Of a DNA stretch of 64,000 bases, positions 1-64,000 are shown in pieces (within the stretch, counting starts at the first letter, position 1; every line of letters starts with the position of its first letter). Position numbers and translations under genes: made by a program. Under the pieces are notes generated by a model that had not been told where the DNA came from, ran no database searches, and saw nothing but the letters and a program-made list of their open reading frames with translations. Source of the DNA: Algoriphagus terrigena DSM 22685 (lineage in GTDB: Bacteria; Bacteroidota; Bacteroidia; Cytophagales; Cyclobacteriaceae); the NCBI RefSeq assembly GCF_000429445.1, contig NZ_AUBW01000012.1, forward strand, positions 62,001-126,000, written 5' to 3'.

Positions 1-114
1 TATAGCATCATAGGAAATCAACTTCCAACGACCAATTAATCTTTCATCAGAATTCTCTTTCCAAGGAAAAATTAAACTTAAAACCACAAAATAAACAGAC
101 ACATATAGTTTCAT
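1..114 (-). CDS. Secreted lipocalin-like protein, 5' part only
   Basis: An open frame of 38 codons runs from an ATG at 114 off the left window edge on the minus strand. Residues 1-18 form a plausible signal peptide: Lys2, then a hydrophobic stretch. The segment LIGRWKLISYDAI near residues 26-38 resembles the first strand (GxWxL) of small Bacteroidota lipocalin-like secreted proteins. Only this fragment is visible, so family membership is an inference from one short motif. The reading frame and signal-like start are seen directly. Confidence 0.5.
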   Translation of the reverse strand, partial: MKLYVSVYFVVLSLIFPWKENSDERLIGRWKLISYDAI

Positions 115-750
115 AAAAACATCTCATTAAAATTCCCCTGTTCACCGACAAAGCTACGTGCAAAACCTCCAACGCCTGAAAGGATATGACCTTGGGAGCC
201 TTCTATTGTCAAGAGGGCAAACAAATCCTACAGTAACCCTTCCACCCTCCAATGAAGATCTCCATCTCGTCATTTGTTGGCTTTTTATAGTTGTTATTGG
301 TTTTGTTGTGAAAAATTATTTACTGGGTTATTTTAAGAAATCCCACCTAACCATGCAAATCACAATCGGCCAGCTAACTATATCGAACTAAAAAATTGGA
401 TTATTTCCAATATGATTTACGGAATATATTACTGAACTCTTCGCTAGCCCCCTTAAAATCTTCTAACATACTCGTTTATCAAGCGTTTCTCGGAATATTA
501 TACTTATTTTCAACTATCTTCAGTTTCTACGAAAATTACAATGACTTTAACCAAGGTCAAATGGACAACAGGCTCTTTAGCTCATATAAATCTGGTGCTA
601 CCTTCAGCTTAAGCCCCAGATAACCAGAGCCGAAGACGCAGTACTACATCGAACGAAAAGCAAGTCCACTGCACTCATTTTACCAATGCCTAGAACATTT
701 ACCCTGCCTTTACCTGCTTGTATTCAAACTTCAAATCTCGGGACTAGACG
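115..750. other. Region with no convincing gene
   Basis: This A+T-rich stretch lies between the lipocalin-like gene start and the clpB terminator. Two short plus-strand frames exist (158-391, GTG start, one hydrophobic segment; 396-623, TTG start, ending SSYKSGATFSLSPR). Both lack an ATG, a recognisable ribosome site and any known family motif. They could be relics of a decayed gene or chance frames. No RNA gene or repeat was recognised. Confidence 0.4.
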
Positions 751-785
751 AAAAAACCCTCAGAGATCGTTCCCCAAGGGTTTTC
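751..785 (-). terminator. Rho-independent terminator of clpB
   Basis: The inverted repeat AAAACCCT (753-760) and AGGGTTTT (777-784) can form a hairpin about 20 nt beyond the clpB stop codon. On the minus strand it ends in a U-rich tail. Position and orientation fit clpB transcription ending here. Confidence 0.75.
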
Positions 786-803
786 TTTGATATGGCGACT
801 TGA

Positions 804-3422
804 TTAGATATCCGCTGTTTCGACGTTTTTGAAATAAACCTGCTTGTCTGCATCCAAATCCACCAAGACTGCCGAGTCGTTTTTGATATAGCCTGACAGG
901 ATTTGCTTCGAAAGCTCGTTCAGAATCAGCCGCTGCATCGTTCGCTTCAGCGGTCTAGCCCCAAACTGCGCATCAAACCCAACCTCGCCAAGGTAATCCA
1001 ACACCTCTTTGGTGGCTTCAATCTCAATATTGGCTTCAGACAGACGATTCTGAATCTCCTTCCATTGGATGTCGACAATCTTGCGGATGATCTGCTTGTT
1101 TAGCGGCTCAAACATGATCGTCTCGTCGATTCGGTTTAGAAACTCCGGCCTCACCGACTGCTTCAGCAAGTCGTACACTTCAGCTTTGGTCTTCTCCAAG
1201 ATCTCGTCTTTGTTCCACTCTTCCATGTCAGCAAATCGCTCCTGAATCAAATGAGAGCCAATATTGGTCGTCAGGATGATGATTGTATTCTTGAAGTTGG
1301 CGATACGGCCTTTGTTGTCCGTCAAGCGACCGTCGTCCAACACCTGAAGCAGGATATTGAAGACATCGGGATGCGCCTTTTCGATCTCATCCAGCAACAC
1401 CACAGAATAAGGTTTTCTCCTCACCGCTTCGGTCAGCTGACCACCCTCGTCATAGCCTACATAGCCTGGAGGCGCTCCCACGAGCCGGCTAACCGCATGA
1501 CGCTCTTGATACTCGGACATATCGATCCTGACCATGGCGTTCTCATCATTGAAGAGGTATTCGGCCAGCGCCTTAGCTAACTCAGTCTTCCCGACACCGG
1601 TAGTGCCCATGAAGATAAAGCTGCCAATCGGCCGCTTGGGATCCTGGAGACCCGCCCGACTTCTGCGCACGGCATCAGACAAAGCAGAGATTGCTTCCCG
1701 CTGTCCAGCGACTCTCCTGCCAAGCTCCTCCTCCAGATGAAGGAGTTTTTCGCGCTCGGATTGGATCATCTTCGACAGAGGGATTCCCGTCCACTTGGCT
1801 ACCACGGCAGCGATATCCTCTTGGTCGACCTCTTCCTTAAGAAGCGGAGAGCCCGCCTGCATCTCATCCAATTGGTTTTTGAAAGATTCCAGTTTCTTCT
1901 CTGCCTCCACGATCTTACCGTATCGGATCTCGGCTACTTTGCCAAAATCTCCCGCGCGCTCCGCTTGCTCAGCTTCGACTTTCAACTTGTCTATGGCTTC
2001 CTTCTCGCGTCGGATGCCCATGATCACCGCCTTCTCACTTTCCCACTTGGCTTTCACACTTTGGCGCTTCTCCGAGAGCTCAGCGATTTCTTTGCTCAGG
2101 ACGGTCTCTTTGTCACGGTTATTTTCTCTTCGAATCGCCTCGCGCTCGATCTCCAGCTGCATGATTCGACGGTTCAGTTCGTCTAGCTCCTGCGGCAGGG
2201 AATCGATCTCCATCCGCAATTTGGCGGCAGCTTCGTCCATCAAGTCAATGGCTTTGTCGGGAAGAAACCGATCAGAGATATAGCGCTGCGAAAGCTCGAC
2301 AGCTGCGATGACCGCGTCGTCCTTGATTCGCACTCCATGGTGCAATTCGTACTTGTCTTTGATCCCCCGGAGAATCGAGATTGCATCAGCCGCATCCGGT
2401 TCATCTACCAGGACCGACTGGAATCTACGCTCCAGCGCCTTATCCTTTTCGATGTATTTTTGGTATTCCTTCAGTGTAGTAGCGCCGATCGCATGCAATT
2501 CGCCACGAGCCAAGGCCGGCTTGAGCAGGTTGGCCGCATCCATCGCGCCCTCGCCTCCACCTCCGGCGCCGATCAGGGTGTGGATCTCATCGATAAACAG
2601 GATGATTTCGCCCTCGGCGTCGGTCACCTCTTTGATCACGGCCTTCAGACGCTCCTCAAACTCGCCCTTGTACTTTGCGCCAGCGACCAGCAAGCCCATA
2701 TCCAATGAGATCAGCGTCTTGGACTTCAGGTTTTCCGGCACGTCGCCGGACACAATTCGCTGCGCTAATCCCTCTACAATCGCGGTCTTACCCACGCCCG
2801 GCTCACCCAAGAGAATGGGATTGTTTTTGGTCCGGCGGGCAAGAATCTGCAACACGCGACGAATCTCTTCATCACGGCCAATGACGGGGTCGATCTTGCC
2901 TTTCTTGGCGAGATCATTCAGATTCTTGGAGTATTTCTCCAAAGCCCTGTATTTGCTTTCTGCGTTTTGATCGGTCACTTTATTTCCTTTTCTAAGTTCC
3001 TTGATAGCTTCGATCAGCGGCTTTTCAGCCAAACCCTGATTTCTGAGCAGCTGGGCGGTAGCATCGCTTCCCGCCAAAATAGCCAAAAGCAAGTGCTCGA
3101 TGGCCACAAATTCGTCTCCAAATGTCTTGAGGTAGTCTTTGGCCTTGGCCAGTACTTGGTTGGCTGATCCCGACAAATAAGGTTGCTGGTTTCCTCCGCT
3201 CACTTTGGGCAACTTGGCAAGCTCCTGATCGAGTTTTTGAGAGATCAATTGCTTATTCGTGCCCAGCTTTTTGAAGAGAAAATCGGCCACATTTTCGTCG
3301 ACGTCAAAGATGCCCTTCAGCAAATGCGGCGTCTCGATCGCCGGAGCGCCCGCCGCGGCTGAAAGTTCGGCGGCCTTCTGAATTGCTTCCTGCGATTTGA
3401 TGGTAAATTGGTTGAAGTCCAT
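804..3422 (-). CDS. clpB: ATP-dependent disaggregase ClpB
   Basis: This is an 872-residue Hsp100 chaperone that, with DnaK, threads aggregated proteins through a hexameric ring in the cytoplasm. The Clp N-domain spans about residues 1-150. AAA+ module 1 has Walker A GEPGVGKT at 206-213 and Walker B around FIDEIH at 276-281. A coiled-coil middle domain covers about 400-525, and it separates ClpB from ClpA/ClpC. AAA+ module 2 has Walker A GTTGVGKT at 606-613. The length is typical of the family and the ATG at 3422 gives a canonical N-terminus. It is a single-gene unit with its own terminator. The leader holds two inverted repeats (3487-3501 and 3515-3533) that may serve stress control. Confidence 0.97.
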
Positions 3423-3486
3423 AGTGGTGTGTTAGTGGTGTTAGTCTTTTCCACCAAGCTCAAATGTTTCGCCAAGGGCAAATTTC

Positions 3487-3533
3487 AGCCAGAGTGGCTG
3501 GAAAAAAGTATGTTTTCCATGAAAAATGGAAAT
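3487..3533 (-). promoter_or_regulatory. Two inverted repeats in the clpB leader
   Basis: CAGCCA-GAG-TGGCTG (3487-3501) and TTTCCAT-N5-ATGGAAA (3515-3533) lie 65-111 nt upstream of the clpB start. They do not match the CIRCE consensus. They are candidates for a heat-shock regulator site or mRNA hairpins. The symmetry is seen directly; the regulatory role is inferred. Confidence 0.3.
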
Positions 3534-3691
3534 TTTGACAGGGAAGACGGCTACGTATTTTATTTAATCAAGCCATTATTTCCTCAGTCTGATGTTTAAA
3601 ATACAGCGGAATCGCAGCGTTTCAAAACCTAGAATTTTTCCAGTCAAGGAACTTTCGAAGCCCAATCTCTCAGAAATCCTCCGAGTAGGAT

Positions 3692-3723
3692 GAAAAAAAT
3701 AACCCCGCCATTGCTGACGGGGT
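3692..3723 (-). terminator. Rho-independent terminator
   Basis: The stem ACCCCG (3702-3707) / CGGGGT (3718-3723) is followed on the minus strand by TTATTTTTTT. It lies six bases beyond the stop codon of the secreted protein gene ending at 3729. Confidence 0.8.
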
Positions 3724-3728
3724 CTTTG

Positions 3729-4220
3729 TTAGTTTCCTTTGAGTAGTTCGCTGGCCGGAGGTGCCTTTTTGTTTACACCGGAATTCTTGTTGAGAAACTC
3801 TGGGAAAAACATCTGAAGCTGATAACCCTGTTGGCTCACAAACATCTTACTCATCCCTCCATTGATTTCGTAGAGCGTATTCGGATCTTGCATCGCCAGC
3901 CATTGCGGGCTAAAGTCTTTGAAGATGGGAGTCAACGTAGAATAGGACATGTCGTCTTTTTGAATTTGGACGGGAGCCACGAATTTCCCACCCTTCACCG
4001 TCACTTTGCCCATGTAGCATTCACTATTGTTTTGATAGAGGATTGAAATGACTACCTCATGCTCTCCGTCAGAGACTTCACCCGCTCCTTTGTTTACGAA
4101 GGCCGAATAATAATCGATGTAACACCCTTCCACTCCCTTGAGGTGCAGCGCCAAACCTTCTTGGGAAAATGCCTGAGTCATGACGCCCAGAAACAACAGT
4201 AAACTAAGTTTGATTTTCAT
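3729..4220 (-). CDS. Secreted protein of unknown function
   Basis: A 163-residue protein. The start at 4220 is chosen because it gives a clean Sec signal peptide, MKIKLSLLLFLGVMTQAFSQ, probably cut after Gln20. An upstream frame extension to 4274 would bury that peptide. The mature part contains two cysteine-bearing segments (EGCYIDYYS and NNSECYMGK) and ends KAPPASELLKGN. I do not recognise a family. It is probably periplasmic or surface-exposed. It is followed by its own terminator and preceded by the dipeptidase gene on the same strand, with a 162-nt gap. Confidence 0.75.
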   Translation of the reverse strand: MKIKLSLLLFLGVMTQAFSQEGLALHLKGVEGCYIDYYSAFVNKGAGEVSDGEHEVVISILYQNNSECYMGKVTVKGGKFVAPVQIQKDDMSYSTLTPIFKDFSPQWLAMQDPNTLYEINGGMSKMFVSQQGYQLQMFFPEFLNKNSGVNKKAPPASELLKGN

Positions 4221-4382
4221 AGATTTTGGACAATTAACGCCTCTTACGGTTTCAGATTTCAAAAACTTCAACACAAGGATATTATTAAACCGACGGCAAT
4301 TTTATGAGAAAAGTCAGTTGTCGAAAATTTTATGGTGCTCCAGTTCGACGCCCACCAATTTGATGGGTAAGCGCTAATCCAA

Positions 4383-5639
4383 TCAACCTGCTTTTTGCGC
4401 AGCGGCATATTCCTCCACCGCGTTCCACACCCGGAAGACATTTTTGTAGCAGATTTTCTCAATGTCCTCTTTTGAATAGCCTCTTTTCAAAAGCTCAGCA
4501 ATCAGATTTGGAAACATCGATACATCTTTCAATCCGGTCGGCAGCGTGTCGCCAACTCCATCGAAGTCAGAACCGAGACCTATATAATCGATGCCCACCA
4601 AATTTTTCACGTGATCAATATGATCCGCTACGCGCTGGACGGTGGGGAAAGGATTGTTGGCGGCGGCGTACTCAGCAGCATAGGCCCGATATGCGGAGTC
4701 GCTCCTAGAGAGATTATTTTCGGCCATGTAGTTGACGAGATGCTCTCTGATCTTGGTAGAGCCAGCCGCATAGGCCGAATCAATAAAGCTTCCTCCAAAA
4801 TTGATCATCATCACACCGCCATTTTTTGCCATGGCCCGGATGAGCTCATCACTCATATTTCGCTCAAAACCCGGGGTGAATTTTCTCACTGAAGAGTGCG
4901 AAGCGATAATAGGAACCTTCGTAATAGCGAGCGCATCCCTGAACGTGTTGTCAGACACGTGGCTCAGATCCACCATGATGCCAACGCGGTTCATCTCAGC
5001 GACCACCTGCTCTCCATACTCACTCAGCCCACCATAGGTGCCGGTGGTGTCGTAGCTCGCGTCGCCGATCAGGTTGTCGGTGCCATGAGTCAGGGTGATG
5101 TAGCGGATTCCTTTTTTGTAAAAATATTCCACGTTTGCCAGATCATCCTCGATGCCGGCGCCGTTTTCCATGCCCATCGGAAGTGAGATAAGACCTTTGG
5201 CAAAATTGGCTTCAATGTCTGCCGGACTATAGGCCATGGCAAACTTATCCGGAAAAGTCGTCGCCAGGCGTTCGGTCATCGCAATGAGGGAATCCGCCAA
5301 AGCCTTCGATGCTCCCGGTGTTTTTTGATTTCCTGCGGGAATGTAGATGGACATAAACGGCGCGTCCAACCCACCTTCTTTCGCCCGGGGAAAATCAAAA
5401 TTCCCATCAGGCGTGCGAACTGATACATCCAAAATCTCCCGCTGGAGTGTGAAGCCTCCGACTTTCATTCGGTAGGGAAGATCTACGTGACCATCTACCA
5501 TAATGGTAGATTGGGCGATTTCGGTAGCAGCCTTGAGCCGCTCTTCGTCCGACATTTTGGTATAGTCGATGACTTCCTCCTTGGGAGCGCAGGAAAACGC
5601 CAGAATGAGCAGTCCAGCGAGATAAGGTAATTTATTCAT
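4383..5639 (-). CDS. Lipoprotein membrane dipeptidase (M19 family)
   Basis: This 418-residue zinc dipeptidase belongs to the renal-dipeptidase family (M19), which hydrolyses dipeptides, often with broad stereospecificity. The N-terminus is a lipoprotein signal with lipobox LAFSC (Cys17), so the enzyme is probably membrane-anchored in the periplasm or on the surface. The first metal motif is VDGHVDLP near residue 50. Other family signatures are THGTDNLIGDASYD, VDLSHVSDNTF, ASHSSVRKF and GIDYIGLGSDFDGV. The length is normal for the family. Membership is secure. The physiological substrate (diet peptide or wall-derived dipeptide) cannot be read from sequence. Confidence 0.93.
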   Translation of the reverse strand: MNKLPYLAGLLILAFSCAPKEEVIDYTKMSDEERLKAATEIAQSTIMVDGHVDLPYRMKVGGFTLQREILDVSVRTPDGNFDFPRAKEGGLDAPFMSIYIPAGNQKTPGASKALADSLIAMTERLATTFPDKFAMAYSPADIEANFAKGLISLPMGMENGAGIEDDLANVEYFYKKGIRYITLTHGTDNLIGDASYDTTGTYGGLSEYGEQVVAEMNRVGIMVDLSHVSDNTFRDALAITKVPIIASHSSVRKFTPGFERNMSDELIRAMAKNGGVMMINFGGSFIDSAYAAGSTKIREHLVNYMAENNLSRSDSAYRAYAAEYAAANNPFPTVQRVADHIDHVKNLVGIDYIGLGSDFDGVGDTLPTGLKDVSMFPNLIAELLKRGYSKEDIEKICYKNVFRVWNAVEEYAAAQKAG

Positions 5640-5883
5640 GATCGGCGGTAGGTTAGGTTAAGTGGGAAGTTATCATCTTTTCAAAAATCTCCGGGTAAAA
5701 AATCCACAAATGGCATTCGAAAATGGACTCACATTCCCCGATTTTCGAAATAAACACCTAATTACAGATAGATTTTCGGCACCATAATCCCAAGATCAGG
5801 CACCAATTCACCCGAATCAGGATTTTCTTTTGTAGGCATAATTATTGAAATTTGATAAGACACACTCATCAAACAACAATCGT

Positions 5884-6768
5884 ATGAAAGCAATTTTTAA
5901 ATACTCGGCGCTCGCGCTCACGGCTTCTACTGCATTATTCAGCTGCGGACCACAGAAAACCGAAGAAACAGTGACAGAAGTAGAAGTGATGGAGACCAAA
6001 ACTCCCACACTGACGCTCCTTTGGGAAACGCCAGATTCGCTGATGACCAATGAATCTGTGCTCTATGATGAGTCCACCGGAACGATCTATGTAGCAAATA
6101 TCGAAGGACAAGACCCTTCGGAAAAGGACGGCAAAGGTTCCATTGCGATCATTTCCAAAGAAGGGAAAATCGTCAATCCGGCATGGATCTCCGGACTAAA
6201 CGCTCCAAAAGGAATGGCGATTGCCAACGGAAAACTTTACGTGACTGACATCGATGAGCTCGTAGAAATCGACATTGCTACCTCCAAAGTGTCTAACAAA
6301 TGGAAAGTAGAAGGCGCACAATTTCTGAATGACGCCGCGGCGCACAACGGAACGGTCTATTTCACCGATATGAAAGCCGGCAAAGTCCACTCTTTTGCCA
6401 ACGGCGAGATTGCAACAATATCAGAAGGACATGAATCCATCAACGGCTTGGCTGTCGGCACCGACGGTACGATCTACGGATTGGATGCTTCCGGGCTGAA
6501 AAAGTGGGACGCCGATGGCTCTGCTTCTGTGTTGAATTCAACTGTCACCGGAGGCGATGGCTTGATCATCTTGGGCGACGGCAACTACATCGCATCAAGA
6601 TGGCAGGGAGAGATCTATTTCGCCAATGATTCTACTCAAACTCTGATACTTGACACCAAAGGCGCAGAATCCAACACGGCAGATATCGGATACAATGCAG
6701 CTGAAAAAATCGTCTATGTACCGACTTTCTTTAAGAATAAAGTCGCGGCTTACAAGCTGGATTATTGA
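5884..6768 (+). CDS. NHL/SMP-30-like beta-propeller lipoprotein
   Basis: A 294-residue lipoprotein. The start at 5884 is chosen because it begins the signal peptide MKAIFKYSALALTASTALFSC, with the lipidated Cys at 21. An upstream in-frame extension to 5845 adds only a non-signal leader. The mature part repeats a beta-propeller pattern: VLYDESTGTIYVANI, PKGMAIANGKLYVTDIDEL, NGTVYFTDMKAGKV, INGLAVGTDGTIYGLDASG. This resembles the SMP-30/gluconolactonase and NHL families. Catalysis is not established, and a ligand-binding role is equally possible. The gene stands alone with a terminator at 6790-6816. Confidence 0.85.
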   Translation: MKAIFKYSALALTASTALFSCGPQKTEETVTEVEVMETKTPTLTLLWETPDSLMTNESVLYDESTGTIYVANIEGQDPSEKDGKGSIAIISKEGKIVNPAWISGLNAPKGMAIANGKLYVTDIDELVEIDIATSKVSNKWKVEGAQFLNDAAAHNGTVYFTDMKAGKVHSFANGEIATISEGHESINGLAVGTDGTIYGLDASGLKKWDADGSASVLNSTVTGGDGLIILGDGNYIASRWQGEIYFANDSTQTLILDTKGAESNTADIGYNAAEKIVYVPTFFKNKVAAYKLDY

Positions 6769-6789
6769 TCTATCGCGATCTTCTGATTT

Positions 6790-6820
6790 GAAAAGCCTCT
6801 TTAGTCGGGGCTTTTCTCGT
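6790..6820 (+). terminator. Rho-independent terminator
   Basis: The stem GAAAAGCC (6790-6797) / GGCTTTTC (6809-6816) lies 22 nt after the propeller lipoprotein stop. The 3' arm supplies a short U-run. Confidence 0.65.
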
Positions 6821-6979
6821 ATATAAAACTGTAAGAAATCTCTGCGACTCAAGTTCCATCTGTGGAAACCTAAAGCTGAAATGGAGTATTTCTGTCACAA
6901 ATAAGCGGATTTGTCCGTACCTTTCACCTCATATTCATAACTCTCCGGGGCTAACCCACCCGGGTAAATCAGGTTCCCG

Positions 6980-7978
6980 ATGAAATCAGCCGAAATCAAT
7001 TACGAACTAGAAAAGAACATAGAGGTCATCTCACAATTGGATGACTTGGTTGATGATGCCGTTGATAACATCCTCGTAGATCCGGATAAATGCTGGCAGC
7101 CGTCGGATTTTCTGCCAGACTTCGGAAATCCAGACATTCACGAGGAAATCAAGCTTCTTCAGCAAAGAGCGGAAGGAATTCCAGACACGGTATTGACTTC
7201 TCTGATTGGCAATATGATCACCGAAGAGGCGCTCCCTAGCTATCAGACCTATTTCAACATGCTGGAAGGAATCAACCCTGAGCGAAACCTCCTGTCCCCA
7301 AGAGGCTGGGTAAGATGGTCCAAGACTTGGACCGCCGAGGAAAACCGACACGGAGACCTGCTCAACAAATACCTCTACATGACAGGTAGAGTGGATATGA
7401 AAGCCGTCGAGCGGACGATTCACCGACTGCTGATGAATGGCTTTGATCCCAATTCCGGCGGAGATCCGTACCAGGCGATCGTCTATACTTCCTTTCAGGA
7501 AAGAGCGACAAAGATCTCCCACGTCAATACCGGAAAGCTGGCAGACATCGCAGGGGACTCTATCCTGGGAAGAATCTGCAAACAAATCGCAGGTGACGAA
7601 GCTCGACACGAAAAGGCATACAAATCCTTCATGTCAAGAATCTTCGAGATTGATCCAAATGGCGCCATCATCGCTTTTGAAAAACTGATGAGAAAACAGA
7701 TCGTGATGCCCGCAGTAATGATGGGAGAAGGCGGCTCCAACCCTTCGCTGTTTACCCAGTTTTCTGAAATCACCCAAAAAGTAGGCATCTACACCAGCTG
7801 GGATTATGCCCGGATCATCGAGCACTTGGTGAGCCTTTGGAAAATCGAGGCCCTGACCGGCCTGGACTCTGCTGCCGCAAAAGCGCAAGACTACTTGGTA
7901 AAGCTGGCCGATCGATATATGCGAGTAGCTGACCGGATGAAAGCTCCCGACGAGGTGAAGTTAGCCTGGCTAAAATAA
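6980..7978 (+). CDS. Acyl-ACP desaturase (soluble, di-iron)
   Basis: This 332-residue soluble desaturase is of the plant stearoyl-ACP type. It introduces a cis double bond into ACP-bound fatty acids using ferredoxin and O2. The di-iron ligands are visible: TEEALPSYQ (Glu82), EENRHGD (residues 120-126), FQERAT (Glu174) and DEARHE (206-211). The ferritin-like fold and full length match bacterial homologues. The position of the double bond cannot be read from sequence. The gene is monocistronic, with a GC-rich hairpin (about 6943-6965) close to the start codon and a terminator downstream. It probably tunes membrane fluidity. Confidence 0.93.
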   Translation: MKSAEINYELEKNIEVISQLDDLVDDAVDNILVDPDKCWQPSDFLPDFGNPDIHEEIKLLQQRAEGIPDTVLTSLIGNMITEEALPSYQTYFNMLEGINPERNLLSPRGWVRWSKTWTAEENRHGDLLNKYLYMTGRVDMKAVERTIHRLLMNGFDPNSGGDPYQAIVYTSFQERATKISHVNTGKLADIAGDSILGRICKQIAGDEARHEKAYKSFMSRIFEIDPNGAIIAFEKLMRKQIVMPAVMMGEGGSNPSLFTQFSEITQKVGIYTSWDYARIIEHLVSLWKIEALTGLDSAAAKAQDYLVKLADRYMRVADRMKAPDEVKLAWLK

Positions 7979-7996
7979 GCACCCGAAATCAACTAG

Positions 7997-8025
7997 AGTC
8001 CTTCTGAAAAGAGGGACTTTTTTTG
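7997..8025 (+). terminator. Rho-independent terminator
   Basis: The stem AGTCC (7997-8001) / GGACT (8014-8018) is followed by a run of seven T residues. It lies 19 nt beyond the desaturase stop codon. Confidence 0.75.
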
Positions 8026-8058
8026 TGCTAACTTGTTTTTCCTCCAGCCTATCAAATC

Positions 8059-9354
8059 ATGACAAACCGGAAATACCTCCCGATTTTACTTTCATTTTTT
8101 CTATCCTATCCAGCATTCTCCCAAACCCCAAAAGTGAATCCCGACCGGCTTCATGAGAGTTTGATGAAGCTTTCCACTTTTGGCAAGAATGCCGCTGGAG
8201 GTTCGGATCGGGTGGCGTACAGTTCCTACGATCTCCATGCGAGGGAATACGTCCAAGGTCTGATGAAAGAAGCGGGACTTGATGTATCGATTGATTTTGC
8301 AGGAAACATCATTGGAAGAAAAGCCGGCAAAAACCCAAATCTGAAGCCTATCGCCTTTGGCTCTCACATCGATGAAGTGCCCAATGGTGGTGACTACGAT
8401 GGACCGGTAGGGTCCATGGGTGCAATCGAAGTGGTACGGACCTTTTCAGAAAACAACATCACCACCGACCATCCACTTGAGGTAATCATCTTCGCCAACG
8501 AGGAAGGCGGCGTAGTGGGAAGCCGGGCTTTGGCGGGAGCCCTGAGCGAAGACGCCCTACAGGTAGTCAGCAATAGCGGCGTGACCCAATACGATGGGAT
8601 TAAACTGCTTGGGGGCAATCCTGAACGCATTCCAGAGCTGAAAAGAAACCCGGGGGATTTGGCAGCCTATCTGGAACTCCACATCGAGCAGGGGGGAATC
8701 TTGGATGCAGAAAAGCTGGACATCGGAGTCGTCGAGGGAATCGTAGCCATCGAGTGGTGGGAATTCACGTTCGCCGGAAAAGCCAATCACGCCGGTACGA
8801 CACCAATGAACAAACGAAATGACCCCATGCTCCCGGCAGCGCAATTTGTATTAGCAGTGAACGAAATCGTGAATAGCTACGAAGGAAGACAAGTAGGAAC
8901 CGTCGGTAAAATCCAGGCTTTCCCCGGCGCTGGCAACGTGATCCCGGGTGAAGTCAAAGTAAACGTAGAACTCCGTGATCTTTCCTCGGAGAAAATCTGG
9001 AAGATATACGCGGACATCGAGGCAAGAGGAAAACAACTCGCCCTGGAAAGCCAAACAGAACTAGCCATCAAGCACATCGAGGTTGCCAGCAAACCCGCTT
9101 TGGCTGATCCAGAAATCCGAAAAGTTATTCAAGCTCAAGCCGAAAAATTGGGATACGGCACCAAAAGTCTACCCAGCGGTGCAGGTCACGATGCGCAGGA
9201 GATGGCTCGCATCGCTCCCATGGGGATGATTTTTATCCCAAGCAAAGATGGAATCAGCCACGCTCCGGCTGAGTATTCATCTAAGGCCGATATTGCAAAC
9301 GGTGCCAATGTCCTGCTTCACACGATCCTCGAACTGGATAAACTCCTGAAATAG
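8059..9354 (+). CDS. Exported M20-family amidase (hydantoinase/carbamoylase type)
   Basis: A 431-residue metallohydrolase of the hydantoinase/carbamoylase branch of M20, related to N-carbamoyl-L-amino-acid hydrolase and allantoate amidohydrolase. Signatures are GSHIDEVPNGGDYDGPVGSM (first metal histidine, bridging aspartate), NEEGG, LELHIEQGG, the lid motif AGTTPMNKRNDP and the late GAGHDAQEMA. Unlike the cytosolic carbamoylases, it carries an N-terminal signal peptide (ILLSFFLSYPAFSQ), so it should act in the periplasm or outside. No hydantoinase or ureidoglycolate gene lies nearby, so the substrate is open. It converges on the DUF2520 gene. Confidence 0.9.
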   Translation: MTNRKYLPILLSFFLSYPAFSQTPKVNPDRLHESLMKLSTFGKNAAGGSDRVAYSSYDLHAREYVQGLMKEAGLDVSIDFAGNIIGRKAGKNPNLKPIAFGSHIDEVPNGGDYDGPVGSMGAIEVVRTFSENNITTDHPLEVIIFANEEGGVVGSRALAGALSEDALQVVSNSGVTQYDGIKLLGGNPERIPELKRNPGDLAAYLELHIEQGGILDAEKLDIGVVEGIVAIEWWEFTFAGKANHAGTTPMNKRNDPMLPAAQFVLAVNEIVNSYEGRQVGTVGKIQAFPGAGNVIPGEVKVNVELRDLSSEKIWKIYADIEARGKQLALESQTELAIKHIEVASKPALADPEIRKVIQAQAEKLGYGTKSLPSGAGHDAQEMARIAPMGMIFIPSKDGISHAPAEYSSKADIANGANVLLHTILELDKLLK

Positions 9355-9390
9355 CTCGACACCTTTTTTGCAAGAGACCGGAGCCATTGA

Positions 9391-10164
9391 TCAGCTGTCA
9401 ATGATATCCTGGGAGATCGCCCGGTAGATCTCGGCCACCTGATCATTGAAGTTCAAAAACCGATGATGTTCCTCCATCGTATCATAGTCCTCCCGAACTG
9501 CCGGGCCGGTTTGGGCGTTTTTAGCGCCAATTTGGAGGCTTTTTGAGATCGTCTCAATGATCAGCGGCTTCAGCATCTCAAAGTCCAAGCCTTGTCTTCT
9601 CATGATTTCCTCAGAGATCCGGATCATGTGATTGGTGAAATTGCTGGCAAATACCGCCGCCACATGAACTGCCTTTCTGTCTCTGGAGCGAACCAAGTAA
9701 GTCAACGGCGAGAGGCTCTTGGCCAATTTCTTCAGTTTCTGGAGACTTCCTTCATCGTCTGATTCAACCAGAAAAGGAACCTCCTCCAAGTCGATTTTTT
9801 TGCCTTTGGTAAAGGACTGAAGCGGATACAAGATCCCCATATAGCTCGCCGAGCTGTATCCCAGCACATCCAGTGATATGGCACCCGAGGTATGAACCAA
9901 GATGCTACCCTCCGGCAAAATCACCTCATCGGCGACTTCGGAGATCGCGTCATCCTTGACCGCAAGGATAAAAATCTCCGCTTTGCTGTCTGAAAAATCC
10001 AGATCGTCTTTAGGCTCAGCGGAATACACCCGCTCGGTGATTTGGGTCGCTTTTTCCAGATCTCTGGCATACACTTCCGTAACCTCATGACCCGCATCCT
10101 CCAAGGCTGGAGCTAGATGCCATGCCACGTTTCCTGCACCCAAGATGGCTATTTTGAACTTCAT
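9391..10164 (-). CDS. Rossmann-fold/DUF2520 dehydrogenase-like protein
   Basis: A 257-residue protein with an N-terminal NAD(P)-binding Rossmann fold (AILGAGNVAWHLAPALEDAGHEV, glycine motif GAGNVA) and the C-terminal helical DUF2520 domain. The overall architecture resembles pyrroline-5-carboxylate or prephenate dehydrogenases. The true reaction is unknown. The cytoplasmic location is inferred from the lack of a signal. It lies downstream of lpd but is separated from it by a strong terminator (10199-10222), so it is probably transcribed separately. Confidence 0.9.
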   Translation of the reverse strand: MKFKIAILGAGNVAWHLAPALEDAGHEVTEVYARDLEKATQITERVYSAEPKDDLDFSDSKAEIFILAVKDDAISEVADEVILPEGSILVHTSGAISLDVLGYSSASYMGILYPLQSFTKGKKIDLEEVPFLVESDDEGSLQKLKKLAKSLSPLTYLVRSRDRKAVHVAAVFASNFTNHMIRISEEIMRRQGLDFEMLKPLIIETISKSLQIGAKNAQTGPAVREDYDTMEEHHRFLNFNDQVAEIYRAISQDIIDS

Positions 10165-10193
10165 GATGGAATTAAGGCAATTTTAAACAAAAG

Positions 10194-10222
10194 AAAAAGC
10201 CATCCCGATTGATCAGGATGGC
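10194..10222 (-). terminator. Terminator of the suc-lpd unit
   Basis: The stem GCCATCC / GGATGGC (10199-10205 with 10216-10222) is followed on the minus strand by TTTTTCTTTTG. It lies 27 nt beyond the lpd stop codon and should end the sucA-sucB-lpd transcript. Confidence 0.8.
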
Positions 10223-10248
10223 TTCGTAGAATATTGAAATTGCAATGC

Positions 10249-11646
10249 TTAAATATGCAGTGCCCGGTTATCAGTCGCTGCCAGACAGGCTTCTTTGAAA
10301 GCTTCTGTATAGGTCGGATGCGCGTGGGACATTCTGGCGACATCTTCAGCAGAAGCGCGATATTCCATTGCTACCACGGCCTCGGCGATCATGTCGGCAG
10401 TACGTGGGCCGATCATGTGCACACCGAGGATTTCGTCTGTGTCGGCATCAGCGAGCACTTTAACCAGACCGTCGGTGTCCATCGAAGCTCTCGCACGGCC
10501 GGAAGCCAAGAAAGGAAACTTCCCGGTCTTGTATTTTCTGCCTTGCTCCTTCAGTTGCTCCTCGGTATATCCCACCGCCGCAACTTCCGGCCAAGTGTAG
10601 ACAACTCCCGGAATCAAGTTGTAATTGATATGCGGCTTTTGGCCTACCAAAGTCTCGGCGACAAATACACCTTCTTCCTCAGCCTTGTGAGCAAGCATCG
10701 CGCCTTTCACCACGTCACCGATCGCGTAGATATTCGAGATGTTGGTTTGTAAGTGATCGTTGACTTCGATCTGACCTCGGTCGGTGATTTTGACGCCGGC
10801 AGCTTCGGCATTGAGGCCATCCGTATAAGGTTTTCTACCAATGGAAACCAAGACATAATCGCCCTTGATCTCCACAGTTGCACCTTTATCATTGTCGGCT
10901 TTCACCGTGACTTCGTTGCCTTTGCTCTCGACTGCAGTCACTTTGTGTTTCAGATAGAATTCGAAACCGATCTTTTTCAAGGACTTCTGGAGCTCCTTGC
11001 CCATCGTGCGATCCATGGTCGGAATCAGAGAATCCATAAATTCGATTACGGAAACTTTGGCTCCCAGACGTGCATAAACAGATCCCAACTCCAAACCGAT
11101 TACTCCACCGCCGATCACGACCAAGTGTTTTGGAATTTCCTTCAGATTCAAGGCTTCAGTAGAAGTGATGACACGGTCTTTGTTCAGCTTGATAAAAGGC
11201 AAACTGGATGGCTTGGAGCCAGTCGCGATGATGATGTTTTTGCCCTGAATATCTGTAGCAGAACCGTCGTCTTTGGTAACTTTCACGGTCGTGGCATTCA
11301 CAAAAGACCCAAAGCCCTGATGGACGTCAATCTTGTTTTTCTTCATCAGAAACTGGATGCCGTCGGTATTTTGCTTAACCACGTCGTTTTTGCGGGTGAT
11401 CATCTGACCGAGATCCACACTGAGGTCTGACAGGTTTATTCCGTGGGTTTTGAAAGTATGAGAAGCATTGTGATAATGCTCGGAAGAGTCCAAAAGTGCC
11501 TTGGAAGGAATACAGCCCACATTGAGGCAGGTGCCTCCAAGTGTTGGGTACTTTTCTACAATGGCGGTTTTCATCCCTAGTTGGGCACAGCGGATCGCTG
11601 CTACATATCCACCCGGACCAGAACCGATTACTATGACGTCGTACAT
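10249..11646 (-). CDS. lpd: Dihydrolipoyl dehydrogenase (E3)
   Basis: A 465-residue FAD flavoprotein that reoxidises dihydrolipoyl groups of E2 with NAD+. The N-terminal FAD motif is VIGSGPGGYVAA, and the redox-active disulfide is in GGTCLNVGCIPSK. The NAD-binding motif is VVIGGGVIGLELG, and the C-terminal His-Glu pair is in HAHPTYTEAF. The length is typical. It sits downstream of sucA and sucB, as expected for E3 of the 2-oxoglutarate complex, and may also serve pyruvate dehydrogenase. A repeat-flanked S23-type gene separates it from sucB, so the operon link is disturbed. Confidence 0.97.
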   Translation of the reverse strand: MYDVIVIGSGPGGYVAAIRCAQLGMKTAIVEKYPTLGGTCLNVGCIPSKALLDSSEHYHNASHTFKTHGINLSDLSVDLGQMITRKNDVVKQNTDGIQFLMKKNKIDVHQGFGSFVNATTVKVTKDDGSATDIQGKNIIIATGSKPSSLPFIKLNKDRVITSTEALNLKEIPKHLVVIGGGVIGLELGSVYARLGAKVSVIEFMDSLIPTMDRTMGKELQKSLKKIGFEFYLKHKVTAVESKGNEVTVKADNDKGATVEIKGDYVLVSIGRKPYTDGLNAEAAGVKITDRGQIEVNDHLQTNISNIYAIGDVVKGAMLAHKAEEEGVFVAETLVGQKPHINYNLIPGVVYTWPEVAAVGYTEEQLKEQGRKYKTGKFPFLASGRARASMDTDGLVKVLADADTDEILGVHMIGPRTADMIAEAVVAMEYRASAEDVARMSHAHPTYTEAFKEACLAATDNRALHI

Positions 11647-11658
11647 TTTTTTGCCTTT

Positions 11659-11689
11659 GTACCAGGTACCAAGTACAAAGTACCAAGTA
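11659..11689. repeat. GTAC-word repeat, left copy
   Basis: The tract between the lpd start and the S23-type stop is built of GTACC(A/T)-like words. Bases 11666-11682 (17 nt) are the exact reverse complement of 12121-12137 on the far side of the S23-type gene. The two copies therefore form inverted flanks of a roughly 470-bp unit. Confidence 0.85.
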
Positions 11690-11697
11690 GCCGGAAG

Positions 11698-12051
11698 TTA
11701 AACATTTAGACTCTTTTTGAGCTTGGCGACCATATTCTGGATGTACTCAAGCTGCAATTCTATCTTTTGATATTCGTCATTTGAGATGAAATTCAGTCGA
11801 TTGGAAATAATCAACTGAGTGTCCAATTCAAAAGATGAACCTTGGGCGATTCCCAAGAAATTATTAAACTCCTTATTCGTGTTTCGTCCAGCTCCCTCCG
11901 CAATATTAGAAGGAATTGACACCGCACTTCGGTTGATTTGACTGATCAAGCCGTAGCGTTCTTCCTTCGGTAGTTTTTCAGTAATTTGATAAACTTCGAC
12001 AGCTAAGTCGATTGCTTTTTGCCAAACGAGTAGTTCTTTGTACCGGTTCAT
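11698..12051 (-). CDS. Four-helix-bundle protein, S23/IVP family
   Basis: A 117-residue, entirely helical protein of the family encoded in 23S rRNA intervening sequences. Its hallmarks are WQKAIDLAVEVYQIT, the RSAVSIPSNIAEGAGR segment (residues about 42-57) and FNNFLGIAQGSSFELDTQLI. The biochemical role is unknown; some relatives bind nucleic acid in retroelements (Avd). Here it is not inside rRNA but is inserted between sucB and lpd, in the same orientation, flanked by exact 17-bp inverted repeats. It looks visibly more A+T-rich than its neighbours. The start codon is preceded by a 9-bp inverted repeat at 12062-12096. Mobility as a unit is inferred. Confidence 0.92.
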   Translation of the reverse strand: MNRYKELLVWQKAIDLAVEVYQITEKLPKEERYGLISQINRSAVSIPSNIAEGAGRNTNKEFNNFLGIAQGSSFELDTQLIISNRLNFISNDEYQKIELQLEYIQNMVAKLKKSLNV

Positions 12052-12061
12052 ATAAAAGTGT

Positions 12062-12096
12062 TTTAGGTTAAAAATATACTATGAATCTAACCTAAA
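12062..12096. repeat. Inverted repeat before the S23-type gene
   Basis: TTTAGGTTA (12062-12070) and TAACCTAAA (12088-12096) are perfect inverted copies with a 17-nt spacer. They lie 11 nt upstream of the S23-type start codon. They could form a leader hairpin or a protein-binding site. Confidence 0.6.
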
Positions 12097-12120
12097 GACA
12101 CCTAAATAACTATCTCCGCA

Positions 12121-12152
12121 TACTTTGTACTTGGTACATTGTACTTCGTACA
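12121..12152. repeat. GTAC-word repeat, right copy
   Basis: Bases 12121-12137 are the exact reverse complement of 11666-11682. The following bases keep the word pattern (GTACATTGTACTTCGTAC) to within 5 nt of the sucB stop codon at 12157. Confidence 0.85.
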
Positions 12153-12156
12153 ATAA

Positions 12157-13680
12157 TTAAACTCCAAACATCAATCTCGTCGGATCTTCCAGCAATTGCT
12201 TCACTCTCACCAAGAAGCTGACGGATTCACGACCGTCGATGATTCGGTGATCGTAGGATAGTGCCAGATACATCATCGGAAGGATCTTCACTTCACCGTT
12301 TACTGCCATCGGGCGCTCGACGATGTTGTGCATGCCGAGGATGGCAGACTGCGGCGCATTGATGATCGGTGTGGACATCATGGATCCGAAGATCCCCCCA
12401 TTAGTCAGGGTGAAAGTTCCACCCGTCATCTCTTCGATCGAAAGCTTGTTGTCTCTTGCTTTTCCAGCAAGTCTGACGATCTCTTTTTCAATTTGGTCAA
12501 ATGACAGCGCTTCGGCATTTCTGATCACCGGAACGACCAGTCCTTTGGGAGCAGACACTGCCACTGAGATATCGCAGAAGTCGTTGTAAACGATCTCTGT
12601 TCCGTCTATCTGAGCGTTCACTGCTGGCCATTCTTTCAAAGCGACGCAGACCGCCTTGGTGAAGAAGGACATAAAGCCTAAACCTACCCCATGCTTTTCC
12701 TTGAATTGATCTTTGAACTTGGATCTCAGATCCATGATTGGTTTCATGTTCACTTCGTTGAAAGTCGTGAGCATGGCCGTTTCGTTTTTCACAGCAACCA
12801 AGCGACGGGAAACGGTCTTTCTCAAAGAGGTCATTTTCTCTCTTCGGGTATTTCGTGATCCTGCTACGGGAGCGGCCTGAGCTTTTTCCTCCATCTTCGC
12901 GGCAGGAGCCGCCGCAGGCGTAGCTACCGGAGCTGTTTTCTGGGCGCCCATCGCGTCTTCTTTGGTGATACGTCCGTCTTTTCCAGAACCGGCAACAGCG
13001 GTAGCAGGTATTCCTTTTTCAGACAAAATCTTTGAAGCGGCCGGTGAGGCATGGCCTGATGCGTAATTCTCAGATGCCGGAGCCGACGAACTTGCAGCGG
13101 CCGGAGCGGAAGCTGGAGCTTCTTTTGCCGGAGCGGCTTCAGTCACTTCTATCTTGCAAATCAAACCGCCGATCTCTAAGACGTCACCTTCTTTGGCTAC
13201 CTGTCTCAATATTCCGGTGGCTTCTGCAGGAAGCTCGAAAGTGGCTTTGTCCGAATCTACCTCAGCGATTACCTCATCGAGGGTCACAAAATCTCCGTCC
13301 TTCTTGATCCAATTGGCCAAAGTAACTTCGGTGATAGATTCACCTACAGTCGGCACGATCATTTCCTTCACTTCACCACTTGCAGAAGCTTTAGCTGCAG
13401 GGGCCGACGAAGCTGCTGCAACCGGTGCGGAAGTTGCTTGGCTGGCGCCCTCTTCGATGGTACAAATCAGACCGCCGATCTCGACGGTATCGCCTTCCTG
13501 GGCTACTATTTTAAGGATCCCAGCTGCTTCGGATGGGAATTCAAAAGTTGCTTTGTCGGACTCGAGTTCGCAGAGGACTTCGTCCAACTGTACCAAATCT
13601 CCGTCTTTTTTAAACCATTGCCCAACTGTGACTTCAGAGATGGATTCTCCCACCGTGGGTACTTTCATTTCTTTGCTCAT
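12157..13680 (-). CDS. sucB: 2-oxoglutarate dehydrogenase E2 with two lipoyl domains
   Basis: A 507-residue dihydrolipoyllysine succinyltransferase that passes the succinyl group to CoA in the TCA cycle. Two N-terminal lipoyl domains are seen, each with an ESDKAT/DSDKAT turn (lipoyl-Lys 43 and 145). Alanine/proline-rich linkers join them to a peripheral-subunit-binding domain ([14 protein letters not shown], about 211-224). The C-terminal catalytic domain has the [11 protein letters not shown] active-site motif. Most characterised SucB proteins have one lipoyl domain, so the duplication is notable. The position after sucA argues for E2o rather than pyruvate E2. Confidence 0.94.
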
Positions 13681-13776
13681 GGTTCTTTATTTTTCCCTTC
13701 GGGTTATTTTGGAAGGAGGGTTAAGATGATTTTATATTCAAAAACGATCCCTAAAAAATCGGGACTGTCCTCAAGG

Positions 13777-16569
13777 TTAGATTTTTAGCGCTTGAGAAAC
13801 AATGTTTTTCTGCTCTTCTACGTGGACTTTGTTGTATCCGGTGGCAGGAGACGCGCTTGTTTTACGGGAAATAAGTTCCATCGGAAGTTCTTTGTAAAGC
13901 AGTCTCAACAGGTAGTTCCAGTAGCCCATGTTTTCCGGCTCCTCTTGTACCCAGACGATCTCAGCTCCTTTGTAAGACTTCAGTACTTCCATAATCTGCT
14001 TCTTAGGAAGTGGATGAAGTTGCTCTATTCGAACGATAGCCACGTTTTTGATCTTTTCTTTTTCACGGGCTTCTTCCAGATCGTAGTAGATTTTACCGGT
14101 GCAAAGTACCACACGCTTCACGTCTTTGGCCGCGACAGTGGTGTCAGGAAGTACTTCTCTGAATCCGCCGGAAGTGAACTCCGAAATCGGAGAAACGACC
14201 TTTGGATGTCTCAGAAGCGACTTTGGAGACATGACGATGCAGGGCTTTCTGAATTCCCAGGCCAGCTGTCTTCTCAAAAGATGGAAGAAGTTGGATGGCT
14301 CAGTGATGTTGGCGACCACAATATTGTATTCTGCAGAGAGCTGTAAGAATCGCTCCGGACGGGCATTGGAGTGCTCTGGGCCCTGGCCTTCGTAGCCATG
14401 TGGCAGCAACATCACCAATCCGTTCATCTTCTGCCACTTAGACTCTCCAGAAGTGATAAACTGATCGATCATGGTCTGTGCGCCATTGGCAAAGTCGCCA
14501 AATTGTCCTTCCCAGATGGTCAAAGAATGAGGATTTGCCATGGCATATCCGTATTCAAAGCCCAAGACAGCATATTCAGAAAGCAGGGAGTTGTAGATGT
14601 AAAAAGGCCCCTTTCTGTCCTTCATTTCCTTGAGGGAATTGTAGGGCTGATTGGTGTTGGCATCGTGAAGCACAGCATGTCTATGGGAGAAGGTACCCCG
14701 CTGGACATCCTGACCGGTTATTCTGACGGTCTTTCCTTCCAAAAGCAAAGAGCCATAGGCCAGCAATTCGGCAGAGGCCCAGTTGAGTTCTTTGGTTTCA
14801 AAGAACATGTCCTTGCGCTGCTTCATTTGTGCTTCGATCTGCTTGATCGGCTTGAATCCCTTCGGTATGAAAGTCAGGGCTTCAGCCACCTTTTCGATCG
14901 ATTCAGTGGGGATGCCGGTATCAGGAGATTTTTCAAAATCCGCCGGCGTAGATCTTCTCAGGTTTGCCCACTCTCTTTCAAACTTCGTCGCTTGATAAGG
15001 AAGCGGCTTTTCCTTGACCATATTTAGGCGATCCTGAAGCAGCTGTCGGAATTCCTCATCCATCTGAGCAGCAATCTTCGCATCAAAATCTCCCCGATCA
15101 GTCAGTCTCTTCACGTAGATCTCTCTTGGATTTGGGTGCTTTGAGATGATGTTGTACAGCTCCGGCTGCGTGAATTTAGGCTCATCGGATTCGTTGTGGC
15201 CATGACGTCTGTAGCAGACCATGTCTACGAAAATATCCTTGCTGAACTTCTGACGATATTCTGCAGCGAGTCTTGAGGCAAATACGACAGCTTCCGCGTT
15301 GTCACCGTTCACGTGGATGACCGGCGCATCGATGATCTTGGCAACGTCAGTACAGTAGATTGAAGTTCTGGCATCGTCAAAGTCCGTGGTAAATCCGACC
15401 TGGTTGTTGATCACAAAGTGAATCGTACCGCCGGTGTTGTAACCTTTCAAGCCCGCCATTTGCGTCACCTCATAGACGATACCCTGTCCGGCAACTGCCG
15501 CATCACCATGGATAAGGATCGGAAGAGCCTTAGTCGCATCATGCTTGTAGGCATGGTCGATCTTTGCCCTCAAGAATCCCTCAACCACCGGATTTACTGC
15601 TTCGAGGTGAGACGGGTTTGGTGCAAGTTTCAAGTGAACCTTGTTGTTTTCCGGAGTGACAATGTCTGAGGAGTAGCCCATGTGATATTTCACATCACCA
15701 TCACCCATGGTCAAGTCCGGCTTGGCAGTTCCTTCAAATTCCGAGAAGATTTGCTCATAGGTTTTCCCCATGATATTTGCCAAAACGTTCAATCGGCCAC
15801 GGTGGGCCATCCCGATCATGACCTCTTCCACCCCAAACTGGGCCGCAGTGTTGATGACGGCATCCAAGAACGGAATGGTACTTTCCCCACCTTCCAGTGA
15901 GAATCGCTTCTGGCCGATGTATTTGGTATGAAGAAAATTTTCAAAAACAACCGCCTGGTTCAGTTTGAAAAGAATTCGTTTTTTCTCCTCATGAGACGGA
16001 TTGAAGGCCAATGCTTCCTTCTCCACTTTGGTCTTGAACCAATCGAGAATCTCCGCGTCTCTGATGTATAGGTACTCAAAGCCCATTGGGCCTTCATAGA
16101 TAGTCTTCAGTGCTGCGAGGATTTCCGTCAGCGTGGCGCTTCCGATTCCGATCTCATTTCCCGCCTGAAAAACAGTCGCCATATCCTCCTGGCCCAATCC
16201 GAAATATTCAGGATCCACCATCGGCTTGCGATCTCTCCGTTCTCTTACGGGATTGGTTTTGGATTTTAGGTGCGCTCTAGAGCGATAAGCATGGATCAAG
16301 GCGCGAACCTTGATCTCCTTCGGCAGCTGCTCCATGTCCATGATAGTACCTGGAGTAGCCAGGGCACCATTCTTCGGCGCAGGTTTAGCATCCACTTCCG
16401 GTTTTCCGTTGCCATTTTCTTCTGCACCGTAGTTGGTTAATGCAAAATCAAACCCATCAAAAAATTCCTTCCAGCTCGGGTCTATTGCAGTGGGTTCATT
16501 TTTGTAAGATGCGTAGAGCTCATCGATATACGAGACGTGCGCATTTGCGATAAAAGAGAATTTATCCAT
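13777..16569 (-). CDS. sucA: 2-oxoglutarate dehydrogenase E1 component
   Basis: A 930-residue thiamine-diphosphate enzyme that decarboxylates 2-oxoglutarate and transfers succinyl to lipoyl-E2. The start at 16569 (MDKFSFIANAHVSYIDELY) matches the usual E1o N-terminus; an in-frame ATG 24 nt upstream is less likely. Signatures are GMAHRGRLNVLANIMGK, NPSHLEAVNPVVEG, the HGDAAVAGQG segment, CYRRHGHNESDEP and LLPHGYEGQGPEHSNARPER. The length is full. It is the first gene of the suc unit; a TAGCTTTG -7 element lies at 16591-16598, and sucB follows after 96 nt. Confidence 0.97.
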   Translation of the reverse strand: MDKFSFIANAHVSYIDELYASYKNEPTAIDPSWKEFFDGFDFALTNYGAEENGNGKPEVDAKPAPKNGALATPGTIMDMEQLPKEIKVRALIHAYRSRAHLKSKTNPVRERRDRKPMVDPEYFGLGQEDMATVFQAGNEIGIGSATLTEILAALKTIYEGPMGFEYLYIRDAEILDWFKTKVEKEALAFNPSHEEKKRILFKLNQAVVFENFLHTKYIGQKRFSLEGGESTIPFLDAVINTAAQFGVEEVMIGMAHRGRLNVLANIMGKTYEQIFSEFEGTAKPDLTMGDGDVKYHMGYSSDIVTPENNKVHLKLAPNPSHLEAVNPVVEGFLRAKIDHAYKHDATKALPILIHGDAAVAGQGIVYEVTQMAGLKGYNTGGTIHFVINNQVGFTTDFDDARTSIYCTDVAKIIDAPVIHVNGDNAEAVVFASRLAAEYRQKFSKDIFVDMVCYRRHGHNESDEPKFTQPELYNIISKHPNPREIYVKRLTDRGDFDAKIAAQMDEEFRQLLQDRLNMVKEKPLPYQATKFEREWANLRRSTPADFEKSPDTGIPTESIEKVAEALTFIPKGFKPIKQIEAQMKQRKDMFFETKELNWASAELLAYGSLLLEGKTVRITGQDVQRGTFSHRHAVLHDANTNQPYNSLKEMKDRKGPFYIYNSLLSEYAVLGFEYGYAMANPHSLTIWEGQFGDFANGAQTMIDQFITSGESKWQKMNGLVMLLPHGYEGQGPEHSNARPERFLQLSAEYNIVVANITEPSNFFHLLRRQLAWEFRKPCIVMSPKSLLRHPKVVSPISEFTSGGFREVLPDTTVAAKDVKRVVLCTGKIYYDLEEAREKEKIKNVAIVRIEQLHPLPKKQIMEVLKSYKGAEIVWVQEEPENMGYWNYLLRLLYKELPMELISRKTSASPATGYNKVHVEEQKNIVSQALKI

Positions 16570-16590
16570 AGTGAGTTTTTGAGAACTACG

Positions 16591-16598
16591 CAAAGCTA
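16591..16598 (-). promoter_or_regulatory. Putative sucA promoter (-7 element)
   Basis: On the minus strand, TAGCTTTG matches the Bacteroidota -7 consensus TAnnTTTG exactly, 21 nt upstream of the sucA ATG. A T-rich tract about 19 nt further upstream could be a weak -33 element. Inferred from consensus only. Confidence 0.45.
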
Positions 16599-16670
16599 AG
16601 CCCTGCGCCTCGGAATAAAAAACCGCTTATTTGCTTTAACAAATATTAAATTCGCTCTTGAACAAAACAA

Positions 16671-16700
16671 AAAAGCAGCGCCTTGGGAGCGCTGCTTTTA
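16671..16700 (-). terminator. Terminator of the SusCD locus
   Basis: AAAAGCAGCG (16671-16680) pairs with CGCTGCTTTT (16690-16699) around a 9-nt loop. On the minus strand it is followed by TTTTTTG. It lies 23 nt beyond the stop of the last Sus-locus gene. Confidence 0.85.
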
Positions 16701-16722
16701 TAAACTTACAAATCGGTTAAAA

Positions 16723-17664
16723 TCACATCGGCCAAGGTTTACCGGCGTTAGATTTGACAGTCACCGTACCCGTTTCATCGTCTCCGTTGATCCAAGTAAA
16801 CACCAAGTCGGTAGGTGTAACGCTCAAAACCGTCATGGAATAAGCCACGCCGTACTTGTCAGCGCCTGACATAGACAGGTTACCGCAAGCATCACCAATT
16901 CTAACGTCGCCGGCACCCCAGGTGTCGCCGTAGCAATCCCAGAAACCAAATGTACCGTCTGTGATCTTATAGCTAGTAGTGCCAGCTATAGCGGTCCAGG
17001 TGGTAGTCCCGGTAATCGTACCTGCACAGTCTCCATACACCGACTGCATGTCCGATTGGGAGAACTCATAGGTACCCGCCAAATCTGAAGGACAGACTAC
17101 ACTTACTCTGTATTGGAACGGTGAAGCATAGAATGGCGCACCCGCCACGTTGGTGGTCACGTTATTAGTAGAGAAAGAGCGTCCCTGCTTGTCATTCAGC
17201 ACCAGTCTGAATTCAAACACATCTCCGCCTTCCATATCCGCAGGTGTTAATCCCACCGCCGCGATTGCATCAGCGGCAGAAACCTCGAAAGAGGTTCTCA
17301 GGAATCTGGAATCAGCATTCGGCCCAAAATCAGAGGCCTGAATTGTCTTCACCAACACATCAGTAGCAGGAGTGTATTCAAATCCTACCCCGGCGATCAA
17401 TCTGCTGTGTCTCACGCGGATCTCCACATTATCAACTGTGGCTCCATCTTCCTTATCGACCGCTTCCAAAGTCAACGCAAACTTGGACGCTGCCAGATTG
17501 AAGAAGTTAAAGCTTGTGCTGTTGGTTGAAGTGGTAATTGTTCTCAAATAAGCACCGTTATCGAAAGTACTGTATGGAACATTCGGTTCCACCGAGTCTC
17601 TACAAGAGCTCAGAAGTATGAGCGCAGTTGCAAATAAGCCGAAACTATATTTTAGCATTTTCAT
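16723..17664 (-). CDS. Lipoprotein of the SusCD locus, function unknown
   Basis: A 313-residue lipoprotein. The start at 17664 gives the signal MKMLKYSFGLFATALILLSSC with a lipobox ending LSSC. An upstream ATG at 17694 overlaps susD and masks the signal. The protein is rich in beta-type, Thr/Gly segments (FEFRLVLNDKQGRSFSTNN, ADKYGVAYSMTVLS) and has several cysteines in the C-terminal half (VVCPSDL, YGDCAG, GFWDCYG, GDACGN). No family was recognised. As third gene after a SusC/SusD pair, it is likely to be a surface ligand-binding accessory protein, by analogy with SusE/SusF. No enzyme lies alongside. Confidence 0.8.
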   Translation of the reverse strand: MKMLKYSFGLFATALILLSSCRDSVEPNVPYSTFDNGAYLRTITTSTNSTSFNFFNLAASKFALTLEAVDKEDGATVDNVEIRVRHSRLIAGVGFEYTPATDVLVKTIQASDFGPNADSRFLRTSFEVSAADAIAAVGLTPADMEGGDVFEFRLVLNDKQGRSFSTNNVTTNVAGAPFYASPFQYRVSVVCPSDLAGTYEFSQSDMQSVYGDCAGTITGTTTWTAIAGTTSYKITDGTFGFWDCYGDTWGAGDVRIGDACGNLSMSGADKYGVAYSMTVLSVTPTDLVFTWINGDDETGTVTVKSNAGKPWPM

Positions 17665-17681
17665 CTTTTCTGATTTTTTGA

Positions 17682-19334
17682 TTAATAAATCCAAGGTGAT
17701 GCAGGATTCTTGTCCCAGAACACTTGCTCAGCTACGTCAGGCTTTTGAACGGCATTGTTATTAGTTACAATGTAGTTGCTAGGATACAGGAATGATCTAA
17801 CAAACGGCCCCGGGTTGGCTTCCAGCCCCGGTTGCATGTTTGCAGGCTTACCGGTCCTTCTGTACAAATTATAGGCTTCCTTTCCGTTGCCATACAGCGC
17901 CAACCAGTACTCCAGTCCAACCACGTTTAGCTTCGCATCTGCAGATGCAGCAGCATCGAATTGCGTACCTACATAAGCCACATAGGCATCTCGCTGACGC
18001 ACGTGATCTGCGTCAGGGATTTTACCCGTGATGACCGAAGCTTCGCTGGTAGAGAGAGAGAATGCTCTGACATAGTTGATGCTTTTGGTCACACCTGATG
18101 TCAGGTAAGCCTTCGCGTCACCATTTGTACCCAATGTAAGTGCTGCCTCTGCCAACATAAAGTCAACATAGGAAGACAACATTATGGGATGGATACCAGC
18201 TCCTTTTGCGCCCAAGGCAGGATTGTTAACCGGAACACCACTATCGTTGTCAAATCGACCACCGGCCGGATAAACACCGTAAGCAGTTCTTTTCAACCCA
18301 TCTGGCGGAATACCATCCGGATCCAAGTGGTCACGTCCCCAGTAGCCCTTGTTCCCAGCGGGGTTACAATATGGATAATTGCCTGACAGATAGTGAGGTG
18401 GGGCTATCTGAGATACGCACTCCTGCTCATCTACACTGGTAGTATTAGTCAGGACCTGACGATACATGTAGTATTTTACACGGGGATCATCAAAGCCTTT
18501 GGCTACCGTCAAATGGTGCATGAAATAAGTGGACTGATAGTCACCACCGCCTGAGGTGTACTGACCGCCAAACTTAGGATGTCTGGAATCCGGATCCGCG
18601 GCCGTAGTGCCAAATCGGAAGATGAAGTTATCTGCAGCACCCAACATATTGCCTTCAGCGATCAAGGCATTGATGCCGGCCGTAGAAGCCGCAGCATCCA
18701 CCATCTTGGTGTTCAAGAAGTAGCGCAGTTTCAGCGTGTTGATCAACTTAATCCAGCGGGTATAGTCTCTGGCATAGTAGTAGTCATTTGGAGTACCGGC
18801 AGAAGTCGCGGTAAAGTGACCAGCCGCTTCATTCAACAAAGCAAACGCCGCGTCATAGATCGACTCTCCACTGTCTGTCTTTGGAAAGAAATTGGCAGGA
18901 TCCAAGGCTTCGGAATAAGGAACATCTCCATACGTATCCACCAAATCAAACAGCACCATCGCCTTGATGGTCTTGGCAATTCCCAAATGTCTCTGGAAGT
19001 TGGCCTCCACTGCCAATGGCTCCAAGAACTTGATATCAGCAAGAATCGAGGAATACCCATCTTCCCAAGTTCCGTTTGTTGAAACCGCCGTATAGGCGTT
19101 GATATACAGAGAAGAACCCTGGTTGATCTGACGGGTAAGTCGGGCACCGTCATCTGCTATTCCATACCATAAATCCTTGTAATCCAACTGGATTCTGTTC
19201 AAGAGAAAATCCGGAGATGCGGTAGAAGCATTTACAGCATTCGGATTTTCCAGCAATTCATCCAGTTTTTCATCGCAGGACGTCGCGAAAACCAAAGAGG
19301 TCGCAACCGTCAAGCCATATATAAATCTTTTCAT
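17682..19334 (-). CDS. SusD/RagB-family nutrient-binding lipoprotein
   Basis: A 550-residue surface lipoprotein that lids the cognate SusC channel and captures nutrient. The signal peptide MKRFIYGLTVATSLVFATSC carries the lipobox. In-frame ATGs 6 and 12 nt upstream (19340, 19346) are possible alternatives. SusD-type TPR segments include KTIKAMVLFDLVDTYGDVPYSEAL and TRWIKLINTLKLRYFLNTKM. The C-terminal part has EYWLALYGNGKEAYNLYRRTGKP, typical of the family. It directly follows susC. With no glycoside hydrolase or peptidase nearby, the transported substrate is unknown. Confidence 0.93.
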   Translation of the reverse strand: MKRFIYGLTVATSLVFATSCDEKLDELLENPNAVNASTASPDFLLNRIQLDYKDLWYGIADDGARLTRQINQGSSLYINAYTAVSTNGTWEDGYSSILADIKFLEPLAVEANFQRHLGIAKTIKAMVLFDLVDTYGDVPYSEALDPANFFPKTDSGESIYDAAFALLNEAAGHFTATSAGTPNDYYYARDYTRWIKLINTLKLRYFLNTKMVDAAASTAGINALIAEGNMLGAADNFIFRFGTTAADPDSRHPKFGGQYTSGGGDYQSTYFMHHLTVAKGFDDPRVKYYMYRQVLTNTTSVDEQECVSQIAPPHYLSGNYPYCNPAGNKGYWGRDHLDPDGIPPDGLKRTAYGVYPAGGRFDNDSGVPVNNPALGAKGAGIHPIMLSSYVDFMLAEAALTLGTNGDAKAYLTSGVTKSINYVRAFSLSTSEASVITGKIPDADHVRQRDAYVAYVGTQFDAAASADAKLNVVGLEYWLALYGNGKEAYNLYRRTGKPANMQPGLEANPGPFVRSFLYPSNYIVTNNNAVQKPDVAEQVFWDKNPASPWIY

Positions 19335-19352
19335 AGTCATTTCCATTTGGGG

Positions 19353-22300
19353 TTAGAAAGTAAGAGTTAACGTTCCACCCATTCTCTTAGAGCTAGGACC
19401 AGTTACAAAGTCAAATCCAAGACCGTTGCCCACACCTGTACCCAACACATCGACATCAAAGTTCATGTTTGGAGGGAAGTTCAGTGCCTCAAACCAAAGG
19501 TTGGTACCGCTTAAAGCAATAGATGCTCTTTTGAACGGTGTCTTAGAAATCAGGGTATTTGGCAGCTGATAGGCCAAAGAAACTTCTCTCAATCGGATCA
19601 TCGACCCGTCGAATACGTTCGGTTCATCTGTTGCACCCTGATAACCTGAGAAGAAGTAATCGGAGGCAGAGATTTGATAGTCGTTAGGGACATATTTAGG
19701 CTTTCCTTCTGAATCAACCCCATCTTGTCTTACACCTGGCATGATGAAGGTCATTTCACGATCTGCCACTGGATCTTCGGTCACTCCACGGGCAAGAGTA
19801 GCGGTCACCGTATTGGAGTACACCACACCTTTGTGTCTGTATTCCAACATCGCGCTTAATGTAAATCCTTTGAACGTGAAGGTGTTGATCCATGAGCCAT
19901 TCCATGCCGGATTCGGGTCGCCCAATACCACGAAATCTGCGGTCGGCTTGTGAACACCAGTGGAGAGGATGATTGGCTGACCTGCAAACTCTTGACCATC
20001 CGGGACTCGTTCAAAACCGATACCTTTGATTACGTTGAACGGTTCGCCCGGGATAGCGAAGTTTGCTACGTCATTGGAATAACCGGCAATGATCAATTGT
20101 TCCAAGCCTCCTCCAAGCTCAAGCACTTCAGTTGCGTATTTGGACCAGTTTAAAGTGGTATTCCACTCAAACCCTGAGGCAGTAGAGATTGGAGTCACCG
20201 TTGCCTGGACTTCCGCACCTCTGGTTCGGATCTTACCGATGTTAATGGTAGTCTCAGTAAATCCTGTCGCCGGATCAATTGGAGATCTGGTGATCAAATC
20301 CTTGGTGTTTTTCTCATATACAGAGATGTCGAATCTCAGCTTGTTGTTAAACATGACACCTTCGACACCGAATTCCAACTCACCGTGAAGCTCTGGCTTC
20401 AGGTTTGGATTACCTAATTCATTGGATACTGCATGCGTGGTAGTTACCGCTCCGTTCACATCAAATGCTCTAGCGGACTGAGCTAAGACATTTCGTGTAC
20501 TGTAAGGGGAAGGATAACCTGCAGAGGTGCCATATCCCAATCTCAACTTCAAGTCATTCAATGTAGAAGAACTCCAATTGAATGCTGTGGTAGGGATGAA
20601 AGAGACCGATGCACCCGGATACAGGATGCTTCTGTTGTCTTTTTCCACAGTAGAGGTCCAGTCATTTCTTGCAGACAGGTTAAAGAAGAGGTAATCGGCG
20701 TAGTCCAAGGTCACGTTGGCATAAATCCCATATCTTCTTTCCTCCTCTGTATAATCCAAGGCCGCCTGAGAGTAAGCATCCCTGTTGGCAGAGGTCTGGA
20801 AGTTAGTATGTCTAAACAAACCAAAAGCGAGCTGACCCTGAGATGCGATACCATTTTGAGTATAAAAATCGTATCGGGAGTTTCCTCCAAGCAATGCGCT
20901 CATACCGATCTTGTCACTGATTTCCTTCTTCCAGTTTAGGATCAGATCCTGATTCCAGATGGTGTTGGTGATATTGATCGACTTGTAATACCCGTTTCTG
21001 GTCGCAAGGTTTGCGGTAGCTCCGCCCTTGTTATATTTCACTTCCTGCAACTCCGAATAGGTATCCAGACCCAAACGATAGGTGATAGAGAAATCGTCCG
21101 AAAGATCATAGTTCAGAGACGTGGCGTTGAAGAATCGTTTCACATCAGAGGTATTGGTGTAATATTTCACCAACCAGTTAGGGTTTGTGATGTCGTTACC
21201 CCCTCTGAAATAGACGGAGCTCTTGTCCACCGGGTTTTCGTATGGAAGGTTTTCCAAGTCAACGGAACGCGGGGTAAACAACACGTGGCCAAAAACGGAG
21301 GGGATATCACTACCCGAACCGCCCGAAGCATTGACCGGAGGAGTCTCCAGATCAGTGATAGCAAAGGTGAAGGAGGAATTGATGGTCAACTTATCTGTCA
21401 CCGCAGAATTCAGACCCAAGCCAAAGTTGAATTTGTCCAGCTCGTTACCCGGGACATACCCTTCATCTTTGGTGTAACCAAAACTTGCACTAAAGCTTGT
21501 TCTGTCTGATCCACCGGCTACTTGCACGGAGGTGTTGGACACCAAGCCGGTTCTGAAGAAGATCTCCGAAGGATCCTTATAGGCCTTATACTCATACTGT
21601 ACCGGAGTACCGCCCACGATTCCATCTACCCAAAACTCAGGGAAGGCGTTACGAACCGCTGCAACAGAGGAGGTTGCATAAGGGTGAGGGATCGTCAGAC
21701 CCTGATCCATCCTCGGACCGAAGTTAGAGAAGAAGAACCCAGGCGCTTGCTGGAAGCCGTTACCATAAATCTGTCCATAGCTCGGCAGAGAAGCAGCCTT
21801 GTTGGTGAACAACGACTGGTTGATGGTTACTTCAGCCGCCTTTCTTTTTGACGCACCGGACTTGGTCGTAATCAGGATTACCCCGTTTCTGCCTTGGTCA
21901 CCATAGAGTACTGTCGCTGAGAGACCTTTCAATACCGACATGCTCTCGATGTTGTTTGGATCGATATCCAAGAATCGGGAAGATGTGGCACCACCACCGG
22001 TTGTGAAACCGTTTTGGGCATTGGTACTGGTGTTGAACGGTACCCCATCCACAACAAACAGTGGTTGGTTAGAACCGGTCGCTGAGGAATAGCCCCGGAT
22101 GACCATGTTGGTTCCTGATCCTGACATCCCGTTGGTAGAGGTGATGCTCACCCCAGGTACTTTGCCCTGAAGTACCCGCGCTACGTCAGATTCTGGACGA
22201 TTCTCCAGCTGCGTGTTGTCCACTGTAGTTACTGCGTAACCCAGTGCCTTTTTCTCTCTTTCGATACCGATCGCCGTGACTACCACTTCAGATAGTTGTG

Positions 22301-22604
22301 ACGCGTCGGTCGTGAGAGTGATGTTGACTACGGATCGGTTGCCGATCGCCTCCTCATGGGTCTTGAGACCCACAAAAGAGAAGATCAAGACATCAGAACC
22401 CGCTGGTACGTTGATGGAGTAGTTACCATCCAGGTCGGAGGTAGTACCCACTGTCGTACCTTTCACGAGAACTGTTGCCCCTGGCAACCCAAGTCCGTCT
22501 TCCTCGGAAATTACCGTTCCGGTAATTACCCGTTGCTGCGCCGATACCTCATAGCTGAGGATCATGGTGAAAAGCGCAACAACAAAGAGTAAAGCTTTTC
22601 TCAT
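19353..22604 (-). CDS. SusC/RagA TonB-linked outer-membrane receptor
   Basis: A 1083-residue TonB-dependent transporter. In order it has a signal peptide ending VSAQQ, a carboxypeptidase-D-like beta-sandwich (ITGTVISEEDGLGLPGATVLVKG), a plug with VVVTAIGIEREKKALGYAV and VFVVDGVPF-like segments (QPLFVVDGVPFN), then a 22-strand-type barrel ending in aromatic TLTLTF. These are SusC-family hallmarks. It is the first gene of a susC-susD-lipoprotein operon. About 450 bp of A+T-rich DNA precede it, and I see no clear -33/-7 pair there. The substrate is unknown. Confidence 0.95.
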   Translation of the reverse strand: MRKALLFVVALFTMILSYEVSAQQRVITGTVISEEDGLGLPGATVLVKGTTVGTTSDLDGNYSINVPAGSDVLIFSFVGLKTHEEAIGNRSVVNITLTTDASQLSEVVVTAIGIEREKKALGYAVTTVDNTQLENRPESDVARVLQGKVPGVSITSTNGMSGSGTNMVIRGYSSATGSNQPLFVVDGVPFNTSTNAQNGFTTGGGATSSRFLDIDPNNIESMSVLKGLSATVLYGDQGRNGVILITTKSGASKRKAAEVTINQSLFTNKAASLPSYGQIYGNGFQQAPGFFFSNFGPRMDQGLTIPHPYATSSVAAVRNAFPEFWVDGIVGGTPVQYEYKAYKDPSEIFFRTGLVSNTSVQVAGGSDRTSFSASFGYTKDEGYVPGNELDKFNFGLGLNSAVTDKLTINSSFTFAITDLETPPVNASGGSGSDIPSVFGHVLFTPRSVDLENLPYENPVDKSSVYFRGGNDITNPNWLVKYYTNTSDVKRFFNATSLNYDLSDDFSITYRLGLDTYSELQEVKYNKGGATANLATRNGYYKSINITNTIWNQDLILNWKKEISDKIGMSALLGGNSRYDFYTQNGIASQGQLAFGLFRHTNFQTSANRDAYSQAALDYTEEERRYGIYANVTLDYADYLFFNLSARNDWTSTVEKDNRSILYPGASVSFIPTTAFNWSSSTLNDLKLRLGYGTSAGYPSPYSTRNVLAQSARAFDVNGAVTTTHAVSNELGNPNLKPELHGELEFGVEGVMFNNKLRFDISVYEKNTKDLITRSPIDPATGFTETTINIGKIRTRGAEVQATVTPISTASGFEWNTTLNWSKYATEVLELGGGLEQLIIAGYSNDVANFAIPGEPFNVIKGIGFERVPDGQEFAGQPIILSTGVHKPTADFVVLGDPNPAWNGSWINTFTFKGFTLSAMLEYRHKGVVYSNTVTATLARGVTEDPVADREMTFIMPGVRQDGVDSEGKPKYVPNDYQISASDYFFSGYQGATDEPNVFDGSMIRLREVSLAYQLPNTLISKTPFKRASIALSGTNLWFEALNFPPNMNFDVDVLGTGVGNGLGFDFVTGPSSKRMGGTLTLTF

Positions 22605-23017
22605 AAGGTATTTAGTTTAGTTGATACTGGTAAGTAAAAAACATTCTGTCACAATGTCAAAAGCGGTAGATAATTTGTTTGAATGGTCGGAAATTAGAAT
22701 TATTTGGTAGCAATCGATATTGTTAACATTTCTTAACGCAAATGGTTGGATTTTTTAACATTAAGCAAACAATATTTTGAAAAAAGTAGGGAAAGGTTAT
22801 TTTAAAAATTTTTCTTTTTACTCAAAATAAAAATTTTCTGGCAGATAAACCTGCATTTATGTAGTTTGTAAGAATATTATTCTATATAACCAATATTAAA
22901 ATAGATATTATTTCGACAGTGTCAGAAAACCAATCTTAAAAAATTGTAATTTTCAAAAAATCAGAATTTAACGTTTCAAATATCCAATAAAATGCGTCAT
23001 TTTTTGCTGAAAATTAA
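22605..23017. other. A+T-rich leader region of the SusCD locus
   Basis: This gene-free stretch is strongly A+T-rich with runs of A and T. It presumably contains the promoter and leader of susC. No open frame of note, RNA gene, repeat or convincing TTTG/TAnnTTTG promoter pair was found. Confidence 0.5.
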
Positions 23018-23046
23018 AAAACCGGTTCGTTTTACGACCGGTTTTC
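23016..23046 (-). terminator. Terminator of the bshC unit
   Basis: AAAACCGGT pairs with ACCGGTTTT around a short loop (centred near 23030). On the minus strand it is followed by TTTTTAATTTTC. It lies just beyond the stop codon at 23052. Confidence 0.8.
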
Positions 23047-23051
23047 CATTT

Positions 23052-23552
23052 TCAAAAGGAATATCTTAAAGTGAAGGCTGCTTCATCCCACCAAAGCTTT
23101 GTGAAATCAACGAAATTATATGCTGGCTTCCAGTCAAAACTCAGATAAATGTTTGTATTGTAAAAGTTGTACTCCAAGCCCGCTATAAAATCGATGCCGT
23201 AGGCTGTGTAATCCTCTGTTCCCTTGTAGACCCAAGGCGGTTCTGCCTTCGGTTCTTTCCAAACTCCATAGTGCCCTCCACCTCCCAAGTACCATTCCAT
23301 CCCCCGAAATTCCCGGATGTCCATGTGGTATTCATAGAGCAATGCAGCATTCCACCCCTTCCATCTGTTGAACACCATCAGTTCGACAGCCGACTGGTCT
23401 GTCACAAATCGCTTCACGGAACCTCCCAAAGAAGTGCCCGCACGAAACCCGACCATGGTGTTATAATACCCCTGCTGCGCGCTGGCTTGGGGAATAGCAA
23501 AGATTATCGCCATCATGCAGACGGCGAATGAGAGTAAAAGTGATTTTTTCAA
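23052..23552 (-). CDS. Small outer-membrane beta-barrel-like protein
   Basis: A 166-residue exported protein. The start is a TTG codon at 23552; it is accepted because it gives a complete signal peptide (MKKSLLLSFAVCMMAIIFAIP, cut after ASA) and there is no in-frame ATG upstream. The mature part alternates polar and aromatic residues and ends AFTLRYSF, a terminal aromatic strand typical of small outer-membrane barrels. No specific family was recognised. It lies 21 nt behind the 5-formyl-THF cyclo-ligase gene and shares its terminator, so it is probably co-transcribed. Confidence 0.75.
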   Translation of the reverse strand: MKKSLLLSFAVCMMAIIFAIPQASAQQGYYNTMVGFRAGTSLGGSVKRFVTDQSAVELMVFNRWKGWNAALLYEYHMDIREFRGMEWYLGGGGHYGVWKEPKAEPPWVYKGTEDYTAYGIDFIAGLEYNFYNTNIYLSFDWKPAYNFVDFTKLWWDEAAFTLRYSF

Positions 23553-23573
23553 GGACTAACGGGTTGATTCCTG

Positions 23574-24143
23574 TCAAAAAGTAAAAACTTTTTCGGGAGT
23601 AATGCAATAATCCAACCTGACATCGTGCGCGTCTGGCTGAATACTTTCTTCTGGCTCATAAAAACTAAGGCCTATTTTGATGACCTCCGGCTTCAACTTA
23701 CCCAAAAACGAGTCATAGAAACCTTTTCCAAATCCAACCCGGTTACCGGCTAGATCGTAGGCCAAAAGTGGAACAAAAACCACCTCAATCTTACTTGGCG
23801 ATACCATGATGGATTCCTGAGGCACCGGAATCCCCCACTCGTCTAGAAAGAAGGCCACCAGCTTTGGAAGCTTTAAGGTCTCCAATTCAGTCTCGCCCCG
23901 ATTGACCTGGGACGTGTAGAGTGTCTTACCCAGCTGATCGAGCGATTCTTTGATATAAAAGGTGTTGACTTCATTGAACCGGTCGATCGGAAAAAACAGG
24001 TGAAAGTGCTGAAGGTCGCTTCTATCGGCCAGCCAGTCCAGAAACTGACTGTTGATGGCTTGGGACTTAGCCTCAATCACGGCGGGTTGAAGGCTTTTTC
24101 GCAACTGTCTGTACGCTGCGCGGAGATCTTGTTTATTTTTCAT
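23574..24143 (-). CDS. 5-formyltetrahydrofolate cyclo-ligase
   Basis: A 189-residue cytoplasmic enzyme that converts 5-formyl-THF to 5,10-methenyl-THF with ATP. Family signatures are the N-terminal RAAYRQLRKSL, the LFFPIDRFNEVNT segment and the ATP/Mg motif GNRVGFGKGFYDSFL. The length is normal. Its ATG overlaps the end of bshC by 11 nt, which indicates translational coupling. The symbol fau/ygfA is used for homologues elsewhere. Confidence 0.93.
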   Translation of the reverse strand: MKNKQDLRAAYRQLRKSLQPAVIEAKSQAINSQFLDWLADRSDLQHFHLFFPIDRFNEVNTFYIKESLDQLGKTLYTSQVNRGETELETLKLPKLVAFFLDEWGIPVPQESIMVSPSKIEVVFVPLLAYDLAGNRVGFGKGFYDSFLGKLKPEVIKIGLSFYEPEESIQPDAHDVRLDYCITPEKVFTF

Positions 24144-25701
24144 TGGTTTCCAACACCATCATGGTATAATCAAATGGATCAAAGCAGGCGATCAAGTCTT
24201 CGATCAAAGCGGGATTACTGAGATAAAATTGCATCATATTCACCACCCGCTCCTGCGGACTTCCTCCGGGTGCTGCAAATTCCAATACAGCCTTTGCCCG
24301 ATCCAGATCCACTTGCAGCCTTCTTTCCTCTGCCTTTCTCAATTTTGCTGCCAATTGATCGAGAATCTTCAGACTGCGGACTTTTCCCGCTTCAAAGGCT
24401 GAGAGCAGACTCTTTTCCAGCGTAGCAGCTTCGGTCCCTTTTTTGTGAAAAAGTTCTGAAATAAGCTGCTTTTCCTCTTTCAAGAGGAAATCTACCTGAC
24501 ACTGCTGGGCAACGAAAGTTTTTTTCCAAACTTCAAAATCACCAAAGACATCAGCATGATTCCATCCAAGCTTACCAGCTTTCTCCAAAACCGGCCCGGC
24601 CAGTATCAACGCAAAATTCCTAGGCATAAGCACGGGAAACGGAACTTTGAAAAAGTCAAAGACTCCCTTCAGCTGCAGCCAGTAAACCACCTCGGCGGGG
24701 CCGCCGAGATAGGCGAGGTTTGGCAGGATCATCTCTTGGTACAAAGGCCGTAGCACCACATTTGGACTAAACCGCTCCGGATTTGAATCGATCAGGGATT
24801 TCAGTTCATCGGCAGAAAAGCTGATATCCGAGTTCGAGACCTGAAATCGCTCACCGCTTTGCTCTATCCGCTCGCGAAGCCCTTTCTCCAGATAAAACAA
24901 ATTAATCTCCCGTGGGAAAATCTGGCTTTTATAGCCCAATTTCTCCAGGTCCTCCGTACATCTCCTAGCCTGCTCAAACGGTGCATTGGCAAACAAATCC
25001 GCAGCAATGACCGATTTGAAAAGGGATTTGAGTCCCGCATCATTTCCATCCACGACCACGAGTCCATACGCTCCAAAAAGCGCATTTACATATTTCCGCA
25101 CAGCCTCACCCAGTGTTTTGCTGCTTTGGTAGGATTTCATGAATGCTTCCGGTGCAAAAGGGACTTTCTGAAGAAAGTCCCTGAACGACGCGTCCAATTC
25201 AAAATCCCCAACGGCGCCCTTCTGATCGCTGGACCATTGGTACTTCTTCCCGTCCAGCTTGAAGTAGTTGATCTCATCGAAGTCATGATCCTCCGTCGCC
25301 ATCCAATACACCGGCACAAAATGGAAATCCGGATAGGCGGCCTGAAGCTGCTTAGCGAGATTGATCGTCGAGACCAGCTTATATATAAAGTAAAGCGGCC
25401 CCGTGAAAAGATTCAGCTGATGCCCCGTAGTGACCGTGAACGTTTTCTCGCTGAGAAGCGAGTCCACATTTTCACCGACCACTTCCAACACCTCCACACC
25501 GTGATACTGATTTTGTAAAGCTTGATGAAGGATGACTCGATTTTCCGGAGGAAAACTCTTGGCTGCGATTGCATCCCTGAAACTTTCCAGCCTCGGCAGA
25601 TGTGAATAAAACGGCTTTAATGACTCCTTTCCCTCTATGTAATCCAAAAAAAATCTCGAAAACTGTCCCGTCTTATTCAGATCTACGCAGTGTTTTTTCA
25701 T
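24133..25701 (-). CDS. bshC: Bacillithiol biosynthesis cysteine-adding enzyme BshC
   Basis: A 522-residue protein of the BshC family, proposed to add cysteine to glucosaminyl-malate in the last step of bacillithiol synthesis. The family signatures seen are TVTTGHQLNLFTGPLYFIYKLVSTI (residues about 90-114), VPVYWMATEDHDFDEIN, GLVVVDGNDAGLK and the C-terminal coiled-coil region. The length matches known members. bshA and bshB are not in the window, but a YpdA-type bacillithiol disulfide reductase starts at 63203, consistent with this thiol being made. It is the first gene of a unit with the cyclo-ligase. Confidence 0.93.
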   Translation of the reverse strand: MKKHCVDLNKTGQFSRFFLDYIEGKESLKPFYSHLPRLESFRDAIAAKSFPPENRVILHQALQNQYHGVEVLEVVGENVDSLLSEKTFTVTTGHQLNLFTGPLYFIYKLVSTINLAKQLQAAYPDFHFVPVYWMATEDHDFDEINYFKLDGKKYQWSSDQKGAVGDFELDASFRDFLQKVPFAPEAFMKSYQSSKTLGEAVRKYVNALFGAYGLVVVDGNDAGLKSLFKSVIAADLFANAPFEQARRCTEDLEKLGYKSQIFPREINLFYLEKGLRERIEQSGERFQVSNSDISFSADELKSLIDSNPERFSPNVVLRPLYQEMILPNLAYLGGPAEVVYWLQLKGVFDFFKVPFPVLMPRNFALILAGPVLEKAGKLGWNHADVFGDFEVWKKTFVAQQCQVDFLLKEEKQLISELFHKKGTEAATLEKSLLSAFEAGKVRSLKILDQLAAKLRKAEERRLQVDLDRAKAVLEFAAPGGSPQERVVNMMQFYLSNPALIEDLIACFDPFDYTMMVLETNEK

Positions 25702-25896
25702 CAGAATGGGTGAAGTATGTTTGGGAACTCTAACTTAGCGATACGAACCAAAGTTCGGTTTTTTTTGTAAAAATCCGGACAACTTCTACAAATGGTAGCG
25801 ATAAGGTGTAAAAAAGAAAAATCTCTCGTTTTCAAAGCTCTTTTACAATCTTATCCTGTCCTTTCAACGTAACAAAACACGCCAATCTCACCCCAA

Positions 25897-27138
25897 ATGT
25901 TTCCCTACCACAGGTTTTTTCTCAACAACGGCCTTGAGGTGATCGTCCATGAGGACCACACCAGCAAGATTGCCGTTTTCAATTTACTCTACAAGGTAGG
26001 CTCACGGTTTGAACAGCCCGGAAAAACAGGACTGGCTCACTTTTTCGAGCACTTGATGTTCGGAAGTTCTGCCAACGTCCCCGTCTTCGACCGGGAATTG
26101 GAGCTGGTGGGCGGCTCCTGCAATGCCTTCACCAGCCCCGACATCACCAATTATTACATGACGCTGCCTGCTGCAAACATCGAAACGGCCTTTTGGCTGG
26201 AATCCGACCGCATGCTCCAACTGACACTGAGCGAGAAGACGATAGAAACTCAGCGAAAAGTAGTCATGGAAGAGTACAAACAGCGGTATCTCAACCAGCC
26301 TTACGGCGACGTCTGGCATCTGATGAGGAATATGGCGTATGAAACTCATCCCTACCGCTGGCCAACCATCGGGCAAAATCTTGCCGATATAGAAGGCTAC
26401 ACGAGAGATGATGTGTGGGATTTCTACCAAGGTCACTATCATCCCGGCAACGCGATCTTGGTTGTGGCAGGGGATGTCACACGTTCTCAAATCGAGCATT
26501 TGGCGAAAAAATGGTTTGGGCCAATTCCCTCCGCTCCTCCCGTGCCAAAAACCATCACTCCCGAGCTTCAACAGACCACGAAGCGATCCCTGGAGCATCA
26601 GTCCAAAGTCCCTACAGACGCCCTGTACAAAGTCTACAAAATGCCCGCCAAAGGCTCCCCCGGCTATCTGGAAGCGGACTTGATCAGTGACATCCTAGGC
26701 TCAGGCAAATCTTCCCTGTTGGAGCAAAGACTGGTCAAAAACGGAAAAATCTTCGCCTCGGTTGGCGGATACATCACGGGCTCCGTGGATCCGGGTCTGC
26801 TGGTTTTTTCTGGAAAGATGGAACCCAGCATCTCTGCCAAAGAAGCGGAAAGAGCCTTGGACGAAGCGCTTGATCAGTTTCTGACCGAAGAGATCCCGGA
26901 AAGAAACCTCCAGAAAATCAAAAATCAGGGAGAAGCCATGAAGACCTACGAATCCATTCAGCTCCTCAACCGGGCGATGAACTTGGCTTACTTTGCCCAT
27001 TTGGGCAATCCTGAATTATATTGGCAGGAATTTGAAGAAAAATCGAAGATTGAAGCACCGCAAATCAAATCCTGGGCGCGAGACTTGCTCCGGGAAGATC
27101 AGGCTTCAGTTCTCTACTATCAATCGATCAAGCAATGA
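25897..27138 (+). CDS. M16-family zinc peptidase
   Basis: A 413-residue member of the pitrilysin/insulinase family. The inverted zinc motif HFFEH is at residues 48-52, with the downstream acidic ligand in KVVMEEYKQR (about 125-126), so this is a catalytically complete subunit. The C-terminal M16 half carries KVYKMPAKGSPGYLEADLISDILGSG and the SSLLEQRLVK segment. No signal peptide is obvious at the chosen ATG, so the location is uncertain. Its stop overlaps the ispF start (ATGA), placing it at the head of an M16-ispF-mnmD operon; the functional link is not known. Confidence 0.92.
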   Translation: MFPYHRFFLNNGLEVIVHEDHTSKIAVFNLLYKVGSRFEQPGKTGLAHFFEHLMFGSSANVPVFDRELELVGGSCNAFTSPDITNYYMTLPAANIETAFWLESDRMLQLTLSEKTIETQRKVVMEEYKQRYLNQPYGDVWHLMRNMAYETHPYRWPTIGQNLADIEGYTRDDVWDFYQGHYHPGNAILVVAGDVTRSQIEHLAKKWFGPIPSAPPVPKTITPELQQTTKRSLEHQSKVPTDALYKVYKMPAKGSPGYLEADLISDILGSGKSSLLEQRLVKNGKIFASVGGYITGSVDPGLLVFSGKMEPSISAKEAERALDEALDQFLTEEIPERNLQKIKNQGEAMKTYESIQLLNRAMNLAYFAHLGNPELYWQEFEEKSKIEAPQIKSWARDLLREDQASVLYYQSIKQ

Positions 27139-27617
27139 CTCCATTCAGAATAGGTTTCGGATACGACGTCCACCAGCTGCAGCCAGGCTATGACTTCTGG
27201 CTGGGAGGCATCAAACTCGATCACGACAAAGGTGCCGTCGGTCACTCCGACGCAGACGTACTAATTCATGTGATCTGCGATGCCCTGCTCGGCGCCGCCA
27301 ACATGCGAAATATCGGCTATCACTTCTCCGATAAAGACCCGCAGTTCAAAGGGATCGACAGCAAAGTCCTGCTCACAGAAGTGATGAAAATGATCCGGGA
27401 GGCCGGATACGAAGTCGGAAACTTGGACAGCACGATCTGCTTGCAGGTGCCTAAAGTGAACCCATACATCCCCGAGATGAAAACCTGCCTGTCCAACGTT
27501 ATGAGCGTCGCCGAAGGAGACATCTCGATCAAAGCAACCACTTCCGAGTGGATGGGGTTTGTGGGGAGAGAAGAAGGCATATCCGCCTATTGCGCAGCCT
27601 TGATTTATAGAGTATGA
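27135..27617 (+). CDS. ispF: 2-C-methyl-D-erythritol 2,4-cyclodiphosphate synthase
   Basis: A 160-residue trimeric enzyme of the non-mevalonate isoprenoid pathway. It cyclises CDP-methylerythritol 2-phosphate, releasing CMP. The metal ligands lie in GFGYDVHQL (Asp11, His13), and HSDADVLIHVICDALLGA carries the family signature. YHFSDKDPQFKG and ATTSEWMGFVGREEGI complete the active site. The length is normal. It overlaps its upstream and downstream neighbours by ATGA, so translation is probably coupled. Confidence 0.97.
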   Translation: MTPFRIGFGYDVHQLQPGYDFWLGGIKLDHDKGAVGHSDADVLIHVICDALLGAANMRNIGYHFSDKDPQFKGIDSKVLLTEVMKMIREAGYEVGNLDSTICLQVPKVNPYIPEMKTCLSNVMSVAEGDISIKATTSEWMGFVGREEGISAYCAALIYRV

Positions 27618-28306
27618 GTGAAAAACTAAAAATCATCACCACGGGAGACGGATCCCATTCGCTCTATAATTCGGAGCTACAGGAGACCTATCACAATTCA
27701 GCGGGAGCATTCAGGGAATCGATCCACATCTACATGATCTATGGACTGGATTCCTGGCTGGCGAGGAATCCCCAAAAATACCCCATCCGGATATTCGAAA
27801 TGGGATTTGGGACCGGGCTTAATGCCTGGCTGACCTTGGTCTGGGCGGAACAAAACCGCATTCCCGTGCTCTACCATACCATCGAGGCCTACCCGCTTGA
27901 GAAAGAAATCTACAGCCAACTGAACTACATCGAGCACGATCACAGCATCTGGCACTTCCACAAGTACTTCGAACCCCTCCACAACGCTCCCTGGAATGAA
28001 GGTGGCCCGGTTTCAGAATATTTCAATTTCAAAAAAGACAACGTTACGTTAGAGGAAGCACAACTTTACCCTTCGGACGTGGTGTTTTTCGATGCATTTG
28101 CCCCAAGCAAGCAACCGGAACTCTGGAAAAAAGAAACGTTGCAAAAAGTAACCGATGCAATGCGGCCAGGCGGCTTATTTGCCACGTATAGTGCCACCGG
28201 CCAGCTGAAGCGGGATCTCAAAGCGCTCGGCTTGGAGGTCGAAACTGTACCTGGTCCTCCGGGTAAGAAGGAGACAACCCGGGGCTGGAAAGGCAGGGGT
28301 CAGTGA
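27614..28306 (+). CDS. mnmD: tRNA mnm5s2U34 methyltransferase MnmD
   Basis: A 230-residue SAM-dependent methyltransferase of the MnmD (former DUF752) type. It performs the last methylation of the wobble uridine modification in tRNAs. The SAM motif FEMGFGTGLNAWL is at about residues 60-72, the downstream acidic loop is VVFFDAFAPSKQPELW, and the C-terminal VPGPPGKKETTRGW matches the family. There is no fused MnmC oxidase domain. The last codons run into a repeat-rich palindrome starting near 28301, so the C-terminus (WKGRGQ) may have been altered by that repeat. Confidence 0.93.
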   Translation: MSEKLKIITTGDGSHSLYNSELQETYHNSAGAFRESIHIYMIYGLDSWLARNPQKYPIRIFEMGFGTGLNAWLTLVWAEQNRIPVLYHTIEAYPLEKEIYSQLNYIEHDHSIWHFHKYFEPLHNAPWNEGGPVSEYFNFKKDNVTLEEAQLYPSDVVFFDAFAPSKQPELWKKETLQKVTDAMRPGGLFATYSATGQLKRDLKALGLEVETVPGPPGKKETTRGWKGRGQ

Positions 28307-28451
28307 TCAGTTTTCAGAGGTCAGTTGGCAGCTTGGTGAGAGGTAAATAGTAAGTGGTCAGTAGTAAGTAATGGAAAACAGAACTTACTACTCACCATTT
28401 ACTACTTACAATTTAATGAACACTGCGTCTGCTAACTGTTCGCTAAAACTG
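28301..28451. repeat. Nested imperfect palindrome of TCAG/AGTA words
   Basis: The outer arms 28308-28331 and 28429-28451 are imperfect inverted copies (CAGTTTT...CAGTT(G/A)GCAG). The inner arms 28349-28369 and 28383-28403 are inverted copies matching at 19 of 21 positions, with a 13-nt loop. The left side is made of TCAG-word variants. There is no open frame inside. It overlaps the last codons of mnmD. Confidence 0.8.
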
Positions 28452-28495
28452 GCCTATATTTTGTTTTTATTGCGAAAATCAAAAACCAGGAAACC

Positions 28496-28960
28496 ATGTT
28501 AAACCTTATTGGAGCGCTATTATTTACACTTTTCCAGGCTCCACAACTCGATGGAGCAAAGCTCGAACGAATGGTTCAAGAGCGGGATCAGCTTCATGCG
28601 GAATGGCGAACTTCCGAGAGCAAAAAGTCTGGAATCTTTGGCAACCGTACCAAAAAGGACATGATCGAGACTAATGAATGGCTGGAGCGGATTATCACCA
28701 AAGACAACCAGATCATGGATGAACTCCGGATGATCGGCTCGATCGAAACCACCACCATCACCCAAGATAAAGACGACTACAAGTCGATTACGCTCAAGCT
28801 AGAGAAAGATGTGCAGGCACTCAAGAGAGCAGTCGCTGAGCGGGACAAGGAGATCGAAAACAAACTGACTGAGCGACGAGCGATCGAATGGGCACTGGTG
28901 GTATTTTTCCTCAGTACCGTGGGACTCGGCTACTGGCTTTATCGGTTGAAAAAGGCCTAA
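28496..28960 (+). CDS. Membrane-anchored coiled-coil protein, unknown
   Basis: A 154-residue protein that I do not recognise. It has a short hydrophobic N-terminus (MLNLIGALLFTLFQAP), probably a signal peptide or anchor, then a charged, heptad-rich helical region of about 105 residues. The C-terminal membrane segment (WALVVFFLSTVGLGYWLY, about 132-149) is followed by RLKKA. This suggests a periplasmic coiled coil tethered at the inner membrane. It is monocistronic, lies behind a palindromic repeat and converges with dnaN. Confidence 0.75.
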   Translation: MLNLIGALLFTLFQAPQLDGAKLERMVQERDQLHAEWRTSESKKSGIFGNRTKKDMIETNEWLERIITKDNQIMDELRMIGSIETTTITQDKDDYKSITLKLEKDVQALKRAVAERDKEIENKLTERRAIEWALVVFFLSTVGLGYWLYRLKKA

Positions 28961-28966
28961 AATAAA

Positions 28967-28995
28967 AAAAGCCTTCGTGTTCTGAAGGCCTTTCA
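28967..28995. terminator. Convergent terminator between dnaN and the coiled-coil gene
   Basis: The stem GCCTTC (28971-28976) / GAAGGC (28984-28989) lies between two convergent stop codons. On the minus strand the hairpin is followed by TTTTTTTATTTT, so it primarily ends dnaN. The plus-strand tail is weaker. Confidence 0.75.
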
Positions 28996-29018
28996 TGCTA
29001 TGGTTTGTGGTTAATTAA

Positions 29019-30143
29019 TTACACGTAGTTGTTCAACATCACCGGCATGACCAGCATCAGGATGTCTTCGTTTGCATCTTGCTCAGCAGGCAGGATCAAG
29101 CCTGCGCGGTTAGGAGCGCTAAATCTAAGACTCACTTCTTTGCAGCCTAGGTTGTTGAGCATCTCCACCAAGAATTTGGCGTTGAACCCGATCTCGATAT
29201 CCTCGCCTTCGTGGTCGCAAGAGAGTCTTTCGTTTGCTTCGTTAGAAAAGTCCAGATCCTCTGCAGAGATCATCAATTCGCTACCGGTCAACTTCAATCT
29301 TACCTGATGGGTGGTTTTATTTGCGTAGATCGCGATTCGGCGAAGTGACCCAAGCAATTCCAGACGGTCAATGTTCATACGGTTTGGATTGTCTACCGGA
29401 ATCACATTTTCGTAATCAGGATATCTTTCGTCGATCAGACGGCAGATCATCTTGATGTTGTTGAATTTAAAATATGCGTTAGACTGGTTGAATTCCACAG
29501 TGACGGGCACATTTTCGCTTGGCAGAGTAGATTTCAGCAGGTTAAGCGCCTTTCTTGGGATGATCAGGCTGGCTCCGTTTGGAGAAGCCACGTCGACCCG
29601 TCTGTAGCGGATCAGTCGGTGACCGTCCGTGGCTACAAAGGTGGTGTTGGTCGCGCTCAAGTTGATGTAGACACCGGTCATCGCAGGTCGGAGTTCGTCC
29701 GAGCTGGTTGCAAAGATGGTATTGGAAATCGCCGAAGAAAGCACCTCAGTGGACATGTCCACAGTAGTAGCATTGGATACAGTCGGGATCTTTGGAAAGT
29801 CTGTGGCATTCTCGCCGGCAAGTCTGTAGCGGCCGTTGTCGGAGCTTATTTCCACCGCATAGGTATCGTGATCGATGCTGAAAGTCACCGGCTGCTCTGG
29901 CAGGTTTTTCAGGGTCTCGATCAGAATACGCGCAGGAACTGCAATATTGCCATCCTCTTTTGCCTCCACATGAAGTTGAGTCATCATAGAGGTCTGCAAA
30001 TCAGAAGCCGTGATGGTCAACACAGAATCTTTGATCTCAAACAGAAAGTTCTCCAAGATGGGAACCACCGGATTTGTAGTCACGACACCGTTGATGGCCG
30101 AAAGCTGCTTCAGCAAAGCAGAAGAGGAAACAATAAATTTCAT
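29019..30143 (-). CDS. dnaN: DNA polymerase III beta sliding clamp
   Basis: A 374-residue processivity clamp that forms a dimeric ring around DNA and tethers replicative and repair polymerases. The three clamp folds are covered in full. Recognisable segments are MKFIVSSSALLKQLSAINGV, the NAVATDGHRL-type TFVATDGHRLIRYR, the FNNIKMICRLIDERYPDYENVIP stretch and the terminal LMVMPVMLNNYV. dnaA is not adjacent, so this is not a classic dnaA-dnaN origin arrangement. The region directly upstream is a duplicated leader in which the start ATG is repeated at about 92-bp intervals. Confidence 0.97.
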   Translation of the reverse strand: MKFIVSSSALLKQLSAINGVVTTNPVVPILENFLFEIKDSVLTITASDLQTSMMTQLHVEAKEDGNIAVPARILIETLKNLPEQPVTFSIDHDTYAVEISSDNGRYRLAGENATDFPKIPTVSNATTVDMSTEVLSSAISNTIFATSSDELRPAMTGVYINLSATNTTFVATDGHRLIRYRRVDVASPNGASLIIPRKALNLLKSTLPSENVPVTVEFNQSNAYFKFNNIKMICRLIDERYPDYENVIPVDNPNRMNIDRLELLGSLRRIAIYANKTTHQVRLKLTGSELMISAEDLDFSNEANERLSCDHEGEDIEIGFNAKFLVEMLNNLGCKEVSLRFSAPNRAGLILPAEQDANEDILMLVMPVMLNNYV

Positions 30144-30330
30144 ATGATTATATTTTGTTTTTCAGTTGCCATATGGAATCTCGCATTGTTGATAGTCCTA
30201 CCGGTATGTGACGTAATAGTCATGCTCGATTTCATATAATTATATTTTTATTTTCAATGGTCATATGAATTCTCGCAGTGCCGAAGATCATCCCTCAGTG
30301 TGAGGTTCTTCGTCAAGCTCGATTTCATAT
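30141..30330 (-). repeat. Tandem leader duplication upstream of dnaN
   Basis: Two imperfect copies, 30141-30232 (92 bp) and 30233-30325 (93 bp), begin with CATAT(G/A)ATTATATTTT and end GCTCGATTT. A third truncated start, CATAT, lies at 30326. Each unit begins on the minus strand with ATATGAAAT, as at the real dnaN start. Each copy also contains TATAAT just before that ATG. The remaining leader to 30444 shows nothing recognisable. Confidence 0.75.
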
Positions 30331-30444
30331 CGTAGGGCTTAGTATTTAGTTTTAATCCAGCGGGGGTAAATTTATAAATAAAATGCTAATTCGGTTGGTC
30401 GGAATTGGCTTTCCCCGAAATTTTCTAATCTAATTTTCCGAACC

Positions 30445-32136
30445 TCAGCTCGCTTGGTTTTTGGCATACCTGAGCTTTCTCAGATAAAGAATAACACCGC
30501 CGATCAGCCCCAGAATCACTACCGGAAGTATCACATTCAGGCCCTGCCAGAAGGATTTTTGCTGGGACACCTTCGTCTTGTCGAGCGGTCTGATCTGCAG
30601 GGAGCGGGATCTGGCAGCAATGATCCCCTCGGGGTCACTCAGGTATTGCACCAGATTTTGAAGCAATTGTTTGTTGGCATAGGTCGCCTGCGCAAATGGA
30701 TCTTCTCCCAAAGTCAAGGGCTGATTTCCCTGCAAACTCATCTGGCTTTGGAACAAAGAGCCGTCGCCAAAAACAACCACTTTCCCTTTTCCGCTTTCGA
30801 AGAATGTCGTTTTATCAAATCCATCAGGGACGAACCTGTTTTTGAAAAGTGAGGTAAACTCTCCCTCCAGCAAATAGCCCAATGGTAAATTTTTAACTGA
30901 AAACTCAGCGACATTGGGCTCCAACTCCATATCCGAAAAAGCCACTCTCGACGGTGCGGGAAGGATTCTCTCATTTTCCGAACCAAAAATCAGGGGAGTC
31001 TTAGTGACTCCGTCTGCCTTCACAGTATCCAGACTGCTGGCGAATCGGAAATTTACCTGATCCAGTGTCTTGGTGATTGGATGGCTCTGAACCCGTCCAG
31101 CATTGAAATAAAATGGCCAAGGCAGAGGAACGAGCTGTTCTTGGTCACCAAAATTACCTCCCAGCACCGGGATGTAACTCAAATTCAGATCCTGAATCAG
31201 GTCTTTATTGATCCGAATGCCATATCTAAACAACAGGCGATCGAGCTCATTTTCCAACGGAAAGGAAAACGTCCCCTCACCTCCGGCCTTCGCCAGATCC
31301 ACGTCTACCCCTTCTGCAGCCACGACGAGATTACCGCCCTGCATCACATACTGATCCAGCAGGTAAAGCTCCCGTTCGGTGTAGGTTTGCTTTGGTCCCA
31401 GGATAAAAACAATCCCAAACGAACTCAAATCGCCCGGCACCTTGGCCTGATCAAGGGGTACTTTGAAAACTTCGTACTGCCCGTCCAGCGCCTCCACCAT
31501 CCCAAATCCATCGTCCTCAGAAAGTTCTCCGTGCCCGATGATCATCGCCACTGCGGTCTTCTCCGGATTTAACAGCTTTCGAATGGCATTGCTGAGCTCA
31601 AATTCGAGATTTTCTATCGATGTATTTAATATCTGATCGGGCGACATCCCTTGCTCGCCCTTGAGAACCAAGGCTCCTGTTTCGTATTCTTCATCACTGA
31701 CCAAGATCCCGGGAAAGATCAACTGGGCTTGCTGACCTGCATTTTGACTCGTATAGACATTTGTAGGATTGATGCCATAGTCTGCCAGCGTGTAGATAAA
31801 ATCTTCCTGAAGAGAATCGACCACGGCCAGGGGATCAAAGTACGAATAGGTGATAGTTTCGGAAGAATAAGCGTTGAAAGTCCGGACGGTTTCTTCGATG
31901 GATCTTTGAAGGCGACGCATACCGCCGGGCAGATTTTCGCTCTGCAAAAGGATATCTACATGGATCGGTCGATCCAGGCCTTCCAGCAATTCTTCGGTAG
32001 CGGGATGAAGGGAAAAGCGCTTCTCTTCTGTCAAGTCGATCCTAAACCGCAGAAATAGGCCAGACAAAAGCAGCAGCAAAATCCCTCCAAAAAGGATCAA
32101 AAATGGCTTTGCAGTATGGATTGCTGATTTCGTCAT
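30445..32136 (-). CDS. gldG: Gliding-motility ABC transporter component GldG
   Basis: A 563-residue protein of the GldG family, the auxiliary subunit of the GldAFG transporter needed for gliding in Flavobacterium. The start at 32136 is chosen because it forms an ATGA overlap with gldF. The upstream frame to 32178 would read into gldF. A membrane segment (FLILFGGILLLLLSGLFL) near the N-terminus is followed by FRIDLTEEKRFSLHPAT, the standard GldG opening. A large extracytoplasmic domain and a C-terminal membrane helix (ILPVVILGLIGGVILYLR) follow. It is the last gene of gldAFG. Confidence 0.92.
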   Translation of the reverse strand: MTKSAIHTAKPFLILFGGILLLLLSGLFLRFRIDLTEEKRFSLHPATEELLEGLDRPIHVDILLQSENLPGGMRRLQRSIEETVRTFNAYSSETITYSYFDPLAVVDSLQEDFIYTLADYGINPTNVYTSQNAGQQAQLIFPGILVSDEEYETGALVLKGEQGMSPDQILNTSIENLEFELSNAIRKLLNPEKTAVAMIIGHGELSEDDGFGMVEALDGQYEVFKVPLDQAKVPGDLSSFGIVFILGPKQTYTERELYLLDQYVMQGGNLVVAAEGVDVDLAKAGGEGTFSFPLENELDRLLFRYGIRINKDLIQDLNLSYIPVLGGNFGDQEQLVPLPWPFYFNAGRVQSHPITKTLDQVNFRFASSLDTVKADGVTKTPLIFGSENERILPAPSRVAFSDMELEPNVAEFSVKNLPLGYLLEGEFTSLFKNRFVPDGFDKTTFFESGKGKVVVFGDGSLFQSQMSLQGNQPLTLGEDPFAQATYANKQLLQNLVQYLSDPEGIIAARSRSLQIRPLDKTKVSQQKSFWQGLNVILPVVILGLIGGVILYLRKLRYAKNQAS

Positions 32137-32852
32137 TTGTTTCTCAATACCAAAACAGAAGCTCCCAAAAACAACCACACCATTCCCAAGAGGAAAAATA
32201 CATCCCGGCTATCCACCACTCCGCGACTGAGGCTAATGTAATGCCCGCTCAGACTCATCTCCTCCACCCAATAGGCGGCATCTCCGGTCAGCATCCCCGC
32301 CAAGGCCGTCAGCCCAAAGTATAGCACAAAGCATAGAAACACACCCAAGACAAAGGCTACTACCTGCTGTGAGGTCAGTGCACTCGCAAAAAGCCCCACC
32401 GCAGCAAACGTCGCCCCGATCATCAACAGCCCAATCCAACTTCCAAAGAATCCCGCAAGGTCAAGGTTGCCGACAGGATCGCCTAGCTGCACGATGCTGT
32501 AGGCATAGAGAAGTGTCGGCAACACGGCCAGGAAAACCAAGGCCAGCAAAGCAAGGTATTTTGCCACGATGATCTGAACCAGAGAAAGCGGTGAGGTTCG
32601 CAAGAGCTCCCAAGTACCGCTCTTCCGCTCCTCGGAAATCGTCCGCATAGAAATGGCCGGAATCAAAAATGTGAAAACATAAGGCGTGTAGGAGAATAAG
32701 GACTCCAGATCGGCAAAGCCGTAATCAAGCACCGAGCTCTCAGGAAAAACCCAAACGATCAATCCCAAGGCCACCAGAAACAGCGCCAAGATCAGGTAGC
32801 CGGTCAGGCTTCCGAAAAAGGCGTTGATTTCTTTCAAAAAGAGGCTTTTCAT
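32133..32852 (-). CDS. gldF: Gliding-motility ABC transporter permease GldF
   Basis: A 239-residue ABC-2 type integral membrane permease with about six hydrophobic segments. The signature cytoplasmic loop is MRTISEERKSGTWELLRTSPLSL, found in GldF and NosY-like permeases. It starts one base inside the gldA stop and ends in an ATGA overlap with gldG, so the three genes form one translationally coupled unit. The substrate of this transporter is not known in any organism; a role in gliding or in export of surface polymers is inferred from homologues. Confidence 0.92.
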   Translation of the reverse strand: MKSLFLKEINAFFGSLTGYLILALFLVALGLIVWVFPESSVLDYGFADLESLFSYTPYVFTFLIPAISMRTISEERKSGTWELLRTSPLSLVQIIVAKYLALLALVFLAVLPTLLYAYSIVQLGDPVGNLDLAGFFGSWIGLLMIGATFAAVGLFASALTSQQVVAFVLGVFLCFVLYFGLTALAGMLTGDAAYWVEEMSLSGHYISLSRGVVDSRDVFFLLGMVWLFLGASVLVLRNK

Positions 32853-33760
32853 CAGGCGTTGGTGATTTCTCTGAAGAGCGTCTCCAGGTTTTTCTTGCTT
32901 TGGTTGAGGCTGTTGAGGCTAAGCGAGCGCTCGGCAATCTGCTGCATCAAAATCTTTCGGGTCTCAGTCGGCTCGGATGTCACGATGATCAATTCCCTTT
33001 TGTTTTTTGCGCCAAACCGAACTTGCCCAAGCGCTTCAAACCATTCCAGCTCAAGTTCTTCTTCGGTTTCCAAGATCAGTTCAGTCTGCCCCGAACCAGC
33101 CCTCAGCTCAGACAGCGGGCTGGCAGCAAGTACTTTCCCCCGGTTGATGATCACCACATCCTGGCAGATCGCTTCCACCTCCTGCATGATATGAGTGGAA
33201 AAAATCAGAGTCTTATCTTCCGCAACTTCCCGGATCAGATTGCGAATCTCTACCAGTTGATTGGGATCAAGGCCAGTAGTTGGCTCATCCAAGATCACCA
33301 CTTGGGGATCATGGATCAGTGCTCTGGCCAAGCCTACGCGCTGACGATAGCCCTTAGACAGCTGCCCGATTTTCTTGTGTTGCTCGGACGAAAGACCGGT
33401 TTTTCCGACCAGTTCGTTGACTCGATTTTGGATCAGGGATGACTTCATGCCGTAGAGACCTCCGGAAAATTCGAGAAATTCCCTGACATAGAGATCCAGA
33501 TAAAGCGGATTGTGCTCCGGCAGGTACCCGATTTTGGGACTGATCTGATGGGGGTGTTTCAGTGCATTTTCTCCCAAGATCTCCACCGAGCCTGAATCTG
33601 CACTGAGATACCCCGTGATGATCTTCATCGTGGTGGATTTCCCTGCGCCGTTTGGTCCTAGGAAGCCCAGAATCCGCCCTGGCGAGGCTGAAAAACTCAC
33701 CTCATCGAGTGCTTTTTGGGTACCGTAAAGTTTGGTTAGCTGAGAAACTTGGAGCGACAT
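32852..33760 (-). CDS. gldA: Gliding-motility ABC transporter ATPase GldA
   Basis: A 302-residue ABC ATPase. Walker A GPNGAGKST is at about 35-43, the signature is LSKGYRQRVGLARAL, and Walker B is VVILDEPTTGLDP with the H-loop in LIFSTHIMQEVEAI. The C-terminal extension of about 80 residues is typical of GldA and drug-export-like ATPases. In Flavobacterium johnsoniae gldA lies apart from gldFG, while here all three are contiguous. It energises the GldFG membrane complex at the cytoplasmic face. Confidence 0.92.
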   Translation of the reverse strand: MSLQVSQLTKLYGTQKALDEVSFSASPGRILGFLGPNGAGKSTTMKIITGYLSADSGSVEILGENALKHPHQISPKIGYLPEHNPLYLDLYVREFLEFSGGLYGMKSSLIQNRVNELVGKTGLSSEQHKKIGQLSKGYRQRVGLARALIHDPQVVILDEPTTGLDPNQLVEIRNLIREVAEDKTLIFSTHIMQEVEAICQDVVIINRGKVLAASPLSELRAGSGQTELILETEEELELEWFEALGQVRFGAKNKRELIIVTSEPTETRKILMQQIAERSLSLNSLNQSKKNLETLFREITNA

Positions 33761-33838
33761 GAATGATTTTTAGTCACTCAAAAGTAAGGAAAAAAAGCAG
33801 CTTGCATAGACGGTTTGCAGTCTCTCTCTGAAAACCGC

Positions 33839-34537
33839 CTACTTCTTCCCTCTCGGTCTCAGCGGTCTGCACTCCACATCCGCCACAAAATAGTTTGGAT
33901 GGGTTTCCAATGTCTGGACAATTGTCTGAGCCACACCCTGAGGACGCATCATGTGTTCATTTGCCTCCGCCCCGTCGATATTGTCAAAGAAACCGGTTTG
34001 GGTTGAGCCTGGATAGATCGTCGAAACTTTGATCCCAAAGTCCCGGAGCTCCATGTACATCGAGTGGGAAATCCCCCGTACCGCGTGTTTTGTGCCCGCA
34101 TATCCGGCCAGATTTGCGACTCCGTTTAACCCGGCAATCGAGGACACATTGACAATATGACCCTCGTCGGCGGCTTTCATCCCGGCCACAAGGCGCTTGC
34201 TGACATAAAAAATCCCGTGGACGTTCGTATCAAACATCGCCTTCCAGTCTTCTGAGGACATGGTCTCGAAACTTCCGGCCACTCCAAACCCAGCATTGTT
34301 TACCAACACCCGGATGTCGAAACCCAGTTTGCCGACAGTCGCCAAATAAGCCTCCTCCACTTGCTCTTCGACCGATACATCACAGGAGAAAAAGTGAAAA
34401 TTCTCATGTGAAAACTCAGGCCTATTCCTTCCCCAGCCTGCGACGATGGTACCTTTTTCGAGTAAAAGTTTGACCAGCTCAAGTCCGATTCCTTTGCTGA
34501 CGCCCGTGACGACGGCGACTTTATTTTTCAGTTCCAT
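33839..34537 (-). CDS. Short-chain dehydrogenase/reductase
   Basis: A 232-residue classical SDR. The start at 34537 (MELKNKVAVVTGVSKGIG) is chosen because it puts the cofactor motif TGVSKGIG at the usual distance from the N-terminus; the frame upstream carries no family sequence. It has the NNAGFGV motif, the catalytic Ser in NVSSIAG and the YAGTKHAV (YxxxK) pair. The SDR core is complete. The substrate is unknown. It reads away from a divergent M20D amidohydrolase gene, with about 147 bp between starts. Confidence 0.9.
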   Translation of the reverse strand: MELKNKVAVVTGVSKGIGLELVKLLLEKGTIVAGWGRNRPEFSHENFHFFSCDVSVEEQVEEAYLATVGKLGFDIRVLVNNAGFGVAGSFETMSSEDWKAMFDTNVHGIFYVSKRLVAGMKAADEGHIVNVSSIAGLNGVANLAGYAGTKHAVRGISHSMYMELRDFGIKVSTIYPGSTQTGFFDNIDGAEANEHMMRPQGVAQTIVQTLETHPNYFVADVECRPLRPRGKK

Positions 34538-34684
34538 AAAATAGCGTTTCCAATACAAAAGCATATCGAGCGAAAAAGTTCTTCATTTCCCGATTTTACA
34601 CCTCGGTAAAACGATATATTGGCTTCCTTTCTTATTTTCAACCAACCAAATAGCCACTTCTCTAAACCATCAACCTCACTTTCC

Positions 34685-35977
34685 ATGAATAAATTGATCC
34701 TCCCGCTATTCCTTTTGAGTGGTGTAGCAATGGGACAGACCTCACTCCGCCCCAAGATTGACACAAAAGCCGCCTCCATCGAGGCCAAAGTCGTCGAGTG
34801 GAGACGCGACATTCATCAAAATCCAGAACTTGGCAACGCGGAGACTCGCACCGCCAAGATGATTGCTGAGCACCTCCGTGCCTTGGGCATTGAAGTTCAA
34901 GAAGGAGTAGCGGTCACCGGCGTAGTCGGAATCCTTAAGGGCGGAAAACCCGGCCCAACCGTCGCTCTTCGAGCCGATATGGATGCTCTGCCAGTGACTG
35001 AGCGCGTGGACTTGCCTTTCAAATCTACCGTCACCGCAACCTACAACGGCCAGGAGACGGGTGTCATGCACGCCTGCGGACACGACACACACGTGGCGAT
35101 CCTAATGGGAGTCGCGGAAGTATTGGCGGGGATGAAAAGCGATCTCCAGGGGACGGTCAAGTTCCTTTTCCAACCTGCTGAGGAAGGAATCTATCAGGAA
35201 GGCGTGACTACCTGGGGTGCCAAGCAGATGGTGGAAGAGGGAGTCATGAAAGACGTCGACGCGGTGTTTGGCCTTCACATCGGTTCCCAGATGGAAGTCG
35301 GCAAGATCGGCTACCGCTCGGGACCGGCGATGGCAGCTGTTGATAACCTGGAGATCACCGTACACGGTACACAGGCTCATGGCGCTTCTCCCTGGTCTGG
35401 TGTAGATCCGATTGTGACCTCGTCACAGATCATCACCGGATTGCAGACGATCCTCTCCCGTAATGTGAATATCACCGAAAACCCCGCAGTAGTCACTGTG
35501 GGTGCGATTCACGGGGGCATTCGCCACAACATCATCCCGGAAAAAGTCGAAATGATCGGCACCATCCGGACCTTCGGCGAAAAGCAGCAAGACCTTGTCC
35601 ACCGCCGTATCACCGAGATCGCCACCAACATTGCCGAAAGTGCCGGTGCGAAAGCAGACGTGAACATCACAAAGCTCTATCCCGCCACGATAAATGACCC
35701 AGCGCTGACCGCGCAGATGGCTGCTACCGTACTTGCTGCGGCTGGCGAAGGCAACGTCATCACCAATCCACCCATCACAGGTGCGGAAGACTTCAGCTTC
35801 TTCCAGCGTGAAAAGCCGGGATTGTTCATCTCGCTCGGTGGGATGAAAAAGGGCGGCGACCCGACCAAAACCCCTTCTCACCACACCCCTGACTTTTACA
35901 TCGACGAAGGTGGATTTGTATTGGGCATGCGTGTGATGAGCTACTTTGTGGTGGATTACATGGGAGCGAAAAAGTAG
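34685..35977 (+). CDS. Exported M20D amidohydrolase
   Basis: A 430-residue amidohydrolase of the M20D family (hippurate hydrolase, IAA-amino-acid hydrolase and relatives). The start at 34685 yields a signal peptide (MNKLILPLFLLSGVAMGQ), so the enzyme is exported; the frame upstream to 34619 is not coding-like. Metal-site motifs are LRADMDALPV, HACGHDTHVAILMG and FQPAEEG, followed by a dimerisation domain (TVHGTQAHGASPW) and GAEDFSFF. It probably deacylates N-acyl amino acids or related amides in the periplasm. A strong terminator follows. Confidence 0.92.
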   Translation: MNKLILPLFLLSGVAMGQTSLRPKIDTKAASIEAKVVEWRRDIHQNPELGNAETRTAKMIAEHLRALGIEVQEGVAVTGVVGILKGGKPGPTVALRADMDALPVTERVDLPFKSTVTATYNGQETGVMHACGHDTHVAILMGVAEVLAGMKSDLQGTVKFLFQPAEEGIYQEGVTTWGAKQMVEEGVMKDVDAVFGLHIGSQMEVGKIGYRSGPAMAAVDNLEITVHGTQAHGASPWSGVDPIVTSSQIITGLQTILSRNVNITENPAVVTVGAIHGGIRHNIIPEKVEMIGTIRTFGEKQQDLVHRRITEIATNIAESAGAKADVNITKLYPATINDPALTAQMAATVLAAAGEGNVITNPPITGAEDFSFFQREKPGLFISLGGMKKGGDPTKTPSHHTPDFYIDEGGFVLGMRVMSYFVVDYMGAKK

Positions 35978-35983
35978 ATCGCA

Positions 35984-36011
35984 GACGCTAGATATTAGAC
36001 GCTAGATACTA
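35984..36011. repeat. Two tandem 14-bp words
   Basis: GACGCTAGATATTA (35984-35997) is followed directly by GACGCTAGATACTA (35998-36011), one mismatch. It lies seven bases behind the amidohydrolase stop. Further word-type inverted motifs (GTAAG...CTTAC...CTTAC) occur at about 36078-36105. Confidence 0.75.
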
Positions 36012-36016
36012 GAACA

Positions 36017-36051
36017 CCCCTCTTCGGTCTGACCGGAGAGGGGCTTTTTTT
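36017..36051 (+). terminator. Rho-independent terminator of the M20D gene
   Basis: An 11-bp stem (CCCCTCTTCGG with CCGGAGAGGGG, one wobble pair) around a short loop is followed by CTTTTTTT. It lies 40 nt after the amidohydrolase stop. Confidence 0.9.
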
Positions 36052-36169
36052 GAAATAAAAACCTCTATCAACGGAAAAAAGTAAGAGTTGAAGACTTACC
36101 ACTTACTAAAAAAAGCTTTGCTAACAACGCTTTCAGGCTTGCGACTTCCCACCCTATACATATATCCTC

Positions 36170-37270
36170 TCATTGATCAAACCACCACTCAGGAAATTCC
36201 ATGATGCTGTTTGGAAACTCGTTACAGCTAAGACAGGTGGGCTCGTACTGGTCCCTCGCTTTCCCAGGTTCGTACGCGCATACTTTTTCCAAAAAGAAAG
36301 GTACATCGGCCGAGGTGGAGTAGATCCGGGTTAGTTTTGCCTTGGATACTTCGAAATAACCAAGCACTACCTCATCAGGATCGTGCACGCTGTAGAGGTT
36401 TCCTTTGATCGGAGCCGGTGGAGTATCGAAAACTGACCCCGAGTTGTTGACCAACTCACGCACTCTTCTCCAGTATTCGTAGGCATTTTTGGATATGCTC
36501 AGTTGGCGCACATTAAAGTAGTGTCGACTTAGAAACGACTGATCCACCAATTTCTTGGCGAGGATCTGAGTCGTCTTTGCTCCGGGGGCATTGAGTTGAT
36601 CCCCGTTGACCAAAGTAATCCTTTCGGGTTCGGGAAAGCCGAATACGACACAGACCGGCGGCGGCGTATTAAATGGATTTGGAAAAAAAGTCAGATCCCA
36701 AAAATACGCCTCATCCACTGCCCATCGAAGGTAATAATTTCCGACCTGATCAGGAAGGGTAGCCTCAGTCCGAATCACGACCTGAGCGGCCTCCGGATTG
36801 TCATTCAGTCTCGTTCGCTCAAACGAAAGACTCAACTCATCGGACCCGATCACCTCGGGGATAGCCTGTGGCTCTGATTTGTACAGCCAACTTCCAGACG
36901 CAATCTCCAGGACATACCTGGCATCCGAGGACTGATGCAGAAACCCGTGAAGTTCGTATTGGCCAGGTTTCGTCTGTTGGTATCTCCAGGTATTTCCGGA
37001 CGTTATGTCCACGAGTTGAACTTCAGCCGACGGGTAGGGCCGCGGCTTATCGTCCAAAACGTAAATGCTGTCTTCAGTCATCAGCGGCTCCCGAGAATTG
37101 GAAGTGGTCACCGATAAATAGACTATTTGAGGTTCATCCAAATCCGTCAGAAGTCCCGACACAATCAGCCGCTCCCTATCTGGCTTGTCCAGCTTGAAAT
37201 CAATTCGCTCGACGCAGGAATTGAAAGCCAGCAAAACGCACATCAAACCAAAAACCCCGAACCTATTCAT
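36170..37270 (-). CDS. DUF4249 lipoprotein, TonB-receptor partner
   Basis: A 366-residue lipoprotein of the DUF4249 type. The start at 37270 (MNRFGVFGLMCVLLAFNSC) gives a proper lipobox; the open frame extends 150 nt further upstream, but that part lies within the preceding TonB-receptor gene. The domain opening RLIVSGLLTDLDEPQIVYLSVTTS is characteristic. The start overlaps the end of the TonB receptor by 8 nt, so the two are coupled. DUF4249 proteins regularly accompany such receptors and are likely surface-located substrate-handling partners; the substrate is unknown. Confidence 0.88.
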   Translation of the reverse strand: MNRFGVFGLMCVLLAFNSCVERIDFKLDKPDRERLIVSGLLTDLDEPQIVYLSVTTSNSREPLMTEDSIYVLDDKPRPYPSAEVQLVDITSGNTWRYQQTKPGQYELHGFLHQSSDARYVLEIASGSWLYKSEPQAIPEVIGSDELSLSFERTRLNDNPEAAQVVIRTEATLPDQVGNYYLRWAVDEAYFWDLTFFPNPFNTPPPVCVVFGFPEPERITLVNGDQLNAPGAKTTQILAKKLVDQSFLSRHYFNVRQLSISKNAYEYWRRVRELVNNSGSVFDTPPAPIKGNLYSVHDPDEVVLGYFEVSKAKLTRIYSTSADVPFFLEKVCAYEPGKARDQYEPTCLSCNEFPNSIMEFPEWWFDQ

Positions 37271-39674
37271 TGCTGCCTCCGAATTTAATGCTGTAACTAA
37301 TGGATGGAAAAATCGAACCCAATATCGCCAGACGGTAAGGCCTGAGCTGCTGGGAATCCCCGTCTTTCTTCCAAAAAACCGAGTAGGCGTTCTTCCTTCC
37401 AAACAAATTATAGATACCAAAATTCAGACTGTCCCCCTTCTTGGAGAAGACCTTCTCCACCGTGTAGGAAATATCCACGCGGAAATAATCCGGAATCCGG
37501 TACTTGTTTCGTGCGGAATAATCCGGCACCACCAAGCCCCCATTCAAGATATAGGAAGCATTGACCGCACTTACCGGCCTTCCGGTAGCATAGTTGACCG
37601 AAAAGCTGAACAACCCGCGTGGATACATCTTGCGGCTCAGGATGAAATTAACCTCGTGTGGCTTGTCATAGTTGGAGGGAAACTGCTCGTTGCGATTGAT
37701 CTGCTCATCCTCAAACTCACTGACTGAGGTGAAAAACGAACGTGAATAGGTATAAGCCAACCAACCGGTCACGACTCCCAGATTCTTCTTGATGAGAAAT
37801 TCCGCACCATAGGCCTCGCCGTCACCAAAGACCAATTCCGTTTCCATATGGGGATTCAGAAAGATCTGCGCAAAATCCCTATACTCAACTTGGTTTTGGC
37901 TGATCCTGTAAAAGGCGTCGATGGAGTATTCCCAGGTGTTATCCTTCGAATTTTTGAACAGGCCCAGGGAAAAATTATCCGAGCGCTGTGGCGGAATATA
38001 AGTGGTGCTCAACTGCCAGAGATCGATCGGAGTCGGCCCAAAGGTATTGGAGATGGACTGGATGTACTGGAAAAGCCGCGCATAGCTCAACTTAAGCGAA
38101 AGCGTTGGAGTGATATTTTGCCGCAGTGAAAACCTCGGCTCCAGCCCGGAGTAGGATTTGATCTTTCCGGAAGGGAAGGGAGTTTCACCGATAATTTCCG
38201 ACTCATTGATCGGTGCATTCTCATTGTAACTGTAAACGGTGTCTGGGCCCAATTGGGAATATCCCGAATAGCGCAGGCCTGCCACAAAGCCGGTATTCTT
38301 CCCGAGCTCATACTCCAGTGACAGAAATCCGGAAAACTCCGTCCCTCTTTCTTTGCCCACTTGCTCCTCCTGTACGCCGGATTCTCCGTTGAAAGGCAAC
38401 ATCCGCTCCGGCTTTCCTTTGTAGTAAACACCCTCCACACCACCTGTCAGAGCCAAATCCTCATTGGCCCAGGTGGCGGAGAATTTCCCCTGCTGGTACC
38501 GCATCCCATTCTCCACGCGGGCCGCATCCACTCCGGAAGGATCAAAAAAGGCATTGTCAAAGTTGCCGTCGGCCACAAGTCCCGTGACAGAGATGTTCTC
38601 AGACAGCACTCCTTTGTACCGCAGCGAACTGATCCGGTTTGCCCAATCGTACCCAAACTGATCCGAAAACTGAAAATCGTCTCCCGTGACCAGGGTATTC
38701 GCCTCAAGGACATGTCCTTTTCCCAAATCCCAATTGACACCCATATACCCATCGTAGAAATTCAACTTACTGTTTTGGATATCCAAATCCCTCGCCTGAC
38801 TCAGCAGCCAGTTGACATTCGATAGTCTTCCTCCCAAAATCACCGACACTTTGTCCTTCATCAGAGGTCCCTCGATCAGGATTTTGCCGTTGGAGGTTCC
38901 CACCCCCAGCTGACCCTGCCAGCTTTCCTTGCTTCCCGGTCTCATCTGGATATTGAGCGCCGAGCCTGCCCGGCCTCCAAAATTGGCGGGGAGATTTCCC
39001 TTGTACAGCGTAAAAGTCTCAGTCACGTCTGTATTGAATCCTGACAAAAACCCGAGCGCATGATTGGAACTCAGCACCAAGGCTTCGTTCATCAGGAGAA
39101 GGTTTTGATCTGCTTTGGCTCCCCGGACGTTGATGCCTGAGGTACCCTCGCCCACCGAACTTACTCCGGGCAGGAGCTGGAGGCCCTTGAATATATCTGC
39201 CTCGCCGAGAAATGCAGGAATCGCCCTCAGCTCCGTGGCAGTCAACTTGGTAATGCCTGTGATCGGATTTCTGACGTTCCGGTCAGGTTCATCTGACATG
39301 ACTACGACGCCCTCTAGCTCAAAAGATTTCTCGACCATTTGCAGGTTGACGACCCCATTGTCATAAAGCTGGATTTGGGTGAAAATTGGAACGTTGGAGA
39401 TATGCCTAAAAGCTACCCGATGGTCCCCCGGTGCGATCGGAATGTAATACGTGCCAAACCGGTCTGTGCTTACCCCGGTAAACAGCCCGTCCACATGGAG
39501 ACCTACTCCTTGGACAGGTTCGCCGCTCTCCTTTAAGGTGATCTTACCCGTCAGCACGTAAGTTTGGGGATGGATGCCGTCTATTTTTCCAAAGGAAAAA
39601 GAAAGGGAATCTGTCTGAGCCAAAGCACCATAGCCAAACCCGGTCAGCAGAAAAAAGAGGAGGATTCCCTTCAT
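37263..39674 (-). CDS. TonB-dependent receptor with carboxypeptidase-like domain
   Basis: An 803-residue outer-membrane receptor. The start is the ATG at 39674 (MKGILLFFLLTGFGYGALAQ signal peptide); a GTG two codons earlier is also in frame. Next come a beta-sandwich (YVLTGKITLKESGEPVQGVGLHVDG), a plug with LLPGVSSVGEGTSGINVRGA, and a barrel with FSLRQNITPTLSLKLSYARLFQYIQ and VNFILSRKMYPRGLFSFSVNYATG. It is shorter than SusC and paired with DUF4249 rather than SusD, a distinct Bacteroidota uptake arrangement. The ligand cannot be inferred. Confidence 0.93.
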   Translation of the reverse strand: MKGILLFFLLTGFGYGALAQTDSLSFSFGKIDGIHPQTYVLTGKITLKESGEPVQGVGLHVDGLFTGVSTDRFGTYYIPIAPGDHRVAFRHISNVPIFTQIQLYDNGVVNLQMVEKSFELEGVVVMSDEPDRNVRNPITGITKLTATELRAIPAFLGEADIFKGLQLLPGVSSVGEGTSGINVRGAKADQNLLLMNEALVLSSNHALGFLSGFNTDVTETFTLYKGNLPANFGGRAGSALNIQMRPGSKESWQGQLGVGTSNGKILIEGPLMKDKVSVILGGRLSNVNWLLSQARDLDIQNSKLNFYDGYMGVNWDLGKGHVLEANTLVTGDDFQFSDQFGYDWANRISSLRYKGVLSENISVTGLVADGNFDNAFFDPSGVDAARVENGMRYQQGKFSATWANEDLALTGGVEGVYYKGKPERMLPFNGESGVQEEQVGKERGTEFSGFLSLEYELGKNTGFVAGLRYSGYSQLGPDTVYSYNENAPINESEIIGETPFPSGKIKSYSGLEPRFSLRQNITPTLSLKLSYARLFQYIQSISNTFGPTPIDLWQLSTTYIPPQRSDNFSLGLFKNSKDNTWEYSIDAFYRISQNQVEYRDFAQIFLNPHMETELVFGDGEAYGAEFLIKKNLGVVTGWLAYTYSRSFFTSVSEFEDEQINRNEQFPSNYDKPHEVNFILSRKMYPRGLFSFSVNYATGRPVSAVNASYILNGGLVVPDYSARNKYRIPDYFRVDISYTVEKVFSKKGDSLNFGIYNLFGRKNAYSVFWKKDGDSQQLRPYRLAILGSIFPSISYSIKFGGSNE

Positions 39675-39836
39675 ATCCACCTAAACTACAAAATGTATTG
39701 AAACTTACTAATCGTAATAGACAAAAGGGGAAATGCAGTTATGAGCAAATCGGTATTGTCAAAAAAGCCCAGAGGTTAGGCTCCGGGCAGTAAGTTGAAT
39801 GAAATTTTTGCAAAAATTGTCCGACCCTTTCGCTCT

Positions 39837-40655
39837 CTAAATTTTGGCTACCAGCTCTCGAATAATCAAAGCCATCACCGGCTCGGCTTTGGCGGCGGCG
39901 GCGAGGACATCTGCGATGGAAACTTTGTGGATTCTGCCTTCCACACCGAGATCGGTGATTGCCGAGATCCCGAAGACCTCCATCCCGGAATGACGCGCCA
40001 CCAAGACCTCCGGTACCGTACTCATCCCCACGGCATCTCCGCCAATGACCCGAAAGTACCGGTACTCCGCAGGCGTCTCCAGATTGGGGCCCTCGACCCC
40101 CACATAGACGCCGCGGTGCAGCTTGATCCCGCGACTCTCGGCGATCACGAAGGCTTTCTCCATCAGATCCACCGAGTAGGTATCGCTCATGTCTGGGAAT
40201 CTTGGCCCGAGCTCATCGTAGTTTTTTCCCCTCAGCGGGTTCTCCGAAAACATGTTGATATGGTCGCTGATGATCATCACATCGCCGACTTCCTGAAGTG
40301 GGTCGAGCCCACCGCAAGCGTTGGAGACGAGCAGGGTCTCAACGCCGAGTTTTCTCATCACCCGCACGGGCAGCGTCACTTCCTTCATGGAGTAGCCTTC
40401 ATAGTAATGGAATCTGCCTCGCATGGCCACCACTTTCTTTCCCGACAGGGTCCCAAAGATCAACTTGCCAGAGTGGCTCTCAACGGTGGAAAGCGGAAAA
40501 TGTGGGATGTCTTTGTAATCTATCTCCAGCTCGACATCGATCTGATCGCCCAGACTTCCGAGCCCTGTGCCCAAAATAATTCCAATCGGAATGGCGGAAG
40601 GATGTAACTTTTGGATAAATGAAACAGCTTCCTGAATTTGCTTGAGGTAGTCCAT
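39837..40655 (-). CDS. Purine nucleoside phosphorylase
   Basis: A 272-residue trimeric-type PNP (PNP/MTAP family 2). It phosphorolyses inosine and guanosine to base plus ribose 1-phosphate. Signatures are IGIILGTGLGSLGDQI, FHYYEGYSMKEVTLPVRVM, the phosphate/base region LLVSNACGGLD, and VYVGVEGPNLETPAEYRYFRVIGGDAVGMSTVPEV, which is diagnostic. The length is typical. It diverges from the FMN reductase gene with a 95-nt gap. The symbol could be punA or deoD-like; I leave it open. Confidence 0.95.
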   Translation of the reverse strand: MDYLKQIQEAVSFIQKLHPSAIPIGIILGTGLGSLGDQIDVELEIDYKDIPHFPLSTVESHSGKLIFGTLSGKKVVAMRGRFHYYEGYSMKEVTLPVRVMRKLGVETLLVSNACGGLDPLQEVGDVMIISDHINMFSENPLRGKNYDELGPRFPDMSDTYSVDLMEKAFVIAESRGIKLHRGVYVGVEGPNLETPAEYRYFRVIGGDAVGMSTVPEVLVARHSGMEVFGISAITDLGVEGRIHKVSIADVLAAAAKAEPVMALIIRELVAKI

Positions 40656-40750
40656 GATTTTTGCCTGTTTTTCGGGTAAAGATAGAAGATTGGCTCAGGC
40701 GCAGAACTTTTCACAGGGCATGCTTGTATAGGAATCAGAAAATTTACCCC

Positions 40751-41275
40751 ATGATCAAAATTATCGTAGGAACTAACCGGAAAAACTCAGTTTCGAAAGT
40801 CGTCGCCTTACTCTATCAGGAGATCCTCAGAGAAAGAGGAGCGGAATCGGAAATATTGGAGTTGGAGCATTTGCCGGCGGATTTTATCGAGACGGCGCTG
40901 TATGAGAACAACGGGAGAAACGAAGGCTACAACGCCTTCCACAGCAAGGTAAAGTCCGGGACAAAGTTTGTGTTCGTAGTCCCCGAGTACAACGGATCCT
41001 TTCCCGGCATCCTGAAAACCTTCATCGACGGGATGACCTATCCGAATACCTTCCGGAATAAAAAATGTGCTCTGGTGGGAATATCATCAGGAATAGGCGG
41101 GGGTGGCATCGCTTTGAGCCACCTCACCGACATCTTCCATTATCTGGGTATGAACGTCCTCGCTCTCAAGCCGAAGCTTGCTAAAATCGAGCAAAATATG
41201 TCAGATAACCTGCTCACCAACAGGCTTTATTTGGACTTGCTCCATACCCAGGCAGACATGCTGCTTGAGTTTTAG
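40751..41275 (+). CDS. NADPH-dependent FMN reductase family protein
   Basis: A 174-residue flavodoxin-like protein. The start at 40751 (MIKIIVGTNRKNSVSKVVA) puts the FMN phosphate loop GTNRKNS at the N-terminus as in the family. A longer frame to 40661 overlaps the divergent promoter region. VVPEYNGSFPGILKTFIDG is the second FMN contact and is highly typical (PEYNGS-PG-LK). It probably acts as a soluble quinone, azo or chromate-type reductase; the substrate is unknown. Its stop lies 3 nt from the convergent ftsZ stop, with no terminator between. Confidence 0.9.
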   Translation: MIKIIVGTNRKNSVSKVVALLYQEILRERGAESEILELEHLPADFIETALYENNGRNEGYNAFHSKVKSGTKFVFVVPEYNGSFPGILKTFIDGMTYPNTFRNKKCALVGISSGIGGGGIALSHLTDIFHYLGMNVLALKPKLAKIEQNMSDNLLTNRLYLDLLHTQADMLLEF

Positions 41276-41278
41276 GAC

Positions 41279-42913
41279 TTAGTCCACATTGTCATGCAGG
41301 AACCTGTTGTTGCCGAGAATCTCATTCTCTTCGCTCAGGTTGTACTTGCTGACAGTAGGCTCTGAACTGTGCTGCGGCTCATTGAGCACGACATTCTTGC
41401 GCTGATACGCTGGCACGCTCATTTTTTCCTTCAACTCCTCAGGACTTGGGTTAAAAGCGCGGTTACCACGCAGTTTTTCAAATCGCTCATGCGCGCGCTG
41501 AATCGCCTTTTGCTTCATTTGCTCATAGTAGTCGTTGGCAAAAGCCTGCGGTACCGGCTCCGACTCTTTAGGCAAGGATTCGGTTTTCTTCACCGGCTCC
41601 TCTTCGAGTTGGAAAACGATCTTCTCAGGCTCGACAGCCTCTGCTTTCGGCTCTTCTGCTTCCTCCTGCATCGGGGAAATCTTGAAGACAAATTCCTCAT
41701 TTTCCTCGGTCACCGGTTTGGCCGTTGGAGCTATCGGAGCTTTCGGAAAGTTGAATGTAAAGGTAGAGCCACCAGAAATCGGTTCTTCTTTAACTTGCTC
41801 ACTCTTCCCTGAATCCAGGTTAATGACTGTCTTGACCACGTCGGGAGTAGCCACAAGGGTGCTTGCGACAGGATTGGCAAATGCAGATACCGGAGCGGCA
41901 GACTCTCTGTTTCTCGGTTTGTCTGTCAGCTTGTCCATCTCGAAACCAGTCGCAATGACGGTCACACGGATAGCCTTGCCCAATTCCGGATCGATACCTT
42001 GACCGAAGATCACCTCAGCGTTGTCGCCGGCTTTCTCCTGGATGTATTCGGTGATTTCGCTGAGTTCGTCCATAGACAATTCCTCATCTTCGCCGGACAT
42101 GATGGAAAGGAGGATCTTCTGAGCGCCTTTGATGTCCACATTGTTGAGCAAGGGTGAAGAGATAGCAGCTCCGGCAGCGCGGATCGCACGACCTTCGCCG
42201 TCTTCGGTAGAAGAGCCCATTACGGCAGCACCGGCATCTTTCATTACGGTCTTCACATCTTCGAAGTCCACGTTTACATCCTGATGGATCGTGATGATCT
42301 CGGCAATTGACTTGGCTGCTGTAGTCAGGATATTGTCTGCTTTGCTGAAGGCAGTGCGGATTGCCAGGTTACCGTAGATCTCTCTCAGCTTGTCATTGAG
42401 GATGACCAGCACGGTGTCGCAGTTTTCACGGAGAGATTCAATCCCCTGCTGCGCTACCGACATTTTCTTTTTGCCCTCAAACATGAACGGAGCTGTCACA
42501 ATACCGACAGTCAGGATGTTCAGTTCTTTGGCGATACGGGCTACGACAGGTGCTGCACCGGTGCCGGTACCGCCGCCCATCCCCGCAGTGATAAACACCA
42601 TCTTGGTGTTGTCAGCCAGCAGTTCGCGGATCTCATCTTCCGATTCGATGGCTGCATTTCTGCCTTGCTCAGGGTTGGCTCCAGCGCCGAGTCCTTCGGT
42701 CAGGTTGGCGCCCAGTTGCAATCTCAAGGGTACCGGGCTGGACTTCAATGCCTGCGCATCGGTATTGACCACGACAAACTCCACATCTTTGATGCCTTGG
42801 GCATACATATGGTTCACGGCGTTGCTGCCGCCGCCTCCCACGCCAATTACCTTGATGATGGATTTTTGGTTTTTGGGGAGGTCAAATCTGTAATCTTTCA
42901 TGTTATCTGACAT
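41279..42913 (-). CDS. ftsZ: Cell division tubulin homologue FtsZ
   Basis: A 544-residue GTPase that polymerises into the Z-ring at midcell. The GTP-binding signature GGGTGTG is at 113-119, with VIGVGGGGSNAVNHM at 22-36 and the T7 loop region NVDFEDVKTVMKDAG. The core ends near residue 325. A long, acidic, low-complexity linker (about 180 residues) leads to the C-terminal peptide NEILGNNRFLHDNVD, the Bacteroidota-type FtsA-binding tail. An alternative ATG is at 42901. It is the last gene of the dcw cluster; about 108 bp separate it from ftsA, perhaps with its own promoter. Confidence 0.97.
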   Translation of the reverse strand: MSDNMKDYRFDLPKNQKSIIKVIGVGGGGSNAVNHMYAQGIKDVEFVVVNTDAQALKSSPVPLRLQLGANLTEGLGAGANPEQGRNAAIESEDEIRELLADNTKMVFITAGMGGGTGTGAAPVVARIAKELNILTVGIVTAPFMFEGKKKMSVAQQGIESLRENCDTVLVILNDKLREIYGNLAIRTAFSKADNILTTAAKSIAEIITIHQDVNVDFEDVKTVMKDAGAAVMGSSTEDGEGRAIRAAGAAISSPLLNNVDIKGAQKILLSIMSGEDEELSMDELSEITEYIQEKAGDNAEVIFGQGIDPELGKAIRVTVIATGFEMDKLTDKPRNRESAAPVSAFANPVASTLVATPDVVKTVINLDSGKSEQVKEEPISGGSTFTFNFPKAPIAPTAKPVTEENEEFVFKISPMQEEAEEPKAEAVEPEKIVFQLEEEPVKKTESLPKESEPVPQAFANDYYEQMKQKAIQRAHERFEKLRGNRAFNPSPEELKEKMSVPAYQRKNVVLNEPQHSSEPTVSKYNLSEENEILGNNRFLHDNVD

Positions 42914-43020
42914 ATTTATTGGTTTGGTGAAATTCTGCTGTTGTTAATTTTCTATCAAAAAGGGTAAAGGAGGAAGTAATCTGCAGTGCCGACTACCTCC
43001 CCAATCATAAGCCCTAGTAA

Positions 43021-44331
43021 TTAATATTCTTCGCCGATATCGTCTGAGATAATAGTCTTCAGACGCTCGGTAATGCTTTTAAAGAAATTGGTGGCGATCG
43101 CTTCGCGCTTGACCATGATCTTGGGGATGGGTGCTCCTGCGTTGGCTACCCGTCTCCGGTATTTTTCCTCCCGGTCATCCAAGGCTTTGAACCCTGCCAG
43201 CACCAGGCCGACTGAGGTCGCATACATTGGACTCTTCACATCCTCGATCACCGACTTGCCCAAGTGCTCGTTGGGATAGCCGATCCGGGTGTCGAGACCG
43301 GTCATGTATTCGAATAGTTGCGAGATGCACTGCAGCTGAGACCCTCCGCCAGTTAGGACGATGCCTCCGGCGAGCTTCTTGTAGTAGCCGCTCTGCATGA
43401 TCTCGTTTTGGACGATCTCGATGATTTCGTCCATCCTTGCCTGGATGATTGCAGCAAGGTTTCGGATGGAGATTTCCTTGGGAGGTCTATTTCTCAAACC
43501 CGGGATCGACACGATCTCATTGGGATTGGCTTCTTCTGCGATTGCCTTTCCAAATCTCGTTTTGAGCGTCTCCGCCTGGTTTTGCATCAGCATGCAGCCC
43601 TCCTTGATGTCGGAGGTGATGATGTTTCCTCCCAAGGGGATCACCGCGGTATGGCGGATGATGTTTTCGTAGAAGATCGCGATGTCAGTCGTGCCACCCC
43701 CGATGTCCACCAGGCAGACTCCGGCTTCTTTTTCCTCATCGCTGAGGACGGAAAGCGAACTTGCCAAAGGCTCCAGTATCAGCTGCTTGGATTCCAGATT
43801 TGCCTTTCTGACGCACTTGTTGATGTTGTGAATCGCAGTAGTCTGTGCAGTGATGATGTGAAAGTCAGCCTCCAGTCTGGTGCCTGCCATTCCCACCGGA
43901 TCCTTGATACCGCCTTCGTAGTCCACCGTGTAGTCCTGTGGCATCACGTGAATAATGCTATTGCCGGGAGGTACCACGATGTTGTGCATATCAGACGAAA
44001 GGCGTCTGACGTCTTCGACCGTGATCTCTTCCTCGGTAGGGGCCCGCATGATGCTGCCATGCATGATCTTGCTCTGGATATGCTGCCCCGCAATTCCCAC
44101 GATCACATCTCCGATATCCACTTCGGCCATGTTAGCACAGTCTTCTACAGCTTTTTGGATAGCATGGACGGTCTTCTCGATATTGGTGACGATCCCACGG
44201 TCTACACCGTCAGAGACGGCCTTGCCCATGCCCATCACTTCGAGTTTTCCAAACTCGTTTTTGCGGCCGATGATCGCACAGATTTTGGTGGTACCAATAT
44301 CCAGACCTACAATAAGATTGTCGTTTTCCAT
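43021..44331 (-). CDS. ftsA: Cell division actin homologue FtsA
   Basis: A 436-residue actin-fold ATPase that anchors FtsZ to the membrane. The start at 44331 (MENDNLIVGLDIGTTKICAIIG) gives the phosphate-1 loop in normal position; an upstream TTG frame start overlaps ftsQ and is unlikely. VCLVDIGGGTTDIAIF is phosphate loop 2 and IVLTGGGSQLQCI the adenosine motif. The C-terminal amphipathic helix follows (FFKSITERLKTII). It starts 10 nt behind the ftsQ stop, consistent with coupled translation. Confidence 0.96.
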   Translation of the reverse strand: MENDNLIVGLDIGTTKICAIIGRKNEFGKLEVMGMGKAVSDGVDRGIVTNIEKTVHAIQKAVEDCANMAEVDIGDVIVGIAGQHIQSKIMHGSIMRAPTEEEITVEDVRRLSSDMHNIVVPPGNSIIHVMPQDYTVDYEGGIKDPVGMAGTRLEADFHIITAQTTAIHNINKCVRKANLESKQLILEPLASSLSVLSDEEKEAGVCLVDIGGGTTDIAIFYENIIRHTAVIPLGGNIITSDIKEGCMLMQNQAETLKTRFGKAIAEEANPNEIVSIPGLRNRPPKEISIRNLAAIIQARMDEIIEIVQNEIMQSGYYKKLAGGIVLTGGGSQLQCISQLFEYMTGLDTRIGYPNEHLGKSVIEDVKSPMYATSVGLVLAGFKALDDREEKYRRRVANAGAPIPKIMVKREAIATNFFKSITERLKTIISDDIGEEY

Positions 44332-44341
44332 ACCCAAGCTA

Positions 44342-45097
44342 TTATTCACAAACAATTTGATTCTTAAATTTCACGCTGATCCGCTCGTAAGCATTCCAGC
44401 CTTTTCTCGGTAAAATCTCTTTATACAGCACTTCGATCCGTCTGAATTTGCTCTCGATATCCGACGCATCTCCAAACTCGATCACCTGCTTACCAACCTG
44501 CTGATGCAGCCGGATGTCGTCTTTTTTATTTACCTCCAACTCGGTCACCTGAGCGCTCCAAAACTCGTCCTTGGTCACAAAGCGGATCAGCGGCATCAGT
44601 TCCGGCATGGAGTCCACGCTTCCCTGATCCATGAGCTGCTCGGCATACTCTCCCTCCAGGATCAGTACCCGGCTCGTGTAAGTCGGAGAGGTCGGAATGA
44701 TCAATCCTTCCGTGGTGATGTATCCATCCGCTCCCATCGGTCTGGCGATTCGGGCTATCGGCTCGTGCTGGTGGATCTTCACTTTCAAAATCCCCTTGTG
44801 CCCGATCGATGCCTGCACAGACTTGATAAAAGGATGTCCGGCAAGCCGTGTTTCAACCGCTGACAGCGGAATCTCTGTCACCGGAAATCCAGCTTTCAAC
44901 TCTGGAAAAGCAGCGCCGATGATCTCACCAATCTCCTTTTCCTCCACGAAATAAACCCCACTCACAGCCTCCAAATCAATCTCCAATCCATCGTAGGTTT
45001 TCAGTTGAGCTTGTTTTTCCACAAACCCGATAAACCCAACCAGGACCAGGCAAAGGGTCAGGAATCCAAGTATCTTCTTCAGTCTAGCCTTCCTCAT
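44342..45097 (-). CDS. ftsQ: Cell division protein FtsQ
   Basis: A 251-residue bitopic membrane protein. A short cytoplasmic N-terminus (MRKARLKK) precedes one membrane helix (ILGFLTLCLVLVGFIGFV). A POTRA-type periplasmic domain follows (VYFVEEKEIGEIIGAAFP, RLAGHPFIKSVQASIGHKGILKVKIHQHEPIARI), then the beta domain. This topology and its position between murC and ftsA identify FtsQ despite low sequence conservation. The start overlaps the murC stop by ATGA. It links early and late divisome proteins. Confidence 0.9.
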   Translation of the reverse strand: MRKARLKKILGFLTLCLVLVGFIGFVEKQAQLKTYDGLEIDLEAVSGVYFVEEKEIGEIIGAAFPELKAGFPVTEIPLSAVETRLAGHPFIKSVQASIGHKGILKVKIHQHEPIARIARPMGADGYITTEGLIIPTSPTYTSRVLILEGEYAEQLMDQGSVDSMPELMPLIRFVTKDEFWSAQVTELEVNKKDDIRLHQQVGKQVIEFGDASDIESKFRRIEVLYKEILPRKGWNAYERISVKFKNQIVCE

Positions 45098-46500
45098 ACC
45101 GCCTCTGGTTTAGCATTAGAATTCATCCAGGCGGCGATGCCCGGCACCAACCGGTCGATATCTCCCGCGCCCATCGTCACGAGGACTTCGGGTTGGGATT
45201 CCTTCAGGTAGTCCATTACCTGCGCTTTGTTGATTAAAGTCTTTTTCCCGGTTTTTATCCCGTCCAAAAGCATCTCTGATGTCACTCCCGGAATCGGCAA
45301 CTCTCGGGCAGGATAGATATCCAGCAAGATCACCTCGTCCGCCAACGAAAGGCTTTCGGAAAATCCGGCTGCAAAATCCCGCGTCCGCGTGAACAGATGC
45401 GGCTGGAACACCACCGTCAGTCGCTGCGTCGGATACATCGCACGCACCGAGCTGAGACAAGCCTTGATCTCTTCCGGATGGTGGGCATAGTCATCGATAT
45501 AGACATGACCCGGCGCCGAGGAGTGAATTTCAAACCGGCGTTTTACACCGCGGAAGGATTTGACTCCCGCTCTGATCTGCTCCTCTGTTGCACCATGATC
45601 GACCGCAATCGCGATGGCGGCTAGGGCATTTTCCACGTTGTGGAATCCCGGAATATGAAGCTCCAGGCCTTTGATCTGCACTTTGGCGCCGATGTAGTCG
45701 AAGAGGAAAATCCCCGGCTTCGCAATAATATTCTCGGCATGAATCCCGGAAGATCTCAGCCCATATTCTCTGATTCCAGCGTTGATGCCTAGATTTTCTC
45801 CCAAGCGATACCATGCGTGGGATTGGATATAGAGCTTTCCCTTCTTGTCCAAAAGCTTGATAAAGTCCCTAAAACCATTCAGGATCGTAGCCTCGTCGCC
45901 ATAGATGTCCAAATGATCCGGATCTGAGCTGGTGACTACAGCTTCATTTGGGAAAAGCCGCAGAAAAGAGCGGTCAAACTCATCCGCTTCCACCACAACC
46001 AGGGTCGGCTCTTTGGATTTGCCCGGCAAGATCAGGTTGCTGTTGTAGTTCTGGGTGATTCCTCCCAAGAATGCTGCAACAGGTTTTCCGGCAGATTTCA
46101 ACAAATGGGCAACCAGTGATGAAGTGCTCGTCTTGCCATGTGTGCCTGCTACGGCGATGGTATAAAACTCTTTGGTGATCATGCCGAGCACCTCGGAGCG
46201 TTTCTTCATTTGATAGTGTGCCTCAAAGAAATTGAGCAACACGCTGTCTTTTGGAATTGCAGGCGTCCACACCACCAACACCTCATCCGGATCGGTAGTG
46301 AATTCAAAAGGAACGTCGGCGGCAGAGTCGACAAAGCTGATCAGCATGCCTTCTTTCTCCAGCTCCTCCGTCAAAGGCGAAGGGGTCTTGTCGTATCCCG
46401 CAACAGGATAGCCTTCATGTCGAAACCACCGCGCCAAGGCACTCATGCCAATGCCGCCGATTCCGAGGAAGTAGACCTTATTTATACCTTTGAATGTCAT
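45094..46500 (-). CDS. murC: UDP-N-acetylmuramate--L-alanine ligase
   Basis: A 468-residue Mur ligase that adds L-alanine to UDP-MurNAc, the first peptide step in peptidoglycan synthesis. The N-terminal UDP-binding motif is VYFLGIGGIGMSALARWF, the ATP P-loop is AVAGTHGKTSTSSL (about residues 110-123), and the middle-domain signature is VVVEADEFDRSFL. DYAHHPEEIKA is a MurC hallmark. The length is standard. It overlaps both murG and ftsQ by ATGA in the dcw cluster. Confidence 0.97.
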   Translation of the reverse strand: MTFKGINKVYFLGIGGIGMSALARWFRHEGYPVAGYDKTPSPLTEELEKEGMLISFVDSAADVPFEFTTDPDEVLVVWTPAIPKDSVLLNFFEAHYQMKKRSEVLGMITKEFYTIAVAGTHGKTSTSSLVAHLLKSAGKPVAAFLGGITQNYNSNLILPGKSKEPTLVVVEADEFDRSFLRLFPNEAVVTSSDPDHLDIYGDEATILNGFRDFIKLLDKKGKLYIQSHAWYRLGENLGINAGIREYGLRSSGIHAENIIAKPGIFLFDYIGAKVQIKGLELHIPGFHNVENALAAIAIAVDHGATEEQIRAGVKSFRGVKRRFEIHSSAPGHVYIDDYAHHPEEIKACLSSVRAMYPTQRLTVVFQPHLFTRTRDFAAGFSESLSLADEVILLDIYPARELPIPGVTSEMLLDGIKTGKKTLINKAQVMDYLKESQPEVLVTMGAGDIDRLVPGIAAWMNSNAKPEAV

Positions 46501-47621
46501 TTGACTAATTTTTCCAGTTCGTTTACGATAGCGTTGGCCGCATCCGGCTTCGCCAAATCCTTCATATTTTTTCCCAATGCATCCGCCAATTCAGGAGTTT
46601 GCATCAGTTCTTCGATCTTACTTTTCAATTGACCAACCGCCTCGGTATCCTTCAGCAGCAAGGCCGCACGATGGTTCACATACGCCATGGCGTTTTTGGT
46701 CTGATGATCTTCGGCCACATTGGGGGATGGAATGAAGATCACCGGCTTACCCACCAGGCTGAGTTCCGATACCGACAGCGCACCGGCCCGCGACACGATC
46801 ACGTCGGCAGCAGCATAAGCCAAGTCCATCTCGCGGATGAATTCCCTCAGATGAATGTGCTTCAGGCCAGACTCCTCAAGCTGGGCTTGCATGTCTTTGA
46901 AGTAAAACTTGCCACTCTGCCACAGCACCTGAAAGCCATCCGCGTCCAGCTTCTTCATATCCTTCAGTACCGCTTGATTGAGCGTCCTTGCTCCCAAAGA
47001 CCCTCCCAAAACAAGGATTGTCTTGCGCTCTGGGGTCAATCCAAAATGCTCAATCGCCTTTTCCTGCTTTCCGGACAAGTCGAGGATGTCTTTTCTCACC
47101 GGGTTGCCGGTGATTCGGATTTTTCCCGCAGGAAAAAACTTCTCCATCTCAGGATAGGCGACGCAGATTGTGTTGGCTTTTTTCGCCAAAAGCTTATTTG
47201 TAAGACCAGCGTAAGAGTTTTGCTCCTGCACCAGCGTAGGTATTCCTTTTTTTTGCGCAGCATAGAGCACCGGCCCGCTCGCATATCCTCCGACGCCGAC
47301 CACGGCATCCGGACGAAAATTCTTCACGATCCCAGAGGCAATCCTCAGACTTTTCAGAAGTTTGAAAGGAAAGCTCAGGTTGTCCAAAGTCAAGCTGCGC
47401 TGCAATCCAGCGACCGGCAGACCTTTGATCTGATACCCGGCTTCCGGTACTTTTTGCATCTCCATCTTTCCCAGAGCACCCACAAACAGAATCTCGCTGG
47501 CAGGATGTTTTTCCTTCCAGGCATTGGCAATGGCGATGGCGGGATAGATGTGTCCGCCGGTGCCTCCACCGCTGATGAGAATTCGATATGTTGCTGCTGT
47601 GTTGATAGCTTTTGGGTTTAT
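46497..47621 (-). CDS. murG: MurG glycosyltransferase with apparent ATA start
   Basis: This transferase adds GlcNAc to lipid I, making lipid II at the inner face of the membrane. The frame is open from a stop just upstream of 47636 and encodes the essential N-terminal motif ILISGGGTGGHIYPAIAIANAW. No ATG, GTG or TTG occurs before that motif. The first GTG lies far inside it (about 47483) and would remove it. The best start is ATA at 47621, whose ATAA overlaps the ftsW stop TAA exactly where other cluster junctions have ATGA, giving 374 residues (MNPKAINTAATYRI...). ATT at 47633 is an alternative. Further motifs are VGVGGYASGPVLYAA, VLGGSLGARTLN and VSRAGALSVSEL. Confidence 0.9.
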   Translation of the reverse strand: MNPKAINTAATYRILISGGGTGGHIYPAIAIANAWKEKHPASEILFVGALGKMEMQKVPEAGYQIKGLPVAGLQRSLTLDNLSFPFKLLKSLRIASGIVKNFRPDAVVGVGGYASGPVLYAAQKKGIPTLVQEQNSYAGLTNKLLAKKANTICVAYPEMEKFFPAGKIRITGNPVRKDILDLSGKQEKAIEHFGLTPERKTILVLGGSLGARTLNQAVLKDMKKLDADGFQVLWQSGKFYFKDMQAQLEESGLKHIHLREFIREMDLAYAAADVIVSRAGALSVSELSLVGKPVIFIPSPNVAEDHQTKNAMAYVNHRAALLLKDTEAVGQLKSKIEELMQTPELADALGKNMKDLAKPDAANAIVNELEKLVK

Positions 47622-48802
47622 GCTGTTCTCAATCTGTTACTAGCTCTGACTTCTTCCGCGGCCGAGGCACTAACTTCATCGGAATGATCGCCGCGGCTTA
47701 CGCTGAGGATAATGCCCAGCGCAGTGCCGGTGAAGACCAAAGACGTCCCGCCCATGCTCAAGAGCGGAAGCGGCAAACCTGTAATCGGCCCCAATCCCAC
47801 GGCGACGGCCATATTGACCAAGGCCTGGATCACCAGGGCAAAACTCAGCCCTGCGGAAAGTAATCCTCCGAAGGCTTTATTGGAATTGGCCACGATGCGC
47901 ATGCCCCGATAGAGCAAGGCCAGGTATAGGAATAGCACAGTGGCTCCGCCGACCATGCCGTATTCCTCAATGATGATCGCGTAGATAAAATCCGAATACG
48001 GGTGTGGCAGGGAATTTCGCTGCTCACTGTTGCCGGGACCTTTCCCGGAGATCCCCCCGGTGGCGATGGCGATGTATGACTGCTCCGCCTGAAAAGGAAT
48101 CTTGCTGTCATCCTCTTTCGACTCCCAGAAGGCCTCGATCCGTGACCAGAAGGTGTCTCCTCTTTGTCCGGTAAAGACCGCAATCGTCAGCCCCATCACC
48201 CCTACCATGACCACCAGCCCCAGGTATTTCACCGGCACTCGGCCGATAAACATGATCAGCAAGCAGGTGACCAAAAGCAAGATCGCAGTGGACATATTTG
48301 CCATCCCGATCAGACCGCAGATCACGCCGATCGCCAGGATGATCGGGAGAAAAGTGCCCGTAAAGTCCTTGATGTTGCTTTGGCCCTTGGCGAGCATTGC
48401 TGCCAGTGCGGCGATCAACGAAAGCTTCGCCAGATCCGAAGGCTGAAAGGCCTGATTGATCACCGGAATGGTCAGCCAGCGATTGGCATCGTTGATATTA
48501 GACCCGAATAAATAAGTAAACACCAACAGTGGAATCGACAAATACATGAAGAGACGTGCATAGAGCGCATACTTCCTGTACGGCATCTTATGTGCTAGCC
48601 ACATCACAAAAAGTGAGAGGAATACCAGAAACGAATGACGGAACAGGTACAATTCAGTATTGCCGCCTGCAGTCTTATATGCCAGTGTCCCTGTGGCCGA
48701 GTACACGACCAGGATACTGAACAAAGACAGCAAGATCACGATCGCCCAGATGATGGGATCGCCCTTAAACTGCTCGTCTATCCATGCCTTTAGCGCTGTC
48801 AT
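47618..48802 (-). CDS. ftsW: Septal peptidoglycan polymerase FtsW
   Basis: A 394-residue SEDS-family glycosyltransferase with about ten membrane helices, polymerising lipid II at the septum with FtsI. Typical segments are AFQPSDLAKLSLIAALA, the periplasmic loop SYIAIATGGISGKGPGNSEQRNSLPHPYSDFIYAIIIEEYG with its conserved acidic residues, and ITGLPLPLLSMGGTSLVF. The length is normal. It overlaps murD by ATGA. Its TAA stop forms the unusual ATAA junction with murG. Confidence 0.96.
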   Translation of the reverse strand: MTALKAWIDEQFKGDPIIWAIVILLSLFSILVVYSATGTLAYKTAGGNTELYLFRHSFLVFLSLFVMWLAHKMPYRKYALYARLFMYLSIPLLVFTYLFGSNINDANRWLTIPVINQAFQPSDLAKLSLIAALAAMLAKGQSNIKDFTGTFLPIILAIGVICGLIGMANMSTAILLLVTCLLIMFIGRVPVKYLGLVVMVGVMGLTIAVFTGQRGDTFWSRIEAFWESKEDDSKIPFQAEQSYIAIATGGISGKGPGNSEQRNSLPHPYSDFIYAIIIEEYGMVGGATVLFLYLALLYRGMRIVANSNKAFGGLLSAGLSFALVIQALVNMAVAVGLGPITGLPLPLLSMGGTSLVFTGTALGIILSVSRGDHSDEVSASAAEEVRASNRLRTA

Positions 48803-50154
48803 GCCTGTTGTTTTTCTTTTAATCCCAATACCGCGGCTCTAAATTGCTCCCCGCGGTCTTCATAATTCTTAAATAAATCGAAACTGGCGCAGGCGGGTGA
48901 TAGCAACACCACTTCTCCGCTTTCTGCCAATTCCTGCCCCCAGCTTACCGCCTCGCGGATGTCCTGGGTTTCTCTGATTTCTCCGATGATGCCCGCGAAA
49001 GCTTTCTTCAGCTTCTCATTTTCTGTTCCCAGACAGATCAGGGTTTTCACCTTGCCGTTTTCGACCAAGTGAGTTACCACCGAATAGTCGTTTCCCTTGT
49101 CCACGCCGCCTGCGATCCAGATCATCGGATCGGCAAAGCTTCCCAGCGCGTAATAAGTCGCTTCGACATTGGTCCCTTTGCTGTCATTGACAAAGCGAAC
49201 TCCGCCCACCTCGCGGATCAACTCCATGCGGTGAGGAGCGTTTTTGAAAGTTTTAAACCCAGCGATCAGCTGCTCTTCGGTCAAACCGGCCAAGACTGCC
49301 GCCGTACCCGCGCAAAGCGCATTCAGAACGTTATGCTTCCCGCTGATCGAAAGCACTGAAACAGGAATGGCAACCGAAGTGCCTCCTGCGGAGATCTCAA
49401 GTATTTCGCCATCGCTGAAGCCGCCTTTCTCTTGATTCTTCGAAAGAGAAATCCAGTGGATATCGGCATTTGGCCGATTCAGTTCCAATCCTTTCTCGGT
49501 CAATGGATCTTCGAGATTGAGAATCGCTTTCTCCTGAGCCGTCATGTTTTTGAACAGACTCATCTTCGAAAGGATGTAGTTTTCCAACTTGTAGGCGTAC
49601 CGGTCCAGATGATCCGGAGTGATATTGGTCAAGATTGCAACCGTCGGCTTAAATGCCCGAAACCCGTCAATCTGAAAACTCGATACCTCGATGACCCACC
49701 AGTCATGATCTCTATCGACCAATTGACCAGCCCAGCTCTTGCCTACATTTCCCGCCAGCCCGACATCGAGTCCCGCTTCTTTCAGCAGATGGTAAGTGAG
49801 CAGCGTGGTGGTAGTTTTGCCGTTGGTTCCGGAGATCGCGATGACCTTCCCTTTGCTAAACCGATAGGCAAATTCCAGTTCGTCGATGACAGGAATACCC
49901 GCTTCCACGGCCTTTTTCACCAAAGGAGCTTTGTCAGGAATTCCCGGGCTCTTGATGATCAGATCACAGGACAGGATTATGGTGTCATCGTGTCCGCCTT
50001 CTTCAAAGTCGATCCCGAATACTTCCAGGGTGTGCTTTCGCTCCTCTGAGATCAGACCCAAATCAGATACCCAAACCCCATAGCCTTCCCGTCTTGCGAG
50101 CATTGCTGCTCCCAATCCGCTTTCTCCGGCTCCTAGGATGGCTATCTGGTTCAT
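48799..50154 (-). CDS. murD: UDP-N-acetylmuramoylalanine--D-glutamate ligase
   Basis: A 451-residue Mur ligase that adds D-glutamate to UDP-MurNAc-L-Ala. The start at 50154 (MNQIAILGAGESGLGAAML) gives the usual N-terminal Rossmann motif; the frame stays open 357 nt further upstream only because it reads out of phase through mraY. The ATP motif is [19 protein letters not shown], with NITPDHLDRY and the KGTNVEATYYAL signature. The start lies 3 nt after the mraY stop and the end overlaps ftsW by ATGA. Confidence 0.96.
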   Translation of the reverse strand: MNQIAILGAGESGLGAAMLARREGYGVWVSDLGLISEERKHTLEVFGIDFEEGGHDDTIILSCDLIIKSPGIPDKAPLVKKAVEAGIPVIDELEFAYRFSKGKVIAISGTNGKTTTTLLTYHLLKEAGLDVGLAGNVGKSWAGQLVDRDHDWWVIEVSSFQIDGFRAFKPTVAILTNITPDHLDRYAYKLENYILSKMSLFKNMTAQEKAILNLEDPLTEKGLELNRPNADIHWISLSKNQEKGGFSDGEILEISAGGTSVAIPVSVLSISGKHNVLNALCAGTAAVLAGLTEEQLIAGFKTFKNAPHRMELIREVGGVRFVNDSKGTNVEATYYALGSFADPMIWIAGGVDKGNDYSVVTHLVENGKVKTLICLGTENEKLKKAFAGIIGEIRETQDIREAVSWGQELAESGEVVLLSPACASFDLFKNYEDRGEQFRAAVLGLKEKQQA

Positions 50155-50156
50155 TT

Positions 50157-51368
50157 CTATCTCAGTTTCAAAGTGGCCAAAGTGATCACTGCCAAGAGGA
50201 TTCCGACGATCCAAAACCGGGTTACGATCTTGGCTTCGGGAATTCCCTTTTTCTGATAATGGTGGTGAAGGGGAGACATCAGGAAGATCCTTCTGCCCTC
50301 TCCGTATTTCTTTCTGGTGTATTTGAAGTAGCTCACCTGGAGCATCACACTTACATTTTCGACCAGGAAAATCCCGCACATAATCGGGATCAGGAGCTCT
50401 TTGCGCAGCGTCAAAGCCAAAACCGCAATGACACCACCGAGCATGAGTGAGCCCGTGTCGCCCATGAATACCTGCGCCGGGTAGGCGTTGTACCAGAGGA
50501 AACCGATACATGCCCCGATAAAGGCTGAGGCAAAGATCACCAGCTCACCAGAGTTGGGGATGTACATGATGTTCAGGTATTGGGAGAAGATCGCGTTACC
50601 ACTCAGGTAGGCAAAAATGGCAATCGCCAAACCGATGATCGCCGAAGTCCCTGCCGCCAGCCCGTCGATTCCGTCTGTGATGTTTGCGCCGTTGGACACC
50701 GCTGTGATGATGAAGATCGCCACCAGGATGTACATGACGGGAACCATAGATTCTCCGAAGAATCCAAGGACCTTCCCATAGTCCAGCTCGTTGTTTTTGA
50801 CGAAAGGAATGGTCGTCTTCAGCGCTTTCACATCCTGGAAAGAGGGCGTCTCTACCACGCCTTCCTCGATAGAGACCGGAGTCGAAAACTCCCGAATCAC
50901 GACGTCATCGTTGTAGTAAAGTGTCGAACCGACGATGATTCCGATGCCGATCTGACCGATGATCTTGAATCTGCCAGCCAGCCCTTCTTTGTTTTTTCTG
51001 AAAACCTTGATGTAATCATCCAAGAAGCCGATCAATCCCAGCCAGACCGTGGAGATGAGCAAGAGGATGATGTAGATATTATTCAGATTGGCAAAAAGGA
51101 GCGTCGGAATCAGGATCGCAGCGATCATCATCAGGCCGCCCATGGTCGGTGTGCCTTTCTTCTGCGTCTGTCCATCCAATCCCAAATCACGGACCGTCTC
51201 GCCGATCTGCTTTCCGCGGATCCAGGCGATGATGTTTTGTCCGAAAGTGATGGTAATGATCAACGAAAACACGGCTGCCATCCCCGCACGGAACGAGATG
51301 TAGCGGAACACACCCGTTCCCGGGATGTCCAGCACTCGATCTAAGTAGTCAAAAATGGGATACAGCAT
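50157..51368 (-). CDS. mraY: Phospho-MurNAc-pentapeptide transferase MraY
   Basis: A 403-residue polytopic enzyme that attaches phospho-MurNAc-pentapeptide to undecaprenyl phosphate, forming lipid I. Hallmarks are [13 protein letters not shown], the acidic loop [44 protein letters not shown] and the late [13 protein letters not shown] histidine loop. A roughly 60-residue insertion ([22 protein letters not shown] region) between helices fits the longer Bacteroidota form. It sits 1 nt after murE and 2 nt before murD. Confidence 0.97.
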
Positions 51369-51369
51369 A

Positions 51370-52833
51370 TCAGTGGTTAGTCATTTGTTCTAAGATCTCC
51401 GTCACTACTTCGGCGTCATCAAAGTGGTGTTTTACCCCTTTGACTTCCTGGTAGTCTTCATGTCCTTTACCCGCGATCAGAATGATGTCTCCCTTTTGGC
51501 AAAGCATCACGGCAGTCTTGATTGCCTCACGCCGGTCTTCGATGGTCAGCGTCTTTCTCATTTCCGTAGGACCAATTCCAGCCTGCATGTCCCGCAGGAT
51601 GTCCATTGGCTCTTCGAATCGCGGATTGTCTGAGGTGAAGATGGCTTTCGTGCTTTCGCTCACGGCGAGCTTGGCCATGACAGGACGCTTGGTCTTGTCG
51701 CGATTTCCGCCGCAACCCACGACCGTGATCAGCTGCTCGGCTCCGGTACGGACACCGTTGATGGTTTTGAGGACATTATCCAGCGCATCCGGTGTGTGGG
51801 CATAGTCCACGATGGCGATGATCCCGCCAATGGCGATCCGGTCAAATCTTCCCTTTGCCCCACGAATACCGGAAAGTGTGCGAAGCACTTCGTCCTCGTC
51901 CTCTCCGAGCAGCACCGCCACACCAAGAACTCCGAGGAGATTGTAGGCATTGAAGGCGCCGATCATCCGAAACCAGATCAATTTATTGTTGATCTCCAGC
52001 TCGAGGCCTTCCAGTGTATTTGAAATGATTTTGCCTTTGAAATCCGCAGATGACTTCAAGGCAAAAGTCTGATGGATTCCCTTGCAATTTTGCACCATCA
52101 CCGAACCCCGCTTGTCGTCTCCGTTGATCAGCGCGAAAGCATCCTTCGGAAGCTCATCAAAGAGTTTCTTCTTCGCTTTGATGTACTCGTCAAACGTCCC
52201 GTGATAGTCGAGATGATCGTGTGTGATATTGGTAAAGACAGCTCCAGCCAGCTTCAATCCGGCGATTCGCTCCTGTACAATCGCATGGGAGCTCGCCTCC
52301 ATGAAACAATGCGTACAGCCTGCCTCCACCATCCTGCTGAGCAAAGCCTGAACGCTCACCGCATCCGGAGTGGTATGGGTAGCCGGGATGACTTCCTCGT
52401 TGATCTTGTTTTCCACCGTAGAAAGCAATCCTGTGCTGTAACCCATCGCTACAAACAGCTGGTGGAGCAAGGTGACGGTGGTCGTTTTGCCATTGGTGCC
52501 AGTGACGGCGACAACTTTGATCTGCTCCGAGGGATTGTCGTAGAAATTGGAAGCCATGATCCCGAGCGCCTTGGCAGAGCTTGCTACCTGCACGTAGGTG
52601 ATCGTCGGGATCAGCGACTCTGGGAGTTTTTCGCAGATGATGACCGAAGCGCCCTTGTCGATGGCAGTAGAGATATACTCATGTCCATCCACCTGAGTCC
52701 CGGCCACAGCGACGAAAGCGCTGCCCGATTCGACTTTTCTACTGTCAAAGACAATACCGCTCACGGCCCGCTCCATGTCTCCCATGGTCGAGGTCAGCGA
52801 TACTTTATATAAGATGTCCTTGAGCACTTTCAT
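51370..52833 (-). CDS. murE: UDP-MurNAc-tripeptide ligase, meso-DAP type
   Basis: A 487-residue Mur ligase adding the third peptide residue. The ATP motif is [19 protein letters not shown], the UDP-binding N-terminus includes [20 protein letters not shown], and the middle domain has [13 protein letters not shown]. The substrate-selecting motif reads DNPR (in [11 protein letters not shown]), the known signature for meso-diaminopimelate rather than lysine, so the wall should be of the DAP type. It directly follows ftsI without a gap. Confidence 0.97.
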
Positions 52834-54942
52834 TTATCCTAAAATCAGATTTATCGTTGCATTTGATCCCAGCTTGGAGCCTGGAGCGAGCGATTGCCCG
52901 ACCACCCGGCCTTTGCCTTTGTAGTTTACTTTCAAGCCTTTATTCTCCAGGATGAAAAGCGCATCACGCAGCGGCATCCCCGCTACATCGGGCACCACGG
53001 GCTTTTCTGTGTCGTTCAGTTTCATTGCGAATTTCTCCGCAATCTTCGCCGGCATCACCCAGTCTTCGCCTGTAGGGCCGGCTACCTTGATTCCCAGTGT
53101 CTCAAAGATTCCCTGCAGCTCCTCGCTTTTACCCGCGCTGATGTAGGGCATCTTGTTGGTTTCGTCTTCCGCACGGAAGATCTTAGATTGATCCACCGGA
53201 TTCAGTTCCATGTCCAGGGCGTAGATGCGGTCCGCGATTTCCTTGAACACAGGAGCGGAAACATCTCCCCCATACGCAGCAAAGCCATTTGGGCTGTCGA
53301 TCACGACGATCATGCTATACTTCGGACGATCGGCCGGGAAGTAGCCGGCAAAACTGGTGTAGTACGTCTCGGTATATCGGCCGTTGACAATCTTCTGAGC
53401 GGTGCCGGTCTTGCCGGCAATGCTGTAGTTTTCGTTTAAAATATTTCGGGCGGTTCCTCGGGTCACGACGCCCTCCAGCAATTCCTGAAGTTGCTTTATG
53501 GTCTTTTCGGAAGCGATCTGACTACGCAAAACCTGCGGCTCGAATGTCTCCACCTGTGTATTTCCCCGTCCTACTGCCGTGACAAAGATCGGCTTCATCA
53601 TTACCCCGTCGTTTGCGACTGCGTTGTAGAAGGCAAGCGTGTGAATCGGATTCAGCTTCGATTCATAGCCGATGGAAATCCATGGAAGTGAGGTCCCGTA
53701 CCAGGTTTTTGTTCCCGGTTTTTTGAAAAACGGCTTCCCTTCGCCCGCCAACTGAAGATCAAACGGCTCGGCAAATCCCACCTTGTCCATGTAAGCCATA
53801 AACTTGGATGGGCTGGAGCCAAAGTGCAGATCGACGAGCTTGGAGATGGCTACGTTCGAGGATTTCTCAAAAGCTTCCCGGATAGTGATCGTTCCAAAAC
53901 CGCCGTTTTTGGCATCGTACATCGTCTGATTGTAGAATCGATGGGCGCCATTACCGGTCTCGATCTTCTCATTTAAGCTGATCTTGTTCTCTTCCAGCAG
54001 TGCCAGCATGGAGAGCAGCTTGAAAGTTGAGCCGGGCTCGGTACTTCCAATGTCTCCCACCGCATAGTTGTAGCTTTCGGAGTAGCCTATGCCGCTTTTG
54101 TTACGCTGCAGGTTGGACATTGCCTTGATGTGGCCAGTCTTTACCTCCATCACGATGACGGAGCCGAACGCTGCTTCTCGATCGGTCAATTGTCTTCTCA
54201 GCGCGGTCTCTGCGACATCCTGGATGTTCACATCCAAGGTTGTAAACACGTCGTAGCCGTTGTCCGGCTTGATGTCTTCAGCGTCAAAAACCGGCTTCCA
54301 GCTTCCGCCTGCCAGTCTTTGAAAAAGGGCCTTTCCGTCTTTTCCTTTCAGATAATTGTTGAAGCTGTATTCGATCCCGGCCCCCTGATCTTTTTCGTTT
54401 ACGGTACCGACTGTGCGGCTCGCCAGCGAATTGAAGGGGCGGTAGCGCTTTTCAACTTTCTCGAAGATGATTCCCCCACCCAATCGACCTTCGCGGAAGA
54501 TGGGCCAGGAAGTCATCTTTTGCATATCCTGATAGCCGATCTGCTGTCTGTTCAGCACGAGGTAGCGCTTCTTGTCGCCTCGGGCGTCTTGGATCATCCG
54601 CTTGTATGCGGTCGCTGACTTGTCTTTGTAAAATGCAGAAAGCTTTCTGGCAAGTGAGTCAATGCCCGACTTGAACTTGGCGTCCTTGGCCATGGTCGGA
54701 TCTATCGCCACGCGGTAAAAAGGCAAGCTGGTCGCCAGTAGGCTACCGTCCGTCGCATAGATATTTCCGCGTGTAGCTGGGACTTCGCGGAATTGAAAGT
54801 TTACCTGCTCCGCTTTTGCGCGCCATTTCTCTCCTTCCTTCAGCTGCACCACAGCGACCTTGTAAGGGATCGCGCAGGCAACCAAAGCAACCAGGATGAA
54901 GACCACCCTTACACGGAGCACTATGGAGCGTTTTATATTCAC
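52834..54942 (-). CDS. ftsI: Septal transpeptidase FtsI (class B PBP) with PASTA domain
   Basis: A 702-residue class B penicillin-binding protein that cross-links septal peptidoglycan. The start is GTG at 54942, in a GTGA overlap with ftsL, giving a short basic N-terminus and one membrane helix (VVFILVALVACAIPYKV). The pedestal domain is followed by catalytic STFK (in EPGSTFKLLSML), SSN (EKSSNVAISKL) and KTGT (IAGKTGTAQK). A single C-terminal PASTA domain (VVPDVAGMPLRDALFILENKG to the end) is present. It partners FtsW. Confidence 0.95.
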   Translation of the reverse strand: MNIKRSIVLRVRVVFILVALVACAIPYKVAVVQLKEGEKWRAKAEQVNFQFREVPATRGNIYATDGSLLATSLPFYRVAIDPTMAKDAKFKSGIDSLARKLSAFYKDKSATAYKRMIQDARGDKKRYLVLNRQQIGYQDMQKMTSWPIFREGRLGGGIIFEKVEKRYRPFNSLASRTVGTVNEKDQGAGIEYSFNNYLKGKDGKALFQRLAGGSWKPVFDAEDIKPDNGYDVFTTLDVNIQDVAETALRRQLTDREAAFGSVIVMEVKTGHIKAMSNLQRNKSGIGYSESYNYAVGDIGSTEPGSTFKLLSMLALLEENKISLNEKIETGNGAHRFYNQTMYDAKNGGFGTITIREAFEKSSNVAISKLVDLHFGSSPSKFMAYMDKVGFAEPFDLQLAGEGKPFFKKPGTKTWYGTSLPWISIGYESKLNPIHTLAFYNAVANDGVMMKPIFVTAVGRGNTQVETFEPQVLRSQIASEKTIKQLQELLEGVVTRGTARNILNENYSIAGKTGTAQKIVNGRYTETYYTSFAGYFPADRPKYSMIVVIDSPNGFAAYGGDVSAPVFKEIADRIYALDMELNPVDQSKIFRAEDETNKMPYISAGKSEELQGIFETLGIKVAGPTGEDWVMPAKIAEKFAMKLNDTEKPVVPDVAGMPLRDALFILENKGLKVNYKGKGRVVGQSLAPGSKLGSNATINLILG

Positions 54943-55322
54943 TTTTCTACCTCGATTTTGATCGGCGGTTGATTCAATTCATAGATGTCGAGCTTTGCAA
55001 CTCGCTTAGCCACTTCTGACTGCATGCTGCTTTGCATGTATTCTGCCTCCAGGGTGGTGACGTCCGCACGGAGATCCTCCACTTCCTGTTGGGCTTTTTC
55101 GATCTTGCGGGTCATGTTTTCCGTCCGGTGATTGCTGTAGATGTAGATCAATGCCAGCAATACCAAAAACCCAACGGGAGGAACCAGCTGCACCGGCACC
55201 CCTTCCCCCAAGATTCCTTTCACATCAAGCTTCTCTTCTATCCAGGTAAAAAGCGTCTTCCCCGGTCCGCTCTTGGGAGCGTTTCCGGCCTTTAGCTTTT
55301 TCTTGAAGGTGTTCTGACTCAT
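54939..55322 (-). CDS. ftsL: FtsL-like cell division protein
   Basis: A 127-residue bitopic protein. The cytoplasmic N-terminal region of about 45 residues is basic, one membrane helix follows (VGFLVLLALIYIYS), then a periplasmic heptad-rich coiled coil (ENMTRKIEKAQQEVEDLRADVTTLEAEYMQS). Sequence identity alone would not name it. Topology, size and the position between rsmH and ftsI identify the FtsL equivalent, which recruits FtsW/FtsI with FtsQ. It is coupled by ATGA to rsmH and by GTGA to ftsI. Confidence 0.85.
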   Translation of the reverse strand: MSQNTFKKKLKAGNAPKSGPGKTLFTWIEEKLDVKGILGEGVPVQLVPPVGFLVLLALIYIYSNHRTENMTRKIEKAQQEVEDLRADVTTLEAEYMQSSMQSEVAKRVAKLDIYELNQPPIKIEVEK

Positions 55323-56230
55323 TTTCCTGTTTTTTCTGCGATCCTCAACTTTGCACTTCTTGCTCTCGGATTGGCCGCAACCTCAGCCTCATCGGCTACG
55401 ATTGCCCCTCTCGATATCGGCTCCAAAGGCCTGATCAGGTTTCCGTAGAAATCCTTTTCGACTTCGCCTTGAAACTTGCCTTTGGCGATCAGATTTTTCA
55501 CGAGCCGATCCTCCAGGCTGTGATAGCTCATCACAACGAGCCTTCCTCCCGGCTTCAGTAGGTCCACGGCGCTAAGGAGCATTTCCTCCAGTGCACCCAT
55601 CTCATCGTTTACTTCGATCCGCAGAGCCTGAAAGACCTGCGCGTAATACTTGAAGTCCTTGCCCCGAGGAGCGTAATTTTTCAGAAAAGCCGTGAAGCCT
55701 TCGGTCGTTTCAAACGGCCTGTTCCCCCGCTCAGAGACGATGGCCTGAGCGAGCGTCTTGGCATTTTTCACTTCTCCATACATCCCCAGAATCTTATGGA
55801 GAGCTCCCTCATCATAGGTATTCAGCACTTCTTTGGCGCTGGTCTCAGCGGATTGATTCATCCGCATATCCAGATTGCCGCTGAATCGAGTGGAAAAACC
55901 TCTACCCGGCTCATCGATCTGGTGAGATGAAATCCCCAAATCCGCCAAAATTCCGTCGACCTGCTTGACCCCGTGTAGCCTGAGATAGCGCTTGATATCC
56001 CTGAAATTGGCCTGCACGATCGTGAAGCGGTCATCCTGAGGGACATTTGCCAACGCGTCTTCATCCTGATCAAAGCCGTAGAGATGCCCCTTATCCAGAT
56101 GCTTCAAAATCTCTCTGGAATGTCCCCCGCCCCCGAACGTCACATCGACGTAGGTTCCGTTGGGATTGATAGCCAAAGCTTCAGTGCATTGGGCGAGCAT
56201 CACTGGGATATGGTACACAGACTCAGTCAT
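55319..56230 (-). CDS. rsmH: 16S rRNA m4C1402 methyltransferase RsmH
   Basis: A 303-residue SAM-dependent methyltransferase that N4-methylates C1402 in the 16S rRNA decoding centre. Typical segments are YHIPVMLAQCTEAL, the SAM motif YVDVTFGGGGHSREIL, GFDQDEDAL, ADLGISSHQIDEPGRGFSTRF and VVMSYHSLEDRLVKNL. The length is standard. It begins 4 nt after the mraZ stop and overlaps ftsL by ATGA, the usual dcw order. Confidence 0.97.
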   Translation of the reverse strand: MTESVYHIPVMLAQCTEALAINPNGTYVDVTFGGGGHSREILKHLDKGHLYGFDQDEDALANVPQDDRFTIVQANFRDIKRYLRLHGVKQVDGILADLGISSHQIDEPGRGFSTRFSGNLDMRMNQSAETSAKEVLNTYDEGALHKILGMYGEVKNAKTLAQAIVSERGNRPFETTEGFTAFLKNYAPRGKDFKYYAQVFQALRIEVNDEMGALEEMLLSAVDLLKPGGRLVVMSYHSLEDRLVKNLIAKGKFQGEVEKDFYGNLIRPLEPISRGAIVADEAEVAANPRARSAKLRIAEKTGK

Positions 56231-56234
56231 AGCT

Positions 56235-56669
56235 TCAGGAGAGATACTTTTCCATCAGGCTGGACAAGTCCGCCGGATCTACAATAATGTTCTTGAGGTA
56301 GGTGTCAGGATTCCAGAGTTCAATTCTAGTCCCCATGCCCACGACCACCACATCCTTTTCCAAACTGGCATAGGTTTGGTAAAGCTTCGGAATCAACAAT
56401 CTCCCAGTGCTGTCCAAGTCCACCTCCACGATGGAATTGAAAAAAGAGCGCTGGAGCATCCGCTGCTCAGGATTGTTGATGTTCAGGGATTTGATCTGAC
56501 TCTCGAGCTTCTTGTACTCTACCATCGGATACAGTGCCAAGCACTTGTCCTCTGCCATCCGAAGCATCAAAGTCGTCCCGTTAGCCTCCGGAATTGCCCC
56601 CTTGATCTTGGAGGGCAAAACCAGACGCCCTTTGGGATCTAGCTTTACTTCGTACTGACTGTTGAACAT
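56235..56669 (-). CDS. mraZ: Transcriptional regulator MraZ
   Basis: A 144-residue AbrB-fold DNA-binding protein with two SpoVT-AbrB-like halves: YEVKLDPKGRLVLPSKIK (N-terminal) and VEVDLDSTGRLLIPKLYQTYA (C-terminal). MraZ forms a ring and binds tandem TGGGA-type boxes in its own promoter, controlling the dcw cluster. Such boxes are visible at 56725-56762. It is the first gene of the 13-gene cluster. Confidence 0.96.
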   Translation of the reverse strand: MFNSQYEVKLDPKGRLVLPSKIKGAIPEANGTTLMLRMAEDKCLALYPMVEYKKLESQIKSLNINNPEQRMLQRSFFNSIVEVDLDSTGRLLIPKLYQTYASLEKDVVVVGMGTRIELWNPDTYLKNIIVDPADLSSLMEKYLS

Positions 56670-56705
56670 GATTTGGACTCGATTAAATAGAGTTTACCGT
56701 AAAGA

Positions 56706-56713
56706 CAAAAGTA
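56706..56713 (-). promoter_or_regulatory. Putative dcw promoter (-7 element)
   Basis: On the minus strand, TACTTTTG matches the Bacteroidota consensus TAnnTTTG, 37 nt upstream of the mraZ ATG. The -33 region is occupied by the TGGGA boxes and has no TTTG, which suggests that polymerase access and MraZ binding interact. Inferred from consensus. Confidence 0.5.
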
Positions 56714-56724
56714 AGAAAATGGAT

Positions 56725-56762
56725 TTCACTTTCTCCCACTTTCTCCCACTTTTTCCCACTTT
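56725..56762 (-). promoter_or_regulatory. MraZ operator: tandem TGGGA boxes
   Basis: Read on the minus strand, AAAGTGGGA recurs three times at exactly 10-bp spacing (blocks 56731-56740, 56741-56750, 56751-56760), with a degenerate fourth (AAAGTGAAA, 56722-56730). MraZ is known from Escherichia coli and others to bind TGGGN repeats spaced 10 bp apart. The match in sequence and place is strong. Confidence 0.85.
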
Positions 56763-57168
56763 GAATTAAAAGTAGCCAAAAGATTGGTCCATCCCAATAG
56801 TTTTGGGAAAATTTCCAATAAAGTTTTATTGAGTTTCAGGAGGTTATCTTTTGGGCTGTGGAAGACAATAAACTTGAAAAACGAACCGTTGAGGCAGGTT
56901 TTGACTCCACCGAAGGTGGCGTCGTCGAGTGATGTCTAACAAAATAAAACCGTCGTACGTCGACTAGATTTTACTGATTATGCCGTTCGTACGAGAGTGG
57001 GCAAACGTGGGCTGCGCTTTTAATGCAAAAGGTTACAAAGCGTTAGATTTGTCAGGCAGGCGTTTCATATAAACTCACCCAAAACAACCTTCAACTCCAT
57101 TGCAATAGGACATTCGCAGAATGAATCTTGCTTTTTTTTATCTTTAGAAAACCGTTTTGCTCCTACTG
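56763..57168. other. Divergent intergenic region, no recognised gene
   Basis: This stretch between the MraZ boxes and the porin start holds no sizeable open frame. A 24-codon frame (56858-56932, GTG start, AGGAGG 15 nt upstream) and two CGTACG hexamers 34 bp apart (56954 and 56988) are seen. TATCTTTA near 57140 is a one-mismatch -7 element for the porin. Nothing matches a known RNA. Confidence 0.45.
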
Positions 57169-58368
57169 ATGCCCAAACATTTTTTCGCTTTCGCCTTTTT
57201 AGTATCAATCATTTCCCTTCCCGCCTTTAGTCAGGAAAGTCAAGATTCTGTCATCCGGCAAGCAAACATTCGGCATTCCTCTAAGGGGTTCGAATTCAGC
57301 ACGTCTGATGGCAATTTCTTACTTCAATTTGCAAGTCGGCTACAATTCAGATTTGCCAGCCCTTCGGATCAAAACCCAGTAACCTTCGACGATTTCGACG
57401 ATCAAAATCAGCGGCTTTTTAAGATCAACCGAGCCCGTCTCAAGATCGGCGGCCACGCATACCGCCCCTGGTTGAAATACTACTTCGAATACGAACTCAG
57501 TCAGAGCAACTTGCTTGATTTCAGAGTGATGGTGGAAAAATGGCCTTTCTTGAACTTCAAATTTGGGCAGTGGAAGGTAGAGTTTACACGTGAGCGGTTC
57601 ATCAGTTCCGGCGAGCAGCAGCTGGTCGAACGCTCCCTGATCAACAGGGCCTTTACGCTCGACAGGCAGCAGGGGATGACCATCTACGGAAATCTGGACG
57701 GGGGTGGCATTGCCAATTTCGACTATTGGGTGGCGATGCTCACAGGGACAGGGCGAGGAGCTAGTAGCAACGATGACTCTAAGCTGATGTATTTCGGACG
57801 GCTCCAATGGAATCTTCTTGGAAGACCCGTTCCTTTTGAGGGCGGGGACATGGAGATTTCGGAGCTTCCCGCCGCTCTGTTGGCATTCGCCGCTGTGACC
57901 AACACCAGCCCTTACACACGATTCTCACAAGCGGGAGGAGGCTATCTGGAAGGATTTGAGGACGGACTTCCGGGGCAATATACCGTCAATCAGTTTCAAG
58001 TGGAAACCGCATTCGACTTCAAAGGCTTCTCCTACGCTTCCGAATTTCATAAAAAATATATTCTAAACAATCAGACCAACCTCACCACTGATCTTGGAGG
58101 TTACTATATCCAAGCCGGATATTTCGTCCATCAAGCGCTGGAATTTTGGCCGGAAAAACTGGAAATCGCTACGCGTTTTGCTCAATACAGACCCGACCTG
58201 AGTATCCCCGAAAATCGTCAATCAGAGCTTGCCTTGGCGTTCAATTATTTCTTTGCTGGGCATAAAAACAAACTCACGGCGGAGTTAACACGCTTTTTGT
58301 TCCAAGACAACACCCTATCCCAAAGTGACGAGACTCGAATACGAGTCCAATATGACATTTCTTTTTGA
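57169..58368 (+). CDS. Phosphate-selective-type porin (OprP/OprO family)
   Basis: A 399-residue outer-membrane porin. The start at 57169 (MPKHFFAFAFLVSIISLPAFSQ) gives a clean signal peptide; the open frame continues to a TTG 12 nt upstream. Family segments include GFEFSTSDGNFLLQFASRLQFRF, RARLKIGGHAYRPWLKYYFEYEL, LNFKFGQWKVEFTRERFISSGEQQLVERS and a terminal aromatic strand IRVQYDISF. OprP proteins are anion-selective, but many Bacteroidota members have other or unknown solutes, so phosphate is not certain. It stands alone and converges on the M56 gene across a shared terminator. Confidence 0.88.
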   Translation: MPKHFFAFAFLVSIISLPAFSQESQDSVIRQANIRHSSKGFEFSTSDGNFLLQFASRLQFRFASPSDQNPVTFDDFDDQNQRLFKINRARLKIGGHAYRPWLKYYFEYELSQSNLLDFRVMVEKWPFLNFKFGQWKVEFTRERFISSGEQQLVERSLINRAFTLDRQQGMTIYGNLDGGGIANFDYWVAMLTGTGRGASSNDDSKLMYFGRLQWNLLGRPVPFEGGDMEISELPAALLAFAAVTNTSPYTRFSQAGGGYLEGFEDGLPGQYTVNQFQVETAFDFKGFSYASEFHKKYILNNQTNLTTDLGGYYIQAGYFVHQALEFWPEKLEIATRFAQYRPDLSIPENRQSELALAFNYFFAGHKNKLTAELTRFLFQDNTLSQSDETRIRVQYDISF

Positions 58369-58383
58369 CGTCCGTCTAAGGCA

Positions 58384-58414
58384 CAAAAAAACCTGTCCAT
58401 CTGGACAGGTCTTT
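58384..58414. terminator. Bidirectional terminator
   Basis: ACCTGTCC (58391-58398) pairs with GGACAGGT (58403-58410) around a 4-nt loop. The minus-strand tail is TTTTTTTG and the plus-strand tail CTTTCTG. It lies between the convergent porin and M56 genes and should serve both. Confidence 0.9.
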
Positions 58415-58436
58415 CTGATGCATCAACACACAATTA

Positions 58437-60536
58437 TTAGTTATTGTCTTTCTTGAGTTCTTCTTTAAGCAACTTTTGGAATTCATCCATTTTGATCTGG
58501 TGTTCCTTTTGCCACGCTTCCATCTTTCGCTCGAACTCCTCCATCTTCGGTTTTTGAGCCGTCTCCCACTCTTTCATCTGTAGCTCAAATTCCTTCATCT
58601 TGGGTCCTTGGGCAGCTTCCCATTCCTTCATCTTCTGCTCAAACTCCTCCATCTTAGGCCCATTTGCAGCCTGCCACTCTTGCATTTTAGCTTCAAATTC
58701 CTCCATCTTAGGGCCGTTAGCAGCCTGCCATTCCTCCATTCTAGCTTCAAACTCTTTCATCTTTGGGCCATTTGCAGCCTGCCATTCTTCCATTTTAGCT
58801 TCAAACTCCTTGAGTTTCGGCTCAAAATCCTTTTCGAATTTTGCCTCCCATTCTGCTGAATTTTTCTCCCATTCCTTGGCAGCTTCTTCGGCTTTTTTAG
58901 CCCATTCTTTGGCGCTGGCATCCATCTTCTTTGCCCACTTTTCCTTTTCTTCCTTGCTCATTTTCGTCGTGTCAAAAGAGAAATTGAAGGGAGCCAAGTT
59001 CTGGTCAAATTCAAAATCAAAGTCCATATCCATCGCAGGCATGACGGGCATTACGAAGTCCATTGCAGGCATCGGAAATGTAGTCATGTCCATCGGAGCC
59101 ATAGGGGACATAGGCGCCATCACCGGCATGGTCATGGCAAAATCAAACGCAGGCATGGGTGCCAGGGCAAAGTCGGCCGGGAAAACAGGAGCCATTGGCA
59201 TATCCAGTTTCGGCATATTTTCATAGTCAAACGCCTGAAGATTATCCAACGCAGCCTTAGCCTTCGGAGAGAGCTTGACCGTATCACCTCCCGAGATCAA
59301 GAGATCTCCCTGGATTCGATAGGTCTCTCCTTCATCGTTGGTGAACACCATCGTGTGGTTGCCATCGGCAGAAGAGGGCGCTTTTGGCTCTGATTGCTTG
59401 GATTTTTTGATGGTGTCCTGGGCTGCGAAAGCTGAAAATGCAGGCTCAACTCCAACGACAGACGTTTTAGAGTTAACCGGACCTGTGTGGTTTGGGGCGT
59501 CTTGCTGGGCACTTGCCATCAGGCCGACGCTGAGGAATAGAGTAAGTAGCATGGGGATAGAGATAATAGGGGTTTGTGGATAGTTTTGGGATGGATAGCC
59601 GAGTATCCTTTTGATTCGTTGTAGCGTTGGATTCCGGTTTTTTCCGGCTGCCAAGGCCAGTTCGGGGGGATTTTGCTTCGCAAAATGGAGTACCTCAGCA
59701 AGGCTGGTTGCGAGTGTTTTGGGTTCAATGCCTGCTTTCATCACGAGATCGTCAGCGGCATTTTCCCTCAATTCTTTGACTGTTGTATTCATCCACCAGT
59801 AGCAAGGATGAAAGAAGAAAAGAACTTCCAGACCGGAAAGGAGCAGGTTAACGAGGTAGTCGTTCCGCTTCACATGCGCCAGTTCGTGAGCAATGATCGC
59901 TTCGAGCTGTGCCGGCGAAAGCTGAAAAAGCAATCCGGCCGGGAAAAGGATGACGGGTTTCAAAGTACCAAATGTCAGGGGAGAAGCTCCAAACGTACTC
60001 ACCCGGAGTTGCACCTCTCCATCGATCCCCATCTTGCCCGCCAAGCGGTAAAGAACTTTTTGCAGCTGGAAATCAGTAACCGGGCTGGATGATTTGCGAA
60101 GACTCCGAATCTCAGACAGACTGTTCACCAATCGGAACAAAAACAGGAGCGCTCCCAAAAACCAGAAGTTGACCAACAAGGGGATATTTTGCTCAATCCA
60201 AAAACTCGCCCGGTCGATACCGGATTCGATCCCAACTTCAGCTTGGAGAAGGGAAGGGTTGGCCAGAATACGCTGGAGATCCGCGCTAGAAACCATCGGC
60301 ACGGAAGATCCTGCTGGCTGATATTCATAGATAAAAGTACCAACAGACACAGCCAGAGAAAGCGTCAGAGCACCTACAGCCATGCCGTACTTGACGGCAG
60401 GCCGTGCGCGGTGCAGCACCTTCATCACCACCCAAAGCAAGGAGGCGATCAAAACCAGCTGCCAAAGCGAATGGACCAAGGTCCAGCCCAGCGCCTGAAG
60501 TAAATTATCGGGGATCCAGTCGATTAAAATTTTCAT
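58437..60536 (-). CDS. M56 (BlaR1-like) metallopeptidase with repeat tail
   Basis: A 699-residue membrane peptidase. The N-terminal part has about four membrane helices with the zinc site HELAH at 217-221 and the downstream ENAAD ligand motif near 258-262, as in BlaR1/MecR1. A fifth hydrophobic segment lies near 325-343. There is no penicillin-sensor domain. Instead, residues 441-504 contain 17 methionines among Pro, Ala, Asp and Phe, then a charged helical zone, then six 18-residue repeats (577-684, core EFExKMxEWxxAxGPKM). Family members cleave a BlaI-type repressor. It overlaps the BlaI gene by ATGA. The signal sensed is unknown. Confidence 0.92.
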   Translation of the reverse strand: MKILIDWIPDNLLQALGWTLVHSLWQLVLIASLLWVVMKVLHRARPAVKYGMAVGALTLSLAVSVGTFIYEYQPAGSSVPMVSSADLQRILANPSLLQAEVGIESGIDRASFWIEQNIPLLVNFWFLGALLFLFRLVNSLSEIRSLRKSSSPVTDFQLQKVLYRLAGKMGIDGEVQLRVSTFGASPLTFGTLKPVILFPAGLLFQLSPAQLEAIIAHELAHVKRNDYLVNLLLSGLEVLFFFHPCYWWMNTTVKELRENAADDLVMKAGIEPKTLATSLAEVLHFAKQNPPELALAAGKNRNPTLQRIKRILGYPSQNYPQTPIISIPMLLTLFLSVGLMASAQQDAPNHTGPVNSKTSVVGVEPAFSAFAAQDTIKKSKQSEPKAPSSADGNHTMVFTNDEGETYRIQGDLLISGGDTVKLSPKAKAALDNLQAFDYENMPKLDMPMAPVFPADFALAPMPAFDFAMTMPVMAPMSPMAPMDMTTFPMPAMDFVMPVMPAMDMDFDFEFDQNLAPFNFSFDTTKMSKEEKEKWAKKMDASAKEWAKKAEEAAKEWEKNSAEWEAKFEKDFEPKLKEFEAKMEEWQAANGPKMKEFEARMEEWQAANGPKMEEFEAKMQEWQAANGPKMEEFEQKMKEWEAAQGPKMKEFELQMKEWETAQKPKMEEFERKMEAWQKEHQIKMDEFQKLLKEELKKDNN
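58485..58808 (-). repeat. Six tandem 54-bp coding repeats
   Basis: These encode the six 18-residue repeats of the M56 protein (residues 577-684). The first three units are nearly identical in protein sequence, and the last two diverge, as expected for recent internal expansion at one end. Confidence 0.85.
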
Positions 60537-60907
60537 TTCGGCTTGTTTTCAAGTTGGTCTAAAAATGCTCTGATTTCATCTATTTCATCCTTCGAGGGAT
60601 TTTCCTGACCCAAGGCCTGCATGACCAAGGTTTTGGAAGAACCTCCAAAGGCGGTACTCATCAAGTTTTTCAAAAGGGAATTTTGGGTGTCCTTTTGATT
60701 GGTGGCAGGTCGATAGATATGGGATCTGTTTTCTTCATCCCGGAGCACCATCCCCTTAGCATGCATGATCTGCATGATCTTCAGGGTGGTCGTGTAGCCA
60801 GTCTCCTTGGTCTCCGCGAGACGCTCATGAATCTGCCGCACACTCGCCTCTTTCATTTCCCATAAAAGGGCCAAAATTTCCAATTCTGCTTCTGTTGGCT
60901 TGCTCAT
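60533..60907 (-). CDS. BlaI/MecI-family transcriptional repressor
   Basis: A 124-residue winged-helix repressor. The start at 60907 (MSKPTEAELEILALLWEMKEASVRQIHERL) gives the canonical N-terminus; the upstream frame is non-coding promoter DNA. The recognition helix region is TGYTTTLKIMQIMHAKGMV and the cleavage/dimer region DEENRSHIYRPA. Three perfect TACGA-N6-TCGTA palindromes lie directly upstream over the promoter, so it is almost certainly self-regulated. Its stop overlaps the M56 start. No beta-lactamase gene lies nearby, so other targets are unknown. Confidence 0.94.
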   Translation of the reverse strand: MSKPTEAELEILALLWEMKEASVRQIHERLAETKETGYTTTLKIMQIMHAKGMVLRDEENRSHIYRPATNQKDTQNSLLKNLMSTAFGGSSKTLVMQALGQENPSKDEIDEIRAFLDQLENKPK

Positions 60908-60916
60908 GTCAGTACT

Positions 60917-60986
60917 TACGATATCTTTCGTACCAAAGTTATACGAAGTCAATCGTAATTTCAAAATAAGTACGACAATTATCGTA
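60917..60986 (-). promoter_or_regulatory. Three BlaI-type operators over the blaI promoter
   Basis: TACGA-N6-TCGTA occurs at 60917-60932, 60942-60957 and 60971-60986, each a perfect 5+5 palindrome. On the minus strand a -7 element TAACTTTG (60934-60941) and a -33 TTTG (60962-60965) are 20 nt apart. Operator 2 fills the spacer, operator 1 covers the start site and operator 3 lies just upstream of -33. Confidence 0.85.
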
Positions 60987-61282
60987 TTAAAATTTGTTAA
61001 GTGCTGGTTTTGTGAGCAATAGGAATTCTGCTGGCAGGATTTTGACTCTATCGTCTTAATCAACACACCACTCCCGTCGCATGGATCTGAAAAATAAGAA
61101 CCGAAAAGTCTGCTCCGGCTGGCGTTGATTGTCTTTAAAATGACTGCCGATAGCACCATTATTCAAAAGAAGTCGGACTAGAACCGCAGGCAGAAAGTCA
61201 TGTGATCAAATATTTTCATAGCAAGCCGAACCATCTACACTTTCAATTAGTTGTATATACACGTAAATCTAAACCAACAAGT
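60987..61282. other. Divergent intergenic region upstream of the reductase
   Basis: No gene was found. A TGTATATACA palindrome lies about 25 nt before the reductase start (near 61252-61261), a possible operator for a repressor not encoded here. No -33/-7 pair was recognised for the plus-strand gene. Confidence 0.4.
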
Positions 61283-62392
61283 ATGGACACTAGTCAACCA
61301 CTTTTACAACCTATCACAGTCGGCAGTCTGAATCTAAAAAACAGAGTTTGGATGGCTCCAATGACCAGAAGTAGAGCAGCCAATCCTGAAAACAAAGTCT
61401 TTGAACTCCATGAAGAATATTACAGGCAACGGGCATCAGCTGGGCTGATCATCTCCGAAGGATCCCAAGTTTCCCCTCAGGCAGTTGGGTACATCAACAC
61501 GCCGGGCATCTATTCCGCGGCTCAGACCGAAGCATGGAAAGGGGTGGCCAAGGCAGTTCACGAAGCCGACGGGCACATCTTTATCCAGCTCTGGCACGTG
61601 GGGCGCATGTCTCATCCGGATTTTCACGGCGGTGAACTACCAGTGTCAGCTTCTGCTACCAATCCGAATTCAAAATCGTTTACACCAAACGGATTCAAGG
61701 ACACTGTTACTGCGAGAGCAATGACTTTGGAAGAAATCAAGCAGACCATTGAGGACTTTAAAAACGCTGCAAAAAACGCGGTGGAAGCCGGTTTCGACGG
61801 TGTGGAAATCCACTCTTCCAATGGCTATTTGTTCCACCAGTTTTTCAATACTTCTTCCAATCACCGAACAGATGAATACGGTGGGAGCATGGAAAACAGA
61901 GCTCGCTTACTTTTCGAAGTCATTGATGCCATCAAAGAAGTAATGCCCGAAAACCGAATCGGTTTACGTCTCAATCCGTCGCTTCATGGCGTGTTTGGGA
62001 TGACTTTGGACAAAGACACGATTCCGACCTTTGATTACATCATCAACAGATTAAATGACTACGACCTGGCGTATTTGCATCTATCGGAGCCATTCACTGA
62101 TGTAAGCGAGGTTCCTTTTGCGGAGCAAAATATCGCCAAACGATATCGACCGATCTACAAAGGAACCTTGGTAATCAATAGCGCTTTTGACCAAAAAAGC
62201 GGCAATGAAGTGATTGAAGCCGGATTGGCAGACGCAGTTGCTTTCGGCAAACCGTTTATCTCAAATCCGGACTTACCGGAGCGAATCGCTGAAAATGCGG
62301 ACTGGGCCGAGTGGGATCAAAACACCTTCTACACGCCGGGAGAAAAGGGCTACACAGATTATAAGCGTCTCGAGGAGGCGAAAGTTGGTTAA
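61283..62392 (+). CDS. Alkene reductase, old yellow enzyme family
   Basis: A 369-residue FMN ene-reductase of the NemA/OYE type. It reduces activated C=C bonds or nitro groups with NADPH. The start at 61283 (MDTSQPLLQPITVGSLNLKNRVWMAPMTRSRA) is the family opening; the upstream frame is leader. Active-site motifs are FIQLWHVGRMSH, DGVEIHSSNGYLFHQFF (FMN/substrate HxxN-type), and GGSMENRARLLFEV. The length is typical. Such enzymes usually answer electrophile stress. It is followed by a strong terminator. Confidence 0.93.
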   Translation: MDTSQPLLQPITVGSLNLKNRVWMAPMTRSRAANPENKVFELHEEYYRQRASAGLIISEGSQVSPQAVGYINTPGIYSAAQTEAWKGVAKAVHEADGHIFIQLWHVGRMSHPDFHGGELPVSASATNPNSKSFTPNGFKDTVTARAMTLEEIKQTIEDFKNAAKNAVEAGFDGVEIHSSNGYLFHQFFNTSSNHRTDEYGGSMENRARLLFEVIDAIKEVMPENRIGLRLNPSLHGVFGMTLDKDTIPTFDYIINRLNDYDLAYLHLSEPFTDVSEVPFAEQNIAKRYRPIYKGTLVINSAFDQKSGNEVIEAGLADAVAFGKPFISNPDLPERIAENADWAEWDQNTFYTPGEKGYTDYKRLEEAKVG

Positions 62393-62400
62393 TTCACCCA

Positions 62401-62431
62401 AAAAGGGCTGTCCAGAAGACAGCCCTTTTCT
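62401..62431 (+). terminator. Rho-independent terminator of the reductase gene
   Basis: A 12-bp perfect stem (62401-62412 with 62418-62429) around a CAGAA loop, ending in TTTTCT. It lies 9 nt beyond the stop. Confidence 0.9.
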
Positions 62432-62444
62432 ATACCTTTAAATC

Positions 62445-63200
62445 ATGTGTCTCGTTGCATTTTCCTGGCAAGTCTATCCAGACTATCCACTTCTGATTTC
62501 CGCTAACCGCGATGAGTTTTTTGACCGTCCGACCGCCCCGCTGCACCAATGGGAAAGCGGCATCTATGCAGGCAAAGATCTGCGTGGCGGAGGGACTTGG
62601 ATGGGCTTTCACCCAAGTGGGAAATGGTCTCTGCTGACTAATTACCGGGATTTTCACCGAACTCATCCAGGAGAGATCAGCCGCGGAAAGCTCGTTCAGA
62701 ATTACCTAGAAGGATCTATTGGCCCTGAGGCTTATCTTGAATCGGTCCACCAAGACCAGCATCGATACGACGGATTCAATCTGCTGGTCTCTGATGGGCA
62801 GAAGCTGTTCTACCTCAGCAACTACGGTGAAGGGATTCAGGAAATCCAGCCGGGAATCCACGGACTGAGCAACGGACTGATCAATGATCCCTGGCCAAAA
62901 GTCGAGCTGGCAAAAAGCCAACTTGCCGAATTGATCTCGTCAGAGACCACCAATGACACCCTTCTCTCGATCTTAAAATCACCCCTCACATATCCCGCTG
63001 AAACACTCCCTGCCACGGGCGTTCCGGAGCCGATGGAGATCTCGCTCTCAGCGCAACTGATCCGAATGCCTCCGAGCTATGGAACTGTTTCGGCCACATC
63101 TGTTTTAACAAACAAGAGCGGATGGACTCAGGTCAGAGAGCGAAGCTTCGACTGGGATCTTGAGAACCATCGCGACATTTCTTTCAGCTTTCAAACCTAA
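62445..63200 (+). CDS. NRDE/TANGO2-family protein
   Basis: A 251-residue protein of the NRDE (TANGO2) family, cytoplasmic by the lack of a signal. The N-terminal Cys2 (MCLVAF) and the name-giving NRDEF (about residues 22-26, in LLISANRDEFFDRP) are present, with GGGTWMGFHPSGKWSLLTNYRD. Cys2 may become an N-terminal nucleophile after Met removal, but the reaction is uncertain; eukaryotic relatives are linked to lipid or haem handling. It lies 2 nt before ypdA, so they are probably co-transcribed. Confidence 0.9.
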   Translation: MCLVAFSWQVYPDYPLLISANRDEFFDRPTAPLHQWESGIYAGKDLRGGGTWMGFHPSGKWSLLTNYRDFHRTHPGEISRGKLVQNYLEGSIGPEAYLESVHQDQHRYDGFNLLVSDGQKLFYLSNYGEGIQEIQPGIHGLSNGLINDPWPKVELAKSQLAELISSETTNDTLLSILKSPLTYPAETLPATGVPEPMEISLSAQLIRMPPSYGTVSATSVLTNKSGWTQVRERSFDWDLENHRDISFSFQT

Positions 63201-63202
63201 CC

Positions 63203-64000
63203 ATGGAAAAAACATACGATCTCATCATCATCGGAGGAGGGCCGATTGGCCTAGCCTGCGGGATTGAAGCGGGAAAGGCCGGATTGGACTACCTCATCTT
63301 GGAAAAAGGAGCACTGACCAATTCGATCTACAACTACCCGGTCAACATGACTTTCTTTTCGACCTCGGATCGGCTGGAGATGGCTGACATTCCCTTCATG
63401 TCAGTTGGCGTCAAACCTACCAGAACTGAGGCGTTGGAGTATTACCGCCGGGTTTACTTTCACTACAAGCTAAAAGTCAACCTCTATGAGGGAGTGGAGA
63501 CTTTAAAAAAGGTCGGTGATCTTTTTGAAATCATAACCTCCAAGGCGGATTACAATAGCAAAAACATCGTACTAGCCACCGGCTTCTATGACCTCCCAAA
63601 TCTGATGAATGTGCCGGGAGAAGACCTTCCTAAGGTCCTGCATTATTATAAAGAGCCGTGGCCATTTATCAATCAAAAAGTGTTGGTAGTCGGAGGCGCG
63701 AATTCCGCTGTGGACGCGGCGCTGGAATGCTGGAGAAAAGGAGCCGAGGTGAGCATGGTCCTGCTGGGCGACGAGGTCGATGAGAATGTCAAATATTGGG
63801 TCAGACCCGACATCATGAACCGAATCAAAGAAGGTTCGATCCGGGCTTTTACCCATTCCAAGGTGAAAGAGATCCGGGAAAGAGACGTGGTGATAGCCAC
63901 ACCCGAGGGCGACACAATCCTTGAAAACGATTGGGTACTGGCCATGACCGGGTACAAACCGAATTTTTCATTGCTGGACCAACTGGGTGTCGAGCTTAGC
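63203..64000 (+). CDS. ypdA: YpdA-family bacillithiol disulfide reductase, 3' end cut off
   Basis: The first 266 residues of a flavoprotein that continues past the window edge. The FAD motif is IIGGGPIGLACGIEAG at the N-terminus, and the NADPH motif VVGGANSAVDAALECWRKG is near 160. The YpdA-type IYNYPVNMTFFSTSDRLE segment lies between, and no CxxC disulfide is present, which sets it apart from thioredoxin reductase. The proposed role is reduction of oxidised bacillithiol with NADPH. It matches the presence of bshC at 24133-25701. Confidence 0.9.
   Translation, partial: MEKTYDLIIIGGGPIGLACGIEAGKAGLDYLILEKGALTNSIYNYPVNMTFFSTSDRLEMADIPFMSVGVKPTRTEALEYYRRVYFHYKLKVNLYEGVETLKKVGDLFEIITSKADYNSKNIVLATGFYDLPNLMNVPGEDLPKVLHYYKEPWPFINQKVLVVGGANSAVDAALECWRKGAEVSMVLLGDEVDENVKYWVRPDIMNRIKEGSIRAFTHSKVKEIRERDVVIATPEGDTILENDWVLAMTGYKPNFSLLDQLGVELS

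Follow-up and report, generated by a model that had tools for sequence, protein, structure and literature searches.

Near-cognate start codons lower initiation in several bacterial genes, among them infC, sigR with GUC and ccpN with AUA (PMC5472188, PMC13009471). IF3 represses such starts in E. coli and Streptomyces (PMC5472188, PMC13009471), and re-initiation without a Shine-Dalgarno (SD) sequence in E. coli is IF3-sensitive as well (PMC2268962). In infC of E. coli, Streptomyces and Staphylococcus aureus, an AUU, AUC or AUA start (AUH) limits initiation; infC is repressed by its own product IF3, and in S. aureus an extended SD sequence accompanies the start (PMC5472188, PMC13009471). The Streptomyces gene sigR begins with GTC within an operon. 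Its lower yield sets the stoichiometry to its neighbour, its IF3 dependence was established by experiment, and gene finders misannotated it (PMC5472188). The conserved AUH starts of S. aureus ccpN (AUA) and cvfC1 (AUU) reduce the yield and need an extended SD sequence (PMC13009471). Within the phylum Bacteroidota, Kozak-like initiation at SD-less, weakly structured start regions is described for Flavobacterium johnsoniae (PMC6847099); a term search of the main text of that paper returned no AUU, GUG, non-AUG or murG.

The murG gene in the window analysed here, 64,000 nucleotides of Algoriphagus terrigena DSM 22685, resembles these systems in its start codon. It has no canonical start (ATG, GTG or TTG) before its core, a near-cognate codon at the start position of its orthologues, and conservation of this arrangement across species. 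Like infC it would be limited at initiation by AUH, like sigR it has a non-canonical start within an operon, and like ccpN and cvfC1 its AUH is conserved. It differs from infC as an SD-less gene for a wall enzyme, and from sigR in its codon and in being known from sequence alone. In contrast to ccpN and cvfC1, SD-like 4-mers precede murG in just one of 60 genus copies and one of 23 family copies with AUH; the S. aureus type of SD support for a weak codon is thus nearly absent, but such support is not a defining trait in an SD-less phylum. As a gene other than infC it is comparable to E. coli pcnB, whose AUU start reportedly limits expression. The type of device is therefore already known, while the open-licence literature searched showed no case of an essential wall enzyme relying on it throughout an SD-less family, and no report of a near-cognate murG start. 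The best explanation of the locus as a whole, to which we assign a probability of about 0.8, is a near-cognate AUC start at 47606-47604 with slow initiation that is supplied by ribosomes terminating on ftsW.

In the window, ftsW, murG and murC are encoded on the minus strand. Upstream, TAA at 47639-47637 closes the murG frame. From this stop to the codons of the GGGTGGH glycine loop (47550-47570, with the first base at 47570), which served as alignment anchor, it contains no ATG, GTG or TTG, in agreement with the first-pass annotation. The first canonical codon past the stop is GTG at 47483, downstream of GGGTGGH. Translated from the stop onwards, the frame reads QIENS-I(ATA)-NPKA-I(ATC)-NTAATYRILISGGGTGGH. 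It crosses the end of ftsW (47618-48802, canonical ATG start) in a different frame from that gene. The ftsW stop TAA (47618-47620) forms part of an ATAA at 47621-47618, as had also been noted before, and lies 11 nt upstream of the ATC at 47604-47606. This ATC stands at the genus-wide start column, twelve codons before GGGTGGH (-12), and is strongly supported by the sequence comparison as the putative start codon. A further in-frame near-cognate codon, ATT at 47631-47633, lies within ftsW and is missing from the frame in most relatives.

With the ATC start, murG was re-annotated as 46497-47606 with the stop TGA at 46499-46497. The predicted protein of 369 aa begins with MNTAATYRILISGGGTGGH, the first residue presumably being formyl-Met. 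The murG stop is overlapped (ATGA) by the canonical ATG of murC (45094-46500). This is one of five 4-nt overlaps counted in the dcw cluster, namely rsmH/ftsL, ftsL/ftsI (GTGA), murD/ftsW, murG/murC and murC/ftsQ; an earlier count had given seven. The identity of the gene is clear. It scored 311.2 bits against the NCBIfam equivalog TIGR01133 (cut-off 250.25), contains both GT28 domains (PF03033 and PF04101) in addition to the GGGTGGH loop, and is the only murG copy in the genome of 5.78 Mb, which is rated 100% complete.

For comparison within the genus, 61 murG copies from 60 Algoriphagus genomes were aligned on the GGGTGGH loop; one genome carries two copies. The set comprises 59 genomes from a larger group, each of the 59 with murG, plus the genome G214. 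A canonical codon at least five codons upstream of the loop was missing in 49 of the 61 copies, whose frames were closed by a stop in 48 cases and reached the contig end in one. Column -12 was AUH in 58 copies (30 ATC, 22 ATT and 6 ATA in total), GTG in two (G030 and G038) and ATG in one (G032), and no other codon occurred there. Columns -8 to -11 and -13 to -16 were variable in both residue and codon. The 12 copies not among the 49 have an in-frame canonical codon, three of them at -12 itself. In the other nine, which belong to small-genome members, this codon is located within ftsW, at least 27 codons upstream and at positions that are not conserved, and ATC is still found at -12. The five closest matches among the best 80 loci listed, all of them Algoriphagus, fit this pattern, with ATT in A. 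yeomjeoni, A. sp. AGSA1 and isolate HF-Din22, ATC in A. formosus and ATA in A. ornithinivorans at the start column.

A start-like codon (ATG, GTG, TTG or ATH) was present in the window of codons 12/13 before GGGTGGH in 137 of the 139 copies long enough to be scored. The other two-codon windows tested gave far lower values: 30 of 115 copies at codons 14/15, 22 of 111 at codons 15/16, and two to three of 146 in each of three windows placed within codons 8-11. Given this difference, the start codons at column -12 are not a matter of chance. In the two copies that deviate, ATG stands at -20 (G060) and at -14 (G244).

The search was extended to the family Cyclobacteriaceae, where 190 of 196 genomes gave a match. 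From these, 85 copies outside the genus were taken from 66 other genera (the 25 best and mostly one for each remaining genus). A canonical codon at least five codons upstream of the loop was missing in 23 of the 85. All 23, which are scattered across the tree, have AUH at exactly -12, compared with two of the 62 copies with a canonical start, and 59 of these 62 canonical starts sit at -12 or -13. Belliella alkalica has ATC at the start column. In 22 copies the stretch from the closing stop to codon -5 offered just one ATN or NTG codon, which was always the AUH at -12. Altogether, canonical-less copies occur in 19 of the 67 genera sampled. None was detected among 40 copies that represent 14 further families of the order and were drawn from about 205 genomes with a match. 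Among the matches listed, 68 further Bacteroidota loci (L073-L140), a few of them from the family, had a canonical murG start in 66 cases; the two canonical-less ones were L115, recorded as Cyclobacteriaceae, and L114, a MAG of the Flavobacteriaceae.

The other dcw genes were used as controls under a lenient version of the test, applied to 11 genes at 40 genus loci. Five rsmH copies running off a contig end were excluded and late-beginning matches were dropped. A canonical-less start was found in none of the 376 scored copies and, for murC in the family loci, in none of 82. Under the same rule murG was canonical-less at 25 of the 40 genus loci and in 22 of the 85 family copies. The murG start in the rest of the family is ATG in 25 of 85 copies and GTG, TTG or AUH in the other 60, compared with ATG in 53 of 82 for murC (Fisher p 6e-6, relatedness ignored). 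Two further candidates were considered. The infC gene was not indicated as a fellow AUH gene within the genus: at 30 of 30 loci fetched from 57 matches, the nearest canonical codon was a TTG, in frame and 11-13 codons upstream of the conserved EEPY, so that infC apparently starts with TTG here, unlike the AUH-initiated infC elsewhere. A changed initiator tRNA was rejected too, as tRNA-Met(CAT) was the sole match in the genome to the anticodon-arm pattern that we take to mark the initiator.

To trace the history of the start codon, a tree of 186 MurG proteins was built with FastTree. The alignment for this tree ran from the loop onward and left out the start columns. By parsimony, 18 switches between AUH and canonical codons were counted on the best tree. 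Rooted and with equal costs, these were 16 gains and two losses of AUH. When a gain was given double the cost of a loss, the reconstruction marginally preferred an AUH root followed by 25 losses (29 versus 30), so the direction of the switches depends on the costs assumed. Only seven independent contrasts of the 18 are carried by well-supported branches, and as many copies are related, the plain counts overstate independence. Within the genus, 10 start-codon changes took place among five codons.

These changes, together with the short spacing to ftsW in most copies, would also be expected if AUH were tolerated rather than selected, with coupling and context driving initiation while the identity of the start codon drifts. 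We consider such drift under coupling unlikely as the main account, even if it deserves to be weighed. The other dcw genes of the operon, several of which overlap just as tightly, keep canonical starts, and the low share of ATG given above for murG outside the genus speaks against simple tolerance as well. The recurrence of AUH in murG next to neighbours with canonical starts thus favours selection for weak initiation over drift, and the sequence comparison suggests that slow MurG initiation may have been favoured by selection.

With respect to the position of the start, the first-pass annotation had proposed the ATA at 47619-47621, which overlaps the ftsW stop, and explained it by a single G-to-A change in an ATGA overlap. 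The common occurrence of 4-nt overlaps in the cluster is in line with this, and the ATA is in frame here and in two relatives (G037 and G214). Of the genomes compared, however, these three are the only ones with it in frame. The comparison of the junction in close relatives that had been recommended along with the proposal was carried out. In six genus members (G004, G015, G022, G033, G056 and G058) the sequence GCATAA lies out of the murG frame, which reads TAA there, because the ftsW stop is spaced 12 and not 11 nt from the start column. In many other relatives a stop occurs one to four codons before column -12, and the ATG and GTG starts of the genus in this region fall at -12 and not at -17. 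A start at the ATA is therefore very improbable; the column shared by the relatives is the ATC at 47606, five codons downstream, which also leaves no role for a slip from ATGA. What stands of the proposal is its kind, an essential wall gene without canonical start behind ftsW, as borne out by the frame and the relatives, while the codon has to be replaced.

A start further inside the gene, within strand beta-1 at the ATG or TTG that precedes GGGTGGH by three or four codons, has little to commend it. Among the canonical-less copies, 28 of 49 in the genus and 10 of 23 in the family do have an ATG, GTG or TTG at most four codons from the motif. Such a codon is missing, on the other hand, in 21 genus copies including the window and in 13 family copies, and column -3 is CTC in 25 of 61 genus copies. 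The residues T and Y at -7 and -6 are conserved. In addition, the alignment with solved MurG chains begins at Y/R just before ILISGGGTGGH and PF03033 begins at ILIS, that is, at beta-1, so an inner start would cut this strand.

Production of MurG fused to the end of FtsW, through a frameshift or readthrough of the stop codon, is a far-fetched alternative. The two genes are adjacent, and the C-terminus of FtsW and MurG are both cytoplasmic. Yet the murG frame takes all three positions relative to the ftsW stop within the genus (34, 14 and 11 of the 59 copies scored), visual inspection revealed no slippery site in common, and relatives begin with a plain ATG, GTG or TTG in the start column or an adjacent one. 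Column -12 keeps its distance to the loop while its relation to the ftsW stop varies, which is the behaviour of a start codon and argues against a fusion. A sequencing error or a decayed murG can be dismissed: one base change could indeed yield ATAA, but the gene is intact, and the recurrence of the same lack in 72 copies (49 of 61 in the genus and 23 of 85 elsewhere in the family), although these are related and not independent, excludes a base-calling error in practice and confirms that the anomaly is real.

For the near-cognate AUC start at 47606-47604, the surroundings of the codon were compared between copies. The distance from the ftsW stop to column -12 is 11 nt in the window; across the genus, where 59 of the 61 copies could be scored, it ranged from -4 to 12 nt. 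Of the 23 family copies with AUH, 15 had the start within 15 nt of ftsW and six at 28-90 nt, while two gave 346 nt, a scripted figure for which the ftsW end was possibly misread. Close coupling is consequently not universal. A conserved RNA structure at the start was essentially absent (RNAalifold on 59 distinct genus sequences, -1.5 kcal/mol).

Pyrimidines preceded AUH in 71 of 81 copies at -2 and in 75 of 81 at -1, compared with 9 and 12 of 39 for GTG or TTG and 10 and 10 of 26 for ATG. A U at -1 can pair with the initiator tRNA. An extended anticodon contact through these pyrimidines was nevertheless not upheld, as the tree-aware test on seven pairs was non-significant with a median p of 0.125 and 0.25 and with p 0.625 for U at -1.

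The proposed mechanism would proceed as follows. The AUC at 47606-47604 would be decoded by the ordinary initiator tRNA (CAU). Initiation at AUH would be slow and IF3-sensitive, which would keep MurG synthesis low relative to the operon neighbours. Most of the murG initiations would be supplied by ribosomes fresh from terminating ftsW, as a rule no more than 15 nt away, and the weak codon would cap MurG relative to FtsW and MurC. It is from the combination of AUH, almost no SD sequence and short ftsW spacing at the junction that we infer this supply. The steps concerning dosage, IF3 and coupling are all to be understood in this conditional sense. IF3 control of near-cognate starts is known from other bacteria only and may operate here by analogy, and the weak start could hold the dosage of MurG down, as the first-pass annotation had supposed for its ATA.

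The early codons of murG were unusually constant. Codons 6 and 7 (Thr-Tyr) were ACA in 60 of 60 copies with Thr and TAT in 61 of 61 copies of the genus, and they tie for first among the 198 invariant murG columns in their lack of synonymous change. The resulting 8-mer ACATATCG (47584-47591, nucleotides +16 to +23 of the murG CDS) was found in 60 of 61 genus copies, and the pattern [AC]CATAT[CA]G in 72 of 85 other family copies. The Thr/Pro codon at this place ends in A in 136 of 138 copies of genus and family compared with 24 of 35 outside the family, a set with a few records that may belong to the family after all; in the bodies of family murG genes, 25% of such codons end in A.

The freeze is not peculiar to murG, though. 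Codons 2, 3, 4, 6, 7, 8 and 10 of ftsZ are equally frozen (97% or more), as are codons 1, 6 and 7 of ftsI, codon 6 of murC and codon 2 of ftsA. Of the 12 genes, murG alone has at places 2-10 a fourfold codon (one for Thr, Pro, Ala, Gly or Val) that is fully frozen; rsmH came nearest with 94% in 16 copies. As the early ftsZ codons are frozen too, the murG element may be an ordinary constraint on start regions. It is just possible that the frozen ACATAT (+16 to +21) acts as an aid to initiation at the nucleotide level. The more far-reaching idea, that murG of the Cyclobacteriaceae carries a dedicated SD-less device made up of AUH, often after two pyrimidines, and the frozen [AC]CATAT[CA]G located 15-22 nt into the gene, which lets IF3 or ftsW-terminating ribosomes set the output and which evolved about sixteen times, appears doubtful; it would be a case of near-cognate starts serving regulation in a gene that encodes neither a translation factor nor a regulator.

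On the practical side, gene finders limited to ATG, GTG and TTG may shorten murG in these genomes or miss it altogether. For the family, the finding means that one essential gene would have gained an AUH start about sixteen times (by equal-cost parsimony) in a phylum without Shine-Dalgarno signals, which raises the question of how an SD-less ribosome finds an AUC. With AUG, GUG, UUG and AUH at one and the same column in related species, murG of the Cyclobacteriaceae offers a natural series on which selection for weak initiation may be tested.

Codons 6-7 of murG read ACATAT in the window (47584-47591, minus strand), and in the genus and family loci these codons are frozen at the nucleotide level despite the fourfold degeneracy of Thr and Pro. 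In many other genera of Cyclobacteriaceae, the frozen form is CCATAT. Codons 2-10 of ftsZ are likewise frozen in the same Algoriphagus loci.

The MurG N-terminus (47480-47606, minus strand) was searched with phmmer against the PDB, and the matches included six pentatricopeptide-repeat entries covering about residues 7-45 with a best E value of 1e-8. No single stretch passed alone in this search and the resemblance to pentatricopeptide repeats was taken as chance likeness.

Among the fetched loci, murG of a Flavobacteriaceae MAG (L114) also had no canonical start before the GGGTGGH loop. Following the stop codon, its frame reads TIRKQLNILLSGGGTGGH, with an ATC ten codons upstream of the loop (-10), and it is possibly a separate case of a missing canonical start. 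One Algoriphagus genome (G026) carried two differing murG copies on two contigs (L160 and L165), which perhaps reflects a mixed bin. The murG of CAMDEU010000027.1, titled Spirosoma fluviale MAG, was 75% identical to that of the window; the record name looks wrong.

Elsewhere in the window, an ORF with a HELAH motif (58437-60536, minus strand) encodes what we take to be a BlaR1/M56-like membrane peptidase. It has a long C-terminal tail with many MPxM and KMxEW-like repeats.

In 30 of 30 Algoriphagus infC loci fetched (L182-L211), the canonical codon nearest to the conserved EEPY anchor was an in-frame TTG located 11-13 codons before it, and the classic AUU start of infC was not indicated in this genus. 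The ftsI gene starts with GTG in a GTGA overlap with ftsL (54939-54948 in the window), and the GTG was kept in 27 of the 30 scored copies (Algoriphagus loci L141-L180). It is another conserved weaker start within the operon of murG.
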